This document shows, piece after piece, positions 1 to 60,720 of a stretch of 60,720 nt of DNA. The position numbers and the translations under genes were made by a program. The stretch's first letter is position 1. Each line of letters starts with the position of its first letter. This DNA is from Candidatus Omnitrophota bacterium (GTDB lineage: Bacteria; Ratteibacteria; UBA8468; B48-G9; JAFGKM01): assembly GCA_023819375.1 (NCBI GenBank), contig JAMWDI010000002.1, positions 121,176 through 181,895 of the forward strand, given 5' to 3'. The notes below the pieces were generated by a model. The model had not been told where the DNA came from. It saw nothing but the letters and a program-made list of their open reading frames with translations, and did no database searches.

Positions 1-1268
1 GTCGCAATCCCCTTTAAAACGGGTCATTTTTTCCAACTATATAGATGGTAAACTTGTTCAAAAATCTCTTGAAACTTGTCGCAATCCCCTTTAAAACGGG
101 TCATTTTTTCCAACACGGGAGCACGGTAGGGGGGAAGAAAAATGCTCCCAAAGGGTCGCAATCCCCTTTAAAACGGGTCATTTTTTCCAACTTTTGAAGG
201 GTTAGCAATTAACCACTCTCTCATTTTTTTTGTCGCAATCCCCTTTAAAACGGGTCATTTTTTCCAACTTATACAAGAGAAGAAGCAATAAAAGACGGTA
301 GAAAAATTGTCGCAATCCCCTTTAAAACGGGTCATTTTTTCCAACGATAGAGAAAAACCTTGTATTTATTCTGCTGATTATATCTCGTCGCAATCCCCTT
401 TAAAACGGGTCATTTTTTCCAACGAAATTTCTGAAAATCTCAATAAAGAGGAGAAAATTAAGTGTCGCAATCCCCTTTAAAACGGGTCATTTTTTCCAAC
501 GGGAATAAAGCCCTGTCCCACCCAGTTATAAATTGTTGAGGTCGCAATCCCCTTTAAAACGGGTCATTTTTTCCAACAGTTAAGTTTTTATATTCTCTTT
601 TTGATAAAAAATACTGCTTGTCGCAATCCCCTTTAAAACGGGTCATTTTTTCCAACGCAAGGTCTCTGGTAGAGGAGCAGCCAGAGTAGAGGGTCGCAAT
701 CCCCTTTAAAACGGGTCATTTTTTCCAACTCTGTAGAATTTTTAGAGCAATATCCTGAAGAAATACAAGTCGCAATCCCCTTTAAAACGGGTCATTTTTT
801 CCAACTTTAGGTAAAGGAGCACTACAGACAGCATTAGCATTAGAAGTCGCAATCCCCTTTAAAACGGGTCATTTTTTCCAACTTATTCTGGAAGCCCAAG
901 AATAAGGCTTGATGGAAACAGAGTCGCAATCCCCTTTAAAACGGGTCATTTTTTCCAACTTATCAATTCCTTATGCTGGATATTCTGCTGTTTTACGTTT
1001 GTCGCAATCCCCTTTAAAACGGGTCATTTTTTCCAACGGAATGGAAAGGATATGAAAAATTCGATGAAGCAATGGAGTCGCAATCCCCTTTAAAACGGGT
1101 CATTTTTTCCAACGTGGCTTCATGTCCTACAATGGACATGAAGCCTTGATTTAGAGTCGCAATCCCCTTTAAAACGGGTCATTTTTTCCAACAAGCAAAT
1201 AGAACTTATGAGGATGAAGAATGAAAAACTTGTCGCAATCCCCTTTAAAACGGGTCATTTTTTCCAAC
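1..1268 (-). CRISPR. CRISPR array, 17 repeats and 16 spacers, truncated at the window edge
   Basis: Seventeen apparently identical 37-bp repeats start at 1, 78, 155, 232, 309, 387, 464, 541, 620, 693, 769, 846, 923, 1001, 1077, 1156 and 1232. As printed each begins GTCGCAATCCCC and ends TTTTTTCCAAC. Spacers are 36-42 bp, mostly 40. On the minus strand the repeat ends GGATTGCGAC, the ATTG-type 3' end typical of type I/III repeats. The cas operon also points this way and the AT-rich leader lies at 1269-1450, so transcription is inferred leftward. The repeat can form only a weak hairpin (CCC against GGG around TTTAAA, with a mismatch). The array begins exactly at base 1, so the leader-distal end is outside the window. 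Confidence 0.99.
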
Positions 1269-1450
1269 CGCAATTTTTCAAAGACCAAGAATATCAATAA
1301 TTTTACTCCTATAAACCGCAAAACTCTATTTTTTAATCCCAAAATTAATATAACATATTTATACAATTTTGTCAAAATTATTGATAGTCAATAACTTAAA
1401 TCTTGCGCAAATCCCCCCTACTTTTTAATGAAAAACACATTTGCGCAAAA
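1269..1450 (-). promoter_or_regulatory. CRISPR leader with pre-crRNA promoter
   Basis: This 182-bp AT-rich segment lies between the cas2 stop and the first repeat. On the minus strand it has a perfect -35 TTGACA (1375-1370), a 17-bp spacer and a -10 TATATT (1352-1347, five of six consensus bases), which would start RNA near 1340, about 70 nt before the first repeat. A 10-bp inverted repeat, TTGCGCAAAT (1403-1412) and ATTTGCGCAA (1439-1448), lies between cas2 and the promoter; each arm contains the self-palindrome TTGCGCAA. No T-run follows it, so it does not look like an intrinsic terminator. It could bind a regulator or an adaptation factor. Confidence 0.75.
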
Positions 1451-1726
1451 TTAGATAATATAAAACTCTAAATCCCTTGTAACTTCCCCTATTCCAACAA
1501 TTTCAATTTTTTTCAAACAACCTTCACAAATTATATAAAAACGAATACTATCATTTTCTTTATCTATAATTTCTTTTATTTTTTCTTTAATTTTTTTTAA
1601 TTGTTCATCATTTATTAAACATTCAAAAACACTATATTGAACTCTTGTACCATAATTTTCCAAGATTTGGCTTACTTTATGTCTTTTTTTATCATCCTGA
1701 ATATCATAACTGATAACAACAAACAT
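1451..1726 (-). CDS. cas2: CRISPR-associated protein Cas2
   Basis: This 91-residue protein has the Cas2 ferredoxin-like fold pattern. The first strand MFVVISYDIQDDKKR carries the conserved aspartate at position 8, and YSVFECLI and FYIICEGCLKKIEIVG form the later strands. Cas2 bridges two Cas1 dimers in the complex that captures and integrates spacers. The gene starts two bases after the cas1 stop, with a weak AGGT site in front of ATG, and is the last gene of the cas operon before the leader. Length is normal for the family. Confidence 0.97.
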   Translation of the reverse strand: MFVVISYDIQDDKKRHKVSQILENYGTRVQYSVFECLINDEQLKKIKEKIKEIIDKENDSIRFYIICEGCLKKIEIVGIGEVTRDLEFYII

Positions 1727-1728
1727 TT

Positions 1729-2718
1729 TTACCTCATTTCATAAGGGATATACTCTTGTTCTTCAAGTATTGTTTTTTCAAATTTCCTTATCTGATACTG
1801 GATAAGTTTTCTATAATTCATAGTTTCTTCTTCATATGTTATCTCCGTTAAAATTCTTCTTTCATATTGAGTTAAAAATTCTTTAATTGCTTTTTCATTC
1901 AAACGAATTTTTTCTTCTTCATCTTCAACAAAATCATCTTCTTTTAGAATTTCTTTATTTATAATTTCAAGAACAAGTCGGTCAACTATAACATGTCTGA
2001 ATTCTTCCATTAAATCAAGTGCGAGTGCCGGTCTTCCATAATCAACAGTATGCAAAAATCCAAGATATGGGTCAAAACCAATGCCTTGTAAAATTGAAAA
2101 TACCTCACTTGTTAAAATTGAATATCCAAAACTTAAAAGAGAATTCACTGGGTCTTTAACGTTTCTCGGTGTTCTTTCTTTAAATTCAAAATTTTTAAGT
2201 ATCATATTTCCAAAACATTCAAAGTAAATTGCAGAACATCTTCCTTCAAGACCCATTACTGATGAGATAGAATTTTTTCTTTTTAGTTCTTCAAGATTTT
2301 TTTCAAGTTCTTCAATGTGATTGGAGAAATTTACTTCTGGATGGTTTCTTTGATATCTTAAAAGTAAAATTTTAGCATTGTTTATTTTCCCTTCAACAAA
2401 TTTTTTTGATATGTTCAACTTAAATTCTTCATCCTTATATTTCTCAAATTGCTTTATTCTTAAAAGAACATTTTTTGATTCAACTGGCTGAAGTTTTCCA
2501 ATAAATTTCCCATAAATTGTAAAGAAAGAAGTATCAATCCCTGAAGTTAATAGAAATTTCATTGCCTGGGTAGTTATCTGGATATTACCAAAAATAAAGA
2601 CCTTATCAACTTTAAATTCAGGAATTTCAAGAAGAACAACATCATCTTTTTCTATAACAAATCTCTTATCTTCCTTTTTTAATTTTGCACCCTGCTCTGT
2701 AATGTATAATGTAGCCAA
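1729..2718 (-). CDS. cas1: CRISPR-associated endonuclease Cas1
   Basis: This 329-residue integrase of spacer acquisition has the metal-binding residues in place: E158 in VMGLEGR, H223 in GFLHTVDYGRP and the acidic pair in LDLMEEFRH around 238-239. The N-terminal beta domain begins ATLYITEQGAKL, which fits the family start, so the TTG at 2718 is taken as the initiation codon. No clear Shine-Dalgarno site precedes it, and expression probably depends on coupling to the upstream gene, which ends 7 bases earlier. No reverse transcriptase is fused or adjacent. Confidence 0.97.
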   Translation of the reverse strand: MATLYITEQGAKLKKEDKRFVIEKDDVVLLEIPEFKVDKVFIFGNIQITTQAMKFLLTSGIDTSFFTIYGKFIGKLQPVESKNVLLRIKQFEKYKDEEFKLNISKKFVEGKINNAKILLLRYQRNHPEVNFSNHIEELEKNLEELKRKNSISSVMGLEGRCSAIYFECFGNMILKNFEFKERTPRNVKDPVNSLLSFGYSILTSEVFSILQGIGFDPYLGFLHTVDYGRPALALDLMEEFRHVIVDRLVLEIINKEILKEDDFVEDEEEKIRLNEKAIKEFLTQYERRILTEITYEEETMNYRKLIQYQIRKFEKTILEEQEYIPYEMR

Positions 2719-2725
2719 ATTTTAT

Positions 2726-4012
2726 TTAAATAAAATTTCTTGGAAGTTGTAAATATTCTATTTTAATTTTTGACCTATTACAACAATTTTCAATGAATTC
2801 CTTTACAAATTGTAAAATTTTTTTCCAGTCCTTCTCTGTAATTGGCGTATCACCATGGGCAAGTTTAGAATTGTTTCTTATCTGTAGAATATTTTTAAAA
2901 ATAGATTCTTTTTCTGCATATACTTTACCAAATTCATCATTCAATTCCAAAAGTAGTTTATAATCATCAACAAGGCCAATTTTTATTTTTCCTTCATTAT
3001 CTCTTTTATTTTCCCAGTAATCTTTATTTTTTACCTTATTTAAATCTAAATCTCCTGTTTCTATACCATAATTTTTTTTCAATCTAATTTGAGCAAATAA
3101 TTCTAAAGTCCTGTAAATTCTTGCACAGGCATTGTCATAAAAACCATTTTCTGCCTGCCTTTCTGCATTACATATTAAATCAAAGACCTTTTCATAACCA
3201 GTTGATTTTGTTTTACCAAGAATTTTTAATAGATAATCTCTGTAATTTGTTAAACTTTTTTCATCTTTTATAACATTAAATGCTTTTTCATATTCAAATA
3301 TATCCCATAAATAAAAACCTTCACAGAAATTTCTTTTTTCTCTTAGTTTTTTCTCAAGTTCACCATTTAATTCAATTTTAGTTAATACATCTTCAATAAT
3401 AATTTTTGCTGGATAATATAAAAAACGAAAAACAAAATTACCTGCGATTTTCAAAATATAGTCAATTCTGGCAAGGTTAAAGTTTTCACGAACAGGTATA
3501 CTTCCTTCTGATATTTTTATTATATTTTCTCTTTTACCTTTTACAAGAGAGGGACTAATATCAAAATTGAATGCACATAAAAGTGAAAGAACACTTGACA
3601 TTGTCTTTGTTCCACCTGTAAAATCAGCAATTACATTACCCATTTCTTTTGCTTTATCAATACAAATTTTTATTTTTTCATAAACTTCAGAAAAATCGTC
3701 AGGGTCATTTAATATAATCTTTTCATAATCACCTTCATATTCTGCCTGTTGGATTATAGAAGGAAATCTTTCTTCTTTCTGAATAGTCGCACCACAATCT
3801 GGGCATTTTATTTGTTTTTTTCTAATGCATGGTTTTTCGTTTATAATAGTTTTTTTATTTTCATCTTTTCCATCAACTGTTATATGACTTGCAATTTCCG
3901 GCTTTCCTCCTGAACATATAAAATAAATAAAATCTGGTTTATATCCTCTAATTGCTTCTACAACCGGCTCGTCTGATCCACCCACCGTAATTATAAGAAC
4001 TTTTTTATTCAT
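2726..4012 (-). CDS. CARF-HEPN ribonuclease, Csm6-like (TIGR02710/Cas02710 type)
   Basis: This 428-residue protein has an N-terminal Rossmann-like CARF domain. It starts VLIITVGGS and carries the ligand-binding motif ADFTGGTKTM (D130 to M138). The C-terminal domain is mostly helical and includes RIYRTLELFAQIRL and the HEPN catalytic motif RNNSKLAH (R379, H386). Such proteins bind cyclic oligoadenylate from Cas10 and cut RNA non-specifically. An insertion at about 62-73 holds C62, C70 and C73 (PCIRKK, then CPDCG), resembling half of a zinc ribbon; this is unusual for the CARF core. The gene lies 3 bases after cmr6 and 7 bases before cas1. The family is named from memory of its motifs; the HEPN call is firm. 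Confidence 0.88.
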   Translation of the reverse strand: MNKKVLIITVGGSDEPVVEAIRGYKPDFIYFICSGGKPEIASHITVDGKDENKKTIINEKPCIRKKQIKCPDCGATIQKEERFPSIIQQAEYEGDYEKIILNDPDDFSEVYEKIKICIDKAKEMGNVIADFTGGTKTMSSVLSLLCAFNFDISPSLVKGKRENIIKISEGSIPVRENFNLARIDYILKIAGNFVFRFLYYPAKIIIEDVLTKIELNGELEKKLREKRNFCEGFYLWDIFEYEKAFNVIKDEKSLTNYRDYLLKILGKTKSTGYEKVFDLICNAERQAENGFYDNACARIYRTLELFAQIRLKKNYGIETGDLDLNKVKNKDYWENKRDNEGKIKIGLVDDYKLLLELNDEFGKVYAEKESIFKNILQIRNNSKLAHGDTPITEKDWKKILQFVKEFIENCCNRSKIKIEYLQLPRNFI

Positions 4013-4015
4013 TTT

Positions 4016-4987
4016 TTATATTTCAAATATTCCATAACCCAATGAAGTTTTGGCTCCTATTCCTGTTTCCTTCAGTGCTTCTTTCAAAAGATATATGGCT
4101 TTTTCAATCAAATCTTTATCTTTGCCTATTAAATAAAATTGAAATTTTGTATTTTCAACTGTCAGAAATTTTATGGGTTTTGGATTTTGCCAGTCAGCGG
4201 GTGGTTTTTCCCCTGAATAATAATCAGGATAATGGACATTCATTATATCAATTTTTAAATTTATATTTTCTAAAGGATAAGCATCCATAAAAATTACTTT
4301 ACCTGCCTGTTCTTGAGTTCCAAAGATTTCAATTAAATCCTTAAAATTTATACCATCTACATTAAGTTTAATATCTTCTCCCTTTTCAAGAGCATCTGAT
4401 ACCAATTTTAAAGACTTTTCAAAATCTTCCGTGCCTTTATTTGCTTTTTCTTCAGCAAATTTTAAAACAGCCCAGTGCCTTGTAATACCTTTTACAGCAC
4501 TTCCAGGAATATAAGGAATTCCATAAATATGATGAAGTGTCATAGAAGTCTCCTGAGGATGGGAAGCACCGAGCCCAATTACAAGACGCCATGGACAAAG
4601 GGCAGTGAGGGGTTTTACATTAAAACCACAATTTCTTAAATCTTCTAAAAATCTCTCATTTCTTTTTTTAACAGAATCAAAAAAGTTTTGCCACTTCATC
4701 TTTAAGTTTTCAAATTCCTTTATAACAAGCTGAAGATACTTATCTTTATTTTCCTTATCTTCACCTTCATCTAAGCCCTCAGGAATAAATTTGCTGAAAA
4801 GTAAGTTTATATTTTTCTCAAAATCATTTTTGCATTCATACCACCAATCAATTTTTTCTTCTCTATTTCTTTTTCTATTAAACTCCCATTTACTTTTTTT
4901 AAAAATTTCCATAAATAAAATTTCACAGGTATTCGCTGGATTGTAAAACCTATAGTCAATTCTTTGTCTTTCAATTTTTATTCTCAT
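4016..4987 (-). CDS. cmr6: type III-B RAMP protein Cmr6
   Basis: This 323-residue RAMP-superfamily protein caps the Cmr backbone near the 3' end of the crRNA. Recognisable features are LVIGLGASHPQETSMTLHHI, YIPGSAVKGITRHW, the FGTQEQAGKVIFMDAYP block, the VHYPDYYSGEKPPADWQNP segment typical of Cmr6, and the C-terminal glycine-rich loop TGIGAKTSLGYGIFEI. The ATG overlaps the cmr5 stop by 4 bases (ATGA), indicating translational coupling. The lysine-rich stretch before the core RAMP motifs (about residues 25-110) is poorly conserved. Confidence 0.95.
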   Translation of the reverse strand: MRIKIERQRIDYRFYNPANTCEILFMEIFKKSKWEFNRKRNREEKIDWWYECKNDFEKNINLLFSKFIPEGLDEGEDKENKDKYLQLVIKEFENLKMKWQNFFDSVKKRNERFLEDLRNCGFNVKPLTALCPWRLVIGLGASHPQETSMTLHHIYGIPYIPGSAVKGITRHWAVLKFAEEKANKGTEDFEKSLKLVSDALEKGEDIKLNVDGINFKDLIEIFGTQEQAGKVIFMDAYPLENINLKIDIMNVHYPDYYSGEKPPADWQNPKPIKFLTVENTKFQFYLIGKDKDLIEKAIYLLKEALKETGIGAKTSLGYGIFEI

Positions 4988-5472
4988 TCTTCCCCTCCTT
5001 CTCCTTCAATCATTCCTTCAGCAAACTTCTTAAGCCAGTTTAAAAAAGCAAGAACTTCTTCTGTTACATACCTGTAGTTATATGAGTCAAGGGAAATAAC
5101 CCATTCAATGAGTTCATTTTGATCTTCAGGCATTCTTATTCTGGCGGTTGAATCACTTTTTAGGTAATCAGTTAGTTGCTTATAGATTAAATCGTAAGCA
5201 TTTTTAGGATTACCTTCAGAACCCGGCTTCTTCTCATCTTTTCCCTTCTTCCTTTTAGCACATATAAATGCAAGAGTCTGACCTAAACCGTTTGAGAGAA
5301 TCATTGAAGGAATTTTTTTTACATACGATTTATATTTGTCATCTTCATAGAACTCTCCATTTATTTCTATCTTTTGCAAAATGCTTTTGCCTTCTAACGC
5401 ACATTTATAAGCAAACTCAGCTCTACCCTTTTCAAGTTTTGTAATTAATGTTAATGTTTCTTTTTCAGACAT
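4984..5472 (-). CDS. cmr5: type III-B small subunit Cmr5
   Basis: This 162-residue, mostly helical small subunit packs along the Cmr4 filament and helps hold the target RNA. The family signature is AEFAYKCAL near the N-terminus and KKIPSMILSNGLGQTLAFICAK in the middle, followed by a helix containing LNWLKKFAEG. A charged loop (KRKKGKDEKKPGSEG) interrupts the fold. It overlaps cmr4 by 8 bases and cmr6 by 4. Confidence 0.94.
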   Translation of the reverse strand: MSEKETLTLITKLEKGRAEFAYKCALEGKSILQKIEINGEFYEDDKYKSYVKKIPSMILSNGLGQTLAFICAKRKKGKDEKKPGSEGNPKNAYDLIYKQLTDYLKSDSTARIRMPEDQNELIEWVISLDSYNYRYVTEEVLAFLNWLKKFAEGMIEGEGGEE

Positions 5473-6565
5473 GGTTATCCTCCTTTTGTTTTAAAATATT
5501 TACCCTTACAAACCCTTTCCCTATGGTTTGATTTCCACCTATCTGAATTACTGGTGGAAGACCTTTTTCAAAAAATTCTGAAACAAGTTTTGCCTCTTTA
5601 TCTGGGGAATCTGCTTTAAAAATTCCTTTCTGGTCTTCATTTTCTACCCTTGGAAAGGTAAACATAACAAGTGAATAGAGAATAGTATCCTGAGGAAGAT
5701 ACTCCTCTGTCCATAAGCCACCTGTCTTTTTATCAACCGTCCCCGTTATATTATCAATTCTTGTCCTTGTAATAACCTCAGTTGATGTTTTAACAAATTG
5801 CTTAAAATCATCATCACTTAAAATTACAAGGTCTTTTCTTAATTTCTCTTTCCAAAAATTATAGGTGTTAGTATTGGGTAAAATGTTATCAGCAAGCCAT
5901 TCTGCTATATTAGATGTTGTCTCATTTTCACTTACTTCAAATGTAAATTCCTCAAGTACAACTTTAGATGAAATGGAGATATTTGTTTGTCCTGGCAAAC
6001 TCTTTTCTAACTGACCAAAATTGTTGAAACTAAAGCCACTTATTCCAGCAAGTTCAAGGTCTTTTTTAAATCTCTCCAGAACCATTGGACAGGTAATCCA
6101 AGCAAATACACCTTTTAATGACTTTACAGGAAATAGCAAAATCCTTGCATCAGTTATGCTCATAGCACCAGCATGGGCTTCCTCGCCTTCTGGACCAAAA
6201 ACAAGAGCGATCGCTTCATCAAATTTAATTAGTTCATTTTTATCTTTGTCTGTTTTTATTTCTTCTTTTTCATTACCTTTTTCATCTTTAACTTTTATTT
6301 TCCATGGATTAGATATATCTGGAAAACGTCCTACCAGTTTTTTCACATTATCACATTCAATTAACTTACTCTTCTTATTTTCAAACACCTTATAATTTTC
6401 AAAAGCTTCCCTTAGACACCCCTTTAGACCTGAACTTTCAATCTTTGGGAAATCTGTATATCGTTCTCTCTGAATGGGTAGATCAACTATGCCAACTTCA
6501 CTTCCACTACCTGCATGAACAGGTGTTTCTGCTATTAAAAATAATACCCTTTTTTCTTTAAACAT
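5465..6565 (-). CDS. cmr4: type III-B backbone RAMP nuclease Cmr4
   Basis: This 366-residue protein is the repeated backbone subunit that cuts target RNA at 6-nt intervals. The N-terminus TPVHAGSGSEVGIVDLPIQRE carries D28, which aligns by motif with the catalytic aspartate of Cmr4 proteins. SSGLKGCLREAF and the glycine-rich GNQTIGKGFVRV near the C-terminus are RAMP motifs. A strong site, AAGGAGGT, lies in front of ATG, fitting the need for several copies per complex. It starts 2 bases after the CARF-RelE gene. Confidence 0.95.
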   Translation of the reverse strand: MFKEKRVLFLIAETPVHAGSGSEVGIVDLPIQRERYTDFPKIESSGLKGCLREAFENYKVFENKKSKLIECDNVKKLVGRFPDISNPWKIKVKDEKGNEKEEIKTDKDKNELIKFDEAIALVFGPEGEEAHAGAMSITDARILLFPVKSLKGVFAWITCPMVLERFKKDLELAGISGFSFNNFGQLEKSLPGQTNISISSKVVLEEFTFEVSENETTSNIAEWLADNILPNTNTYNFWKEKLRKDLVILSDDDFKQFVKTSTEVITRTRIDNITGTVDKKTGGLWTEEYLPQDTILYSLVMFTFPRVENEDQKGIFKADSPDKEAKLVSEFFEKGLPPVIQIGGNQTIGKGFVRVNILKQKEDNHV

Positions 6566-6567
6566 CT

Positions 6568-7752
6568 CTATACCTCCTTTTTGATTTTATAAAATTCGTA
6601 TGTTTCAAGATTTTTAATTTTTTCTCTCTGTTTTTCAAAAGTTTCTACATATTCACTCTCTGCGTTATGAACTTCACTGCCAATTGCTATTAGTCCTACG
6701 TAAACTGATATCTCAACTGATCCATAGACTGTATTATACCGCTCATCCTTATATAAAATTCTTACCTGTAAATCTTCTTCTTTATGTTTAAAGGTCTTAA
6801 AACCTTCTGGTAAATTAATATTTTTTAAAGAATGGTTAAGATCCGGGTGAGCAGGATTTTCTTTTAATCTTCTTTTAAGTTCACATACTGATTTTTCAAA
6901 TATTCTCTTTCTTTCCGGATTTCTTTCAAGATAGTTTTTGACCTCTTCAGATAGGTAGAAAAATTCAAAATTTGATTTATATCTTTCCCATAAAGCAACT
7001 CCCAATGGATTAAGATTATAAAGATTATCTGCAAATTCAAGTAATGAAGTTATATCCGGGTCTATTTTTAATTTTTCATCAATTTCTTTTATTTGGTTTT
7101 TTTCTAATTCAAAAAAGAATTTCTCATTGTTTTCAAAAATTGACCATTTTATATCAATTGGAATAATTGGTATTTTTATCAATGCATCTGTCTCTTCAAA
7201 GATATAATAAATTGGGCATCTATTAATCTGGGCAAGAATTGTAAGATAAGGTATTGTTGCTTTATATCCACCTGTAATGTTAATGATTACATTATCCCAG
7301 TATCCGCCAGCAATATTATAGATTTCCCTAATTAGATTTGACATACCGGCATTGAATTCTTTTCTATCCCAGATTTGAAGACCACTGATTACCTTTAATT
7401 GAATATTCAGGCTCTTAATTGTATCGGGTAAAATATCTTTTATTATCTCTCCAACAAGTCTGCTTACAATTGTATCAGAACATAAAAAATAAATTTCAAA
7501 ATCCTCTTTCAATTCTTCCTGGAGTTTTAAAAGACTTTTTATTTCTGCGGATACGTCTTTCTTGTCATATTCACATTGTATCCATCTTCTTACTGCTTTT
7601 TCTACACCCTCTCTTCTTGCTTTTTCATTATCCCAATCTTTTTCTCTTTTTTCTTTAAGGACATCATAATAATTTTTAATTGTTTTGTCATCGTTTTTCT
7701 CAAAATAATTTTCAAAAATTGACGCTCCTACCATTGTAATTATCTTTTTCAT
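6568..7752 (-). CDS. CARF-RelE fusion, candidate cyclic-oligoadenylate-activated mRNA interferase (Cami1-like)
   Basis: Residues 1-200 look like a CARF domain of the APE2256/Csx1 type: ITMVGASIFEN at the start, EIYFLCSDT and the motif NITGGYKATIPYL (N158 to K164). Residues 280-390 do not look like HEPN. They follow the RelE/ParE toxin pattern: a helix with ELKRRLKENP, then GFKTFKH, QVRILYKDE, and the paired strands VEISVYVGLIAIG followed by SEVHN. This pairing is known in Cami1, a CARF-RelE protein reported to cleave ribosome-bound mRNA. The gene sits between cmr3 (4-bp overlap) and cmr4 (2-bp gap), so it is expressed with the complex. The CARF call is firm; the RelE call is by pattern only. 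Confidence 0.75.
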   Translation of the reverse strand: MKKIITMVGASIFENYFEKNDDKTIKNYYDVLKEKREKDWDNEKARREGVEKAVRRWIQCEYDKKDVSAEIKSLLKLQEELKEDFEIYFLCSDTIVSRLVGEIIKDILPDTIKSLNIQLKVISGLQIWDRKEFNAGMSNLIREIYNIAGGYWDNVIINITGGYKATIPYLTILAQINRCPIYYIFEETDALIKIPIIPIDIKWSIFENNEKFFFELEKNQIKEIDEKLKIDPDITSLLEFADNLYNLNPLGVALWERYKSNFEFFYLSEEVKNYLERNPERKRIFEKSVCELKRRLKENPAHPDLNHSLKNINLPEGFKTFKHKEEDLQVRILYKDERYNTVYGSVEISVYVGLIAIGSEVHNAESEYVETFEKQREKIKNLETYEFYKIKKEV

Positions 7753-8837
7753 GGCACCCCTATAAAACTCAGTCCAAAACCTTCTTCTGGGTTTATATCT
7801 GAGATATTTTTAAAATGAAAAACTTTCTTAATCTCCCCAAGCGAACCACTTAAGACTTTAAAATAATAGACGCTTCCATCTGGCACTGCTTTATACATTG
7901 ATTTTGGTTCATTTTTTGCCATATCCCAACCAGCAATTCTTATAAATTTACCTATAGCACAAGCAATAAGTTTTAACTTAATTTCATCTTTCTCACCTTC
8001 CAAAGTTTCTGCATTTATCCATTCGGGCAACCATCCTTTTTTAAATATAGCAGGGGTTGCAAGATAGATTTTAAAAATTCCATCTTTAAGTTCAAAATTC
8101 ATATTTTCTAAATCTTCTAAAGGATTATTATTTATTTTCTCAAATTTCACCGTCTTCCCTTCCCCACCAAGAGCAAAGAGACCTTTTTCTGGCATATTTT
8201 CTATTCCATCAAACTTTACTAAAAAACAATAATCTTTCTTTAATCTTATCATTGGGATTCTATAAAGATAACCTTCCTTTGAAGAAAGGGTTATGTCCTC
8301 CCTCGCAATACCTATTTTCGGTTCTGTTGTATAAAATCCCGATATAAAAGAATATTCTCTTTTTTGCCCTTGCAGGTATTCCTTAAAAGTGATACTATCT
8401 AGATACCCTTCAGCAGATTCCACCTGTTCCCTCTTTTGATAAATAAGTATATCTTCAAGGGGATATTCAGCATAAAATATTTCTGGTTTTTTAACTTTGC
8501 TGATTTGAAAAAGTTTATCCTTTTTCTTATTTTCTTTCTTCATTACCAAATCCAATGGAGCAGGGAAATAAGTTTTGCCATTTTCAGAATTAAAGATAAG
8601 TGGACCTATAATTTTCATTGTTCCTTTTTTATCCGGTGTTCCAATATCCTTCTTGTATTTTCCACTTTTAAATTCTCTTAAACTGCCTCTCTCAAAGATT
8701 AAAAATGTTCTCAATGCTCCATAAATTGTAGAAGGATAGGGTGGAAAAATACTATCTGCCCAAGTTTCAGAGCCCATACTGAAAGGTCTTCCAGAGCGAA
8801 AAAATAAAGTATCGTTTGGATAAATCTTTATCCACAT
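7749..8837 (-). CDS. cmr3: type III-B RAMP protein Cmr3
   Basis: This 362-residue RAMP protein pairs with Cas10 and grips the 5' tag of the crRNA. The N-terminal signature is PNDTLFFRSGRPFSMGSETWADSIFPPYPSTIYGALRT, where the FRSGRPF and PPxPST blocks are diagnostic of Cmr3. KIIGPLIF, TYFPAPLDLV and the C-terminal glycine loop PEEGFGLSFIGVP also fit. The TGA of this gene overlaps the ATG of the CARF-RelE gene. Confidence 0.95.
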   Translation of the reverse strand: MWIKIYPNDTLFFRSGRPFSMGSETWADSIFPPYPSTIYGALRTFLIFERGSLREFKSGKYKKDIGTPDKKGTMKIIGPLIFNSENGKTYFPAPLDLVMKKENKKKDKLFQISKVKKPEIFYAEYPLEDILIYQKREQVESAEGYLDSITFKEYLQGQKREYSFISGFYTTEPKIGIAREDITLSSKEGYLYRIPMIRLKKDYCFLVKFDGIENMPEKGLFALGGEGKTVKFEKINNNPLEDLENMNFELKDGIFKIYLATPAIFKKGWLPEWINAETLEGEKDEIKLKLIACAIGKFIRIAGWDMAKNEPKSMYKAVPDGSVYYFKVLSGSLGEIKKVFHFKNISDINPEEGFGLSFIGVP

Positions 8838-8839
8838 CT

Positions 8840-11599
8840 TTAATCCTCCCCTTTATGAATGAAAGTTGCAATAGTGCAAAAGTTAGTGAAATAATCTAAA
8901 TTACCACCTATGTTCCAGAATAAATTGCTCATGTGATTAAATAGATTTTCTATAAACTCTTTTTTATCTTTATCTGATATCTTTTTTTCTTTTGGAGAGT
9001 TATAGGATCTATCAAGAAGTCTTAATATTTCCTTGTTAATAATATCTGCTGTTCCTATAAAATAGCCTTCTTTGTCTTTTAAATGCGCAAATTCTAAGGC
9101 AAATTTTTGAATAAATCCCTTTGCTATATAACCTTCTTCATTATTTTCATCAAAAGATTTTACTATTTCCTTTAATGTCTTAATTGTATCTCTATCATCA
9201 TATTTCCACTGTGCAGTTACAGTTCTCTCCTCACCAGAACGTTTCATCAAACATATGGCAAATCTATTTTTGCCTTCACCTTTTGCAAGTTTTTCCATCT
9301 CAAAAACCTTTCTAATAACAATTTGAAGAGGAGTTTTATAATGGGCAATCACAACTCCCATAGAGGCAGTTGCTTCTGGACCCATTGTAAGAATAAATCT
9401 TCCATCTTTTTCAACAAACCCTGTTTGATTTTTAATATCAATTTCAATTTCTCCATTTTCAACTTTTATCTGACCTGAAAAAGCCCATCTAAGTTTTTGC
9501 ATAACATCAAATAAATCTTTAAGGTTAACAAAAGCCAAAACATCATCACCTCCTGCATAAATTAGTTTTCCGAAATGTTCTTCTTCAATTATTTTTCTCA
9601 CAAATTCAAGGGCATAGTTTCTTAAGGCTGTTGAAATAGAAGTATGGATAGCAGGAGTTAGAAGTTTTTTGCATGATATGTTCGTTAAATCTTTTTTAAA
9701 ATTATCAGGTAGATTTTGCCACGCTTTGGAATTATAGGCATTTTCAATACGAGGTAAAAGTTCACCTGAAAGCCATTTACCCATATTGTCGGCATCAAGA
9801 TGAAGAATGGCATAATAAGGATTTGGTTTTCCTATTTTATCAGTAAGTTTTTTTAATCTTTCTTTTATCTCTTTTAATTTGGTTTCACCTAATTGAATTT
9901 CCAGTTCTTTGTTAATAAGTTTTTCAGTTAAATTTTCTTCATAGAACCATTGACCTTCTAAATTCTCTTTTATATTAAACTTTGGAAGCGGTTTACTTGT
10001 TGGAAATTTCTCCTGAAGCAATTTTTCCTGGTAGATAATAAACTCATCTTTTGCGATGTTTATTGCTTTATCTTTAAAATCGGCACAGGCAATTTCTGCT
10101 GTGGATGGGAAAGTTAAATTTTTAAATACCTGCGATACTTCTTTTTCCAGATATATTTCAAATGTTCTTTTAATAAAGCAAATCGCACAAAGACCTTCAC
10201 CATCAGCAATATATTTTAATAAAACTTTTGGGTTGTCAGTTAAATCAATAGCATATGGATTAAATCTTAAAAATTTATTTTTATTAGCCGTTTCTCTAAA
10301 AAAGATTACATCTCTTTCTCCACAAACTGAGCATTTTCTACCTTTTTCTTCCATCTGTACAAATTCTCTTAAATTTTTCCTTGCTCCCATTGATTTTTCA
10401 AGAGTTGAATATAGAATTTCATAAAGAAGACCTATGTTGGGTGAAAATTGACTATTTTTAGTTGCAAATTCCCATAAATCCTGATAATTCTTTAAAACTT
10501 CCTCTTCAAAGTATTCTTTTAGATCATCAAAGGAAATGTCTCTATTGTTAATTTTCCATGGAACGGCAACCCAGTATACTTCTGGAAATTCAGAAAGTTG
10601 AGAGTTGATTTTACTATTGGTTCTTCCCGAAGGATTTATACTTAGTTCTTGAAATATCAAATCTTTAGTGTTATTAATTGCGTTTCTTATACTGTTTTGC
10701 ATTTCTTTAAAAAGATTGGTGATTTCTTTCCCATCAGTTATAGGTAATAAAGCTACAAATCTATTGGGTATTGTAGGAAGTTGAATTGAATTTTCATCAA
10801 AATCTGTTATGTCAATTCCATTCTTCTTAAGCCACCAATCCATAAGTGGTTGTTTATAAAGGTCTGGATAAATAATGTTTGTTGGTCCGTATTTATCAAT
10901 GATTATTTCCATTGATTTAAAAGTGAGAAATGAAAGGATGAAGCTTCCCATGTAAAAATCCTGGGTTTTTCGTGCCTGAGAGATAAAGCTCTGCACAGGT
11001 CCTATAGTAAATAGAAACAGACAATTGTTTTGATGAAGAACTTTATTTTCTTCATCCCAATAGGCGTGGAGTGCAGAGGCGATTTTCAGATGTTCCCAGA
11101 TTGAGTGGTCCGGGACCCTGGTATCAGCAGGAAGAATGGGTAGATATTTAATCCAAGATTTGTCATTTAAATTTTGAAATATTTTATCCTGAAGATTTCT
11201 CCAGAGATAGAAAAATTTTTTCTTATCATCCAGGTTTGAAATTTCCTTACCAATTTTTTCATATACCTCACCAATGGCTTTAAAGATTTCTTCTTTTATA
11301 TAATTTTCATTACCAATAGCTTTAAAGATCTCTTCCTTTTCACAATCTTCATTTGGTAATTTTCCTTTGCAGAGGGGGTGTCTTACCTCGGTAAAATTTT
11401 GAGTAACTTTACCTTTTTTTGGCAATAAACTTCTTTCCATGCATGAGGCAATGTGGTCTGGCCCCTCAGTTTCTTCAACTCCTGAAATATCAAGTTTTTG
11501 AGCATAATTTTTTGCTCTCTCAATATGGGTAGAAATATCAAAACATTTATCAATTGGGTCGTGTAAAAATGCTTTTAATTTTTCAGTGAAGTCATTCAT
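8840..11599 (-). CDS. cmr2: type III-B large subunit Cas10 (Cmr2) with HD and GGDD motifs
   Basis: This 919-residue signature subunit has AFLHDPIDK at the N-terminus, giving the HD pair (H13, D14) of the DNase domain. A four-cysteine zinc site spans roughly 420-475 (CSVCGE, then LCAICF). The palm/cyclase motif YAGGDDVLAF (GGDD at 683-686) is intact, so conversion of ATP to cyclic oligoadenylate upon target RNA binding is expected. The C-terminal helical domain ends with FTNFCTIATFIHKGED. The gene overlaps cmr1 by 4 bases. With both active sites intact, the two CARF proteins in the operon are plausible receivers of its signal. Confidence 0.97.
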   Translation of the reverse strand: MNDFTEKLKAFLHDPIDKCFDISTHIERAKNYAQKLDISGVEETEGPDHIASCMERSLLPKKGKVTQNFTEVRHPLCKGKLPNEDCEKEEIFKAIGNENYIKEEIFKAIGEVYEKIGKEISNLDDKKKFFYLWRNLQDKIFQNLNDKSWIKYLPILPADTRVPDHSIWEHLKIASALHAYWDEENKVLHQNNCLFLFTIGPVQSFISQARKTQDFYMGSFILSFLTFKSMEIIIDKYGPTNIIYPDLYKQPLMDWWLKKNGIDITDFDENSIQLPTIPNRFVALLPITDGKEITNLFKEMQNSIRNAINNTKDLIFQELSINPSGRTNSKINSQLSEFPEVYWVAVPWKINNRDISFDDLKEYFEEEVLKNYQDLWEFATKNSQFSPNIGLLYEILYSTLEKSMGARKNLREFVQMEEKGRKCSVCGERDVIFFRETANKNKFLRFNPYAIDLTDNPKVLLKYIADGEGLCAICFIKRTFEIYLEKEVSQVFKNLTFPSTAEIACADFKDKAINIAKDEFIIYQEKLLQEKFPTSKPLPKFNIKENLEGQWFYEENLTEKLINKELEIQLGETKLKEIKERLKKLTDKIGKPNPYYAILHLDADNMGKWLSGELLPRIENAYNSKAWQNLPDNFKKDLTNISCKKLLTPAIHTSISTALRNYALEFVRKIIEEEHFGKLIYAGGDDVLAFVNLKDLFDVMQKLRWAFSGQIKVENGEIEIDIKNQTGFVEKDGRFILTMGPEATASMGVVIAHYKTPLQIVIRKVFEMEKLAKGEGKNRFAICLMKRSGEERTVTAQWKYDDRDTIKTLKEIVKSFDENNEEGYIAKGFIQKFALEFAHLKDKEGYFIGTADIINKEILRLLDRSYNSPKEKKISDKDKKEFIENLFNHMSNLFWNIGGNLDYFTNFCTIATFIHKGED

Positions 11600-12693
11600 A
11601 GGATCAACTCCTCTCTTTTAGGTAAACCATTTAAAAAATTGTTTACAAGTTTTTCAGTAAATTTTTTAACATTACTCTTATTCCATTTATTATCTCTTTT
11701 TTCTTCCATTCCAATATAATTTACTCCTCCAGGCGATAATTTTACTATCACTGGAAAATATAAATTGTTTGATGATTTAATAACCTTAAAAATCAAAAAA
11801 GAAGCCCACCTTTCTGAAAGTCGCTCCTTATTATTATCGTAAGGAACCATTCTGGTAGAAAATCCTGAATGCATTATAGGCATACCAAAGGTTGCTGTTT
11901 CAAAAATTTGGGATTTGTTATTATTTCTAAACTTCCTATATTCTTCCCCTAAAAAATTTAATGCTTCTTTCCAGTCATTTTTTGGATCGAAGATTAAAAT
12001 TCTTGCATCCTTAAGATTTGTATATTCTAATTGTGCATAACTTGTATTAGTCCCGCAGATTTTTTTAATTTCGGTTAGATTCCTTTCCAAAAACTTTTTC
12101 AATTGAGAAGTATCTTTTGCATCACAAATAAAATCAAGATTTATATCATTATTTTCATCTACCTGTGTTACCTCAATATTTCCGCCACCTCTTCTTGCTC
12201 TTGTGCCAAATCCACCAAGGTATATAGCAAGCCAAAGGGATGCACATGCTTTTTTAAAAGCTTCTTCATTCATAAAGGTTAAAGTTAATTCAAATTCATA
12301 ACCATTTTTTATATAGGATCTTTCTCTATTAGGCAACACAGTGGAATATAATAAATATCCAATGCCTGCATTTTCTCCAGCAAGTGAGTTGGTATTTCTG
12401 TCAAAACACCAGTGTAAGTTATAATCCACCTTTAAATTATTACCTATATTTAGTGAGGATATTCCTTTAATTTTCAGTTGCACTTTACTTTTCCCTTCCT
12501 CTTCTCCTGTTCCACCAAAAATTTCTGCTTCTTCCCTTTTCAATTTTTCAATGTTATCTTCTGCCTTAATTGCTCTCCACCACCATCGCATCATACCTTT
12601 GAATTCTGAAGGTCGTAATTCAGGAGTTTCTCCATCTGCACCAGCCATAAACATAGGTGTGATTAATTTACATTTTAATTTTAAGATTTTCAT
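11596..12693 (-). CDS. cmr1: type III-B RAMP protein Cmr1
   Basis: This 365-residue RAMP protein sits at the crRNA 3' end of the Cmr complex. The N-terminus LITPMFMAGADGETPELRPSEFKGMMRWWWRA is the classical Cmr1 signature, followed by AEIFGGTGE and GYLLYST. YLGGFGTRARRGGG is the glycine-rich loop. It is the first gene of the cas operon. A good ribosome-binding site, AAAAGGAG, lies 7 bases before the ATG, and a promoter candidate lies about 110 bases upstream. Confidence 0.95.
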   Translation of the reverse strand: MKILKLKCKLITPMFMAGADGETPELRPSEFKGMMRWWWRAIKAEDNIEKLKREEAEIFGGTGEEEGKSKVQLKIKGISSLNIGNNLKVDYNLHWCFDRNTNSLAGENAGIGYLLYSTVLPNRERSYIKNGYEFELTLTFMNEEAFKKACASLWLAIYLGGFGTRARRGGGNIEVTQVDENNDINLDFICDAKDTSQLKKFLERNLTEIKKICGTNTSYAQLEYTNLKDARILIFDPKNDWKEALNFLGEEYRKFRNNNKSQIFETATFGMPIMHSGFSTRMVPYDNNKERLSERWASFLIFKVIKSSNNLYFPVIVKLSPGGVNYIGMEEKRDNKWNKSNVKKFTEKLVNNFLNGLPKREELIL

Positions 12694-12803
12694 TAATTTT
12701 CTCCTTTTGAAAAATAAAAATTTTATTTTGATGGTGGGTAAATTTTCCTATGTTGTGGAGTAAACTGGTTTGTATTAAACATTCTCTTTGCATTATAAAA
12801 ATT

Positions 12804-12832
12804 TATTTAATATAATTTTTAAAATTTGTCAA
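12804..12832 (-). promoter_or_regulatory. promoter candidate of the cas (cmr) operon
   Basis: On the minus strand a perfect -35 TTGACA (12832-12827) is followed after 17 bp by TAAATA, or after 16 bp by TTAAAT, both partial -10 matches. RNA would begin near 12798, about 105 nt upstream of the cmr1 start. The -10 is weak, which would suit a basal or regulated promoter. Confidence 0.5.
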
Positions 12833-13012
12833 ATTCTGCATTTTTGGGTTAAGAAGAAATTTAAAGGCATTCATTCTAACAAGTGAAAAGAATTAAATTA
12901 TAAAAATTTGTTAATGTCATACGAGAAAATAGCAAAAAGTTTTATAATCCATATGTTCGTCAAAGCACAAATAAACTTTTGAAACTTTTATAATTAGAAA
13001 AATCATCATAGT

Positions 13013-13028
13013 TATAGATGCATCTATA
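13013..13028. promoter_or_regulatory. perfect 16-bp palindrome, possible operator
   Basis: TATAGATG followed directly by CATCTATA. It lies about 180 bp upstream of the cas operon promoter candidate. Roughly one perfect 16-bp palindrome is expected by chance in a window this size, so the functional call is weak. Confidence 0.25.
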
Positions 13029-13116
13029 TGTTGTGTTGCTAAGATGTTTTTTAAAACTCAAAAGATTTTATTGTCAACTTTATCTATCTTAAATTTGAAA
13101 CTGTAAAATATTGTTC

Positions 13117-14451
13117 TTACTTAATTTTCCAGTATCTGCTTAAATAAAAACTTTTTGCCTTTTTAATTCTTTCAAAATGATTTATAATAGGTTTATAATA
13201 CGGCAAATTAAATTCCAAAGGATTATGCAACATATATGAAGGAATTTTTTTCAATTCAGGTAAATATTTTTTTATAAATTTTGCATAAGGATCAAATTTT
13301 TGACTTTGAATAACAGGATTAAAAATCCTAAATGGTTTCGGGTCTGGACCAACAGAAGTACACCATTGCCAATTACCAACGTTTACAACTTCATCATAAT
13401 CAATAAGATATTGTTTAAAAAATTCTTCTCCAATTCTCCAATCAATAAGTAAATCCTTTGTTAAAAAATTTGCAAGAATCATTCTTAATCTATTGTGAAT
13501 CCAATTTTCTTCTTTTAACTGAATAATTGCTGCATCAATTATTGGATATCCAGTTTTTGCATTAATAAATGCATCTAAAAATTTTTCATTGTTTTCCCAT
13601 TTTAAATTTCTTCTTTTTTCTTGAAATTCTATATCTTTAAATCCTGAAAAATTTATTTTTATATGATACCAAAATTCTCTCCATGCAAGTTCTTTTATAA
13701 ATAGATTGTCTTTACCGCTCTGCTCTGTTACTTCTTTAAGTATTTTTCTTAAAGAAACTATTCCAAATCGTATGTAAGGGGATAACTTTGAAGTACCATC
13801 TATATCAAGCCTATTTCTTTTTTCTTCATAATCCTTGAATTTAAAACTTCTTAATCTTTTTATTCCCCAGTTTACACTCCAATATTTATTTTTGCAAAAT
13901 TTAAGATTTTTTGAAATTTTAAAAATATCAGGTTCGTTTACTAATATGAAATTAATCCTTTGAGGTGGTTTAAAGATTACAGTATTAACAAAATTTTTCC
14001 ATTTTTTATAAAAATTTGTAAAAACCTTCTCATACGGGATTTTATTTATAAAACAGAGAAAGTTATCCGGTATTGCATAAAAGTTAACACCTCTTTTTTT
14101 ACAAATTATTTCAACTTTTTTCTCAATTTCTTCTCTTGTCCAGGAAAAAGATTTGTTAGTAAATACTGCTTCAATTTTGTATTTTGAAATAAGATAATCA
14201 AAAACTTTAACAGTATCCCCATAGAAGCAAAAAAGATTGCCTCCTTTTTTATTAATTTCAATGGTTAAATTTTCAACACAATCTATAATAAATCCTAATC
14301 TACTGTCATAACTTTTGTATTTTTCAAGTATGTTATGGTCAAATATAAATATTGGGATTAAACCTTCTGATTTTTTACAACATTCATTGAATGCTTTATT
14401 ATCGTCTATTCTTAAATCTCTTTTAAACCAGTAGATGGTCTTTTTATACAT
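13117..14451 (-). CDS. phrB: deoxyribodipyrimidine photolyase (CPD type)
   Basis: This 444-residue light-driven repair enzyme splits pyrimidine dimers using FADH-. The N-terminal antenna domain begins TIYWFKRDLRIDDN. The C-terminal FAD domain shows GTSKLSPYIRFG, ELAWREFWYHI, TGYPIIDAAIIQLKEENW, HNRLRMILANFLTKDLLIDW and NWQWCTSVGPDPKPFRIFNP, all hallmarks of class I photolyases. It overlaps the DUF523/DUF1722 gene by 8 bases; the same partnership (ybgA-phrB) occurs in E. coli. A photolyase implies at least occasional exposure to light. Confidence 0.96.
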   Translation of the reverse strand: MYKKTIYWFKRDLRIDDNKAFNECCKKSEGLIPIFIFDHNILEKYKSYDSRLGFIIDCVENLTIEINKKGGNLFCFYGDTVKVFDYLISKYKIEAVFTNKSFSWTREEIEKKVEIICKKRGVNFYAIPDNFLCFINKIPYEKVFTNFYKKWKNFVNTVIFKPPQRINFILVNEPDIFKISKNLKFCKNKYWSVNWGIKRLRSFKFKDYEEKRNRLDIDGTSKLSPYIRFGIVSLRKILKEVTEQSGKDNLFIKELAWREFWYHIKINFSGFKDIEFQEKRRNLKWENNEKFLDAFINAKTGYPIIDAAIIQLKEENWIHNRLRMILANFLTKDLLIDWRIGEEFFKQYLIDYDEVVNVGNWQWCTSVGPDPKPFRIFNPVIQSQKFDPYAKFIKKYLPELKKIPSYMLHNPLEFNLPYYKPIINHFERIKKAKSFYLSRYWKIK

Positions 14452-15358
14452 TTAGTTCATCTGGATATGGCTCTAAATATTTTTGACAAAGCAGATATTC
14501 GTTATCAAATCTATAGGATAAATTTTTCAAAAGTTCAACTATTACTTTCAAATCTATTCTCCCTCTTTTGTAATTTTCCAATAAAGAAAATATATGTTTT
14601 TTTTCTTTAGAATTTAATCTGTCCTTTATGTGACCTATTATATGCAATAATGTATTTATATGCCTACTTGGCGAAGGTTTTCTTAAAAATGCTAAATAAA
14701 ATCTATCTTTATATAACATTAGTTTCTGGGAAACACTTAATTTACCATCTGCTACTAACTGTCCAAGTTCTTTTAAATATTTTTGGTTATATGTCATAAG
14801 AAGATATTTATATTTTGTATGGAAGTCAACTAATTTCTTTATTTCAGGTTTTTTCAATAATTCACGTAATTCTGCAAAAGCAAAGATTCTTATAAGAAAA
14901 TGTTCTCTAATTTCTCTATTTTTTAATCTTCCTTCATCTTCAATAGGTAAATAATAAAATTTTTCTTTAATTTTTTCTGCAAAAATCCCATAAGTTTTAC
15001 TTATGAATTTACCATCTTTATATAATTTTGCTGAACCAACACCACAAGATGGAGAGTTCGCTTTTAAAAGAAAACCATCAACTTCTTTCAATGATTCAAT
15101 AATGTTTTGACTATATTTTATAATTTTATCTGTCAAATCATTTTCGGTATCAGTTTGAATTAACCTTTTAGAGCCATTATTTTTAACAATTATTATACTT
15201 TTTCTTGGAACTCCAAGCCCTACATCAAATTCAGGACAAACCTCAATATAATCAACATAATTTTTAAGTTTTTCTACAAATTCATCTTTTACCATTTCTC
15301 CATTATATCTAACTGGCTGACAAAAACATTTACTTAAAATAATTTTAGGTCGTATCAT
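14444..15358 (-). CDS. DUF523-DUF1722 protein (TudS-like plus YbgA-like)
   Basis: This 304-residue two-domain protein has an N-terminal DUF523 part (about 1-150) with the expected cysteines in SKCFCQPVRYNG, EVCPEFDVGLGVPR and KANSPSCGVGSAKLY. These match the three ligands of the [4Fe-4S] cluster in TudS-type desulfidases. The C-terminal part (about 165-300), with FHTKYKYLLMTYNQ and LGQLVADG, is DUF1722, as in E. coli YbgA. Coupling to phrB suggests a role in nucleobase or DNA damage handling; that is inference. The substrate is unknown. The start has a modest AGGA site. Confidence 0.85.
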   Translation of the reverse strand: MIRPKIILSKCFCQPVRYNGEMVKDEFVEKLKNYVDYIEVCPEFDVGLGVPRKSIIIVKNNGSKRLIQTDTENDLTDKIIKYSQNIIESLKEVDGFLLKANSPSCGVGSAKLYKDGKFISKTYGIFAEKIKEKFYYLPIEDEGRLKNREIREHFLIRIFAFAELRELLKKPEIKKLVDFHTKYKYLLMTYNQKYLKELGQLVADGKLSVSQKLMLYKDRFYLAFLRKPSPSRHINTLLHIIGHIKDRLNSKEKKHIFSLLENYKRGRIDLKVIVELLKNLSYRFDNEYLLCQKYLEPYPDELNV

Positions 15359-15382
15359 TTGTTTTTTTCCTATTATTTCACT

Positions 15383-15868
15383 TTACATGTTTGACCATTT
15401 TTGGACAAGATAATCTCTTCTTGGTTTATAAACTGCCTCATAAAAATATCTTTGAGAAAGCAAAATACCTTTATCAACATTTTTACATATATTAATTGCT
15501 TCTTCCCAAACCTTTTCAAAATTTTTAAACCTCTTTGCAACTTGTTTTTCAAATTTTTCCTCATCTTGTATTTCACCACCAATTGTAAAGTATTTTATAC
15601 CACCAATTGTAACACAATATGCCATTTCATCACCTATTCTTTCAATTCCAAAACTTTTCTCTATTTCTTCAATTTTTTCTTCTGGTAATTTAGTCCTTTT
15701 ACGAAGTAATTCCTTTTGTGGTCTTTGAACTTTAAATCCTTTTTTAGCAGCAGCATAGAATATTGCGCGATTCAAACCAAAACTTTTAGCACTTGATAAA
15801 GGATAACCTAAAACATATGCTCTTGCTGCCTGTAAAACTGCCATAACTTGAAATCTACTTATACCCAT
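15383..15868 (-). CDS. unknown protein in the repair block
   Basis: I do not recognise this 161-residue protein. The N-terminal 45 residues are helical and alanine-rich (VMAVLQAARAYVLGYPL), followed by a basic linker (KVQRPQKELLRKRTKL) and a central beta-hairpin-like stretch (MAYCVTIGGIKYFTIGG). The C-terminus is helical and aromatic. There is no signal peptide or membrane segment. It overlaps the ligase-like gene by 14 bases and lies between DNA-repair genes, so a function with the ligase-like protein, for example supplying DNA binding, is possible. Confidence 0.75.
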   Translation of the reverse strand: MGISRFQVMAVLQAARAYVLGYPLSSAKSFGLNRAIFYAAAKKGFKVQRPQKELLRKRTKLPEEKIEEIEKSFGIERIGDEMAYCVTIGGIKYFTIGGEIQDEEKFEKQVAKRFKNFEKVWEEAINICKNVDKGILLSQRYFYEAVYKPRRDYLVQKWSNM

Positions 15869-16433
15869 ATTTCAATTTCCTCCAGTCAATAGTTGCTATT
15901 GGTGCTTCTATTCCAACTTGATAGATAGAATTTAAATTTTTAAAAACAACCCCTTCTGCATCTTTTGAAATTTTAATTTTTGAAAAATCAATAAAGTTTT
16001 CATATTTAAGTATATAAAAGGGTTCAACAAATTTTAATCCTTCAAGAATTTTTTTCCTTTCTTTTAAAGTTTTCGTTCCAACAAATTCATTATTAAAAAA
16101 TATGACATCAAAAATAAAAATAACTGGCTTCACATTTTTATTTTTTGCAAATAAAGAAGGGATACCACTTCTTCCTCTATCAGAATAAAGTTCACAGTCA
16201 AGAAGAGTATAATCAGGAAGTAACTTCAAAAGAATATCCTTTAGATAAAACAGTTTATCTGTCCAATTTGGTTTCTTTTCCAATCTTCTTCCCCAAAATT
16301 CTACTTCATTTTTAAATTTTATAATTTGCATTCTCCAGCCGTCAATTTTTTCTTCATAAATCCATTCTCCTTCAAGTTTTTCTCCAAAATAAGGAATAGG
16401 TTGCATAAGCCAGATTGGGCCTGTTAATTTCAT
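15855..16433 (-). CDS. ATP-dependent polynucleotide ligase-like nucleotidyltransferase, catalytic domain only
   Basis: In 192 residues all adenylation motifs of covalent nucleotidyltransferases are visible: motif I EEKIDGWRM with the lysine that would carry AMP, FWGRRLE, motif III LLDCEL, IIIa FIFDVIFF, motif IV AEGVVFK and motif V WRKLKYG. The protein stops right after motif V. The OB-fold domain that closes over DNA in normal ligases is absent, and there is no N-terminal DNA-binding domain. The gene overlaps the glycosylase gene by 4 bases (ATGA). It is either a minimal DNA or RNA ligase or an AMP-transferring enzyme working with a partner. Confidence 0.85.
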   Translation of the reverse strand: MKLTGPIWLMQPIPYFGEKLEGEWIYEEKIDGWRMQIIKFKNEVEFWGRRLEKKPNWTDKLFYLKDILLKLLPDYTLLDCELYSDRGRSGIPSLFAKNKNVKPVIFIFDVIFFNNEFVGTKTLKERKKILEGLKFVEPFYILKYENFIDFSKIKISKDAEGVVFKNLNSIYQVGIEAPIATIDWRKLKYGYK

Positions 16434-17047
16434 CTTGATAAAAATTTTGAATCTTTAATTATAAAGCGCCAGGGTAAATATTTATCTTTCCCAGCATAAG
16501 GTATATTAATTCTTGAAGTTGTAATTATCTCATCTTCTTTAACTTTTTCTCCTTCAACTATATAAATTTCATCACCTTCTATCATATCATAGCCATTTAA
16601 ATCCCTTCCAATTTTTAATCCTTTACATATTTTCCCAGGGCCATTTAAAAGTTTAGTGATATCGTAATTTTTATCTTTATTTAAATTTTCAATAATTTTC
16701 TCAATACCCAAAATTGGCTCAAGAGCACGAAAAAGAACTCCTCCTGCTTTGTTATCTTTATGTGCGACTACATTTAAACAATAGGTGTTTATGTATACAG
16801 GATAAATATATGCCTTACCAACTTCTCCAAATAGCAATTCCGTCTTTTTAGTTCTTCCATATCTTCCTACATGGCAACCCTTATCTTCAGTTCCCCCGTA
16901 TGCCTCTGTTTCAACAATTTTCCCAATAATTATTTCACTATCAATTTTACGGATTATATATTTTCCTAAAAGTTCTTTTGCTACAACAACTGGCTCTCTT
17001 TTAAAAAATTCTCTATTCAATCTTTTAAAATCCGAATTTACCCCCAT
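16430..17047 (-). CDS. 3-methyladenine DNA glycosylase, AAG/MPG family
   Basis: This 205-residue protein matches the AAG fold: FFKREPVVVAKELLGKYI, the catalytic-region IVETEAYGGTEDKGCH, RTKKTELLFGEVGKAYIYPVYI, YCLNVVAHKDNKAGGVLFRALEP, LLNGPGKICKGLKIGRDLNG and a C-terminal RINIPYAGKDKYLPWRF. The enzyme removes alkylated purines in base-excision repair. No Shine-Dalgarno site precedes the ATG. A perfect -10 TATAAT lies 10 bp upstream, so the mRNA may be leaderless. It forms a coupled unit with the ligase-like gene. Confidence 0.93.
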   Translation of the reverse strand: MGVNSDFKRLNREFFKREPVVVAKELLGKYIIRKIDSEIIIGKIVETEAYGGTEDKGCHVGRYGRTKKTELLFGEVGKAYIYPVYINTYCLNVVAHKDNKAGGVLFRALEPILGIEKIIENLNKDKNYDITKLLNGPGKICKGLKIGRDLNGYDMIEGDEIYIVEGEKVKEDEIITTSRINIPYAGKDKYLPWRFIIKDSKFLSR

Positions 17048-17057
17048 TTTTAATTAA

Positions 17058-17063
17058 ATTATA
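17058..17063 (-). promoter_or_regulatory. -10 element, possible leaderless promoter for the glycosylase gene
   Basis: Minus-strand TATAAT is followed after 10 bp by the ATG of the glycosylase gene. The -35 region is poor: the nearest TTGAAA is 21 bp away. The call rests on the perfect -10 and the missing ribosome-binding site. Confidence 0.4.
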
Positions 17064-17064
17064 C

Positions 17065-17745
17065 CTAAGAAATAAATTTTAAAATTTCAAGAGGATTTTT
17101 AATTAAAACAATGCCATTTCTATTTTCTTCATAAGTTATATCTCTTTTAATGATAAAACATTTTTTTATTCCAATTCTCAAAGGTATTTCACCATCTTCT
17201 TTTACATTATCTCCTATATTTGCAATCTTATCTGGTTCTACACCTATTTGAAAAATTGCTCTTCTCCAAAGTTCCACCTGATATTTTTGCCCTCTTAAGA
17301 TATTTGCTCCGAGAATTCTTTTAAAATATTTTGAACCAGTTATATCTCCAAGACGTGCAACTTTTAAATTTAATAAGCAACCAACTATTGGGTTATTACT
17401 CACAATAAATAAATTTTTTCTTCTTCTATACAATTCTCTAATTAATTCAACTGTATCCCAGTAAACTATTTTATACTCATAATGCCATTGATAAATCTTT
17501 TCCAATGTCTTTGCAAGAGGAAGGTTAAATTCAGCCAATATATCGGGATAATCCCACCAAACAATTTTATCAGCATATTCTTCAATTGCTTTTCTTGCTT
17601 CTTCTGAATCCCAACCTTCTTCAACCATTACGTCTCTTATAACTCCAAAAATAGGATTACCCCAAACAAGTTTTTCTTCAGGATACTTTTTATATGGATT
17701 GTTGTCTGTTATTGTACCATCTATGTCTATAAAGAAGTAATCCAT
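17065..17745 (-). CDS. HAD-superfamily hydrolase
   Basis: This 226-residue protein has HAD motif I at the N-terminus, FFIDIDGTITD (nucleophile D7, acid D9), motif II FIVSNNP and the motif IV region KIANIGDNVKEDGEIPLRIGI. A large helical cap lies between motifs I and II (about 25-95). The substrate is probably a phosphorylated small molecule and cannot be told from sequence. It overlaps the preceding gene by 19 bases and belongs to the carbohydrate block rather than the repair block. Confidence 0.85.
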   Translation of the reverse strand: MDYFFIDIDGTITDNNPYKKYPEEKLVWGNPIFGVIRDVMVEEGWDSEEARKAIEEYADKIVWWDYPDILAEFNLPLAKTLEKIYQWHYEYKIVYWDTVELIRELYRRRKNLFIVSNNPIVGCLLNLKVARLGDITGSKYFKRILGANILRGQKYQVELWRRAIFQIGVEPDKIANIGDNVKEDGEIPLRIGIKKCFIIKRDITYEENRNGIVLIKNPLEILKFIS

Positions 17746-18473
17746 TTTTTAACCCATTCAACAGTTTGAAGTCCTAAATCTACTATACAACTTGCAAGAA
17801 AAATTATACCTTCAATTTTCCCTTCTTTTAACCACCTTAAACCAATCTCACATTCTTTTATAAATAAATCAATTGGCATCTCTTTATTATTTCCGTAATC
17901 CCACATATAAATACCAAGTAATTTCCTTTTTTCAGGGACCATATCACAAAATTTATTAAAACATTGCTCAAGTTCATTTATTCCTTCTGATTTCCATATC
18001 CAGTAAGTTATAATATCAAATTTTTCAAGATATTCTTTAACAGGTAAATTCAGTTGATGTTGATATAATACAGTCCAAAGTTCAATTCCATTTTCATTAA
18101 ATTCTCTTTTTATTTCAGTAATTTGATCAGGAGAAAATGGTGGTTTTTCTTTAATAAAGAAATCATCCATTATCGCACCAACTATATTTTTATATTTTTT
18201 CTTCAAATTTATTATCCTTTCAATCTCTCCTTCCTGATAACTACAACCTGCCCCAACAACACTCCATACAACTTTTTTCAAATCTTTAAAACTTTCTGCA
18301 TATTTCTCATATTCTTCCGGTTCTGGTTTTCCGAATTCTCTTACAAAAATTATGTTTTCTATACCTAAATATTTACATGCATCAACTGGAGAAATTTTTG
18401 ATTCTTTTGGTAAACCCCATCTATTATTTTGCATCCCTTCTTTATGTGCCCATAAATAAATTCTATCTTTCAT
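17727..18473 (-). CDS. unknown protein of the carbohydrate block, TIM-barrel-like
   Basis: This 248-residue protein has no signal peptide. The pattern of alternating strands and helices (IYLWAHKEG, KVVWSVVGAG, IVGAIMDDFF, ELWTVLYQHQL, DIITYWIWKSE, LLGIYMWDYG, GIIFLASCIVD) suggests a TIM barrel with aromatic and acidic residues at strand ends, as in glycoside-hydrolase-like proteins. I cannot name a family. It is flanked by an alpha/alpha-barrel protein and a HAD phosphatase in the same direction. Confidence 0.7.
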   Translation of the reverse strand: MKDRIYLWAHKEGMQNNRWGLPKESKISPVDACKYLGIENIIFVREFGKPEPEEYEKYAESFKDLKKVVWSVVGAGCSYQEGEIERIINLKKKYKNIVGAIMDDFFIKEKPPFSPDQITEIKREFNENGIELWTVLYQHQLNLPVKEYLEKFDIITYWIWKSEGINELEQCFNKFCDMVPEKRKLLGIYMWDYGNNKEMPIDLFIKECEIGLRWLKEGKIEGIIFLASCIVDLGLQTVEWVKKWITSL

Positions 18474-18475
18474 TT

Positions 18476-19711
18476 TTACCTTCTATTTATTAATCTTCCT
18501 GCCCTTGTTGCAACAAGTTGACATGGTAAACAATATGGAGCGACTTCTTTTCCTGGTGGAAAACTCACTTGTTCATATGCAGTTAAATGTCCTTCTGCTT
18601 GATGATAGGAGATATGTCCAAAGAGAGAAATTAAAAAATCATTTTTTCTACCAAGTTTCCATAAACCATATAAATAATCAGTCAAAGGCCAATCATCAAG
18701 TCGGTCTAAAAATCTTGTCATTCCACAGAATTGCCCCCCAAAATTCAATCTACTTTCAATTACTTTATTTGCTAAATCTTTCGGTAAAATTTCACTTGAT
18801 AATAGTTCGCCATAATATCTGTAATTTGTATATGAAGAAATAAATGTTTCTGTTAAATAAGAAGGTTTTTCACATTTTTCAATCTTTGGAGGCAACCAAT
18901 AATCTGAATTATCTTTTGGCCATATTTTTTTTATTGCATCTAAAGTGTCTTTTTTCAATTTTATTATCCTTTCTTTAATATATGAAATAAATTTTTCTGG
19001 ATATAGAATTAATTCTTTGCTTATTTCAATCCAGTAAAAAAGTCCTTTAAAAACCCATCCATTGTTATGAAAATATTTGCCTTGTTCTTTTCTTTCTCCC
19101 TCATCTGCCTCAGGAATTCCAGATATAAGTCCACTGTCTTTCTGAGCAATCTCCAATAAACTTAAAATATAATTAATAAGACGATTTAAATCAAAAAGAC
19201 AATCTTTAAACCACCCGTCAGTTCCTCCTCTTTTTATTAACAAATATGCAGTATAAATTATTTGACCATATTCACTTATTGACGGAGCATAATACTTAAT
19301 TGTTCCATCTCTATCTATGAAATTTTTTACCCAATAGTAAAAAAGTTTTTTTGCTCTCTCATTTAATCCCCATAAAGTTAAAGCATCTATTGTTGAAATT
19401 ATTATAGGTGGAAATCCATCATGTCTTGTTTCTGCATAACGTTTAATTCCATATTTTGGATGGTCTCCTTGAAAAGTAGCATCAATATGAGCAAGCCCTA
19501 TTTTTATTGCCTTATCAAGATAAGGAATACCTGTATCAATTTCTGGATTTGTTTTTAATCTTTCAATATTACTTTCAATTAGTTTTGGGTCAAATGCAGG
19601 TTCACCTTTCAAATGAGGAAATTTATTAAATATATCTTCAAATGTAAACCTTTCCTTTTTTAAAATCTCTTCTCTTAAAGGATCTATTAATAAATTTTCA
19701 ATTCTATCCAT
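18476..19711 (-). CDS. alpha/alpha-barrel (six-hairpin-like) glycosidase-like protein
   Basis: About 411 residues, cytoplasmic, helical throughout, with motifs often seen in six-hairpin enzymes: YAETRHDGFPPIIISTIDALTLWG, AYLLIKRGGTDGW, FHNNGWVFKGLFYW and a C-terminal SYHQAEGHLTAYEQVSFPP. Likely substrates are oligosaccharides; this is inferred. The ATG at 19711 lies 2 bases after the TGA of a decayed dehydrogenase tail. A GTG at 19717 would add two residues. No Shine-Dalgarno site is visible, so translation was probably coupled to the lost gene. Confidence 0.72.
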   Translation of the reverse strand: MDRIENLLIDPLREEILKKERFTFEDIFNKFPHLKGEPAFDPKLIESNIERLKTNPEIDTGIPYLDKAIKIGLAHIDATFQGDHPKYGIKRYAETRHDGFPPIIISTIDALTLWGLNERAKKLFYYWVKNFIDRDGTIKYYAPSISEYGQIIYTAYLLIKRGGTDGWFKDCLFDLNRLINYILSLLEIAQKDSGLISGIPEADEGERKEQGKYFHNNGWVFKGLFYWIEISKELILYPEKFISYIKERIIKLKKDTLDAIKKIWPKDNSDYWLPPKIEKCEKPSYLTETFISSYTNYRYYGELLSSEILPKDLANKVIESRLNFGGQFCGMTRFLDRLDDWPLTDYLYGLWKLGRKNDFLISLFGHISYHQAEGHLTAYEQVSFPPGKEVAPYCLPCQLVATRAGRLINRR

Positions 19712-19713
19712 TT

Positions 19714-19924
19714 TCACCAGTCAAATAAAGGAGCATCAAGCCATTTGCCACCTTTCATTGCTGACTCGTGTGCTTATAATTCCAGAAACTGTAAACTCAA
19801 TCGCTCTTATAATATCAATCGGTGGCTTTGTTCTATTTTTAACTGTATTAAGAAAATCCATTGTTAATTTATCAATGTGATATTCACTCATTTTATTTTT
19901 TTCTGTTTTCTCTTTCTTCTCCAT
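19714..19924 (-). pseudogene. remnant of a Gfo/Idh/MocA-type dehydrogenase, C-terminal end only, frameshifted
   Basis: The readable part contains MDFLNTVKNRTKPPIDIIRAIEFTVSGIIS, the typical C-terminal helix region of sugar dehydrogenases of this family. The frame then breaks near 19770. In the next frame the natural end AHESAMKGGKWLDAPLFDW continues to a TGA at 19714-19716. Everything before roughly the last 60 residues is missing. The remnant abuts another truncated gene at about 19930, marking a deletion junction. Confidence 0.7.
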
Positions 19925-19930
19925 TGATAA

Positions 19931-20110
19931 TTATGATGCAAGTTTTACACATTTATCACCTTTTTCTGTTTCAATAACTATTGATTTTACATATAAAGGG
20001 TCTTCAACTCCAATTGAAACTCTTGGTTTAATACCTCCTGCAAGCAAAGTCCCAACATCTGGTGCAATATCTATCTCACTTACTCCCACATAAAAATTTT
20101 CTTCTTTCAT
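19931..20110 (-). pseudogene. N-terminal remnant of a neutral ceramidase-like protein
   Basis: Fifty-nine residues begin MKEENFYVGVSEIDIAPDVG and continue TLLAGGIKPRVSIGVEDPLYVKSIVIETEKG, then stop. This matches the start of the neutral/alkaline ceramidase-like family (VGxxEIDITPPVGxxLAG, then GVxDPLYxKxLVLE), which is normally several hundred residues long. The ATG overlaps the TGA of the upstream secreted protein (ATGA), so the fragment is still coupled to its old operon. The rest was apparently lost in the deletion that left the dehydrogenase tail. Confidence 0.65.
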
Positions 20111-22935
20111 TTCATTAATTCATATACGTGTCTTTGATAAGGAGAAAATTTGTCTATTATTATACCATCTTTTATTTCAATTTCTCTATTTTCAAAAACA
20201 ACTTTACATTTTTTATATTTTTTCATCTCTTTTGGCAAAATTATTTTTCCATCCAATTCATTTTTATTTATATTGACTGAAAAAACATAATATTTATTTC
20301 CATAGTTTCTGCCCATCGTTAATATATCTGGATGATTACTTTCTATACCTTCTATTTCTTCACTAAATATAATAGGTGCAAGTATTTCTGTTTCTTTACT
20401 TAATTGTTTTAGTTTCATCCAGTTTTTATATCCAAAACATTCTCCATAAAAATACATAAGACCTGTGCAACCTGAAATAATTGCTCCATATGTTTGACCT
20501 TCCTGTTCCTCTGCAGTCGGTTCTCTAAAATGATTATACATATTATTTCCTACAAGCCACATCCATACCCACATATTTTTTTCTCTTGCAATTTTATCTT
20601 TTAATTTTACAAGTTCTACTACTTCTCTTATTGTTCTACCTGCGGTAATATACAAATCAGTTGAAAGTATATCTCCTGGAAGCCCTGCATATCTTATACT
20701 TGGTCCTAAAGGAGTATAATTAACAAATACCGGATGTTTTGGGTCTACTTGTTTTGCCCTTTTTACTACTTCTATTATTTCTTCTGGCTTTACATCACTT
20801 TGAATCTCTGGCTCATCTCCTACACACCATGCAATTATACATTTATTTTCTTTATATTTTTCTATAAATTTTTCAAAATTTTTTTCAATTCCTTCTTTTG
20901 GATTAAATCCTGGCCAGACCACTAATTTTAAATCATACTTATTTGCAATCTCAAATAATTTAGCCCATCCTTTCTCTGACATTTCAAATGGAAATATTTT
21001 ACTAACAACTACTATACTTCTAAACCCCTCATTTTTCCAGAATTTTATTTTCTTTTCAATTTCATTTTCCCATCCATCTTTATAAAACCAATTATATCCA
21101 AAAAAGAATTGCTCAAGTGGGGCAAATACGAAAAATGGTTTCCCATCAACAATAAATGGTCCTTTTTTCGGTAATTTCTTTTCTTCTTTCTTCTCAACAA
21201 TATATTTCTTAAATAATTCTTTTTCTGGAAAAACAAGGAGATTGTAATTTTCTACATCATGGAAATTTAAATATTTTGTTGGAGACGTGCAGGAATGTTC
21301 TCCTATTTTATGATTTTCTCTTCCAAGATTAAAACCCCAAACCTGACTTGTCTGGCTTGTAATATTTAATGAAGAAAATGGAATAAAAACTTCAACTATC
21401 CAATGGTCTTTCTTTATTGATACACCTCTTTCAATTTTACCTTTAAATGGCTGATTATTTTCTTTATCTATAACTTTTATTTTTCCAAGAGAATTTATAG
21501 CAATATGATAATATGTCCTTTTATCATTATTTGTATCAAGAAAGATTTCTACACAATCATCATTCCAGACAGGTCCATCATCTTCTTTCACATCTGCCTT
21601 TATTTTATCTATCTGGGTATCATAACATTTAAATGCAATATATATACCTTTATCATCATAACATAGATAACCTTCTGTTTTTTCTTTTGGTTTAAATATT
21701 TCTCCTTTCTCTCCTGCTATTAAAAACTCTATTTTTAAACTTTTCTGCCATGCAATATCATCCAATTCTCCATCTATAACCGGTGGTTTATCAACTTTTT
21801 TAATTATATATTCTTCAATTTTTATTTCTCTTTTTTCTTCTTTTTCATCTAAATCAAATGGAGATATTGTATATTCTGTTGGCTCTGTCCCTTTTTCAAG
21901 TTTAACCGCATCTATCCATAAAATACCTTCATCCTTTTTTTCTACCCTTACCCTTAACATACCTGTCTGATTGGTTTCTGTCCTACATATATATCTTTTC
22001 CATTCTTTATCTACATTTACTACTGCTTTATGAAACTTCCCTATATTCCATTCCCATATCGCAAGTTCTACAGGTAATTGTTCTCTGTCAGATTTCATAT
22101 AGACAGAAAAAACATATGGTGAATTTTTTTCTGAAGAAAAATAAAATGAATAAACTCCACCTTTCTCTATTCTTAATGATTGTTTACCATGAAATTTCTC
22201 ATTTGTATCAATACACCATAATTTCAAAAAATTTTCCATTCCACCATAAGTTAAATTTAACGAACCTATTGGAGACCAGTAAATAGGTAAATTATCTTGA
22301 AGTATCTCAAAAGAAGAATTTCTTATTATATTTAAATTTCCTGTTTGTTTTACAGAAGTCACTTTATAAACTTTAATATCATCATAAGCCATCTTAAATC
22401 TCCATGCATTAAATCCTACTTCTTTTCCTTTCATAACAGGTTCTATTATTTCACAAATCTTCTCTCCATCCACATACCATTCAAATATTCCTCCTTCTTT
22501 CCTTATTACCTTAAATTGATACCACTTCCCTAAAATTATATCCGATTTCTTACTTCCTCCTGAATATCTTTCATCTCCTGGTCTTTTATATGGCCACCAG
22601 AAACCCTCTTTTCTTATTACAAAATTTATTCCTGAAACTACAATTCCTCCAAACCCACCTGGAAGTTCTGGATTTGCTTCTATTGGTTTTACTTTTACCT
22701 CAACTATAATATCATCCGGTAATTCTTCTTTTATCGTCGCACTTCCTCCATACTTTGTTGTCTGCAAAACACCATCTTTTACCTCCCATGAATGTGGTGA
22801 ATCTAATTTCCATTTTTCAGATATTTTTTCTCCTGAAAAATCATCTGAAAATATTAATTCCTTCTCCTGCCCCTTTACTTTAAAACCTAAAATAAATATA
22901 AAGATAAAACTTAAAACAAAATACTTTTTACTCAT
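20107..22935 (-). CDS. large secreted glycoside-hydrolase-like protein with LamG-like and CBM9-like domains
   Basis: The 942-residue protein begins with a signal peptide (YFVLSFIFIFILGFKVKG). A concanavalin-like domain (about 27-195; FSDDFSGEKISEKWKL, WYVDGEKI) is followed by a carbohydrate-binding-like segment (200-355). A CBM9/DOMON-like domain (385-590) has VIDGELDDIAWQKS, YDDKGIYIAFKC and DDCVEIFLD. The C-terminal part (610-900) is a TIM-barrel-like hydrolase with IAWCVGDEPE at a likely active-site strand end. It is exported and probably acts on polysaccharides. It overlaps the isomerase gene by 8 bases. Confidence 0.82.
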   Translation of the reverse strand: MSKKYFVLSFIFIFILGFKVKGQEKELIFSDDFSGEKISEKWKLDSPHSWEVKDGVLQTTKYGGSATIKEELPDDIIVEVKVKPIEANPELPGGFGGIVVSGINFVIRKEGFWWPYKRPGDERYSGGSKKSDIILGKWYQFKVIRKEGGIFEWYVDGEKICEIIEPVMKGKEVGFNAWRFKMAYDDIKVYKVTSVKQTGNLNIIRNSSFEILQDNLPIYWSPIGSLNLTYGGMENFLKLWCIDTNEKFHGKQSLRIEKGGVYSFYFSSEKNSPYVFSVYMKSDREQLPVELAIWEWNIGKFHKAVVNVDKEWKRYICRTETNQTGMLRVRVEKKDEGILWIDAVKLEKGTEPTEYTISPFDLDEKEEKREIKIEEYIIKKVDKPPVIDGELDDIAWQKSLKIEFLIAGEKGEIFKPKEKTEGYLCYDDKGIYIAFKCYDTQIDKIKADVKEDDGPVWNDDCVEIFLDTNNDKRTYYHIAINSLGKIKVIDKENNQPFKGKIERGVSIKKDHWIVEVFIPFSSLNITSQTSQVWGFNLGRENHKIGEHSCTSPTKYLNFHDVENYNLLVFPEKELFKKYIVEKKEEKKLPKKGPFIVDGKPFFVFAPLEQFFFGYNWFYKDGWENEIEKKIKFWKNEGFRSIVVVSKIFPFEMSEKGWAKLFEIANKYDLKLVVWPGFNPKEGIEKNFEKFIEKYKENKCIIAWCVGDEPEIQSDVKPEEIIEVVKRAKQVDPKHPVFVNYTPLGPSIRYAGLPGDILSTDLYITAGRTIREVVELVKLKDKIAREKNMWVWMWLVGNNMYNHFREPTAEEQEGQTYGAIISGCTGLMYFYGECFGYKNWMKLKQLSKETEILAPIIFSEEIEGIESNHPDILTMGRNYGNKYYVFSVNINKNELDGKIILPKEMKKYKKCKVVFENREIEIKDGIIIDKFSPYQRHVYELMK

Positions 22936-23809
22936 CTTTTATCTCCTTACTTAATTTTTCAAAACTTCTCCATAATTTAACTGTCATGTATAGTAAATCT
23001 TCTTCTGGTTCTATCCCTTTTATTCCTTCAAACACAACTGGATTTTTATAGCCAATTTTATCAAGTATTCTATTTATCTCTATCCAGTTAATAATTCCAA
23101 GTCCTGGGACTAAATGTAAATCATACTTTGAAATATTCTCATCATCAATTACAACTTTTTCTTTATTACCTAAATTGTCATGAAAATGTGTAGTAAAAAG
23201 TTTATTTTTACAAGATAAAATTTCCTCTTTTAAATCTAAGTTACAGATATTACTATGGCCTGAATCAAAACAGATACCTAAATTTTCTTCATCAACTTTT
23301 TCTATTATTTCTAAAATATCTTCTACTTTTTTTGCATAAGGATAAGGAACATTTTCTAAAGCAATAGAAATATTATATTGAGAAATATATTGACACATTT
23401 CTTTTAAAACAAAGCAAGTCAATTTATCAAATTTTCTCTTTCCAATTTTTTTTATTTTAATCCATGGTTTTTCTTCACCCTTTATTGATCTTGTATGTAA
23501 AACCCAAAAGGATATACCTAAATTTTTCAGTTCTTCAATATACTCAAATTGTCTTTTTAAATTCTCTTTCTGGTCTTCTTCAATAGATAAAAGTACAGGA
23601 CATGAATGATGTGCGACAATTTTAAGATTATTTTTCTCTGCTAAATTTCTTACTTTATCTATCAAATTTAACCTTTCTTTTTTATCTAATTTAAACCACT
23701 CAATACTATCCTGTGTTGCTATAAATTCAAATCCACTATTTTTAATTTTAGAAATAAAAATATCTACATCTTTTCTTAACTGGTCAACATATATTCCAAG
23801 TTTTCTCAT
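22928..23809 (-). CDS. sugar phosphate isomerase/epimerase, xylose-isomerase-like TIM barrel
   Basis: This 293-residue AP-endonuclease-2-type TIM barrel has the metal-site strand ends present: IVAHHSC, FWVLHTRS, SIALENVP, GICFDSGHSN, FTTHFHDN and DLHLVPGLGIINW, ending with PVVFEG. Members interconvert keto and aldo sugars or inosose-like compounds; the exact substrate is unknown. The gene overlaps the large secreted protein and follows the prepilin gene by 1 base. Confidence 0.88.
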   Translation of the reverse strand: MRKLGIYVDQLRKDVDIFISKIKNSGFEFIATQDSIEWFKLDKKERLNLIDKVRNLAEKNNLKIVAHHSCPVLLSIEEDQKENLKRQFEYIEELKNLGISFWVLHTRSIKGEEKPWIKIKKIGKRKFDKLTCFVLKEMCQYISQYNISIALENVPYPYAKKVEDILEIIEKVDEENLGICFDSGHSNICNLDLKEEILSCKNKLFTTHFHDNLGNKEKVVIDDENISKYDLHLVPGLGIINWIEINRILDKIGYKNPVVFEGIKGIEPEEDLLYMTVKLWRSFEKLSKEIKDE

Positions 23810-23810
23810 T

Positions 23811-24551
23811 TTATCTCATATAATAAGGTGGATTTGCACCATTCCAATTTGCTCCCCATAAATATTTCAACCATTCTGGACAAGGGTCTCCATAGTACCA
23901 TCCACCTGATTTTTTTAAAAATATATCTTTTTCTTTCCTCCATTCTACATGTCCATCAAAAAACAAAGCATTACATCCATTATTATGTCTAAATCCAGGT
24001 GCATATGTCTCCGTTCCAGGACCAGAATAGAAATACGTAGGACCTATACCATTTGTAAACATATCATAATATGAGTCACCATTTGAATCAGCAACTGCAA
24101 TTACCTCAGATGGTCTTCTTATTCTTGCATATTTTGGAGGATTTCTTGGGTCCTGATAACCTGGATTAGTTACATACATAACATTTATATTACATCCATA
24201 AGAAATTCTCTGCCAGGAATAAGCATGATTTCTATTACTTGGACATCTCCATACAGGATGAGGATAGGTATATGGATTTGTTGATTTCCCTGTACTTATA
24301 TACCAATTTAATTTCTGATACCAAAATCTACCAACTGCCTCTGTTTCAAAACTATCTCCTGACGGCACTCTTTCGTAGTCCTCAACATACATTAAAAGAG
24401 CAAGACCTATCTGCTTTAAATTATTCATACAGGTTGCCTGTCTTGCTCTATCACGTGCCTTTGAGAGTGCTGGTAGCAACATAGCAGCAAGAATCGCTAT
24501 GATTGCCACCACTACAAGCAACTCTATCAATGTAAATCCTCTTTTTTTCAT
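23811..24551 (-). CDS. prepilin-like secreted protein with H-x9-DG motif
   Basis: About 246 residues from the ATG at 24551, which is preceded by a near-perfect ribosome-binding site (AAAGGAGGTGA); a longer reading frame to 24599 is less likely. The class III signal [22 protein letters not shown] is followed by a long helix ([25 protein letters not shown]). The C-terminus has [16 protein letters not shown], the H-x9-DG pattern of DUF1559-like proteins common in Planctomycetes and related phyla. It is probably a pseudopilin or surface fibre subunit. A second copy is encoded at 31356-32033. Confidence 0.9.
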
Positions 24552-24595
24552 TTTCCTCACCTCCTTTCCATTTTTTTCATTTTCACTTATTCTTC

Positions 24596-26098
24596 TCATA
24601 TTCTCACTTCCTTTCTTCGCGAACCTTGTTCAGGAAATGGGAAAATTAAGTGTTTCTTGTCATCAGAAATTATAAAGGCAAATTCAAGTTTTTCATTACA
24701 TTTTATAACTTCTAATAAAATTTCATGTTTTCCTTTATTTATTTCTAATTCAACTATTGGGCTTGTTGGTCTATGTGAAGCAGGTATGAATTCAGGATTA
24801 TGAATATGATGAGAAAGAAATAATTTTTTATCTATCCAAAGTTTTATTCCATCTGTTATTACTGGACAAATTCTTATCTTCTTATTCTCTTTGATTTCTA
24901 TTTCTGTCCTTAAAAAGCAAACTCCATTTTTTCCATTAAAAATTTTTTCAACAGGTATAAACATTGAATTAAAAATAAAACTTTCAAATCCATTATATTT
25001 ACCAGAAACAATTTCTTCTTCAATTCTTCTTCCTTCTTCAAAATCAAAAACTTCTGAAATTTCAAAATTTATTTTTAAAGGGGGTGTAAATTCAGGAATA
25101 GATGGTAATTTAAATGGTTTTTCTATTTTAGGTAAATTTTCTTCTTTTTCAGCAATTTCAATAAGTTTTAATATTTCTTCAGTTAACTCATCTATATCTT
25201 TTGGAACATATACATTTTTTATTCCCCATCCAGCCACAATTCTTTTATCTATTTCACTTTTTACCTGTTTTTCTATTTCTTTTTTCCCGAGTATTATCCC
25301 TATAATTGCTCCAGAGGTTGCTCCTGTACAATCAGTATCATATCCACATTTAACTGAATCAACTATTGTCTTTAAAAAATTACCTTCTCCATATAAAAGT
25401 CCTGCTATTATAAATCCAATATTCTGAACACAATGAGTAAAATTATAATGACCAAAATTTTTTATTATTTCTTCCCTTGTTTCTATCAAATTTTTTCCTT
25501 CTTTGTATAATTTCAAAACCATTTCACTTACTTTTCTTACCTTTGATTCCTCTGGCAAAAATCCACAACTTTTCTCAATTAATCTTTCTATATTATCTTC
25601 ATTAAAAGCAATTGATTCTAAAACAGTCAAAAATACTTCTCCATAAACACCTTCATACCAGTGGTCAACAGAGGCATCAAGAAATGCGTAATACCCAGCA
25701 ATTTCTGGCTTTTCTGGAAAAACACATGACCATATTTCACTTCTTATTGGTGCTCCCATACATTCATTGAACCAGTTATTATATATTCCTGTTATTGGTG
25801 GTTTAAGTCCAAGTTTTAAATTTGCCTTTGCTACACCATATTCATCAAATGGATACTCTATATTCTCCCAGAACTTTGCTAAATCATCAGAATTTATTTT
25901 AATTCCTTTTTTCTTCAATAAATCTAACCATACAAGTTGTAAATCAAGGTCATCATTTGGTAATATTTCTTCTGGAATCTTATAAGGAATATCAAGAAAT
26001 TCTTTTTTCCCTTCAAAAGGTCCTCCAATACTTCCCCCTATACTCTTTCCTAAAAAACATCCAAAAATTTTTTCATAATAGAAATTTTTATTTTTCAT
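24596..26098 (-). CDS. ADP-ribosylglycohydrolase-family protein with extra C-terminal domain
   Basis: This 500-residue protein has, over residues 1-310, the ARH family pattern: [31 protein letters not shown] (metal site) and [23 protein letters not shown] (second metal site). The C-terminal 180 residues form a beta-rich domain of unknown role. In carbohydrate clusters this family is often used on sugar-like rather than protein-bound substrates, so cleavage of an N- or O-glycosidic bond in a small molecule is as likely as ADP-ribose removal. It overlaps lacI by 4 bases. Confidence 0.85.
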
Positions 26099-27090
26099 GC
26101 ACTCTCCCTTATTATAATTTCGGGTTCTATCAATATTTCCTCTTCTTTTTTTATCTTTCCATCAATCCATCCAATCAATCTTTCACATGCAATTTCAGAT
26201 ATTTTTTCTATTGGTTGGTGAACTGTTGTTAAAGATGGTTTAATCAATGAAGATAAAAATATATCATCAAATCCACATACAGAAATATCATCTGGAACTT
26301 TTAATCCATTTTCTTCAATTGCTTTAATTGCTCCTATCGCCATTAAGTCATTACCACATACGATTGCATCTACTTTTCTTAATAATTTTTTTGTTAATCT
26401 TTTCCCATTTTCTAATTTATATTCTCCTTCACATAAAATAATTTCCTTATCAATTTTTAGTCCTCTCTCTTTTAAGGCTTTTAAATATCCTTCCAATCTT
26501 TCTTCTGTTGCTCTTAAACTTTTTTCCCCACTTATAAATCCAATCTTTTTCCTTCCTGTCTTAATTAAATAATTTGTTATTTTATATGTTCCACTTACAT
26601 TATTTACACTTATAACATCAACTTTAAGTCCATAATTCTTCTTACCTGTAAAAACGATCTTTATCCCATTATTCAGCATCCTTGTAAAAATTGGAACTAA
26701 ACAACTGTCATCTTCACCCTCACAAGTTCCAATAATAACTCCTGCAACTCTCTCTCTTTCAAACATTTCCAAAATACTTTTTTCCTCATCAACATAACCA
26801 TAAGAATTTCCTAAAATTAGGTAATAATTTCTTTCTTTCAAATAATCATGAATAACTTTAATTTTAAGAGAATATATGGGATTTAATACATCAGGAACTA
26901 TAAGGCCTATTTTTTTTGTATTCAATTTTTTTAAATATACTGCCCTATTATCAGGAACAAAATTTTCTTTTTCTATTATTTTTAAAATTTTCTCTTTTGT
27001 TGAAATTCTTACAGGACCATTATTTAAAACTCTTGACACCGTTGCTGGTGAAACTCCTGCTTTTTTTGCTATATCGTATATAGTTACCAT
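26095..27090 (-). CDS. LacI-family transcriptional regulator
   Basis: This 331-residue protein has an N-terminal helix-turn-helix (TIYDIAKKAGVSPATVSRVLNN), a hinge (FVPDNRAVYLKKLNTKKIGLIVPD) and a periplasmic-binding-like sensor domain with CGNDLMAIGAIKAIEENGLKVPDDISVCGFDD. A palindrome touches its start codon and two more lie upstream at 65-66 bp intervals, so it probably represses itself and the downstream operon until a sugar is bound. There is no Shine-Dalgarno site; the operator occupies that position. Confidence 0.93.
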   Translation of the reverse strand: MVTIYDIAKKAGVSPATVSRVLNNGPVRISTKEKILKIIEKENFVPDNRAVYLKKLNTKKIGLIVPDVLNPIYSLKIKVIHDYLKERNYYLILGNSYGYVDEEKSILEMFERERVAGVIIGTCEGEDDSCLVPIFTRMLNNGIKIVFTGKKNYGLKVDVISVNNVSGTYKITNYLIKTGRKKIGFISGEKSLRATEERLEGYLKALKERGLKIDKEIILCEGEYKLENGKRLTKKLLRKVDAIVCGNDLMAIGAIKAIEENGLKVPDDISVCGFDDIFLSSLIKPSLTTVHQPIEKISEIACERLIGWIDGKIKKEEEILIEPEIIIRESA

Positions 27091-27249
27091 TTGAAATTGA
27101 TTTCAATCTCTTTTATTATAAAATTTAAAACATAAAAAATTTTTTGTCAAGTTTTTTTGAAACTGATTTCAATTTTTAAAATTAATTTGTAAATCCAAAC
27201 CTATAGCATTTAACACTTTAATTGAAATCCATTCAATTTATGATATAAA
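27091..27249 (-). promoter_or_regulatory. LacI operator cluster and promoter
   Basis: Three related palindromes: TTGAAATTGATTTCAA at 27091-27106, TTGAAACTGATTTCAA at 27157-27172 and the weaker TTGAAATCCATTCAA at 27222-27236. Their centres are 66 and 65 bp apart, about six helical turns, which favours looping. Between the first two lies a minus-strand promoter: TTGACA (27150-27145), 17 bp, TAAATT (27127-27122). A perfect TATAAT at 27120-27115 has no well-placed -35. Repression by the adjacent LacI protein is inferred. Confidence 0.75.
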
Positions 27250-30200
27250 TTATTTCTTTTCAATTATTATTATAAACCTTACACTTTCCGGCTTTATTTC
27301 AAACTTCAATCCATTTTCATAAACTTCTCTTGTTCCTAAATCTCTTAATGTTACCTTATCTTTGTTTAATCCTATTTTTTCCCAATCAATCCTAACTTCT
27401 ACTTCTTTTTTTTCTTTGCCTACATTTCCAACTATCAAAAGCAATCTTCTGTTTTTTTTATCCATATAATAACTACTTTTTATATATTTTTCTACATATT
27501 CATCCTCTGGTAAAAACTTTATTATATTTTTATTTCTCCAAAAACCATAAAATTCTCCATTTGTAGCAAAATCTACAAGTGCAGGATAATATATATGACA
27601 TATACTTCTTATATACCGATCTCCTCCTTCTCTGTAAGGATCAAAAATTCCATCTTTTATTAAAGGATATAGTTCTATAACATGTGTTTGTGTTAAAGGT
27701 ATTCCATCACCTGAAAGCAAATTCCAGGGAGCAAGGCCACTTCCATAAGATGGAATACCAAATATAAAATATGAATAATGTGTTAAATATTTATCTTCAG
27801 ATAACCAGTCCCCTATTGGTTTTGTATTTTTTTGTGTATAAAATGTTTCATATTCTCCTGTCACAAAATAATCACAAAAACTATCCGCTGAAAGAATTGA
27901 CCCACATGATGTATGATTTTTGTATAAACCACCAGGATAAAATATGTGAAATAGATTGTATATCCTTCTATTCATTTCTCTATATGCAAGTATTGGCCAA
28001 GTGCCTTGTAAATTCCCTTTCTCATCTATCCATCCACATCCATGTTCTATATCCTTACATATCATAACTTCTCCATAATCATTATGTATACCAACTGGGA
28101 AATTATATCTTTTTATTATCTGCTCTATACTCCAAACAAAGAAATCCCTTCCAGGACCGTTTGGACATAAAACATAATTGTTTATACTCATTCTTAATGG
28201 TTTTAATGTTATTTCCTCTCCAAAATCATTCCAATATGGATCCTCTGGCGAGATATTTTTTAAGTAATATCCTCCAACCATACAGTTTATATTCTTTATT
28301 TTTTCAATCCACAACTTAGCATTTATTTCTCTCTGTTTATCTTCTGGTAACCACCAACATCCAAAAGAACCTCTATGCCAGTAGTGAGAATGGAAAATTT
28401 TAACACCAAGTGCTTTAGCAAGTTGAAATCTATCCTTTTCTGAACTTATTGATAATTTTATTCCATTTCCATAAATTCCTTTTACAAACTCTGCCCATAG
28501 ATCTACCCAACAACCTGTTTCTCCTGAAAGACCTGATATTTTTTCTGCTTTTGTCTGTAAGTAGTCATTAGGAATAAATTTTTCATCAAAATGATCTACT
28601 ATTAAACTATTTTTATCATTTTTTGCTTTATTTGGATAACTTATATCTCCTTTTTCTCTTGACACTCTAAATTCATCTATTATTATCTGAGTATTCCCAC
28701 CTATAAATAGAAAGTTGCTTGACTTTTCAAGTCCTTCTAAACTTACCTGTATTTCTTTTTCCCCAAGTTTTTCTCCATTCCCATATAGATAAAATTTATT
28801 TTTTTCCCAGCTTACCCCTATATGATTAAATTCTCCTTTTTTCCAATTAGTAAATTTAACAGGAAATCTATCTATTTTACTTCCATCAAAATTTATTAAT
28901 TCTAAAGAAACATCTTCTTTTTCAAAATCTTGACTTTTTAAAACTAATTTTAAACCTCTATCTTCTCTCCCTAAATCTATATATAAAATGTCAAGATCGT
29001 TCTGGGGACTTTCTATAGTAGGTTTTATATATCCCTCTATTGTCCCTTTCTCTGGATTTATATTACCTTTCAATGGATAAACGCATACAACTCCATAATT
29101 ATAAAATTTAGGTGCTTTCCTTCCATAAAACCAAAAACTTAGGTTTCTTTTTCCCCCTTGATATTTTTCCATATCTTTAAGATTAAAGTTTTTATCCCCA
29201 AAGTTAAACGAATAAACCATTCTTATATCTTTCCAGAAACTATAATTTCTCGGGTCTCTTACTGGTGTTGGCATTAATCCGAAACCATATTCTTCTTTTC
29301 CTTCTATATCTTTCTTTTCATCTATAAAATTTATCCTCAAAACAATCTTTTCCTTTTCTGGTATTATTTCTATCCTCTCATTATCATTTTTGTTTTTCCA
29401 ATATTTAAAACTCTCACAACTCCATTCAAGTCCTCCTTTATCTATATCTCCTATCCAAACACATGGATAAAATGGAATTTTTGTTAATTCTTTTGGAATT
29501 TTACCTTTTAGCACTTTACTACCTCTTACTATATCTGGAGCAAATGCATGATAGTAAACTCCTATATCTTTCTTATATGGAATTTCAAGATATAATTTAT
29601 CTATACTTGTTTTCTTTGTAAATTTAATCTTTGTCCATAAAAGTCCATCAAATTCTATAAAACTCTCTATTTCTCCTTCTGCATCTCCTGCTTTAAATTT
29701 ACCTTTCATGTCTATTCTTTCGGATTTTATTTTTCTGTTTATTTTCTCTACTTTTACTTCCCTTTTCTTCCCTTCTTGCTCTATATACAAACTAATCCTT
29801 CCACTTAATATTTCATTGCCAAATAAACTTATAACTTGTTCTGGTAAAAAATTGCCTTTTATAATATATCCCTGACCAAATGTAAATGTTATCCTTTCTC
29901 CTCTAACTTCGATTGGCTTAAATGGTTCTGGTATTTTTTCTGAATAACCTGATTTCTTTATATACCACTCTGGTATTTCTGGTATCTTTAGTCCTGTTGT
30001 CTTTTTTATATCTTTTGATTCTATCGTAATCAAATATTCTCCAGGTTTATAATCTTTACAATCAATCTCAAAAACTACTTCTTCTTTTGCTTTCTTCTTT
30101 ATGTTTTCTTTCAAAATGTTGTTATTCAAGTCTAATAATCTAAATTTAACTTCCTCTCCTTCTTTAATCGTATATTCTTTAACTTTTATATATATTTTTC

Positions 30201-31317
30201 CTTTCGTTAACATCCTTTTAACTATCTCCATCCTTATCGGTTCCTCTTCATAATATAAAGATGGATAGATAAAACTCAATAATTTTTGGGTATTAGATAA
30301 AACCTCACTGTATACTATATTTTTATCATTTATTCTTACAGGTTGGATTAATAAGATATTTATACTCTCTCCCTGCTTTATAATTTTGCTTTCCTTCCAT
30401 ACTTTTCCTTTCTCTTTTGAATATACAAATGTTTCTTCTTCAAATGCATATCCTGCTTTTATATCTGGAAATCTCACCTTACTATCTCCTGTCTTGTCTA
30501 TTGGACATATTCCTGAATCTATTTCTATCTTTAAATCTTCTTCTCCTATATTCTTTATCTCTTGTTTTAATACTATCCTATTTTTCAAAATTGAATATAC
30601 TGAATAAATCCTTAGTTTCTTTGTAAAATATAAATCTCCATATGTATTCGGATTAAAAAACCAACCTCCTACAAAGGTCAATGAAGAACGAGAATAATTT
30701 GGTTGATACCTACATACACTAAACTTCCATACCTGACCTTCTTCTGGCTTTTCTACTCCTAAATCTTTAAACGAAATACTTATCTCTCCTTCCCAATAAT
30801 CATCTGTTATATTTGTTTTATATCTCCAATTACCATCCCATCCCTTATCCCATTTCCATTCTTCCCCTTGAGTTCCATCAAATATGGCACCAATTGGATT
30901 TCCTACAAAGAAATAATGTTTTCCTGTTGGGGTATTTAAAAATATCTCTATACTCTCTTCTTTAGTTAAATTCACATCTCTTTCTTCAGGTTTTGTTGAA
31001 TAAATTAATGGGACTCCTTTTATCCTATGGCATCTAAATCCCAGGTAAAAATTAGTATCATCCCATTTTAAATAAGTAATTGTTTGACTTGGAATGGCAT
31101 AATATAGAGGAATAACTTTTTTCCATTCTTCTCCCATATAAAAATTATTCATAAATCCACTATATACACTAGCATCTTCCCATTCTTTTTTATCTATCTT
31201 ACCGTCTATACTTACTTCCTTACCATAACTTGTCGTAAATACTGGAAATTTAAAATCCTCAGAAAAAGAAAATAAAATATGTAATACAAAAATTGGGCAG
31301 ATAAATTTATTTCTCAT
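27250..31317 (-). CDS. very large secreted carbohydrate-active protein
   Basis: This 1355-residue protein has a signal peptide (NKFICPIFVLHILFSFS). The N-terminal region (about 25-235) resembles CBM9/DOMON proteins (VSIDGKIDKKEWEDASVY, WDDTNFYLGFRCH, SIEIFLNT). The middle is a series of beta domains of unknown type. A LamG-like concanavalin domain spans roughly 770-920 (GTIEGYIKPTIE, GVSWEKNKFYLYGNGEKLGEKEI, IIIDEFRVS). The C-terminal 400 residues look like a glycosidase-type TIM barrel with aromatic patches. No catalytic family could be named. It follows a prepilin gene by 38 bases. Confidence 0.75.
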   Translation of the reverse strand: MRNKFICPIFVLHILFSFSEDFKFPVFTTSYGKEVSIDGKIDKKEWEDASVYSGFMNNFYMGEEWKKVIPLYYAIPSQTITYLKWDDTNFYLGFRCHRIKGVPLIYSTKPEERDVNLTKEESIEIFLNTPTGKHYFFVGNPIGAIFDGTQGEEWKWDKGWDGNWRYKTNITDDYWEGEISISFKDLGVEKPEEGQVWKFSVCRYQPNYSRSSLTFVGGWFFNPNTYGDLYFTKKLRIYSVYSILKNRIVLKQEIKNIGEEDLKIEIDSGICPIDKTGDSKVRFPDIKAGYAFEEETFVYSKEKGKVWKESKIIKQGESINILLIQPVRINDKNIVYSEVLSNTQKLLSFIYPSLYYEEEPIRMEIVKRMLTKGKIYIKVKEYTIKEGEEVKFRLLDLNNNILKENIKKKAKEEVVFEIDCKDYKPGEYLITIESKDIKKTTGLKIPEIPEWYIKKSGYSEKIPEPFKPIEVRGERITFTFGQGYIIKGNFLPEQVISLFGNEILSGRISLYIEQEGKKREVKVEKINRKIKSERIDMKGKFKAGDAEGEIESFIEFDGLLWTKIKFTKKTSIDKLYLEIPYKKDIGVYYHAFAPDIVRGSKVLKGKIPKELTKIPFYPCVWIGDIDKGGLEWSCESFKYWKNKNDNERIEIIPEKEKIVLRINFIDEKKDIEGKEEYGFGLMPTPVRDPRNYSFWKDIRMVYSFNFGDKNFNLKDMEKYQGGKRNLSFWFYGRKAPKFYNYGVVCVYPLKGNINPEKGTIEGYIKPTIESPQNDLDILYIDLGREDRGLKLVLKSQDFEKEDVSLELINFDGSKIDRFPVKFTNWKKGEFNHIGVSWEKNKFYLYGNGEKLGEKEIQVSLEGLEKSSNFLFIGGNTQIIIDEFRVSREKGDISYPNKAKNDKNSLIVDHFDEKFIPNDYLQTKAEKISGLSGETGCWVDLWAEFVKGIYGNGIKLSISSEKDRFQLAKALGVKIFHSHYWHRGSFGCWWLPEDKQREINAKLWIEKIKNINCMVGGYYLKNISPEDPYWNDFGEEITLKPLRMSINNYVLCPNGPGRDFFVWSIEQIIKRYNFPVGIHNDYGEVMICKDIEHGCGWIDEKGNLQGTWPILAYREMNRRIYNLFHIFYPGGLYKNHTSCGSILSADSFCDYFVTGEYETFYTQKNTKPIGDWLSEDKYLTHYSYFIFGIPSYGSGLAPWNLLSGDGIPLTQTHVIELYPLIKDGIFDPYREGGDRYIRSICHIYYPALVDFATNGEFYGFWRNKNIIKFLPEDEYVEKYIKSSYYMDKKNRRLLLIVGNVGKEKKEVEVRIDWEKIGLNKDKVTLRDLGTREVYENGLKFEIKPESVRFIIIIEKK

Positions 31318-31355
31318 TTTTTATCCTTTTTAAAACCATTGTCTTTAAAAATTTC

Positions 31356-32033
31356 TTATTCATATCCCCATTTTTCAGCCCAGTCCTTTTTGTAATTTGG
31401 ATTAGTTGGCCAAACATAGCCAGAACCGAATGAATTAAAATCTGGATTCTTTATCCATTCAGCATGAGCATCAAGATAACAAACATTAAATCCATTTGTA
31501 TGTCTCATATCAATTCTATATTCAGAAGCATATCCTATGTAGGTCCATTCACCTTCATAACCTATAGGTCCTGAATCACCAAATAAAATAACTTTTGATA
31601 TATCTCTTAATTTCTTTTTGCTTGTATTCATTCCATACTTTGCTGAAAGATTTGTTGAGGCTAAACTTGAATTTATACCATAAAAAAAATAAATATTTGC
31701 TTTCTGGGATTGCTTTAAAGAAGGACACCTCAATTTGGCCCACTCTATTGCTTTATAATATTCAGGCCAAACAGGAAGTTTTTTTATGTTCAAATAAGAA
31801 GAAAGGAATGCCGGCCAACTACCAATTCCTGCTGTATATCCAGGAGTTCCATATTCCCAATCCTGAACATACATTAAGTAAGCCAATCCAATCTGTTTTA
31901 GATTTCCTATACATGTTGTTTGTCTTGCTTTTTCTCTCGCTTTACTTAAGACTGGTAGTAAAATTGCTGCAAGAATTGCTATTATCGCTACTACAACTAA
32001 AAGTTCTATTAATGTGAAACCATCCTTTTTCAT
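31356..32033 (-). CDS. prepilin-like secreted protein, second copy
   Basis: About 225 residues from the ATG at 32033, preceded by a G-rich site (GGGGGGTGG). The prepilin signal [22 protein letters not shown] and helix [25 protein letters not shown] closely match the copy at 23811-24551. The C-terminal motif is [16 protein letters not shown], so the usual H-x9-DG reads H-x9-DA. A perfect promoter lies upstream at 32136-32163, making this the probable first gene of the carbohydrate block. Confidence 0.9.
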
Positions 32034-32135
32034 AATTTCCACCCCCCCTTTTTTCATTACATATTTTCTTTTTCTGTCACTGTTTTCCTTTCTATAAATA
32101 AATTCTTTTTTATTTTAAATGCTTTTTATACATTT

Positions 32136-32163
32136 ATTATACATATATTTTCATTTTTGTCAA
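32136..32163 (-). promoter_or_regulatory. promoter of the prepilin gene and carbohydrate block
   Basis: Minus-strand TTGACA (32163-32158), 16-bp spacer, TATAAT (32141-32136): both hexamers perfect. RNA would start near 32130, about 97 nt before the ATG at 32033. Confidence 0.8.
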
Positions 32164-32190
32164 ATTCTTCTCTTCAAAATTTATAAACAA

Positions 32191-32250
32191 ATCCCACCTT
32201 CCGAGCCCCGTCCTCCGAGTAAATATTTAGGCATTCTTAGAATGAGGGAT
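32191..32250. other. GC-rich patch in AT-rich intergenic DNA
   Basis: Bases 32191-32220 are about two-thirds G+C in surroundings that are about one quarter. The patch holds two CCGAG copies and is followed by a small hairpin, CATTC-TTA-GAATG, at 32232-32244. In very AT-rich genomes such patches often mark structured RNAs. It lies downstream of tRNA-Val on the same strand, so it could also be part of the tRNA trailer. No known family is recognised. Confidence 0.3.
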
Positions 32251-32308
32251 GGATACTTAGGAAAGATGTAAAAAGAATTCCTTTTGGAAAGTGTTAAAAA
32301 TATAAAAA

Positions 32309-32382
32309 TGGGCGGTACAGGACTTGAACCTGTGACCTCCACGATGTCAACGTGGCACTCTAACCAACTGAGCTAACCGCCC
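32309..32382 (-). tRNA. tRNA-Val, anticodon GAC
   Basis: The minus strand folds as a complete cloverleaf: acceptor GGGCGGT pairing with ACCGCCC, D arm GCTC/GAGT, anticodon stem CCACG/CGTGG with loop TTGACAT (anticodon GAC) and T arm with loop GTTCAAG. The discriminator base is A. CCA is not encoded; TTT follows. A perfect promoter lies 4 nt or so upstream of the inferred 5' end. Confidence 0.97.
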
Positions 32383-32392
32383 TTTATATATA

Positions 32393-32421
32393 ATTATACA
32401 GGTTCAATTTTTTTTTGTCAA
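32393..32421 (-). promoter_or_regulatory. promoter of tRNA-Val
   Basis: Minus-strand TTGACA (32421-32416), 17-bp spacer, TATAAT (32398-32393): a fully consensus promoter, placing the start near 32386, just before the tRNA. Confidence 0.85.
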
Positions 32422-32445
32422 TTTATTAAAATCTTGAAAAATCAT

Positions 32446-32474
32446 TTAAAAGATTTGAAGTCACATGATATAAT
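32446..32474 (+). promoter_or_regulatory. promoter for the DRTGG-corrinoid activator-cooC operon, possibly leaderless
   Basis: A perfect TATAAT at 32469-32474 has a weak -35 (TTAAAA at 32446-32451, 17-bp spacing). The ATG at 32483 is only 8 bases after the -10 and has no ribosome-binding site, so the transcript probably begins at or next to the start codon. Confidence 0.5.
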
Positions 32475-32482
32475 TTTAAAAT

Positions 32483-33553
32483 ATGGGAAAAAATATTTTT
32501 ATTGCTGCAACAAGACAAAATGATGGTAAAACAGTCATAAGCATTGGACTTTTTCTTGCTCTTAAAAAATATGTTGATAAAATTGGATTCATAAAACCTG
32601 TGGGTCAGAAATATCTTATTGTTGATGGGAAAAAAGTAGATAAAGATGCTGTTCTTTTAAAAAAAATATGTAATTTAGAGGATAACCTTGAAGATATGAA
32701 TCCTGTGGCTATTGAAGAGGGTTTTACAAAAAATTATCTTGAAAACCCAAATAAAGAAGAACTTGTCAATAAAATTTTGAAGAGTTATGGAAAAATTTCT
32801 GAAAATAAGGATTTAATTTTAATTGAAGGAACAGGACATGCAGGAGTGGGTTCTATCTTTGATTTAAACAATGCTGAAGTTGCAAAAATATTAAATGCTC
32901 CTGTTATAATAATTTCTATTGGAGGAATTGGAAGACCTGCTGATGAAATAAGTTTGAATTTATCTCTTTTTAAAGAAAAAGGAGTGAAGGTTAAAGGAAT
33001 AATTATTAATAAAGTCCAGGAAGAAAAGAAAGAAATAGTTGAAAAATATTTGAACATCTTTTTCTCAAAAATGAACTTAAAACTTCTTGGTCTTATCCCA
33101 TTTGTTCCTGATTTAACTTATCCGAATTTATTACAAATATGTGAGGTAGTAAATGGAAAAATTCTTGCAGGAATGAACAAAATGAATGAAAAAATAAAAA
33201 ATGTTGTTGTTGGGGCTATGACTCCAAGACATGCTCTTGACCATTTTAAACCTGATTCACTTTTGATAACTCCAGGTGACAGGGAAGATATAATACTTGC
33301 AGCCCTTTCTACTTCAATACAGAATTTAATTAAAGGAATTGTTTTAACGGGTGATTTATATCCCCATAAAACAATACTTGATTTAATTAGAAAATATGAA
33401 TTTCCTACAATTGTTGCTCCTGAAGGTACCTATGAAGTTGCCTCTAAAATAAATGACCTTGTTGTTAAACTTACAGAAAATGATGCTGATAAAATTGAAA
33501 TTGCTAAAAATCTTATTGAAAAAAATATAAACATAGAAGAAATTTTAAAATGA
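32483..33553 (+). CDS. BioD-like P-loop ATPase with DRTGG domain
   Basis: This 356-residue protein resembles the N-terminal regulatory half of long phosphate acetyltransferases. The BioD-like ATPase domain (1-205) has AATRQNDGKTVISIGL as a variant P-loop, LILIEGTGHAGVGS and APVIIISIGGIGRPADEI. The DRTGG domain follows (about 210-320: VVVGAMTPRHALDHFKPDSLLITPGDREDIILAAL). There is no acetyltransferase domain. It precedes the corrinoid activator gene with a 4-base overlap (ATGA), so a sensory or regulatory role in acetyl-CoA metabolism is possible but unproven. Confidence 0.82.
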   Translation: MGKNIFIAATRQNDGKTVISIGLFLALKKYVDKIGFIKPVGQKYLIVDGKKVDKDAVLLKKICNLEDNLEDMNPVAIEEGFTKNYLENPNKEELVNKILKSYGKISENKDLILIEGTGHAGVGSIFDLNNAEVAKILNAPVIIISIGGIGRPADEISLNLSLFKEKGVKVKGIIINKVQEEKKEIVEKYLNIFFSKMNLKLLGLIPFVPDLTYPNLLQICEVVNGKILAGMNKMNEKIKNVVVGAMTPRHALDHFKPDSLLITPGDREDIILAALSTSIQNLIKGIVLTGDLYPHKTILDLIRKYEFPTIVAPEGTYEVASKINDLVVKLTENDADKIEIAKNLIEKNINIEEILK

Positions 33554-35421
33554 AAGAATACTGTGTTTTAACAATCTATCCTTCAGGGAAAAAAATTATA
33601 GTTAGAAAAGGAACAGATATTTTATCAGGACTTATTAAAGGAAATATTTTTATTTCCTCAAGTTGTGGAGGAAAAGGTATTTGTGGTAGATGTAAAGTTA
33701 AAATTTTAAAAGGTGAATTTTATTCTGAACCAACTGGTAAAATTACTAATGAAGAAAAAGAAAAAAATATTTATCTTGCCTGTAGAACATCTGTTCTTGG
33801 AAATCTTGAAATTGAAATTCTACCTGAAACTATTATTCCCCAAAAGGTTGAAGAAAAAGTTTTTGAAAAAGGCGAAGAATTTGAGAGAGAAAGATATAAT
33901 ATTAAAGAATTTTTCAATTTTTCTCCTATTGTTAAAAAAATATTTCTTAGATTACCAAAACCTGATTTTAATGATACATTAAGTGATTACGAAAGGTTGA
34001 TAAGGAGTTTGAGAAAAATAGATAATAAAAAAAATTTCACTATTGATTTACATAATTTAAGAAAATTGCCAAATATCCTGAGAAATAGTTTTTGGGAAAT
34101 CACAGTTAGTTATGTAGATAAGAAAGAAATAAATGAAATTATAAATATTGAACCTGGTGATACATCTAAAAAAAACTATGGCATTGCTGTTGATGTAGGA
34201 ACCACAACAATTTCTGCAAGTTTGGTTGATTTAAATAAAGGAGAAATATTGAAAACAGAAATTACATTTAACAGACAGGCAAGTTTTGGAGATGATATAA
34301 TTTCCAGAATTGTTTTTGCAGAAAAAAAAGACGGATTAGAAAAGTTACATCATGTTGTAACAGAAACAATAAATGAATTAATACTAAATTTATGTGAAAG
34401 TTGTGATATATCTATAAATGATATTACTTCTGTCATTATTTCAGGTAATATGACGATGGTTCATCTTCTTTTAAAAATTAATCCATCCTTTTTAAGAAAA
34501 GAGCCATATATTCCATCTGCAAATATTTTTCCTGTTTTTAAAAGTGCCGATGTGGGGATAAGAATAAACCCAAATGGAATTTTAGGAATAGTTCCTGGGG
34601 GCTATCCATATGTTGGAGGAGATATAACTTCTGGAATAATTGTATCTAATATTTATAAAGAAGAAAATCTTACTCTTTTTGTTGATATAGGAACAAATGG
34701 CGAAATAGTAGTTGGGAATAAAGATTTTCTTGTCTGCTGTTCTGCTTCTGCTGGTCCATGTTTTGAAGGAAGTGGAGTTAAAAATGGAGTAAGAGCAGTA
34801 AAAGGAGCAATTCAAAAAGTTAAAATAGAAAATGGAAACGTTTATTTTGAAACAATTGGAAATGTAGAACCGATTGGGATATGTGGATCTGGATATATAG
34901 AACTTTTAAGTGAGCTATGTAAAAATGGAATAATAGACAGAAGTGGAATATTTATAGGTGAAAACGAAAGAATTATTGAAGATGAAGGGATGAAGGAATT
35001 TGTTGTTGCTGTGAAAAATAATGGTGAAAAAATCGTAATAACGCAGGCAGACATTGATAATCTTATAAGAGCAAAGGGGGCCATTTATTCTGCCATGTCA
35101 ACTATTTTAAAAACATTGGAAATGAAATTTGAAGATATTAAAAAATTTTATATTGCAGGAGGGTTTGGAAGTCATATAAATATTGAGAAAGCAATAGAAA
35201 TAGGACTTTTACCTGATTTGCCTGTTGAAAGATTTAAATTTTTAGGAAATACCTCTTTACTTGGTGCTGAAGGATATCTTTTGAGTGACGAATTTAGAAA
35301 TTTATCAGAAGAAATAATAAAAAAACTTACTTATATTGACCTTTCAAGAAGTCCTATTTATATGGAAGAATATTTAAAAGCACTTTTCATACCACATACT
35401 GATTTTTTAAAAAAGGAATAA
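33550..35421 (+). CDS. reductive activator of corrinoid proteins (RACE family; AcsV/RamA-like)
   Basis: This 623-residue protein has an N-terminal plant-type [2Fe-2S] ferredoxin domain with cysteines C39, C45, C48 and C78 (SSSCGGKGICGRCKV, YLACRTS). After a linker of about 100 residues comes an ASKHA ATPase-like domain: YGIAVDVGTTTISASLVDL, VIISGNMTMVHLLL, LFVDIGTNGEIVVG, CGSGYIELLSEL and FYIAGGFGSHINIEKAIEIGLLP. Such proteins use ATP to re-reduce Co(II) corrinoid proteins, as in the Wood-Ljungdahl methyl branch or O-demethylases. The next gene is CooC-like, which supports a link to acetyl-CoA synthase. Confidence 0.92.
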   Translation: MKEYCVLTIYPSGKKIIVRKGTDILSGLIKGNIFISSSCGGKGICGRCKVKILKGEFYSEPTGKITNEEKEKNIYLACRTSVLGNLEIEILPETIIPQKVEEKVFEKGEEFERERYNIKEFFNFSPIVKKIFLRLPKPDFNDTLSDYERLIRSLRKIDNKKNFTIDLHNLRKLPNILRNSFWEITVSYVDKKEINEIINIEPGDTSKKNYGIAVDVGTTTISASLVDLNKGEILKTEITFNRQASFGDDIISRIVFAEKKDGLEKLHHVVTETINELILNLCESCDISINDITSVIISGNMTMVHLLLKINPSFLRKEPYIPSANIFPVFKSADVGIRINPNGILGIVPGGYPYVGGDITSGIIVSNIYKEENLTLFVDIGTNGEIVVGNKDFLVCCSASAGPCFEGSGVKNGVRAVKGAIQKVKIENGNVYFETIGNVEPIGICGSGYIELLSELCKNGIIDRSGIFIGENERIIEDEGMKEFVVAVKNNGEKIVITQADIDNLIRAKGAIYSAMSTILKTLEMKFEDIKKFYIAGGFGSHINIEKAIEIGLLPDLPVERFKFLGNTSLLGAEGYLLSDEFRNLSEEIIKKLTYIDLSRSPIYMEEYLKALFIPHTDFLKKE

Positions 35422-35422
35422 A

Positions 35423-36169
35423 ATGTTAAAAATTGGAGTTGCTGGAAAAGGAGGAACTGGAAAAACAACTTTAACTTCTTTAATTGTCCTTTCTTTATTG
35501 AGAATGAATGAAAAACCAATTCTTGCAGTTGATGCAGATCCTAATAGCAACCTTGCAGAAAATCTTGGTATCCCTCAGCCAAAATCACTTGTTGAAATTG
35601 TAGATGAAATTGAAAAAATAAAAAATAATCTTCCCTATGGAATTGAAAAAGCAAAATATCTTGAGATGAGAATTCAAGAAGCAATAAAAGAGGAAAAAGG
35701 TTTTGATTTACTTGTTATGGGAAGAACTGAAGGACCTGGTTGTTACTGTTATGCTAATAACCTTTTAAGAGAATGGATGGGAAAAATAGAAAAAAATTAT
35801 AAATTTGTGATTATGGACAATGAAGCAGGTATGGAACATATTTCAAGAAGAACATCTGGAAATCTTGATATTCTTTTGATTGTATCTCTATGTGATAAAA
35901 TTTCTCTTAAAACAGCAGAAAATATTTATAAAATGATAATTTCTCTTGAACTAAACATAAATAAAACATATCTTGTTTTAAATGAATTCAATGGGAAAAA
36001 AATCAAAGAAATTATAAATTTTCCTATTCCAATCGCATTTAGTCTACCTTTTGATGAAGAAATTTACACTATTTCTGAAGAAAATAGGGGAATTTTAAAC
36101 TTATCAGAAAATTCAATTGCCTATCTTAAAGTCAAAGAATTTTTGTCTCTGATTTTAAATAAGTATTAA
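35423..36169 (+). CDS. cooC: CooC/AcsF-type nickel-insertion ATPase
   Basis: This 248-residue protein has a deviant Walker A IGVAGKGGTGKTTL, LAVDADPNSNLAENLG, and the CooC signature MGRTEGPGCYCYANNLLR with C107 and C109, which bind nickel at the dimer interface. FVIMDNEAGMEHISRRT is the Walker B/switch region. Members mature carbon monoxide dehydrogenase or acetyl-CoA synthase. The catalytic subunits are not in this window, but the pairing with the corrinoid activator suggests the genome encodes them. Confidence 0.93.
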   Translation: MLKIGVAGKGGTGKTTLTSLIVLSLLRMNEKPILAVDADPNSNLAENLGIPQPKSLVEIVDEIEKIKNNLPYGIEKAKYLEMRIQEAIKEEKGFDLLVMGRTEGPGCYCYANNLLREWMGKIEKNYKFVIMDNEAGMEHISRRTSGNLDILLIVSLCDKISLKTAENIYKMIISLELNINKTYLVLNEFNGKKIKEIINFPIPIAFSLPFDEEIYTISEENRGILNLSENSIAYLKVKEFLSLILNKY

Positions 36170-36176
36170 AAAGAGG

Positions 36177-37709
36177 ATGGAAATTGAATTAAACGAACAA
36201 TTTAATGAAGCCTTAAAAATAATTGAAAGTGGAAAAAATTTAATACTCACTGGAAGAGCAGGAACAGGAAAATCAACATTTTTAAAATATTTGTGTGAAA
36301 ATACAAAAAAACAATATGTTCTTCTGGCACCAACAGGAGTTTCTGCAGTAAATATTGGGGGTCAAACAATCCATTCTTTTTTTAAATTTAAACCAAACGT
36401 AACAATAGATGAAGCAATAGAGATAGCAAATAGAAATATTGAAAATGAAATTTATAGAAAAATTGACCTTATGATAATTGATGAAATCTCAATGGTTAGG
36501 GCTGATTTACTGGACTGCATGGACATATTTTTAAAAATTGTCAGAAAAAACAAAAAACCATTTGGGGGAGTCCAAATACTTTTTGTTGGAGACCTTTATC
36601 AATTACCCCCTGTGGTTGATAAAGAAGAGAAAGAAATCTTTACAAAAATTTATGAAACACCATATTTTTTTTCAAGTAATGTAATGAAAAACTTTTCTCC
36701 AGAATTTATAGAATTTGAAAAAATTTATCGCCAAAAAGAAAGGGAATTTATTGATATACTAAACGCAATAAGAAATGATAAGATTACAGAAGAGATGATA
36801 AAAAAATTGAACGAAAGGTATGTTCCAGATTTTAATGAAGAGGAAAATCAGGATTATATATATCTTACGTCTCGAAATGAAGAAGCAAATGAAATAAATA
36901 GAAAAAATTTAGAAAAATTGGAAGGACAAGCAGTTGTTTATACTGCTAATGTAAAGGGAACTTTTGATCCTGAGTATTTCCCAACAGATTTGAAATTAAA
37001 ATTAAAAAAATCTGCAAGAGTAATGCTTTTAAATAATGACAATTTTGGAAGATGGATAAATGGTAGTTTAGGATGGATTAAAAATTTACATTCTGAATAC
37101 ATTGAAGTAATTTTAGATAATGGGAAGGAAATTACTGTAGAACCATATCAATGGGAAATTAATGAATTATATTTTGATAAAAAAGAGGAAAAAATTAAAA
37201 AAAGAACAATTGGAACATTTTCACAAATTCCTGTTCAGTTGGCTTGGGCAATTACTATTCACAAAAGCCAAGGAAAGACATTTGAGAAAGTTATTATTGA
37301 TATAGGAAAAGGAATTTTTGCTCCTGGACAGTTATATGTTGCTTTAAGTAGATGTAGAACTATTGAAGGAATAATTTTAAAAAAACCAATAGAAAAAAAA
37401 CATATTTATATTGACAAAAGAGTTGTGAAATTTCTCACAAAATACCAGTATAAAAAAGCAGAGGAAGATATATCATTGGATGAAAAAATTTTGTTAATAA
37501 AAAGGGCAATTGAAGAAAAAAAGAAAATTCAAATAACTTATTTAAAATCTAATGATGAAAAAACACACAGAGTAATTTATCCTCAAAAAATTTATGAAAC
37601 AGAACTAAATGGAATACCATATATTGCACTTGAAGGTTATTGTTATTTGAAGAATAAAAAGAGAGTTTTTAATCTTAAAAAAATTTTAAAAGCAAAATTA
37701 ATTGAGTAA
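36177..37709 (+). CDS. Pif1/RecD2-like helicase with C-terminal WYL-like domain
   Basis: This 510-residue superfamily 1B helicase has Walker A TGRAGTGKST (25-34), VLLAPTGVSAVNIGGQTIHSFF, Walker B LMIIDEISMV, LFVGDLYQLPPV and, near 355-395, AWAITIHKSQGKTF and YVALSRCRTIEG. Residues about 435-505 form a WYL-like domain (LIKRAIEEKKKIQITYLKS, HRVIYPQKIYE, LEGYCYLKNKKRVFNLKKI). WYL domains sense nucleic-acid or nucleotide ligands in phage-defence regulators, so the fusion may gate the helicase. It follows cooC by 7 bases, with GAGG before ATG, but is functionally unrelated. Confidence 0.88.
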   Translation: MEIELNEQFNEALKIIESGKNLILTGRAGTGKSTFLKYLCENTKKQYVLLAPTGVSAVNIGGQTIHSFFKFKPNVTIDEAIEIANRNIENEIYRKIDLMIIDEISMVRADLLDCMDIFLKIVRKNKKPFGGVQILFVGDLYQLPPVVDKEEKEIFTKIYETPYFFSSNVMKNFSPEFIEFEKIYRQKEREFIDILNAIRNDKITEEMIKKLNERYVPDFNEEENQDYIYLTSRNEEANEINRKNLEKLEGQAVVYTANVKGTFDPEYFPTDLKLKLKKSARVMLLNNDNFGRWINGSLGWIKNLHSEYIEVILDNGKEITVEPYQWEINELYFDKKEEKIKKRTIGTFSQIPVQLAWAITIHKSQGKTFEKVIIDIGKGIFAPGQLYVALSRCRTIEGIILKKPIEKKHIYIDKRVVKFLTKYQYKKAEEDISLDEKILLIKRAIEEKKKIQITYLKSNDEKTHRVIYPQKIYETELNGIPYIALEGYCYLKNKKRVFNLKKILKAKLIE

Positions 37710-37727
37710 TTCAAAAATTTTAAAAAA

Positions 37728-38369
37728 TTACGAACTCAAAAGAATTGGGAAAAGGTTTTTAAAAAGAAAAGAAGGTAATTGTTTTTTTGTTAATTTGCGT
37801 TTTATAATTTTGCCATTTTTAAATATAAAATAGATCTCGGATTTTTTCCCATCTCCAAAAAAATCAGGAGTATTTCCTATTATAAGATCAAGTTTTTTCT
37901 CTTTTAATTTCTTTTCAGCATTTTTTAAAATGTCATCTGTTTCAAGAGCAAAACCAATTACTTTCTGATTTTCCTTTTTAATTTTTGATACACTTTTTAA
38001 AATATCTGGATTAGGAACAAGTTTTAAATTCCATTCTTTTTTTCTTTTAAGTTTCTTTTTAAATCTTCTATATGGACGCCAATCACAAACAGCTGATGAC
38101 ATTATGAGAAAATTTACTTTTGGAAAATATTTTAAAATTTCTTTTTGCATTTCTCTTGCAGTTTCAACTTTTATAAATTTGACATTTTCAGGAGGTTTAA
38201 GATGTGTAGGACCACTTACAAGGATAACATCAAAACCATTTTTTTTTGCATATTCGGCAATTAAATACCCCATTTTACCTGTTGATGGATTACTAATGTA
38301 TCTAATAGGATCAATATATTCTCTTGTAGGTCCAGCACTTACAAGAATTTTTATCTTTTTGCCATCCAT
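37728..38369 (-). CDS. coaB: phosphopantothenate-cysteine ligase, stand-alone CoaB
   Basis: This 213-residue protein corresponds to the C-terminal half of bifunctional CoaBC. It has [35 protein letters not shown] (nucleotide-binding loop and conserved N), [33 protein letters not shown] and DLIIGN. It joins cysteine to 4'-phosphopantothenate in coenzyme A synthesis. The decarboxylase half (CoaC) is not fused and not in the window. It overlaps the end of prfB by 19 bases. CoaX, the pantothenate kinase, is encoded at 49751-50479. Confidence 0.93.
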
Positions 38370-39433
38370 TCTATTTCTGCTTCCAGAAATAAATCTATTT
38401 CTCCATCCATAACACTCTCTATATTTGAAGTTTCAACTTCGGTTCTATGATCCTTAACAAGTGTATATGGACAGAATATATACGATCTAATTTGACTTCC
38501 CCATGTAATTTCTTTTTCCTGACTTCTTCTTTCTTCTTCTTTCTTCCTTTTTTCTTCAAGATATAACTGATATAATCTACTCTTTAATATTTTTAATGCA
38601 ATTTCTTTATTTTTATATTGACTCCTCTCATTCTGACACTGAACAACTATCCCTGTTGGTTTATGTCTTATCCTTACAGCAGTTTCTACTTTATTAACAT
38701 TCTGTCCACCATGTCCACTTGCTCTAAAAGTTTCAATTTCAATATCTTCATCTTTTATTTCTATTTTTATATCTTCTTTTACCTCAGGGATAACGCTAAC
38801 TCCTGCAAAACTTGTATGTCTTCTTCTATTTGCATCAAAAGGTGAAATTCTGACAAGACGATGAACTCCTGTCTCTCCTTTTAAATATCCATATGCTTTC
38901 TCTCCGGATATTATAGCAGTTATTCTTTTAAGTCCTGCCTCTTCACCGGGTAGAAAATCAATAACTTTTACTTCATATCCTTTTTTTGCTGCCCATTTAC
39001 TATACATTCTCCATAACATACTAACCCAATCACATGCTTCTGTGCCCCCAGTCCCAGAATGTAAGGTTATAATTGCATTACTTGAATCTTCAGGTGTCCA
39101 GATATATTCAAATTTTATTTTTTTTATATTTTCTTCAATTCTTTTTAAAATTACTTCTCCCTCATTTTTAAGTTCTTCATCATAAGATGTCTGTAAGAGT
39201 TCATATAAAGTTTCACATTCTTTTATATCTTTTTCTATTTCCTCCACTTTTTCTTTTCTTTCCTTTAAAGTATTCCACATTTCAATTTTTTTCTTATCAT
39301 CAAGAAATCCCTTTTCTTGTTTTTCTTTCTCAAGTTTTTCAAAATTTTTAATATCTTCATCTATTTTAAATTTTATCTTAATATCCTGCCATTTCCTTTT
39401 AATTTCTTCAATTTGCTCTCCTATCTTAATCAT
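38351..39433 (-). CDS. prfB: peptide chain release factor 2
   Basis: This 360-residue protein has the N-terminal coiled helices, [12 protein letters not shown], the anticodon-like SPF tripeptide (197-199, [17 protein letters not shown]) and the catalytic GGQ (242-244, [18 protein letters not shown]). SPF rather than PxT identifies RF2, which reads UAA and UGA. The frame is open from the ATG with no internal UGA near codon 25, so the programmed +1 frameshift of many RF2 genes is absent. It overlaps obg by 8 bases. Confidence 0.96.
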
Positions 39434-40415
39434 TTTTTAATTCCTCCCATATTTTTTCAAGTAATTCTTTTAGACCTTCTCCTGTAAGAGCAGAAATAAA
39501 ATAAATTTCTTTAAAATACCTCTTTGCTTTTTCAATATTTTTCTTACTCATTTCAAGATCAATTTTATTTCCAACTACTATTTCTTTTTTCTTCACAAGT
39601 TCTTTACTATAATTTTCTAACTCTTTTCTTATATTTTTATATCTATTTATTATATCATTTTCACTTAAATCAATCAGATGAAGCAAAATTTTTGTTCTTT
39701 CTATATGTTTAAGAAATTTCATTCCAAGGCCCTTACCTTCTGAGGCCCCTTCAATCAATCCTGGAATATCTGCAACAACAAAACTTCTATAATCACCAAG
39801 ATCTACAAGACCAAGATTGGGTTCCAAAGTCGTAAATGGATAATCTGCAATTTTAGGTCTCGCTTTTGAAATTTTTGATAATAAAGTACTTTTCCCGCTG
39901 TTTGGATATCCAATTATTCCCACATCTGCAATGAGTTTCAATTCAAGTTTTATTCTTTTTTCTTCTCCTTTCTCTCCTTTAGTCGCAATTCTTGGGGTTT
40001 GATTTGTAGATGATTTAAAATGAGTATTTCCAAGCCCACCTTTTCCACCTTTTGCTACAACAACATAATCATTTTCTTTTACAAGGTCTGCCAGAATTTT
40101 TTCCTGTCCATCTAAAATTTCTTTTACAACAGTTCCACAAGGAACTTCTATAATCAAATCCTCTCCATCCTTTCCCTTTTTATTGTTACCACTACCATTT
40201 CTACCATTTTCAGCAAAAAAATGTTTTTGGTAGTGAAAGTCAATTAAAGTTTTTTTATTTCTTACTGCTTTAATTATTACGTCTCCACCCTTACCACCAT
40301 CTCCTCCCCAAGGTCCACCACGTGGTATTCCTCTTTCTCTTCTAAAAGCAATACATCCATCTCCACCTTTTCCACCTTTAACAAATATTTCTGCTTCGTC
40401 AATAAACTTAGCCAT
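39426..40415 (-). CDS. obg: ribosome-associated GTPase Obg
   Basis: This 329-residue protein has the glycine-rich OBG fold at 1-158 ([44 protein letters not shown]), followed by the GTPase domain with GYPNSGKST (169-177), switch [17 protein letters not shown] and a C-terminal SALTGEGL. It functions in large-subunit maturation and stress signalling. There is no C-terminal OCT domain. It is in operon with uvrC and prfB. Confidence 0.97.
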
Positions 40416-40662
40416 TTTTTATTTCATCTTTTAATTTTTCTAATTCTTCTTTTGTAACAAAACCAATAGATTTAATTAATTCTCTAAGTATACCTTTTGG
40501 GATTTTACAAATTTTAACAATCTCTTTTTTTAAATTTTCCAAATCCTCTGAATGTTTCTTCCCTTTATCTTCAATTTCTTCAATTATTTTTTTCAATTTT
40601 TCTTTGAAAAAATAAATGGAACCAATTCCTAAATTTAAAAGTTTTTTAGAAATTGTTTTCAT
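40408..40662 (-). CDS. small helical coiled-coil protein, phasin-like
   Basis: Eighty-four residues: a short hydrophobic start (LLNLGIGSIYFF) followed by a long charged helix (EKLKKIIEEIEDKGKKHSEDLENLKKEI) and a C-terminal coiled segment (TKEELEKLKDEI). The pattern resembles small phasin/PhaI-like proteins, but no function can be assigned. It has a very good ribosome-binding site (AAAGGAGGTGAT) and overlaps uvrC by 17 bases and obg by 8. Confidence 0.75.
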   Translation of the reverse strand: MKTISKKLLNLGIGSIYFFKEKLKKIIEEIEDKGKKHSEDLENLKKEIVKICKIPKGILRELIKSIGFVTKEELEKLKDEIKNG

Positions 40663-42097
40663 AATTTATCACCTCCTTTGCTTTTTGAATAATCTCATTT
40701 GCAACTTTCTCTGAAATGCCTATTTTCTTTAAATCTTCTAATTTAAGATTTGCAAGTGAATTAATATCTGGAAAATTCAAAATAATCTTTCTTTTTGTTT
40801 TTTCTCCAACACCTTTAATTTCATCAAGAAAAGAAAACTTAAATTCCTTATTTCTTAATTTTCTATGATAAGAAATTGCAAATCTATGTGCTTCATTTCT
40901 TATTCTTTGTAAAAGTTGTAATTCTGGTAAAGATAAATCAAGTTTAATTGCTTCCTTTTTTCCTTCAACATAAATTTTTTCTTCTTTTTTTGCAAGTGAT
41001 ATTACAGGTATTTTTAAATTGTACCTTTTAAGAACAGATAAAGCAACGTTTAAATGTCCCTTTCCACCATCAATAAGGATTAAATCTGGCAGAAATTTTC
41101 GTTCTTCTTCAGTATCAAATCTTCTTGTTAACACTTCTTCTATCATTTTATAATCATCAATACCTCCAATAGTTTTAATTCTATATCTTCTATATTCATC
41201 TTTATTGGGAATACCCCCAATAAAACATACTTTACTCCCGACTGAATAAACCCCTGAAATATTTGAAATATCATATCCTTCTATAACATTTGGAATTTTT
41301 GGTAGATTTAAAATTTTTGCAAGTCTATAAAGAACATTTTCTTCACTATATTTATATAAATCCTCTTCATCTCTTATTGGAAATTTTTTTGCCATTTCGT
41401 TGAGAAGGAATAATCTCTTTTTTATTTTATCTGCTTCCTCAAAATTTAATTTTTTTATTTCTTCAAGCATCCATTTTCTTAACTTTTTTTCAAATTCTTT
41501 ATATTTGCCCTCAAAAAAAGCAATAATACCTTCAACAAGTTTTTGATATTCTTCTTTTGTAATTTTATTTTCACAAGGGCCTGAACATCTTCCAATGTAA
41601 TATTGAATACAGAGTTTTACTTTCCCTGAATCAATTTTTTTATCACAATTTCTCACTGGATAAAACTTTCTCAAAAATCTAACTGTTTCTTTTAAAAGTT
41701 TTTTATTTGTAAATGGGCCATAATAAATAGCATTTTCTTTCTTTTTTTCTCTTACAATCTGAATAGATGGGAAATCTTCTTTCGTAATTCTTAACAATGG
41801 ATAACTTTTACCATCCTTTAAATTTGTATTATATTTGGGTTGAAATTTTTTAATGAGTTGATTTTCAAGTATAAGTGCTTCTGCTTCTGAAGCGACTGGT
41901 ATAACCTCAAAATCATATATTTTTTCAGAAAGAACAAGAAGTTTTGTATTATTGCCAGAAGGAGTGAAATATGAACGAACTCTTTTTGCAAGAGATGACG
42001 CTTTTCCAACATAAATTACATTGCCTTCTTTGTCTTTCATTAAATAAACACCTGGAGAATCAGGTAACTTTTTAAGTTTCTCCTTTATCAGTTCCAT
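40646..42097 (-). CDS. uvrC: excinuclease ABC subunit C
   Basis: About 483 residues from the ATG at 42097; an alternative TTG at 42121 would add eight. The GIY-YIG nuclease domain has SPGVYLMKDKEGNVIYVGKA (3' incision). A cysteine cluster (CIQYYIGRCSGPC), a UVR helix pair (FEEADKIKKRLFLL), the RNase H-like nuclease domain (EGYDISNISG, LILIDGGKGHLNVAL, NEAHRFAISYHRKLR) and HhH motifs at the end are present. Shorter than the 610-residue E. coli protein but with all catalytic parts. UvrA and UvrB are not in the window. Confidence 0.95.
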   Translation of the reverse strand: MELIKEKLKKLPDSPGVYLMKDKEGNVIYVGKASSLAKRVRSYFTPSGNNTKLLVLSEKIYDFEVIPVASEAEALILENQLIKKFQPKYNTNLKDGKSYPLLRITKEDFPSIQIVREKKKENAIYYGPFTNKKLLKETVRFLRKFYPVRNCDKKIDSGKVKLCIQYYIGRCSGPCENKITKEEYQKLVEGIIAFFEGKYKEFEKKLRKWMLEEIKKLNFEEADKIKKRLFLLNEMAKKFPIRDEEDLYKYSEENVLYRLAKILNLPKIPNVIEGYDISNISGVYSVGSKVCFIGGIPNKDEYRRYRIKTIGGIDDYKMIEEVLTRRFDTEEERKFLPDLILIDGGKGHLNVALSVLKRYNLKIPVISLAKKEEKIYVEGKKEAIKLDLSLPELQLLQRIRNEAHRFAISYHRKLRNKEFKFSFLDEIKGVGEKTKRKIILNFPDINSLANLKLEDLKKIGISEKVANEIIQKAKEVINYENNF

Positions 42098-42356
42098 TTT
42101 TTTGTTTACTTTCTTTTTCAACTTCTTCTACATAATTTAATTGTAAATCTGTAATTGTTGTAATTAAAAATCTATTTTCCTCATCTGTCAGATTTCCTTT
42201 TGTCTTTTCTTTTAATGTTTCAAGTATTTCTATAATTTGCTTTGCAAGTTCAAGATTTTTTTCTATTTTTCCTGTCATTGGATTTGTAATTTTTCCAAGT
42301 GCTCTCCACCCCATTTCAGCAAAAAAATCTACAATAAAATTAAACATATTCTTCAT
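42072..42356 (-). CDS. DUF1844 protein
   Basis: Ninety-four residues matching the DUF1844 pattern: a hydrophobic first helix (MFNFIVDFFAEMGWRALGKI), then TNPMTGKIEKNLELAKQIIEILETLKEKTKGNLTDEENRFL and a C-terminal helix. The function is unknown across the family. It is the first gene of the uvrC-obg-prfB-coaB unit, has a CAGGAGGTAT ribosome-binding site and a -10 TATAAT at 42389-42384 with a poor -35. Confidence 0.85.
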   Translation of the reverse strand: MKNMFNFIVDFFAEMGWRALGKITNPMTGKIEKNLELAKQIIEILETLKEKTKGNLTDEENRFLITTITDLQLNYVEEVEKESKQKNGTDKGET

Positions 42357-42383
42357 TGCTATACCTCCTGGACCTATTTATTT

Positions 42384-42412
42384 ATTATACCTAAGAGAGA
42401 TAACGATTTTAA
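42384..42412 (-). promoter_or_regulatory. promoter candidate for the DUF1844-uvrC-obg-prfB-coaB unit
   Basis: Minus-strand TATAAT (42389-42384) with TTAAAA 17 bp upstream (42412-42407). It lies between two same-strand units, in the only gap of note in this stretch. Confidence 0.4.
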
Positions 42413-43002
42413 AGATTGGTAAAGAATTTTACCATAGAATAACTTAATGGAGAAAGAAAATTTAAAAATCCCATTAAAGCAAGGAAAATTATTATGAATA
42501 CTCCATATCTCTCAAGCATTTCATATTTGTATCTTAAATTATATGGCAACAAAACAGCAAAAATTCTTGAACCATCAAGTGGAGGAATAGGAATTAAATT
42601 AAAAAAAGCGAGAATAAAGTTAATAAAACTTCCTATTTCAAAATACTCTATTCTAAAAAATTTATAAAATAAAGCAAATGTAATGCCCAATAAAATATTG
42701 CTTAGTGGTCCAGAAAAGCCAACTGTAATCATCCCAATTTTATAATTTTTGAAATAATAAGGATTAATGGGAACTGGTTTTGCTATTCCTATTAATATTG
42801 GGGAACGGAAAAAAATAAGAATAATTGGTAAAAGGAAAGTCCCAAAAGGGTCTATATGTGGTAGAGGATTTAAAGTTAAACGTCCCATATATTTTGCTGT
42901 TGGATCCCCATTTTTAAGTGCAATATAACCATGTGCAATTTCATGAATTATTACTGAGAAAAATAAAAATATGAAAAAAATTATTTTGTCAATTGTTCCC
43001 AT
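42409..43002 (-). CDS. site-2 protease family membrane metalloprotease (M50)
   Basis: This 197-residue membrane protein has the zinc motif HEIAH (H20, E21, H24) within the first transmembrane segment and LIPIPPLDGSRIF near 132-145, the second metal-site motif of site-2 proteases. Several hydrophobic segments follow. It is the compact bacterial type without PDZ domain. Its substrate is unknown. It is the last gene of the coaX-murJ unit and starts 3 bases after the DHOD-like gene. Confidence 0.9.
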   Translation of the reverse strand: MGTIDKIIFFIFLFFSVIIHEIAHGYIALKNGDPTAKYMGRLTLNPLPHIDPFGTFLLPIILIFFRSPILIGIAKPVPINPYYFKNYKIGMITVGFSGPLSNILLGITFALFYKFFRIEYFEIGSFINFILAFFNLIPIPPLDGSRIFAVLLPYNLRYKYEMLERYGVFIIIFLALMGFLNFLSPLSYSMVKFFTNL

Positions 43003-43005
43003 TTT

Positions 43006-44100
43006 TTAATCTAAATCTTTCACTAACACAGGTATCAATCCATCAAATGGATGAAAAAGTAATTCATAAAGAACTTTATCAAATTTATTTCCTTTCTTTT
43101 TAATAAAATCTTTTTTCACCTTTCCTAAGATATAACTCAAAATCTGGACATTTTCTGCACCTGCTTTTAAATATTGACAAATATGTTTTCCAGTGTAAAT
43201 ACCACCTGTCCCTGATATAGAAAGATCTGGAAACTCTTCTTTTATTGTTTTAATCATTATTAAATTTCTCTCTCTCAATTCTTTCCCTCCCCAAGCACAG
43301 TTTAGTTCCTTTTTAAAAATCCTATTTCCTATTATGACACCATCTGCTCCGCCTTTAACCGCTTCTTTCACAATTTCTACCTGAAAATCAATTCCATAAT
43401 CAAGATTTAATATTTTACAGAAAACATTTATATTCTTTGAAACACTTTTAACAACTCCTGGAATTTCTCTATACCATCTTAAAATATTTTTCTTGTCAGC
43501 AAATTTTTCATCGTATATCAATGCTGGACAAAAATCAATCTCAAAAATATTGTATCCTATTTCAAATAGCCTTTTTGTTGTATATATCCACTCTTCTTTT
43601 TTTAATTCCTCATCTGGACCAGGAAAATGGCATATAATTGAAGTTACAATTAAAAAATTTTCATTTAAATAGGGAAAAACATTAACTGCAAATTTTATGT
43701 ACTCATTCAAACTCCTTACATCTCCTCTACCATCCCACAAAATTACAGGAAAAATGCCTTCTTTATCAAAATCTTCATAAACTGTTTTTAAATATGTCAT
43801 TTTTTTTCTATAAATACTCATTGAACATAAACCATTTTCATCTTCACCAACAACAGATTTTAATACACAACCAGCATAACCCGCCATTTTTATTTTTTCT
43901 ATTTGTTGTATTTCCCTTGTTAATTGACCTGGGGCCACAAGAATAGGATGAATAAGATTAATTTTTCCATATTTACCTTTTATATCAATACCTAATTCAC
44001 TTTTTAAAATTTCTGGAAGTTTCTCATCTATTGAATTTTCTAAATAATATTTACTCAATTCTTCTAACTTTCTTTCAGTTTCCAATTTTGAATTCCTCAT
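43006..44100 (-). CDS. dihydroorotate dehydrogenase-like flavoprotein
   Basis: This 364-residue TIM barrel has DHOD-family traits: HPILVAPGQLTREIQQIEKIKMAGYAGCVLKSVVG at the start of the barrel, FEIDFCPALIY, GGADGVIIGNRI, and the phosphate-binding end SGTGGIYTGKHICQYLKAGAENVQILSYIL. FMN binding is likely. Substrate residues typical of true PyrD (the NxSSPN loop) are not evident, and it sits beside a DapA-like gene, so a different oxidation is probable. It overlaps that gene by 26 bases. Confidence 0.75.
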   Translation of the reverse strand: MRNSKLETERKLEELSKYYLENSIDEKLPEILKSELGIDIKGKYGKINLIHPILVAPGQLTREIQQIEKIKMAGYAGCVLKSVVGEDENGLCSMSIYRKKMTYLKTVYEDFDKEGIFPVILWDGRGDVRSLNEYIKFAVNVFPYLNENFLIVTSIICHFPGPDEELKKEEWIYTTKRLFEIGYNIFEIDFCPALIYDEKFADKKNILRWYREIPGVVKSVSKNINVFCKILNLDYGIDFQVEIVKEAVKGGADGVIIGNRIFKKELNCAWGGKELRERNLIMIKTIKEEFPDLSISGTGGIYTGKHICQYLKAGAENVQILSYILGKVKKDFIKKKGNKFDKVLYELLFHPFDGLIPVLVKDLD

Positions 44101-44989
44101 ATAATTTTCTTATTTTTTCTTTTTCTTCCTTTTCTAATGGTAAAAGTGGAGGTCTTACCAAAGAATTTTTAAAAATTCCCATACAAACAAGAAATTCTTT
44201 AATTCGAGCCTTATAATCTCTTATCGGTTTTTTAAAACAAAATTTACATATTTTTTCTATTTTACTATAAATTTCGTAAGCCTCTTCATATTTCTTTTCT
44301 TTTAATTTTTCAATCATTTCAACCTGCATTTCTGTAAAAATTGAACCAAAACCAATCAATGCACCATCAGCCCCAAACAAAAAAGATTCTGGTATAAAAT
44401 TGTCATTACCTGTTAAAATTATCAATTTTTTAGGCAATGATTTTAAAAATTCTACTATTTCTTTAAAAACTAAAATATTAAAACTTGCTTCTTTTATGGC
44501 AACAATATTTTCTATGTTTACAAGTTCTAAAAGTGTTTCCTTAGAATAAAAAGTTCCTCCAAGAATTTCTTGAAGTTGAAAAATAATCATTTTAACACCA
44601 ATCTTAGAAATTTCATAATGATATTTTATTATAACTTCGTCTTTTATTGAACCTCCTCTAAAAGATGGATGTGGAAAGACAAGAAAATAGTCAACACCAA
44701 GATCCCGATATTCTTTACCAAAATTGACAACCTCGTAAGTAGTTGTTCCTCCAAGGCCAGAAATAAGGGGAATTTTTTCTTTAATTATATCTTTTGCAAT
44801 TTTTATAATTTTTTTCCTTTCTTCGTGAGTTAAAAATTGACCTTCACCCGCATCACTATTAACAACAAGCCCTTTAATACCTGATTGTATTATACTTCCA
44901 ATATATTCTCTCAATAAACCCTCATCTATTTCAAAGTTTTCCTTAAATGGAATAACTATTGCTGGTAAAAGTCCTTCAATGCATTTCAT
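44075..44989 (-). CDS. DapA/NanA-superfamily aldolase-like protein, atypical active site
   Basis: This 304-residue TIM barrel of the dihydrodipicolinate synthase family has LLPAIVIPFKENFEIDEG, GIKGLVVNSDAGEGQFLTHEERKKI and the Schiff-base lysine in NIVAIKEASFN. The usual catalytic tyrosine of the YNxP motif is replaced by phenylalanine (KMIIFQLQEILGG), and the following arginine is missing, so it is probably not a DapA. An aldolase or lyase on another keto acid, acting with the adjacent DHOD-like protein, is a reasonable guess. The start has AAGGAGG. Confidence 0.85.
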   Translation of the reverse strand: MKCIEGLLPAIVIPFKENFEIDEGLLREYIGSIIQSGIKGLVVNSDAGEGQFLTHEERKKIIKIAKDIIKEKIPLISGLGGTTTYEVVNFGKEYRDLGVDYFLVFPHPSFRGGSIKDEVIIKYHYEISKIGVKMIIFQLQEILGGTFYSKETLLELVNIENIVAIKEASFNILVFKEIVEFLKSLPKKLIILTGNDNFIPESFLFGADGALIGFGSIFTEMQVEMIEKLKEKKYEEAYEIYSKIEKICKFCFKKPIRDYKARIKEFLVCMGIFKNSLVRPPLLPLEKEEKEKIRKLYEEFKIGN

Positions 44990-46506
44990 AGAGCCTCCTT
45001 TTTTGATTCTAATTTCAGATAAATTTTAAAAAAAAGAAAATATAAGAATAAACTACCTGAAATTGCATAAAATAGAAACCAAAAAAGAGATATTTTATCT
45101 ACTAAAAGGTTCTTGACGAAAAACAAAAAAAGAATTGAAGGAATAAAGAGGAACAACGATCTGACAAAAAGATTTGAAATATAAATATAGTTTAATTTCA
45201 GATATTTTTTATAGAAAAAATAACTCAAAAGAATAAAATTTGCTAAACCCACAAGAGAAGTTGAAAGTGCTATACCTCCATGAGCAAGAAATTTCATTAA
45301 AACTATATCAAGAATAAAATTTACCCCTATACTTAAAATTCCAATTTTCACAGGTGTTTTTGTATCATTAAAAGCATAAAAGCATCTTGTCATAAGAGAA
45401 ATTCCTCCATAAAATAAAATACCAGTTGAATAAAAGAAAAGAGGATAAGAAGTTAATTCAACCGACTTCATATCAAATAATCCCCTTTTAAATAAAAAAG
45501 TTATTATTTCTTTTCTCAAAAAAATCATTATAAATGTTGAAGGAATTAAAGTCAAAAATAAAATTTTAAAAGCATAATAAAGATTTTTTTCAAATTCCTT
45601 AAAATTTTTCTTTGCAAAATTTTCACTTAACCATGGAAGAACTGCTGTTGAAATAGAAATTCCAAATATTCCTAAAGGAAGTTGATATAATCTTGTTGCA
45701 TACCATAAGCCTGAAACCATTCCTGAGGAAAGTAAATTGGCAAGTGAATAATCAACAAGCAAATTTATAGGGCCAACTGCTACGCCAATAATCATAGGAA
45801 GAAAAAGAGTTCCCATTTTTTTAATTCCTGAATGTTTAAAGTTAAATGATATTTTCGGATAATAATTCAATTTTCTAACAGATGGTATTAGAATTAAATA
45901 TTGACCAAGACCACCAAGAATAATACCAAGACATAAAGCAAAAATTTTTTCTTCAAGATTATCCCCAAAGAATTTACTGATTACAAAAAGAGAAAAAATC
46001 CAAAAAAAATCAAGAATTACAGGTGAAATAGAAGGAAGAAAAAATGACTTGTAAGAATTCAAAATACCTGTATAAAGTGCTGAAAGAGAAATAAAAATTA
46101 AATAAGGAAAAGTAAATTTAATGAGAAGCCATACATCATACCATTTGCTTTCAGGACTTAAAATTTTTAATTCTATTTCACTTATAGAATAAAAAACTAA
46201 AAATAAAAAAATGGAAACTAAAATTGAAAAAGTAAAAGAAACATTAACAATTTCAGAAGTTTCTTTTCTTTTTTCCTCAATAGAAAGATACTCAGTAAAA
46301 ACTGGAATGAAAGAAGAAGTTAAAGCCCCTTCTGCAAGTAGTCCTCTAAAAAAATTAGGTATCATAAAAGCAATAAGAAAAGCATCGTAAATTTTTGTAG
46401 TTCCAAAAAATTTAGCACTTACTATTTCTCTAAAAAGACCAAAAATCCTTGAAATTATTGTCCCAAAAGCAAGAAGTGATATGGCTTTAAACATTTTTCT
46501 GCTCAT
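44986..46506 (-). CDS. murJ: lipid II flippase MurJ
   Basis: About 506 residues from the ATG at 46506; a TTG two codons earlier is possible. It is a polytopic MviN/MurJ protein with around 14 transmembrane segments and the family motifs FGTIISRIFGLFREIVSAKFFG, IPNFFRGLLAEGALTSSFIPVFTEY, GLWYATRLYQLPLGIFGISISTAVLPWLS and RCFYAFNDTKTPVKIG. It flips the peptidoglycan precursor lipid II, implying a cell wall. Confidence 0.94.
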   Translation of the reverse strand: MSRKMFKAISLLAFGTIISRIFGLFREIVSAKFFGTTKIYDAFLIAFMIPNFFRGLLAEGALTSSFIPVFTEYLSIEEKRKETSEIVNVSFTFSILVSIFLFLVFYSISEIELKILSPESKWYDVWLLIKFTFPYLIFISLSALYTGILNSYKSFFLPSISPVILDFFWIFSLFVISKFFGDNLEEKIFALCLGIILGGLGQYLILIPSVRKLNYYPKISFNFKHSGIKKMGTLFLPMIIGVAVGPINLLVDYSLANLLSSGMVSGLWYATRLYQLPLGIFGISISTAVLPWLSENFAKKNFKEFEKNLYYAFKILFLTLIPSTFIMIFLRKEIITFLFKRGLFDMKSVELTSYPLFFYSTGILFYGGISLMTRCFYAFNDTKTPVKIGILSIGVNFILDIVLMKFLAHGGIALSTSLVGLANFILLSYFFYKKYLKLNYIYISNLFVRSLFLFIPSILFLFFVKNLLVDKISLFWFLFYAISGSLFLYFLFFKIYLKLESKKEAL

Positions 46507-46524
46507 TTTCAAAATTTCATAAAA

Positions 46525-47943
46525 TTATTTTGGCTTCAAAAGAGGGAAAAATATTACTTCTCTTATTGATGCAGAATTTGTAAAAAGCATAACAAGACGA
46601 TCTATTCCAATTCCAAGTCCCCCTGCAGGTGGCATTCCATATTCCAAGGCTTCAATAAAATCATAATCGATTTTTTTCTTTTTTTCTTCTTCATTTTTTA
46701 CTTTTTCTTCAAATCTTTTCAATTGTTCTAAGGGATCATTTAATTCAGAATAGGCATTTGCTATTTCAATTCCTCCTATGAAAAGTTCAAATCTTTCAGT
46801 AAATTCTGGGTTTTCCTTAAATACTTTGGCTAAAGGAGAAACTTCTACTGGATAACCTATTACAAAAGTTGGGTTTATTAAGGAAGGTTGAATTTTTTTC
46901 TTAAAAATACTTTCTAATTTATCAAATATACCTTCTTTTCCTTCAATCTCAATCTCATATTCTTTAATTTTTTCATCAACTACTTTTTCATCTCTCCAAT
47001 TTTCAATACCTGTAAATTCTTTTAAAATGTCAACCCATTTAATTCTTTTCCAAGGTTTTTTAAGATTTATTTCTTTCCCTTGATATTCTAAATTTAAATT
47101 CCCAAGTATTTTTTCTGCAATAAAACAAATTAAATTTTCAGTTAATTCCATCATTTCTTCATAATCACCATATGCAGAATAAAGTTCAAGCATTGTAAAT
47201 TCAGGATTATGAAGGGAAGAAATCCCCTCGTTTCTGAAAGACCTGTTTATTTCGTATATTTTCTCAAAATTTCCAACCAGCAATCTTTTCAAATACAATT
47301 CAGGGGCTATCCTTAAATAAAGTTCCATATCCAAAGCATTATGATAAGTAATAAATGGTTTTGCCTCTGCTCCACCAGGTATAGGATGCATCATTGGAGT
47401 TTCAACTTCAACAAAACCATTGTTGTCAAGAAATTCTCTTATATACTTCAAGATTTTTATTCTTTTAATAAAAGTTTCTTTTACATTATTATTCATTAAT
47501 AAATCAAGATATCTTTGTCTAAATCTTATTTCAACATCTTTCAACCCGTGCCATTTTTCTGGTAAAGGTCTTAATGACTTTGAAAGAATAACAAAATTTT
47601 TGACTAAAACTGTTTTTTCTCCTGTTTTTGTTCTAAATATTTCTCCTTCAATCCCTACAATATCACCTATATCAATCCTTTTAAAAATTTCGTAATTTGT
47701 TTCTCCTATTATATCTTTTTTAAAATAAACCTGAATTTTACCTGTTCCATCAACTACATCTGCAAAAGATGCACTTCCATGTTTTCTTATCGCCATTATT
47801 CTACCTGCAATTTTAACATAACCATCTTCAGGAATCTTTGAAATATCCATTTTTGTAAATCTTCTACCATAGGGTTCTATTTTCATTTCTTCAAGTTCTT
47901 CTTTTTTCTTTATCCTCGCTTTTCTTAATTCATTTTCACTCAT
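46525..47943 (-). CDS. lysS: lysyl-tRNA synthetase, class II
   Basis: This 472-residue protein has an N-terminal OB domain for the anticodon (VKIAGRIMAIRKHGSASFADVVDGTGKIQVYF) and the class II core: motif 1 near FLDNNGFVEVETPMMHPIPGGAEAKPF, motif 2 FEKIYEINRSFRNEGISSLHNPEFTMLELY and motif 3 PAGGLGIGIDRLVMLFTNS. It has a good GAAGGAG site before ATG and overlaps the preceding gene by 8 bases. Confidence 0.97.
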   Translation of the reverse strand: MSENELRKARIKKKEELEEMKIEPYGRRFTKMDISKIPEDGYVKIAGRIMAIRKHGSASFADVVDGTGKIQVYFKKDIIGETNYEIFKRIDIGDIVGIEGEIFRTKTGEKTVLVKNFVILSKSLRPLPEKWHGLKDVEIRFRQRYLDLLMNNNVKETFIKRIKILKYIREFLDNNGFVEVETPMMHPIPGGAEAKPFITYHNALDMELYLRIAPELYLKRLLVGNFEKIYEINRSFRNEGISSLHNPEFTMLELYSAYGDYEEMMELTENLICFIAEKILGNLNLEYQGKEINLKKPWKRIKWVDILKEFTGIENWRDEKVVDEKIKEYEIEIEGKEGIFDKLESIFKKKIQPSLINPTFVIGYPVEVSPLAKVFKENPEFTERFELFIGGIEIANAYSELNDPLEQLKRFEEKVKNEEEKKKKIDYDFIEALEYGMPPAGGLGIGIDRLVMLFTNSASIREVIFFPLLKPK

Positions 47944-49210
47944 TTTTTTCTCCTTCTAATTTTTCAAATTTAATCCAGTTTATAGTTTTATCACTTGAAT
48001 CCTGAATAATTATTCTGTAATTACCATATGTAAATTCTTCTCCTTTTTTAGGAAATCTACCAAAATGAGATAAGACAAAACCTGCAATAGTTTCAACATC
48101 TATTTCCTCTGGAAATTTTAATCCAAACAATTCTTCTACTTTTTCAATTTCCATAGTTCCTTTTATTACATATTTCCCTTCATTAATTTTTATGAATTCT
48201 TTTTCATCTTTCTTAAACTCATCATAAATTTCACCAACTATTTCTTCAATCAAATCTTCCATTGTTACAAGTCCCGCTGTCCCTCCATATTCATCTATAA
48301 CTATTGCCATTTGTAATTTCAATGTCTGCAATTCTCTCAATAACTCAAGAACTTTTTTCGTTTCTGGAACAAAATGAACATTTCTCATTATATCTTTTGC
48401 TTTTAAATTTTCCCAGTTTTTCTCAGTTTGTTTTGAAATTATATCTTTTATATAAATTAACCCAAGTACTCTGTCAATATTGTCTCTATAAACAGGTAAT
48501 CTTGAATATCCATAAGTGCTGATCATTTTTATAATTTCTCCTAAAGTTAAATTCTCTTCAACAGCAATAATATTAACTCTCGGTGTCATTATTTCCTTTA
48601 CCATTTTATCTCCAAATTCAAAAATACTATGAATCATTTCTTTTTCCTCTTCTTCAATTACTCCTTCCTCTTCTCCAGCAGTAATCATTGCTTTAACATC
48701 TTCTTCAGTCAAAACAGGAATAATTGTTTCAATTTTTTCTCCAAAAAGCATAAGAAAAATATTAGAGAAAAACAAAAGCAACTTAACAAATGGAGTGAAA
48801 AAAATAGATATTAACTTCAAAGGTTCAGCAGTTAAAAGAGCAACTTTTTCTGCATGTTTCTTGGCAAAACTTTTAGGGATAATTTCTCCAAAAACAAGAA
48901 TTATAAAAGTCATTATTCCAGCAACAAGGGAAGGGAAAATTTTATGTAAATAGTTATAAGAGATTGTTGCTGCTATAACAGAAGCAAAAATATTAACGAA
49001 ATTATTTCCAATAAGAGTAGTTATTAATATTTTTTCAGGATCTTTAAACCAAAAACTCAATTTTTCTCCTTTTCTCCTATCCCTTTCCAAAAGTTTTTGA
49101 TAATGATACTTACCAAGAGAAATAAAGGCTGTTTCTGATGCTGAAAAAAATGCAGAAAGAGAAATTAAAAATAGAAGTAAAAAAATTGAATTAAAAGGAA
49201 TATCTATCAT
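47936..49210 (-). CDS. CNNM-CBS-CorC/HlyC membrane protein (hemolysin-related)
   Basis: This 424-residue protein has an N-terminal CNNM/DUF21 transmembrane domain (about 1-190: LSAFFSASETAFISLG, LIGNNFVNIFASVIAATIS, ILVFGEIIPKSFAKKHAEKVAL). Two CBS domains follow (VKEIMTPRVNIIAVEE, YSRLPVYRDNIDRVLGLIYIKDI, then DIMRNVHFVPE, MAIVIDEYGGTAGLVTMEDLIEEIVGEI) and a C-terminal CorC/HlyC domain. Members are implicated in magnesium or cobalt efflux. The ATG overlaps the birA stop by 4 bases. Confidence 0.92.
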   Translation of the reverse strand: MIDIPFNSIFLLLFLISLSAFFSASETAFISLGKYHYQKLLERDRRKGEKLSFWFKDPEKILITTLIGNNFVNIFASVIAATISYNYLHKIFPSLVAGIMTFIILVFGEIIPKSFAKKHAEKVALLTAEPLKLISIFFTPFVKLLLFFSNIFLMLFGEKIETIIPVLTEEDVKAMITAGEEEGVIEEEEKEMIHSIFEFGDKMVKEIMTPRVNIIAVEENLTLGEIIKMISTYGYSRLPVYRDNIDRVLGLIYIKDIISKQTEKNWENLKAKDIMRNVHFVPETKKVLELLRELQTLKLQMAIVIDEYGGTAGLVTMEDLIEEIVGEIYDEFKKDEKEFIKINEGKYVIKGTMEIEKVEELFGLKFPEEIDVETIAGFVLSHFGRFPKKGEEFTYGNYRIIIQDSSDKTINWIKFEKLEGEKNE

Positions 49211-49761
49211 TTTAACAAATTTTCACTCCAAATTTTTAATCCATACTCAAAATTTTCTTTAAAAATCTTTTTTATTTTTTCAAAGTTTTTTATAAAATTA
49301 GAAAAAACTTCTTCAACTTCAATTTTTTTTCTTAAAATTTCTTCCATCGTTATACAGTTTAAGTTTCTCAATTCTTTATTTTCTTTTACATTCACACCAA
49401 CACCAACAATATAAAAATTATCAATCTTTTCAATTAAAATACCCGCTATTTTTTTCTCATTTATTATTATATCATTTGGAAACTTTATTTTACAATCTTT
49501 TATCCCAAAGTTTTTAAATGTATCTATTAAACTTAAAGCAGTAATTTCAGAAAGATAATCTGTCTCAAATCCTTTTTCTATAACAAAAGAAAAATAAAGT
49601 CCTCCCCTTGGCGATATCCATTTTCTTCCATATCTTCCCCTTCCTTCAGTTTGTTCTTCTGCCAATATAATAATATTACCCTCTTTCAAAAATCTCTTTG
49701 CAATGTCCATTGTAGATGTAACTTTTTCAAATTTAATAACTTTATATTTTTCAACTATCAT
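49207..49761 (-). CDS. birA: biotin-[acetyl-CoA-carboxylase] ligase, catalytic domain only
   Basis: About 184 residues from the ATG at 49761; a TTG at 49770 is the alternative. Motifs: TSTMDIAKRF, EQTEGRGRYGRKWISPRGGLYFSF (biotinyl-AMP loop), IKFPNDIIINEKKIAGILIE and FYIVGVGVNV. The N-terminal helix-turn-helix of regulatory BirA is absent, and the C-terminal SH3-like domain is missing or very reduced. It biotinylates carboxylase carrier proteins. It overlaps or abuts coaX. Confidence 0.92.
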   Translation of the reverse strand: MIVEKYKVIKFEKVTSTMDIAKRFLKEGNIIILAEEQTEGRGRYGRKWISPRGGLYFSFVIEKGFETDYLSEITALSLIDTFKNFGIKDCKIKFPNDIIINEKKIAGILIEKIDNFYIVGVGVNVKENKELRNLNCITMEEILRKKIEVEEVFSNFIKNFEKIKKIFKENFEYGLKIWSENLLK

Positions 49762-50479
49762 TTTCTTCAAGAATTATATTTATTCCTTCAAGTGTCAAAT
49801 ATCTTCTAATTTTTTTTTCAAAATTTAAATTTTTACTAAACTTTAAACAATATCCCCCTGTCAAAACAATATCTATATTTGGAAATTTTCTTTTTATAAG
49901 AGAAATTATTTTTTCTATTGCTCCTGTAAGTCCATATTTTAAACCAAGATTAATAGCAGAAGATGTTTCTTTCCCAATATATCCTAAAACAATACTATTA
50001 TCTATTTTTTTAATTAATGCTGTACTTTTAATAGAATTTATCCATAATTCAGGGCCAGGTAAAATAAATCCACCAATAAAAGTACTTTTTCCATCTACTA
50101 CATCTATTGTTGTTGCACTACCTATATCAATAACTACAATTGGACATCCTAAAATTTCTAATGCTCCTTTACAATTCACTATTCTATCTATGCCTGTTTT
50201 GGTAGGATTTTTAACTTTTATTTTAATCTTACAATTTTTATAATCTAAAAATACAGGTTTTATTTTAAAGTAATTTTCAATTTTTTCTTTGATTAATAAA
50301 TTTATAGAAGGAACAACAGAAGAAATACCACAATTTTTTATTTCTATATTTTTCCAATCCTCTGGAAAACTAAAAGTTTCTGCTGCTGATGTTAAAAAAT
50401 CAAGAAATTTAATCAATTTTCTTCCTTTAAAAATACCAATTTTGGTCTTTTTATTTCCTATATCTATACACAAATTCAT
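49751..50479 (-). CDS. coaX: type III pantothenate kinase CoaX
   Basis: This 242-residue ASKHA-fold kinase has the phosphate-1 loop NLCIDIGNKKTKIGIF, the substrate motif TKTGIDRIVNCKGAL and the phosphate-2 motif VVIDIGSATTIDVVDGKSTFIGGFILPG, with an adenosine motif near IVLTGGYC. It performs the first step of coenzyme A synthesis. It heads the minus-strand unit ending at 42409. Its promoter lies only 9 bases before the ATG, with no ribosome-binding site, so the mRNA is probably leaderless. Confidence 0.93.
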   Translation of the reverse strand: MNLCIDIGNKKTKIGIFKGRKLIKFLDFLTSAAETFSFPEDWKNIEIKNCGISSVVPSINLLIKEKIENYFKIKPVFLDYKNCKIKIKVKNPTKTGIDRIVNCKGALEILGCPIVVIDIGSATTIDVVDGKSTFIGGFILPGPELWINSIKSTALIKKIDNSIVLGYIGKETSSAINLGLKYGLTGAIEKIISLIKRKFPNIDIVLTGGYCLKFSKNLNFEKKIRRYLTLEGINIILEENDS

Positions 50480-50488
50480 CGTTTTAAA

Positions 50489-50517
50489 ATTAAACTTTAT
50501 TTTTCATCTCTTGACAA
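50489..50517 (-). promoter_or_regulatory. coaX: coaX promoter, overlapping the speD -35
   Basis: Minus-strand TTGTCA (50517-50512), 17-bp spacer, TTTAAT (50494-50489), each five of six consensus bases. The coaX ATG begins 9 bases downstream. The -35 shares five of its six base pairs with the divergent speD -35. Confidence 0.6.
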
Positions 50518-50539
50518 TTTTTTTAAAAAATTTTATAAT
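50511..50539 (+). promoter_or_regulatory. speD: speD-speE promoter
   Basis: TTGACA (50511-50516), 17-bp spacer, TATAAT (50534-50539): fully consensus. RNA would start near 50546, giving a 5' leader of about 74 nt that contains a short upstream reading frame overlapping speD. Confidence 0.85.
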
Positions 50540-50597
50540 ATTTTTTATACAAAATTATACTAATTTTTTTTGTTTTTGTAGAGAAGGGAGGTGAAAA

Positions 50598-50681
50598 ATG
50601 AGGAAAGAAGGAGGGAAAAATGAAGAAATCTCCATCCCTCGTTCCTCCAAAAGGAACACATATTATTTTAGACTTATATGA
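50598..50681 (+). CDS. 27-codon upstream reading frame overlapping the speD start
   Basis: An ATG with a strong ribosome-binding site (GGGAGGTG) opens a 27-residue frame, beginning MRKEGGKNEEIS, that ends at a TGA 59 bases inside speD, in another frame. The speD ribosome-binding site (AAGGAGGG) lies within it. If translated it would compete with or gate speD translation. Existence of the peptide is not shown. Confidence 0.35.
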   Translation: MRKEGGKNEEISIPRSSKRNTYYFRLI

Positions 50682-51003
50682 ATGTTCAAACCGTTCACTT
50701 TTAGACTCTCCTGAAAAAATTGAAGAAATATTGAAAGAAAGTGTGAAAGAGGCAAATGCAACACTAATTGATATAAAATTACATAAATTTTCACCTGTTG
50801 GAGTAAGTGGTTTTGCTTTGATTTCAGAAAGTCATATAAGTATTCATACATGGCCTGAAGCAGGATATGCTGGTGTAGATATTTATACGTGCGGAACAAA
50901 GACTTTACCTGACAAGGCTGCAGATTTACTTATTAAAAAATTTAAAAGCCAAAAACCATCAATAATTAAAATAGAAAGAGGTGCATATGCAGAAAAATTT
51001 TAA
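50620..51003 (+). CDS. speD: S-adenosylmethionine decarboxylase proenzyme
   Basis: This 127-residue enzyme is of the short prokaryotic class. Autocleavage before S71 in ALISESHISIHTWPE creates the pyruvoyl group; H76 and C91 (DIYTCGT) are the other conserved active-site residues. It makes the aminopropyl donor for spermidine. It is preceded by AAGGAGGG and overlaps speE. The overlapping upstream frame suggests translational control. Confidence 0.96.
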   Translation: MKKSPSLVPPKGTHIILDLYECSNRSLLDSPEKIEEILKESVKEANATLIDIKLHKFSPVGVSGFALISESHISIHTWPEAGYAGVDIYTCGTKTLPDKAADLLIKKFKSQKPSIIKIERGAYAEKF

Positions 51004-51823
51004 AAATATAGTAATTGATTGGTATCATCCTTATGGAATAGGGATAGCACTGGAAATTAAGAGAAAAATTGTTGAAAAGGAAACAAAATACCAAAAAATT
51101 GAAGTTTATGAAACTGTAAATTTTGGGAAAGTTCTTTTTATTGATGGCTTAATTCAATCAATTGAAAATGGAGAAGGAAGTTATCACGAATTATTAGTCC
51201 ATCCTGCTTTGTTTATACATCCGAACCCTGAAAATGTTCTTATAATAGGTGGAGGTGAAGGAGCAACTTTAAGAGAGGTACTAAAACATCCCGTTCGTAA
51301 AGTTTGGATGGTTGATATTGATGAAGAAATGATAAAAATAGCAAAGAAATATTTGAAATTTGATAAAGGCGCTTTTGAAGATAAACGTGCAGAAATAATT
51401 ATAGAGGATGGTTTTAAATTTCTTAAAGAAAATGACCAAATTTATGATGTTATAATTGTTGATGCTACTGACCCTGGAGAAAGTGCTTCTTGCTCTTTGT
51501 ATACAATAGAGTTTTACAATCTATGCTATCAACATTTAAGTAAAAATGGTATTTATGTTACTCAGGGAGGAACATGTATTTTTTTACATCATGAAAGAAT
51601 TAAAAATCTTTACAGAAATCTTAAAAAAGTATTTAAAAAAGTCAAAATTTATTCCTCCCCTGTTTTTGGACTTTTACCTGATTGGGTATTTATGATTGGA
51701 ACAAAAAGTAATATAAATGTTGAAAAAAAACCAAATAAAAAAATAAAAAATTTATTTTACTATTCACCAGAAATCCACAAAGAACTTTTTAAACTTCCTC
51801 TTTTTGTTCAAAAAATTTTCTAA
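50987..51823 (+). CDS. speE: spermidine synthase (polyamine aminopropyltransferase)
   Basis: About 278 residues. Motifs: VLFIDGLIQSIENGEGSYHELLVHPALF, VLIIGGGEGATLREVLKH (decarboxylated AdoMet binding), VDIDEEMIKIAKKYL and IYDVIIVDATDPG with the catalytic aspartate. The ATG at 50987 is preferred because AAAGAGGTG lies just before it; a GTG at 50981 is possible. It overlaps speD by 17 bases, so the two enzymes of spermidine synthesis are co-made. Confidence 0.95.
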   Translation: MQKNFKNIVIDWYHPYGIGIALEIKRKIVEKETKYQKIEVYETVNFGKVLFIDGLIQSIENGEGSYHELLVHPALFIHPNPENVLIIGGGEGATLREVLKHPVRKVWMVDIDEEMIKIAKKYLKFDKGAFEDKRAEIIIEDGFKFLKENDQIYDVIIVDATDPGESASCSLYTIEFYNLCYQHLSKNGIYVTQGGTCIFLHHERIKNLYRNLKKVFKKVKIYSSPVFGLLPDWVFMIGTKSNINVEKKPNKKIKNLFYYSPEIHKELFKLPLFVQKIF

Positions 51824-51824
51824 T

Positions 51825-52193
51825 TTATTTTAATTTATTCAAAAATTCAAGTATTTTTTTTAATGTTTCATCACTTATAACATGTTCCATTTTGCAAGCA
51901 TCATTTTCTGCCACTTTCTCTGAAACTTTAAGTATTTTAATTAAAAATTTTGTCAAAATTTTATGTTTTTTCAATATTTTTGTTGCCTCTCTGTTTCCTT
52001 CTAAAGTAAGTTCAACATATCCATATTTTTCCTGTTTTATATAACCCTTTTCTTTAAGAATATTAAGTGCATTTACAACAGAGGAACTCTTAACATTCAA
52101 TAATTCTCCTATCTCTTTAACTCTTGCTACCTTTTTATCTATTGTAAGAATTTTTATTGCCTCAAGATAATCTTCTAAACTTCTACTCAACAA
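51825..52193 (-). CDS. DtxR/MntR-family metal-dependent repressor
   Basis: About 122 residues from a TTG at 52193, which has AAAAGGAGGAT six bases upstream; the longer frame to 52289 runs inside feoB and is unlikely. SRSLEDYLEAIKIL is the classical family start, VKEIGELLNVKSSSVVNALNILKEKGYI the winged helix-turn-helix, and the second half holds the metal-binding dimerisation helices (NDACKMEHVISDETL with E and H ligands). No SH3 domain. Located after feoB, it probably represses feoAB when iron is plentiful; a matching box lies upstream of feoA. Confidence 0.9.
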   Translation of the reverse strand: MLSRSLEDYLEAIKILTIDKKVARVKEIGELLNVKSSSVVNALNILKEKGYIKQEKYGYVELTLEGNREATKILKKHKILTKFLIKILKVSEKVAENDACKMEHVISDETLKKILEFLNKLK

Positions 52194-52195
52194 TT

Positions 52196-54175
52196 TTATC
52201 CTCCTTTTAAGAATATAAAGATTTGGTAAAATAAAGTTGAAGAAATCCATCCAATAAGTAAAGACCAAAAAAAGGAAATTAAAGCCCATTTAAATCCTAT
52301 TTCTTTTTTTAAAATCCAAAATGTCGCAATACAAGGCATATAAAGTAGACTCATAATCATAAAAGAATAAGCAGAAACTGGTGTGAAATAACCTTTTAAA
52401 ACATCTTGTAAATTTCCAGTACCAAATAAAGTCCCAAAGGTACTAACAACAAGTTCTTTGGCGTATATACCAAAAATCAATGCAACTCCTGCCTGCCAAA
52501 ATCCAAATCCTGAAGTTTTTAAAGGTATAGAAATTAAATTGCCAATTTTCCCTATCCAATTAAATTCAGTTCCATATTTTGAAGGATTAGGGAAATAACT
52601 CAAAAACCATAATATTAAAGAACCTGAAAATATAATTGTCCCTGCCTTTTTCAAAAAATATTTTGTTCTCATCCAACTATCTATAAAAACATTTCTCCAG
52701 TAAGGCATTCTGAAAGGAGGTAATTCAATTATTAAAGGAGATGATTCATATTTAAAAAAAATATGTCCAAAAAGTTTCATGCTTAAAATACCAATTATAA
52801 GGCCTAATAGGTAAAGTGAAAAAATTATTAAAGATTGATATTTGATAAAAAATATTCCTGTAAATAAAATGTATATAGGTAATCTTGCAGAACAACTCAT
52901 AAAAGGAATTGAAAGACACGTCAAAATTTTATCCTTTTTATCTTCTAAAGTTCTTGTTCCCAAAATTGCAGGGACATTACAACCAAAACTCAAAATCAAA
53001 GGAATTGAACTTTTACCATGTAAACCCAATTTGTGCATTAATCTATCTGAAACTATCGCTGCTCTTGCAATATAACCTGTATCTTCAAGTATTGAGAAAA
53101 AAAGAAAATAAAGGAAAATATTTGGCAAAAAAGAAATAACTGAACCAACTCCGGAAATTATTCCATTCTTTATCAGTGAATCAAGCCAGATAGGGAGATG
53201 AAAATATGAGAGGAATTTCCTAAAATTTTCAATCGTCAATTCCAAAAGATTTTGAATTGGATTTCCAATTGAAAATACAATGCAAAAAATTAAAAACATA
53301 ATAGAGAGAAATATTAAAGGACCGGTTAAATTATCTGTTAAAATTTTGTCTATCTTTTCTGTCAATTCAAATTTTAATCCTCTTTTTTTCAAAATAATAC
53401 ACTCTTTTACAATCCCATGAATAATAGCATACCTTTTTTCAATTAAAATTCTATCAATTGATTTACCACACTTCTTTTCAATTTCAAATATTATTTGATT
53501 TATCTTTTCATAATCAATTAAATTTGAAATACTTTTAATAAATTTTTCGTCTTTTTCCAATATTTTTAAGGCAACAAATCTTAAAGGATAAGCAGAACTA
53601 AAATTTAAATTATTTATTATTTCTGCAATTAATTTTTCTATCTCGGCACCATAATTAAACTCTAAATATTCATCCCTTTTTTCCTTACAATTTCTATAAA
53701 TTTCTTCTTTTAAATCATCTATTCCAATATTTCTATTGCCTATTGTTTTAACAAATTTTACTTTCAATAATTTTTCAAGATGTCCAATATCATAATCAAT
53801 CCCTTCTTTTTCCAGAAGGTCTACCATATTTAAATCAACAATTATATTTTTATGTAATTCAGAAAGAAGAACAAGCAAGTATAGGCTTCTTTCAAGATTT
53901 AAAGCATCTGCCACAATAACAAGTACATCTACTTTATTCCTTGTCAAAAAATCTATTGCAATTTTCTGGTCTTCGCTTTCTTCCAATAATGTATAAGTTC
54001 CAGGTAAATCAACTACATGAAATTTTATATCTTTATAAATATACTCTCCTTCTTTTTTTTCAACAGTAACACCTGGCCAATTTCCAATTTTTTGCTTTGA
54101 ACCTGTTAAAGCGTTAAATATGGTTGTTTTACCAGTATTTGGATTACCAGCAATTCCTATAATCTTTTCTTCCAT
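52196..54175 (-). CDS. feoB: ferrous iron transport protein FeoB
   Basis: This 659-residue protein has an N-terminal GTPase with GNPNTGKTT (10-18), switch VDLPGTYTLLEE, NMVDLLEKEG, then a helical GDI region and a membrane domain of about eight segments with Gate motifs (FLPNIFLYFLFFSILEDTGYIARAA, LILSFGCNVPAILGTRTLEDKKDK, CSARLPIYILF, IFGIYAKELVVSTFGTLFG). It imports Fe2+ under anoxic conditions. Its 3' end supplies the ribosome-binding site of the DtxR-family gene. Confidence 0.97.
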   Translation of the reverse strand: MEEKIIGIAGNPNTGKTTIFNALTGSKQKIGNWPGVTVEKKEGEYIYKDIKFHVVDLPGTYTLLEESEDQKIAIDFLTRNKVDVLVIVADALNLERSLYLLVLLSELHKNIIVDLNMVDLLEKEGIDYDIGHLEKLLKVKFVKTIGNRNIGIDDLKEEIYRNCKEKRDEYLEFNYGAEIEKLIAEIINNLNFSSAYPLRFVALKILEKDEKFIKSISNLIDYEKINQIIFEIEKKCGKSIDRILIEKRYAIIHGIVKECIILKKRGLKFELTEKIDKILTDNLTGPLIFLSIMFLIFCIVFSIGNPIQNLLELTIENFRKFLSYFHLPIWLDSLIKNGIISGVGSVISFLPNIFLYFLFFSILEDTGYIARAAIVSDRLMHKLGLHGKSSIPLILSFGCNVPAILGTRTLEDKKDKILTCLSIPFMSCSARLPIYILFTGIFFIKYQSLIIFSLYLLGLIIGILSMKLFGHIFFKYESSPLIIELPPFRMPYWRNVFIDSWMRTKYFLKKAGTIIFSGSLILWFLSYFPNPSKYGTEFNWIGKIGNLISIPLKTSGFGFWQAGVALIFGIYAKELVVSTFGTLFGTGNLQDVLKGYFTPVSAYSFMIMSLLYMPCIATFWILKKEIGFKWALISFFWSLLIGWISSTLFYQIFIFLKGG

Positions 54176-54177
54176 TT

Positions 54178-54396
54178 TTATTCTACTTTCTCAACAATTA
54201 TATCTTTTGCTATTCCATATCCAATTGCAACTGAAGTGTTCCCTTTTTTAATTATCACTGGGCCAGGACATGATTTTTTAACCTCTATTTCATCCCCAAT
54301 AAGTATTCCCAAATTAAACATTTTTTTCGTTTTTCCTGGTTTTAATATTTCAACAATTTTATATTTTCCCTCTTCAACTTCAGATAATCTTTTCAT
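54178..54396 (-). CDS. feoA: ferrous iron transport protein FeoA
   Basis: Seventy-two residues forming an SH3-like fold: LSEVEEGKYKIVEIL, FNLGILIGDEIEV, PVIIKKGNTSVAIGYGIAKDIIVE. It is the usual small partner of FeoB, ends 2 bases before it, and is preceded by a GAGGG site. It is the first gene of the operon, 14 bases downstream of a DtxR-type box. Confidence 0.93.
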   Translation of the reverse strand: MKRLSEVEEGKYKIVEILKPGKTKKMFNLGILIGDEIEVKKSCPGPVIIKKGNTSVAIGYGIAKDIIVEKVE

Positions 54397-54409
54397 ATTT
54401 TCAATCCCT

Positions 54410-54446
54410 CTAAGTTAATTTTACCTAAAAAAGTTTGATTTGTCTA
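54410..54446 (-). promoter_or_regulatory. feoA promoter with DtxR/IdeR-type operator
   Basis: Minus-strand TAGACA (54446-54441), 17-bp spacer, TAAAAT (54423-54418), each five of six consensus. The 19-bp box TTAGGTAAAATTAACTTAG (54428-54410) agrees with the DtxR consensus at 13 of 19 positions by my alignment and is an imperfect dyad. It fully covers the -10, so a bound repressor would block polymerase. Confidence 0.7.
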
Positions 54447-54454
54447 ATTTAAAT

Positions 54455-54483
54455 TTGACTTCTCTTAAAAAATGTATTATACT
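54455..54483 (+). promoter_or_regulatory. trp operon promoter
   Basis: TTGACT (54455-54460), 17-bp spacer, TATACT (54478-54483), each five of six consensus. RNA would start near 54490, leaving about 124 nt of leader before trpD. Confidence 0.75.
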
Positions 54484-54492
54484 TTAATAATT

Positions 54493-54558
54493 ATGGAAGT
54501 ATTTAAAACTATTTTGAAAAAAAACTTTTTAAGAAATTTTCTTACATGGCGTAAGTAA
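54493..54558 (+). CDS. possible trp leader peptide
   Basis: A 21-codon frame beginning MEVFKTIL and ending NFLTWRK, with one tryptophan codon (54547-54549) two codons before the end. The Trp codon lies in the loop of a small hairpin (CTTAC, loop, GTAAG, 54541-54555). The ATG is about 3 nt from the predicted RNA start and lacks a ribosome-binding site, so it would need leaderless initiation. A short frame with one Trp codon can occur by chance; placement is the main argument. Confidence 0.4.
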   Translation: MEVFKTILKKNFLRNFLTWRK

Positions 54559-54613
54559 ATACTTCTTTATTTCCTCCTTTTTACCTTTCTTTTTTCAAAT
54601 AAGGAGGGCAAAA
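54496..54613 (+). promoter_or_regulatory. trp leader RNA structures, including a hairpin masking the trpD ribosome-binding site
   Basis: A perfect 10-bp inverted repeat, GAAGTATTTA (54496-54505) and TAAATACTTC (54556-54565), encloses most of the leader frame. Downstream, CCTCCTT (54573-54579) is complementary to AAGGAGG (54602-54608), the trpD ribosome-binding site, with a loop of about 22 nt. No terminator T-run follows and no T-box core sequence was seen, so control of translation start is the better model. Confidence 0.55.
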
Positions 54614-55618
54614 ATGGAAAAAATTTTTGAAAAACTTTTTGAAAATAAAAGTTTAACAGAAGAAGAATCTTATAATATTTTTAAAAAAATTATGGAAGGA
54701 GAAATATCTCCTATAAAAATTTCTGCCTTTTTAACTCTTTTAAGAATTAAAAAAGAAAGTCCTGATGAAATAACTGGAGCAGTAAAATTATTGAGAGAAA
54801 AAATGGTAAAAATAAAAATAAAAAAAGATAAAATTTGTGATACATGTGGAACAGGAGGAGACCATTCTGGAACATTTAATATTTCAACTGCAACGGCTAT
54901 ACTTTCTTCTTCTCTTGGCCTAACAGTTGCCAAACATGGCAATAGATCAGTTACAAGTTTATGCGGAAGTGCAGATGTCCTTGAATATATTGGATATAAA
55001 ATTGATATTGAACCAGAAAAAAGTGAAAAATTGCTTGAAAAATTTAATTTTGCTTTTCTGTTTGCCCCTTTATATCATAAAGTTATGAAAAACGTGGCAG
55101 AAATAAGGAAAGAACTTGGATTTAGAACAATTTTTAATATTATAGGACCACTATGCAATCCTGCATTTGCAAATTATCAAATTATGGGGGTGAATGAATA
55201 TACTCTTTTAAAAATAATACCTTATGTCTTCAAAAATTTAGGTATTAAAGGTTATATCTTTTTCTCAGAAGATGGATTGGATGAAATATCTCTTACTGGC
55301 AAAACTTATATTGTTGAAGTTAATAAAGAAATTAAAGAATTTGAAATTTATCCTGAAGATTTTGGCCTTAAAAGATGTAAACTTGAAGATATTAAAGGCG
55401 GAAATTTAAAAGAAAATGCTGAAATTTTGTTAAATATATTAAAGGGGAAAGAAAAAGGACCTAAAAGAGAAATAGTATGTTTAAATTCTTCATTTTTACT
55501 TAAAATTTGCGGAGTAGTTAAAAGTGTTGAAGAAGGAATTGAAATCTGTAATGAAGATTTAAAAAAGGGGAATCCCTATAACAAATTAAATAAAATTATT
55601 GAATTTTTGAACAAATGA
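54614..55618 (+). CDS. trpD: anthranilate phosphoribosyltransferase
   Basis: This 334-residue enzyme has the PRPP-binding glycine loop CDTCGTGGDHSGTFNIST (GTGGD at 79-83), VAKHGNRSVTSLCGSADVLEYIG, FLFAPLYHKVMKNVAEIRKELGFRTIFNIIGPLCNPA and DGLDEISLTGKT. It transfers phosphoribose to anthranilate, the second step of tryptophan synthesis. It is the first gene of the operon here; trpE and trpG are not upstream. AAGGAGGG precedes ATG but can be masked by a hairpin. Confidence 0.97.
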   Translation: MEKIFEKLFENKSLTEEESYNIFKKIMEGEISPIKISAFLTLLRIKKESPDEITGAVKLLREKMVKIKIKKDKICDTCGTGGDHSGTFNISTATAILSSSLGLTVAKHGNRSVTSLCGSADVLEYIGYKIDIEPEKSEKLLEKFNFAFLFAPLYHKVMKNVAEIRKELGFRTIFNIIGPLCNPAFANYQIMGVNEYTLLKIIPYVFKNLGIKGYIFFSEDGLDEISLTGKTYIVEVNKEIKEFEIYPEDFGLKRCKLEDIKGGNLKENAEILLNILKGKEKGPKREIVCLNSSFLLKICGVVKSVEEGIEICNEDLKKGNPYNKLNKIIEFLNK

Positions 55619-56229
55619 GAAAATTTTTATTTGTTTTATTTATTCTCCTAACTTTTTTATTAACAGCAGAGGAAAATTTAGATATCAGTTTAAAAGAAGT
55701 CACAATAATTGACTTGTGTAACTATCCAAATTTAACTGAAGCAATTGTTGATTTACTATATTTAACTGTTGATAATTTATGGCACGCTGGTAAATATTCT
55801 AAAATTTTCCCTATTTTTTATTTAATAACAAAAATTGCTCCTTATGATGTAAATGCTTATGCAGTGGGTGGTTGGTTTCTTATAAATGGTATTGCCCCAA
55901 AATATAGTGACAGAAAAAAAGAAGAAATTAAAAATTATGCTATTGAATTTATGAAAAATGGTATTAAGAAAAATCCAAGCGATTATAGATTATATTTTGA
56001 AATTGCTTGGTTTTACTACAATGAGAAAAATTATGATGAAGCAATCAAATATCTTGAAATTGCAGAGAATTATGAACATCCTTTTCACGTTGAAAATCTT
56101 AAAGCACATATATATATGAAGATAAATAACAAAACTAAAGCAATTGAAGTTTGGAAAAAAATAAAGGAAAAATACCCTGAGAAAAAAGAGGTTGCAGAAA
56201 AATTTATTAGAAAATTAGAGGAGGAATGA
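55615..56229 (+). CDS. secreted or lipid-anchored-like TPR protein inside the trp operon
   Basis: This 204-residue protein has an N-terminal signal peptide (RKFLFVLFILLTFLLTAEE, no lipobox cysteine). The rest is helical, with tetratricopeptide-like repeats: YAIEFMKNGIKKNPSDYRLYFEIAWFYYNEKNYDEAIKYLEIAENY and AHIYMKINNKTKAIEVWKKIKEKYP. It overlaps trpD by 4 bases and ends 4 bases before trpC, so it is made with the Trp enzymes. Nothing in it suggests amino-acid metabolism; it may be a recent insertion into the operon or have a scaffold role. Confidence 0.85.
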   Translation: MRKFLFVLFILLTFLLTAEENLDISLKEVTIIDLCNYPNLTEAIVDLLYLTVDNLWHAGKYSKIFPIFYLITKIAPYDVNAYAVGGWFLINGIAPKYSDRKKEEIKNYAIEFMKNGIKKNPSDYRLYFEIAWFYYNEKNYDEAIKYLEIAENYEHPFHVENLKAHIYMKINNKTKAIEVWKKIKEKYPEKKEVAEKFIRKLEEE

Positions 56230-56233
56230 AAAA

Positions 56234-57016
56234 GTGAGTATACTTTTAGAAATTATTGAACAAAAAGAAAAAACAATCAAAATTAAAAAGAGAGATTTAC
56301 CTTTAGAAAAAATTAAAGAAGAATTAATATTTTATGAAAAAAGAAGTCTCTACGAAAAACTTAAAAAAAATTTTGGAATAATAGGTGAAATCAAAAGAGG
56401 TTCTCCTTCTGCTGGAATTATTAATAAAGATGTAAATTTTATAGAAATTGCAAAAATTTATGAAAAAAATGGACTAAGTGGAATATCAGTCTTAACATGC
56501 GAACCTTATTTCTTCGGGAAAATTGAAGATTTAAAAATTGTTAGAGAGAACGTCAATATTCCAATTCTTATGAAGGACTTTGTAATTGATGAATATCAAA
56601 TATATGAAGGAAAAGCAAATGGTGCCGATTTGATTCTTTTAATCGCTAAAATTCTTAAAGAAAGGGAAATAAAAGAATTTATAAAAATTTGTGAAGAGTT
56701 AAATTTAGAAGTGATTATTGAAGTTCATAATTATGAGGAATTAGAAAAAGTATTTAAAGTTGTAGAAAACTGGGAAAATAAAATTCTTGGAATAAATAAC
56801 AGAAATCTTGAAACCTTAGAAACAAAATTAGAAAATACTCTAAATTTGATTAAATTTATACCTGTTGATAAAATAATTGTCATAAGTGAAAGCGGAATAA
56901 GAAGAAAAGAAGAAATAGATATTTTAAGAGATTATGGAATTAGAGGAGTTTTAATTGGAGAAACGTTTTTGAAAAGTAAGGATATTGAAGAAAAAATAAA
57001 AGAATTTAAAATTTGA
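56234..57016 (+). CDS. trpC: indole-3-glycerol phosphate synthase
   Basis: This 260-residue TIM barrel starts at GTG (56234), with GAGGA just upstream. Motifs: [19 protein letters not shown] (catalytic E and K), [70 protein letters not shown] and [13 protein letters not shown]. It closes the indole ring of the tryptophan precursor. Confidence 0.96.
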
Positions 57017-57027
57017 AGGAGGGAAAA

Positions 57028-58374
57028 ATGGAAGAAAATAAGATTTATCTTTCAGAAAAAGAAATGCCTCAAGTCTGGTATAATATACTTCCAGATTTAC
57101 CTGAACCACTTCCTCCTGTAATTCATCCAAAAACAAGAGAACCAGTAAAACCAGAAGACCTTGCCCCTATTTTCCCTATGTCATTAATAATGCAGGAATT
57201 TTCTCCGGAAAGATGGATTGAAATTCCAGATGATGTATTAAGAGCATACAAACTTTATAGACCAACTCCACTACATAGAGCAAGAAACTTAGAAAAAGCA
57301 TTAAAAACAAAGGCAAGAATTTATTTTAAAAATGAATCTGTTTCTCCACCAGGATCGCATAAGCCAAATACTGCTATTGCACAAGCATATTATAACAAAA
57401 TAGAAGGAGTAAAACGATTAACAACAGAAACAGGGGCTGGACAATGGGGAAGTGCCCTTGCTTTTGCTTGTAAATTGTTCAATCTTGAATGTATTATTTT
57501 TATGGTCAAAGTTTCTTATTATCAAAAACCTTATAGAAGATTGTTAGCACAATCCTGGGGTGCAAAAATGTATCCTTCACCATCTGATCAGACAGAATTT
57601 GGAAGAAAAATTTTAGAAAAGGATCCTGATTCTCCTGGAAGTTTAGGAATAGCAATTTCAGAAGCGATAGAAACAGCAATTAAAAATGAAGACACAAAAT
57701 ACTCACTTGGAAGTGTTTTAAACCATGTTCTTTTACATCAAACAATCATTGGCTTAGAAACAAAAAAACAACTTGAACTAATTGGAGAAAAGCCAGATGT
57801 TTTAATTGGTTGTGTTGGAGGAGGAAGTAACTTTGGTGGTTTTATAATGCCTTTTGTTCCTGAGAAGTTAAAAGGTAAAAATATAAGATTTATTGCTGTG
57901 GAACCAAAGGCCTGTCCAACTTTAACAAAAGGTTTATATAGATATGATTATGGAGATACTGCTTGTACAACACCTTTATTAAAGATGTACACACTTGGAC
58001 ACAGTTTTATACCTCCTGGTATACATGCAGGTGGCCTAAGATATCATGGAGATGCTCCTTTGATTTGCCATTTATATAAACTTGGTATAATTGAAGCAAG
58101 AGCATATTATCAAAAAGAATGTTTTGAAGCAGGTGTTCTTTTTGCTCAAACAGAAGGTTTTTTACCAGCCCCAGAAACAACTCATGCTATAAAAGCAGTA
58201 ATTGATGAAGCCAAAGATGCTCCTGAAGGAAAAGTAATTGTTTATAATCATTCAGGACATGGCTTTTTTGATTTATCTGCATATGAAGCCTATTTTGAAG
58301 GTAAACTTGAAGATTATGAATATCCAGAAGAAAAAATAAAAGAAGCCCTTAAAGATTTGCCAGATATTGAATGA
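57028..58374 (+). CDS. tryptophan synthase beta-like protein, TrpB2 type
   Basis: About 448 residues from the ATG at 57028, which has AAGGAGGG before it. It belongs to the longer TrpB2 class: an N-terminal extension ([24 protein letters not shown]), [16 protein letters not shown] lysine K112 in [40 protein letters not shown] and [12 protein letters not shown]. TrpB2 proteins do not depend on TrpA in the usual way and may use free indole or O-phosphoserine-like donors. The operon also contains a normal trpB. Confidence 0.93.
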
Positions 58375-59006
58375 TAGAAATTAAAATATGTGGTTTTAAA
58401 AGAAGAAAAGATATTATTGATGCTATAAATTGTGGAATTAAATGGATTGGATTAAATTTTTATGAAAAAAGCCCAAGATATATAAATGAAAAGGAAGCAA
58501 AAATGTTAATTGAAAACCTGCCAGAGGAAGTCAAAAAAATAGGTGTTTTTGTTAATCCCAATGAAAAAGAACTCTTTGAAATGATAAAAAAAATTAATCT
58601 TAATGGAGTCCAACTTCACGGAAATGAACCCCCTTCCCTTCTTAAAAAACTTAAAAATTTATTTCCAAATTTAATTGTTATAAAAGGAATCAGGGTAAAA
58701 AATAAGATAGACTTATTGAAAAAAATTAAAAAATATAAGAATGCAGATTATTTTTTATTGGACAAGTATGAAAAAAATTTGTTTGGTGGAACAGGCAAAA
58801 TTATAAGAAAAGATCTTTCAGAAATAAGTTTACCCTGGGATAAAATATTTATAGCAGGTGGGATTAACCCAGAAAATGTTAAAGACATTTTAAAGAAATA
58901 TAAACCTTTCGGAATTGATATTGCTTCTGGAGTGGAGATTGCTCCTGGTATAAAGGATATTGAAAAGATTAAAAAATTAATCAATGAGGTCAAAAATGTT
59001 TCCTGA
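58371..59006 (+). CDS. trpF: phosphoribosylanthranilate isomerase
   Basis: This 211-residue TIM barrel has the catalytic cysteine in [45 protein letters not shown], the late-strand aspartate in [17 protein letters not shown] and [11 protein letters not shown] with the [11 protein letters not shown] end. It catalyses the third step of tryptophan synthesis. Start ATG overlaps the trpB2 stop by 4 bases. Confidence 0.95.
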
Positions 59007-60177
59007 TAAAAAGGGCAAATTTGGAATTTTTGGTGGAAGATTTGTTCCTGAAACTTTGATTGCACCACTTGAAGAACTTGAGAAAGGTTATAAAGAAATA
59101 GTTAAAACAAAAGAATTTAAAGAAAAATTAAATAATCTTTTAAAAGAATATGCTGGCAGACCAACACCTCTTTATTTTGCAGAAAATTTAAGTAAATATC
59201 TTGGTTTTAAAGTTTATTTAAAAAGAGAAGATCTGGCATTTACTGGTGCCCACAAGATAAATAATACTATTGGACAAGTATTACTTGCTAAAATGATGGG
59301 GAAAAAAAGAATTATTGCAGAAACAGGAGCAGGACAACATGGTGTTGCAACTGCAACAGCAAGTGCTTTATTAAATATGGAATGTGTTGTTTATATGGGA
59401 GAAATAGATTTAGAAAGACAAAAGTTAAATGTTTATAGGATGAAATTACTTGGTGCTAAAGTTGTTCCAGTAACTTCTGGTAGTAAAACTTTAAAAGATG
59501 CAATAAATGAGGCAATGAGGGATTGGATAACAAATTTTGAAACAACTCATTACGTTATAGGTTCTGTTGTTGGACCTCATCCATATCCTTTAATTGTTAG
59601 AAATTTTCAATCTGTTATAGGTAAAGAAACTAAAAAACAAATAATTGAGAAAGAAAAAAGATTACCTGATTATCTCATCGCTTGTGTAGGTGGAGGAAGT
59701 AATAGCATAGGACTTTTTTATCCATTTTATAAATACAAAAGTGTGAAATTTATTGGAGTTGAAGGAGGCGGACAGGGATTAAATACAGATAAACATTCTG
59801 CAACTCTTACAAAAGGAGAAAAGGGTATTCTTCATGGCAGTTTCTCATATGTGTTACAGGACAATTATGGCCAAATAAAAATAACACATTCAATATCAGC
59901 AGGACTTGACTACCCAGGTGTTGGTCCTGAACATGCTTTTTATAAAGAAACAGGAAGAGCAGAATATTTTAGTGTTGATGATAAAACTGCTTTAAAAGGA
60001 TTTCATATTTTAAGTGAACTTGAAGGAATAATTCCAGCATTGGAACCCAGCCATGCTATTGGTTATCTTATTGAAAATAAAGATAGATTTAAAAAAGACG
60101 ACATAGTTGTTTTATGTCTTTCAGGAAGAGGAGATAAAGACGTATTAGAAGTTGCCAGAATAGAAGGTGAATTATGA
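58996..60177 (+). CDS. trpB: tryptophan synthase beta subunit (TrpB1)
   Basis: About 393 residues from the ATG at 58996, preceded by GAGGT; an ATG at 58984 would add four residues inside trpF. Canonical Trp[32 protein letters not shown] lysine K87 in [47 protein letters not shown], and [13 protein letters not shown]. It condenses indole with serine and pairs with TrpA, encoded next with a 4-base overlap. Confidence 0.97.
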
Positions 60178-60720
60178 CTAAAATAGAAAAAAAATTTAAA
60201 GAATTAAAAAACAAAAAGGAAAAAGGATTAATCTTATATTTAACTGTTGGTTTTCCTTCAATTGACAAATCAATTGAAATCATTAAAAATTGTGAAAAAA
60301 ATGGAGTTGACATAATTGAATTGGGAATTCCTTTTTCTGACCCTATTGCAGATGGACCTATCATTCAGCATACATCATCAGAGGCACTAAAAAATGGAAT
60401 AACAACAGATACTTGTTTTCAGATTGCAAATGAACTAAAAAATGAAATAAAAATACCTTACCTATTTATGACCTATTATAACCCAGTTTACAAATATGGA
60501 ATAGAAAAATTTGTTGAAAAATGTGTTGAATCAGGAGTTTCAGGTTTAATAATACCTGATTTACCATATGAGGAAAGTTTTTATATAAGGAAAATGTTGA
60601 GAAATAATGATATGAATTTGATTTATTTTTTGACTCCTTACACTAAGGAAGAAAGAATGAAAAAGATACTTAAAAAGGGCAACGGTTTTATATATTTTGT
60701 CAGTTTAGCAGGTGTAACTG
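60174..60720 (+). CDS. trpA: tryptophan synthase alpha subunit, partial (cut by the window end)
   Basis: The frame is open from the ATG at 60174 to the last base, about 182 residues. Motifs: [36 protein letters not shown] (catalytic glutamate and aspartate), [29 protein letters not shown] and [12 protein letters not shown] at the cut. It cleaves indole-3-glycerol phosphate and channels indole to TrpB. Confidence 0.95.

What the first reader, a model, noticed from the sequence alone, without database searches (positions are those of the whole stretch)
6568..7752. CARF-RelE effector embedded between cmr3 and cmr4
The C-terminal 110 residues follow the RelE/ParE toxin pattern rather than HEPN, fused to a CARF domain with NITGGYK. 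This is the Cami1 architecture (CARF-RelE, reported to cut mRNA on ribosomes). Most type III-B loci carry HEPN or nuclease effectors at the edges; here the toxin gene is inside the complex-encoding genes with 4-bp and 2-bp junctions, so effector and complex should be made in fixed ratio. The flanking helix at 230-290 may dock on the ribosome, by analogy only.
Basis: partly seen in the sequence, partly recalled or inferred. Interest (0 to 1): 0.8.

Follow-up and report, generated by a model that had tools for sequence, protein, structure and literature searches.

The report
CRISPR toxin gene with swappable end
The gene is a new member of Cami1, a known family of CRISPR alarm proteins that switch on a messenger-RNA-cutting toxin; its position inside the CRISPR gene row is normal for its relatives, but related bacteria have swapped the toxin half of the gene while keeping the sensor half and the neighbouring genes.

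Summary
A 394-codon gene on the minus strand (7752 to 6568) overlaps cmr3 by 4 bp, sits 2 bp before cmr4, and encodes CARF (1-200), a winged helix-turn-helix (201-259) and a RelE-fold domain (260-394). The full-length model's best PDB match is Cami1 (Z 22.5 over 353 residues). The C-terminal domain modelled alone retrieves Cami1's RelE domain, then RelE, HigB, ParE and YoeB. PADLOC already lists the family (CARF7-CARF_RelE). Cami1 is a known cA4-activated, ribosome-dependent mRNase, so this is a new member of a known kind.

The positional interpretation needs correcting. In a clade-wide scan, 37 of 49 relatives, from many phyla, also sit between cmr3 and cmr4. A 'fixed ratio' is not supported: cmr4 has the operon's strongest ribosome-binding site and this gene the weakest of the cmr block.

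The notable new result is modular exchange. The window and its closest relative (L025) are about 80-88% identical in DNA across cmr3, CARF and cmr4, but the wHTH-RelE half is replaced by another RelE-type module. Two RelE modules alternate across the operon tree (monophyly rejected, p = 0.0003). A third module in the same slot has PD-(D/E)XK-like motifs.

The parts
6568..7752 (-). CARF-wHTH-RelE effector gene (Cami1 type), 394 aa
7153..7752 (-). CARF sensor domain, residues 1-200; S11 (codon 7720-7722) and K164 (codon 7261-7263) correspond to ring-nuclease residues S12/K169 of Sis0811
   Evidence: PF09651; fold match to Sis0811 and Cami1; S11 near-invariant and K164 invariant in the clade alignment
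6976..7152 (-). winged helix-turn-helix linker domain, residues 201-259
   Evidence: DSSP pattern; profile match to Cami1 runs through it; CARF-wHTH proteins Sis0811/SSO1393 aligned to residue ~262
6571..6975 (-). RelE-fold toxin domain, residues 260-394; conserved H307 (6832-6834), R331 (6760-6762), Y334, H362 (6667-6669)
   Evidence: model and fold search; conservation across two module types
7749..7752 (-). 4-bp ATGA overlap of cmr3 stop and effector start
6573..6577 (-). GGAGG ribosome-binding site of cmr4 inside the last codons of the effector gene
7749..8837 (-). cmr3
5465..6565 (-). cmr4
4984..5472 (-). cmr5
4016..4987 (-). cmr6
8840..11599 (-). cas10/cmr2 with HD (residue 13) and GGDD (residue 683) motifs, so predicted to make cyclic oligoadenylate
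11596..12693 (-). cmr1
2726..4012 (-). second effector, CARF1-HEPN (Csx1/TIGR02710)
1729..2718 (-). cas1
1451..1726 (-). cas2
1..1283 (.). CRISPR array, about 37-nt repeats at about 77-nt spacing (array continues to the window edge)

Best explanation
The gene encodes a Cami1-type ancillary effector of the type III-B system. Target RNA recognition by the Cmr complex makes Cas10 synthesise cyclic oligoadenylate, most likely cA4. The ligand binds the CARF dimer, the wHTH relays the change, and the RelE domain cuts mRNA in the ribosomal A site, stopping growth; the CARF then probably degrades cA4 and resets the protein. Csx1 (2726-4012) works in parallel. Shown here: gene, operon, CARF-wHTH-RelE fold, conserved candidate catalytic residues, cyclase motif in Cas10. 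Inferred from Cami1: cA4 as ligand, dimer, ribosome dependence, stalk binding, ring-nuclease reset. In evolution the gene behaves as a fixed CARF sensor in a fixed operon slot with an exchangeable C-terminal effector module.
For: Full-length fold: Cami1 8phj/8phb is the top hit (Foldseek 6.3e-16; Z 22.5, 353 residues aligned, 2..391). Profile match to Cami1 CARF+wHTH, E 1e-30. RelE domain alone: all of the top 12 rows of the structural re-alignment are RelE/ParE-superfamily chains, led by Cami1. H307, R331, Y334 and H362 are conserved across two otherwise dissimilar modules. S11 and K164 match the ring-nuclease residues named in the Sis0811 S12/K169 entries, and Cami1 is reported to have ring nuclease activity (PMC12409355). 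Cas10 has GGDD and HD. Literature: Cami1 is dimeric, cA4-activated, cuts mRNA at the A site, is in 135 of 1113 type III loci, and co-occurs with Csx1 54 times (PMC11229360). Module exchange.
Against: Sequence identity to the Cami1 RelE domain is only 12-14%, and no sequence profile finds RelE in this module. A related CARF7-RelE protein from Synechocystis (SyCsm6) showed ring nuclease but no RNase activity on purified RNA, which fits a ribosome-dependent enzyme but does not prove one (PMC9676260). Ligand, oligomer and ribosome binding are untested.
Confidence: 0.84

Rival explanations
1. The protein acts mainly as a ring nuclease (off-switch for Csx1), and the RelE domain is weak, silent or structural.
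For: CARF7 family includes Crn1 ring nucleases (PMC12409355); S11/K164 conserved; SyCsm6 has ring nuclease but no detectable RNase activity (PMC9676260); the operon also carries Csx1.
Against: RelE-domain residues H307, R331, Y334, H362 stay conserved across the clade; the C-terminus is replaced by other toxin-like modules, not lost, in relatives, which points to selection for an effector output.
Confidence: 0.09
2. The RelE-fold domain is ParE-like and hits another target (for example gyrase) or free RNA instead of ribosome-bound mRNA.
For: ParE1 and YoeB/ParE chains score as well as RelE in the fold search (Z 6.7 and 6.4 against 6.8, ties); ParE toxins share the fold but lack the RNase residues (PMC11980606).
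Against: Best single match is the Cami1 RelE domain in ribosome-bound form (Z 8.6); the conserved H/R/Y/H set looks like an RNase site (inference); both wHTH and CARF match Cami1.
Confidence: 0.05
3. The apparent exchange of the C-terminal module between the window and L025 is an assembly chimera and not evolution.
For: L025 comes from a low-coverage metagenome bin (contig name gives cov 1.57) and its gene carries a frameshift.
Against: The same A/B discordance recurs in other pairs (L019/L035, L020/L024, L023/L031), and the A modules are not one clade on the cmr3+cmr4 tree (p-AU 0.0003).
Confidence: 0.05

Closest known systems
Cami1 (CARF-RelE mRNA interferase; PDB 8phb, 8phj)
   Same: CARF-wHTH-RelE order, full-length fold, type III context, candidate ring-nuclease site
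   Different: RelE domain only 12-14% identical; the window's RelE carries a GSEVHNAESEY motif and a longer strand-loop-strand stretch than the type B modules; the genomic position of the solved Cami1 gene was not checked
CARF7--CARF_RelE family (PADLOC PDLC01936)
   Same: full-length match, 3.7e-123
   Different: the model mixes proteins with several C-termini; it also scores PD-(D/E)XK-like variants
CARF-wHTH ring nucleases Sis0811 and relative SSO1393
   Same: CARF and wHTH fold (Z about 21), Ser and Lys positions
   Different: no RelE effector domain
SyCsm6 (Sll7062), Synechocystis CARF7-RelE
   Same: domain architecture, co-encoded with a Csx1
   Different: lies as the last gene of a type III-D effector operon (PMC9676260)

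Membership tests
Cami1 (CARF-RelE effector) | N-terminal CARF domain | tested here: met
   PF09651 8.1e-30; fold
Cami1 (CARF-RelE effector) | wHTH between CARF and effector | tested here: met
Cami1 (CARF-RelE effector) | C-terminal RelE-family domain | tested here: met
   fold search with the domain alone; sequence profiles alone do not reach it
Cami1 (CARF-RelE effector) | catalytic RelE residues | tested here: inconclusive
   H307, R331, Y334, H362 conserved but not superposed on Cami1 coordinates
Cami1 (CARF-RelE effector) | encoded with a type III system whose Cas10 can make cOA | tested here: met
Cami1 (CARF-RelE effector) | dimer, cA4 activation, A-site mRNA cleavage, ribosomal stalk binding | not testable with these tools
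   needs biochemistry
RelE/ParE superfamily (BECR fold) | RelE-type alpha/beta fold | tested here: met
   model order beta-alpha-alpha-beta-beta-beta-alpha-beta; top rows RelE, HigB, ParE, YoeB
Crn1-type ring nuclease | conserved Ser and Lys of the cOA-cleaving site | tested here: met
   S11, K164 in the alignment; activity itself not testable
Crn1-type ring nuclease | stand-alone protein without effector domain | tested here: not met
   135-residue RelE domain present

The most novel reading that the evidence does not exclude
The cmr3-cmr4 position is a dedicated effector slot in which a resident CARF7 sensor stays with the operon while recombination at the CARF/wHTH boundary and at the cmr4 start exchanges the effector module (two dissimilar RelE modules and a PD-(D/E)XK-like one), so phages meet a changing output behind a constant alarm signal.
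Probability: 0.7. Interest if true: 0.55.

Novelty: new member of a known kind. Interest (0 to 1): 0.4.

Why it matters
It extends Cami1-type translation-blocking effectors to a type III-B clade shared by many phyla, several of them thermophiles, and gives closely related natural operons that differ mainly in the effector half. Those pairs are a ready-made experiment on whether a CARF sensor can drive foreign toxin domains, and on whether type III effectors diversify by cassette exchange under phage pressure.

Tried and rejected
Sequence search of the C-terminus against the PDB gave only weak IS608-type transposase hits (E 0.004), which the fold search did not support. Foldseek alone on the C-terminal model gave no hit below 0.001; only the structural re-alignment recovered RelE. 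PADLOC's 'RelE' name was not taken as proof, since PD-(D/E)XK-like relatives score on the same model. Searched the window's genome for a second, silent copy of the other module (a switchable cassette): none of type B at E up to 1, although that query had no positive control there. No relative was found in viral contigs, and only one partial, 42% match in plasmids. The CARF classification paper (PMC7498327) is not held, and the Cami1 paper (Science 2023) did not turn up in the searches, so prior mention of the cmr3-cmr4 slot or of module exchange cannot be excluded; no paper searched here described it.

Full report
Observation. The gene is real, on the minus strand at 7752-6568, 394 aa. Gene order on that strand: cmr1, cas10, cmr3, this gene, cmr4, cmr5, cmr6, Csx1-like CARF-HEPN, cas1, cas2, CRISPR array. 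It overlaps cmr3 by 4 bp and lies 2 bp before cmr4. Cas10 keeps an HD motif and GGDD, so cyclic oligoadenylate production is expected.

What it is. CARF: PF09651 8.1e-30. The PADLOC model CARF7--CARF_RelE matches over the full length (3.7e-123), but that model also scores relatives with an unrelated C-terminus, so RelE needed its own test. AlphaFold2 with 25 sequences gave pLDDT 89.1 and pTM 0.84. The best PDB match is Cami1, both by Foldseek (6.3e-16) and by structural alignment (Z 22.5, rmsd 5.7 over 353 residues, 2..391). The C-terminal 135 residues modelled alone (pLDDT 90.8) gave no Foldseek hit below 0.001, but the re-alignment of Foldseek's candidates is headed by the RelE domain of Cami1 (Z 8.6, 114 residues), then 70S-bound RelE (6.8), HigB1 (6.7), ParE1 (6.7), RelE1 (6.5), YoeB/ParE (6.4). 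One unrelated fold reaches 5.6; the others fall to 3.4 or less. The fold is RelE; the sequence is very divergent.

How it most likely works. [quoted passage not shown] H307, R331, Y334 and H362 are conserved in both RelE module types and are the candidate active site; S11 and K164 are the candidate ring-nuclease residues. Ligand, dimer and ribosome steps are inference.

Position. The embedded position is not peculiar to this genome. A scan of 84,980 species genomes (the search patterns pick this clade) returned 49 relatives, 37 with the order cmr3-CARF7-cmr4; four have other resolvable neighbours, the rest end at contig edges or lack cmr hits. In contrast, among 18 resolvable cmr3 neighbourhoods of relatives, cmr4 follows cmr3 directly in 13, cmr1 in three, and CARF7 only in the window and one genome of the same order. 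Two other relatives in the phylum (L002/L042, L003) carry a more distant CARF-RelE at the operon edge with cmr3 and cmr4 adjacent. The fixed-ratio idea fails on initiation signals: the effector has the weakest ribosome-binding site of the cmr block and cmr4 the strongest, placed inside the effector's last codons.

Module exchange. Relatives in this slot carry at least three C-termini: type A (window, L019-L023, L026), type B (L024, L025, L027-L038, L041, L047, L048, L053; consensus KNGHxVYDDGDNPxRIFYxE...) and type C (longer proteins, about 430-535 aa when complete; E...D-I-D...ExK; weak hits to PDDEXK_11, NOV_C and DUF4143). Four further loci (L039, L044, L045, L055) have a divergent C-terminus that aligns with the RelE types. 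The window and L025 are 83-92% identical at DNA level in cmr3, mostly 77-93% in CARF and 95% at the cmr4 start, but 22-60% from the CARF/wHTH boundary to the cmr4 start. Summed by segment: cmr3 end 88%, CARF 83%, wHTH 55%, RelE 54%, cmr4 80%; the more distant type A relative L019 is about 70% in every segment. L019/L035, L020/L024 and L023/L031 show the same break in the RelE part. For all five type A members with a cmr4 neighbour and an intact CARF (window, L019-L022), the nearest CARF and cmr4 relative is a type B member. On a cmr3+cmr4 tree type A needs six changes and its monophyly is rejected (p-AU 0.0003). The likeliest reading is recombination that replaces wHTH+effector behind a resident CARF. 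The direction cannot be told, and no second module copy was found in this genome.

Literature and novelty. CARF fusions to RelE, HEPN and restriction-type nucleases have been known since at least 2014 (PMC4012209), and combinatorial diversity of sensors and effectors is recognised (PMC12669027). Cami1 is common. The gene is therefore a new member of a known kind. I found no description of the fixed cmr3-cmr4 slot with exchangeable modules in the papers searched, but two key papers could not be read.

Noticed in passing
L043:4949-6241, L046, L050, L052, L056-L059, L061-L063: In the cmr3-cmr4 slot of other genomes (L046: between cmr3 and cas1) the CARF7 protein ends in a PD-(D/E)XK-like domain (E, DID, ExK) instead of RelE; PADLOC still labels them CARF_RelE.
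   Followed up: partly
L022:11197-12030: A 277-aa CARF7 (PF09651) protein without an evident effector domain, ring-nuclease-like in size, sits between the CARF-RelE gene and cmr4.
   Followed up: partly
L037:7565-8318: A nucleotidyltransferase-HEPN pair (MntA/HepT-like) is inserted between the CARF-RelE gene and cmr4, so the slot may be an insertion hot spot.
   Followed up: partly
window 2726-4012: Second effector in the same operon: CARF1-HEPN (Csx1-like) with an RNNSKLAH motif; its ribosome-binding site is very weak (-3.3 kcal/mol).
   Followed up: no
L011:1093-3309 and L008: A congener (G004) and another genome carry long CARF7 proteins (about 740-800 aa) that look like CARF-HD proteins rather than CARF-RelE.
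   Followed up: no
L023, L025, L040, L047: CARF-RelE genes broken by frameshifts or early stops in these assemblies; could be assembly errors or real inactivation of a toxic effector.
   Followed up: no
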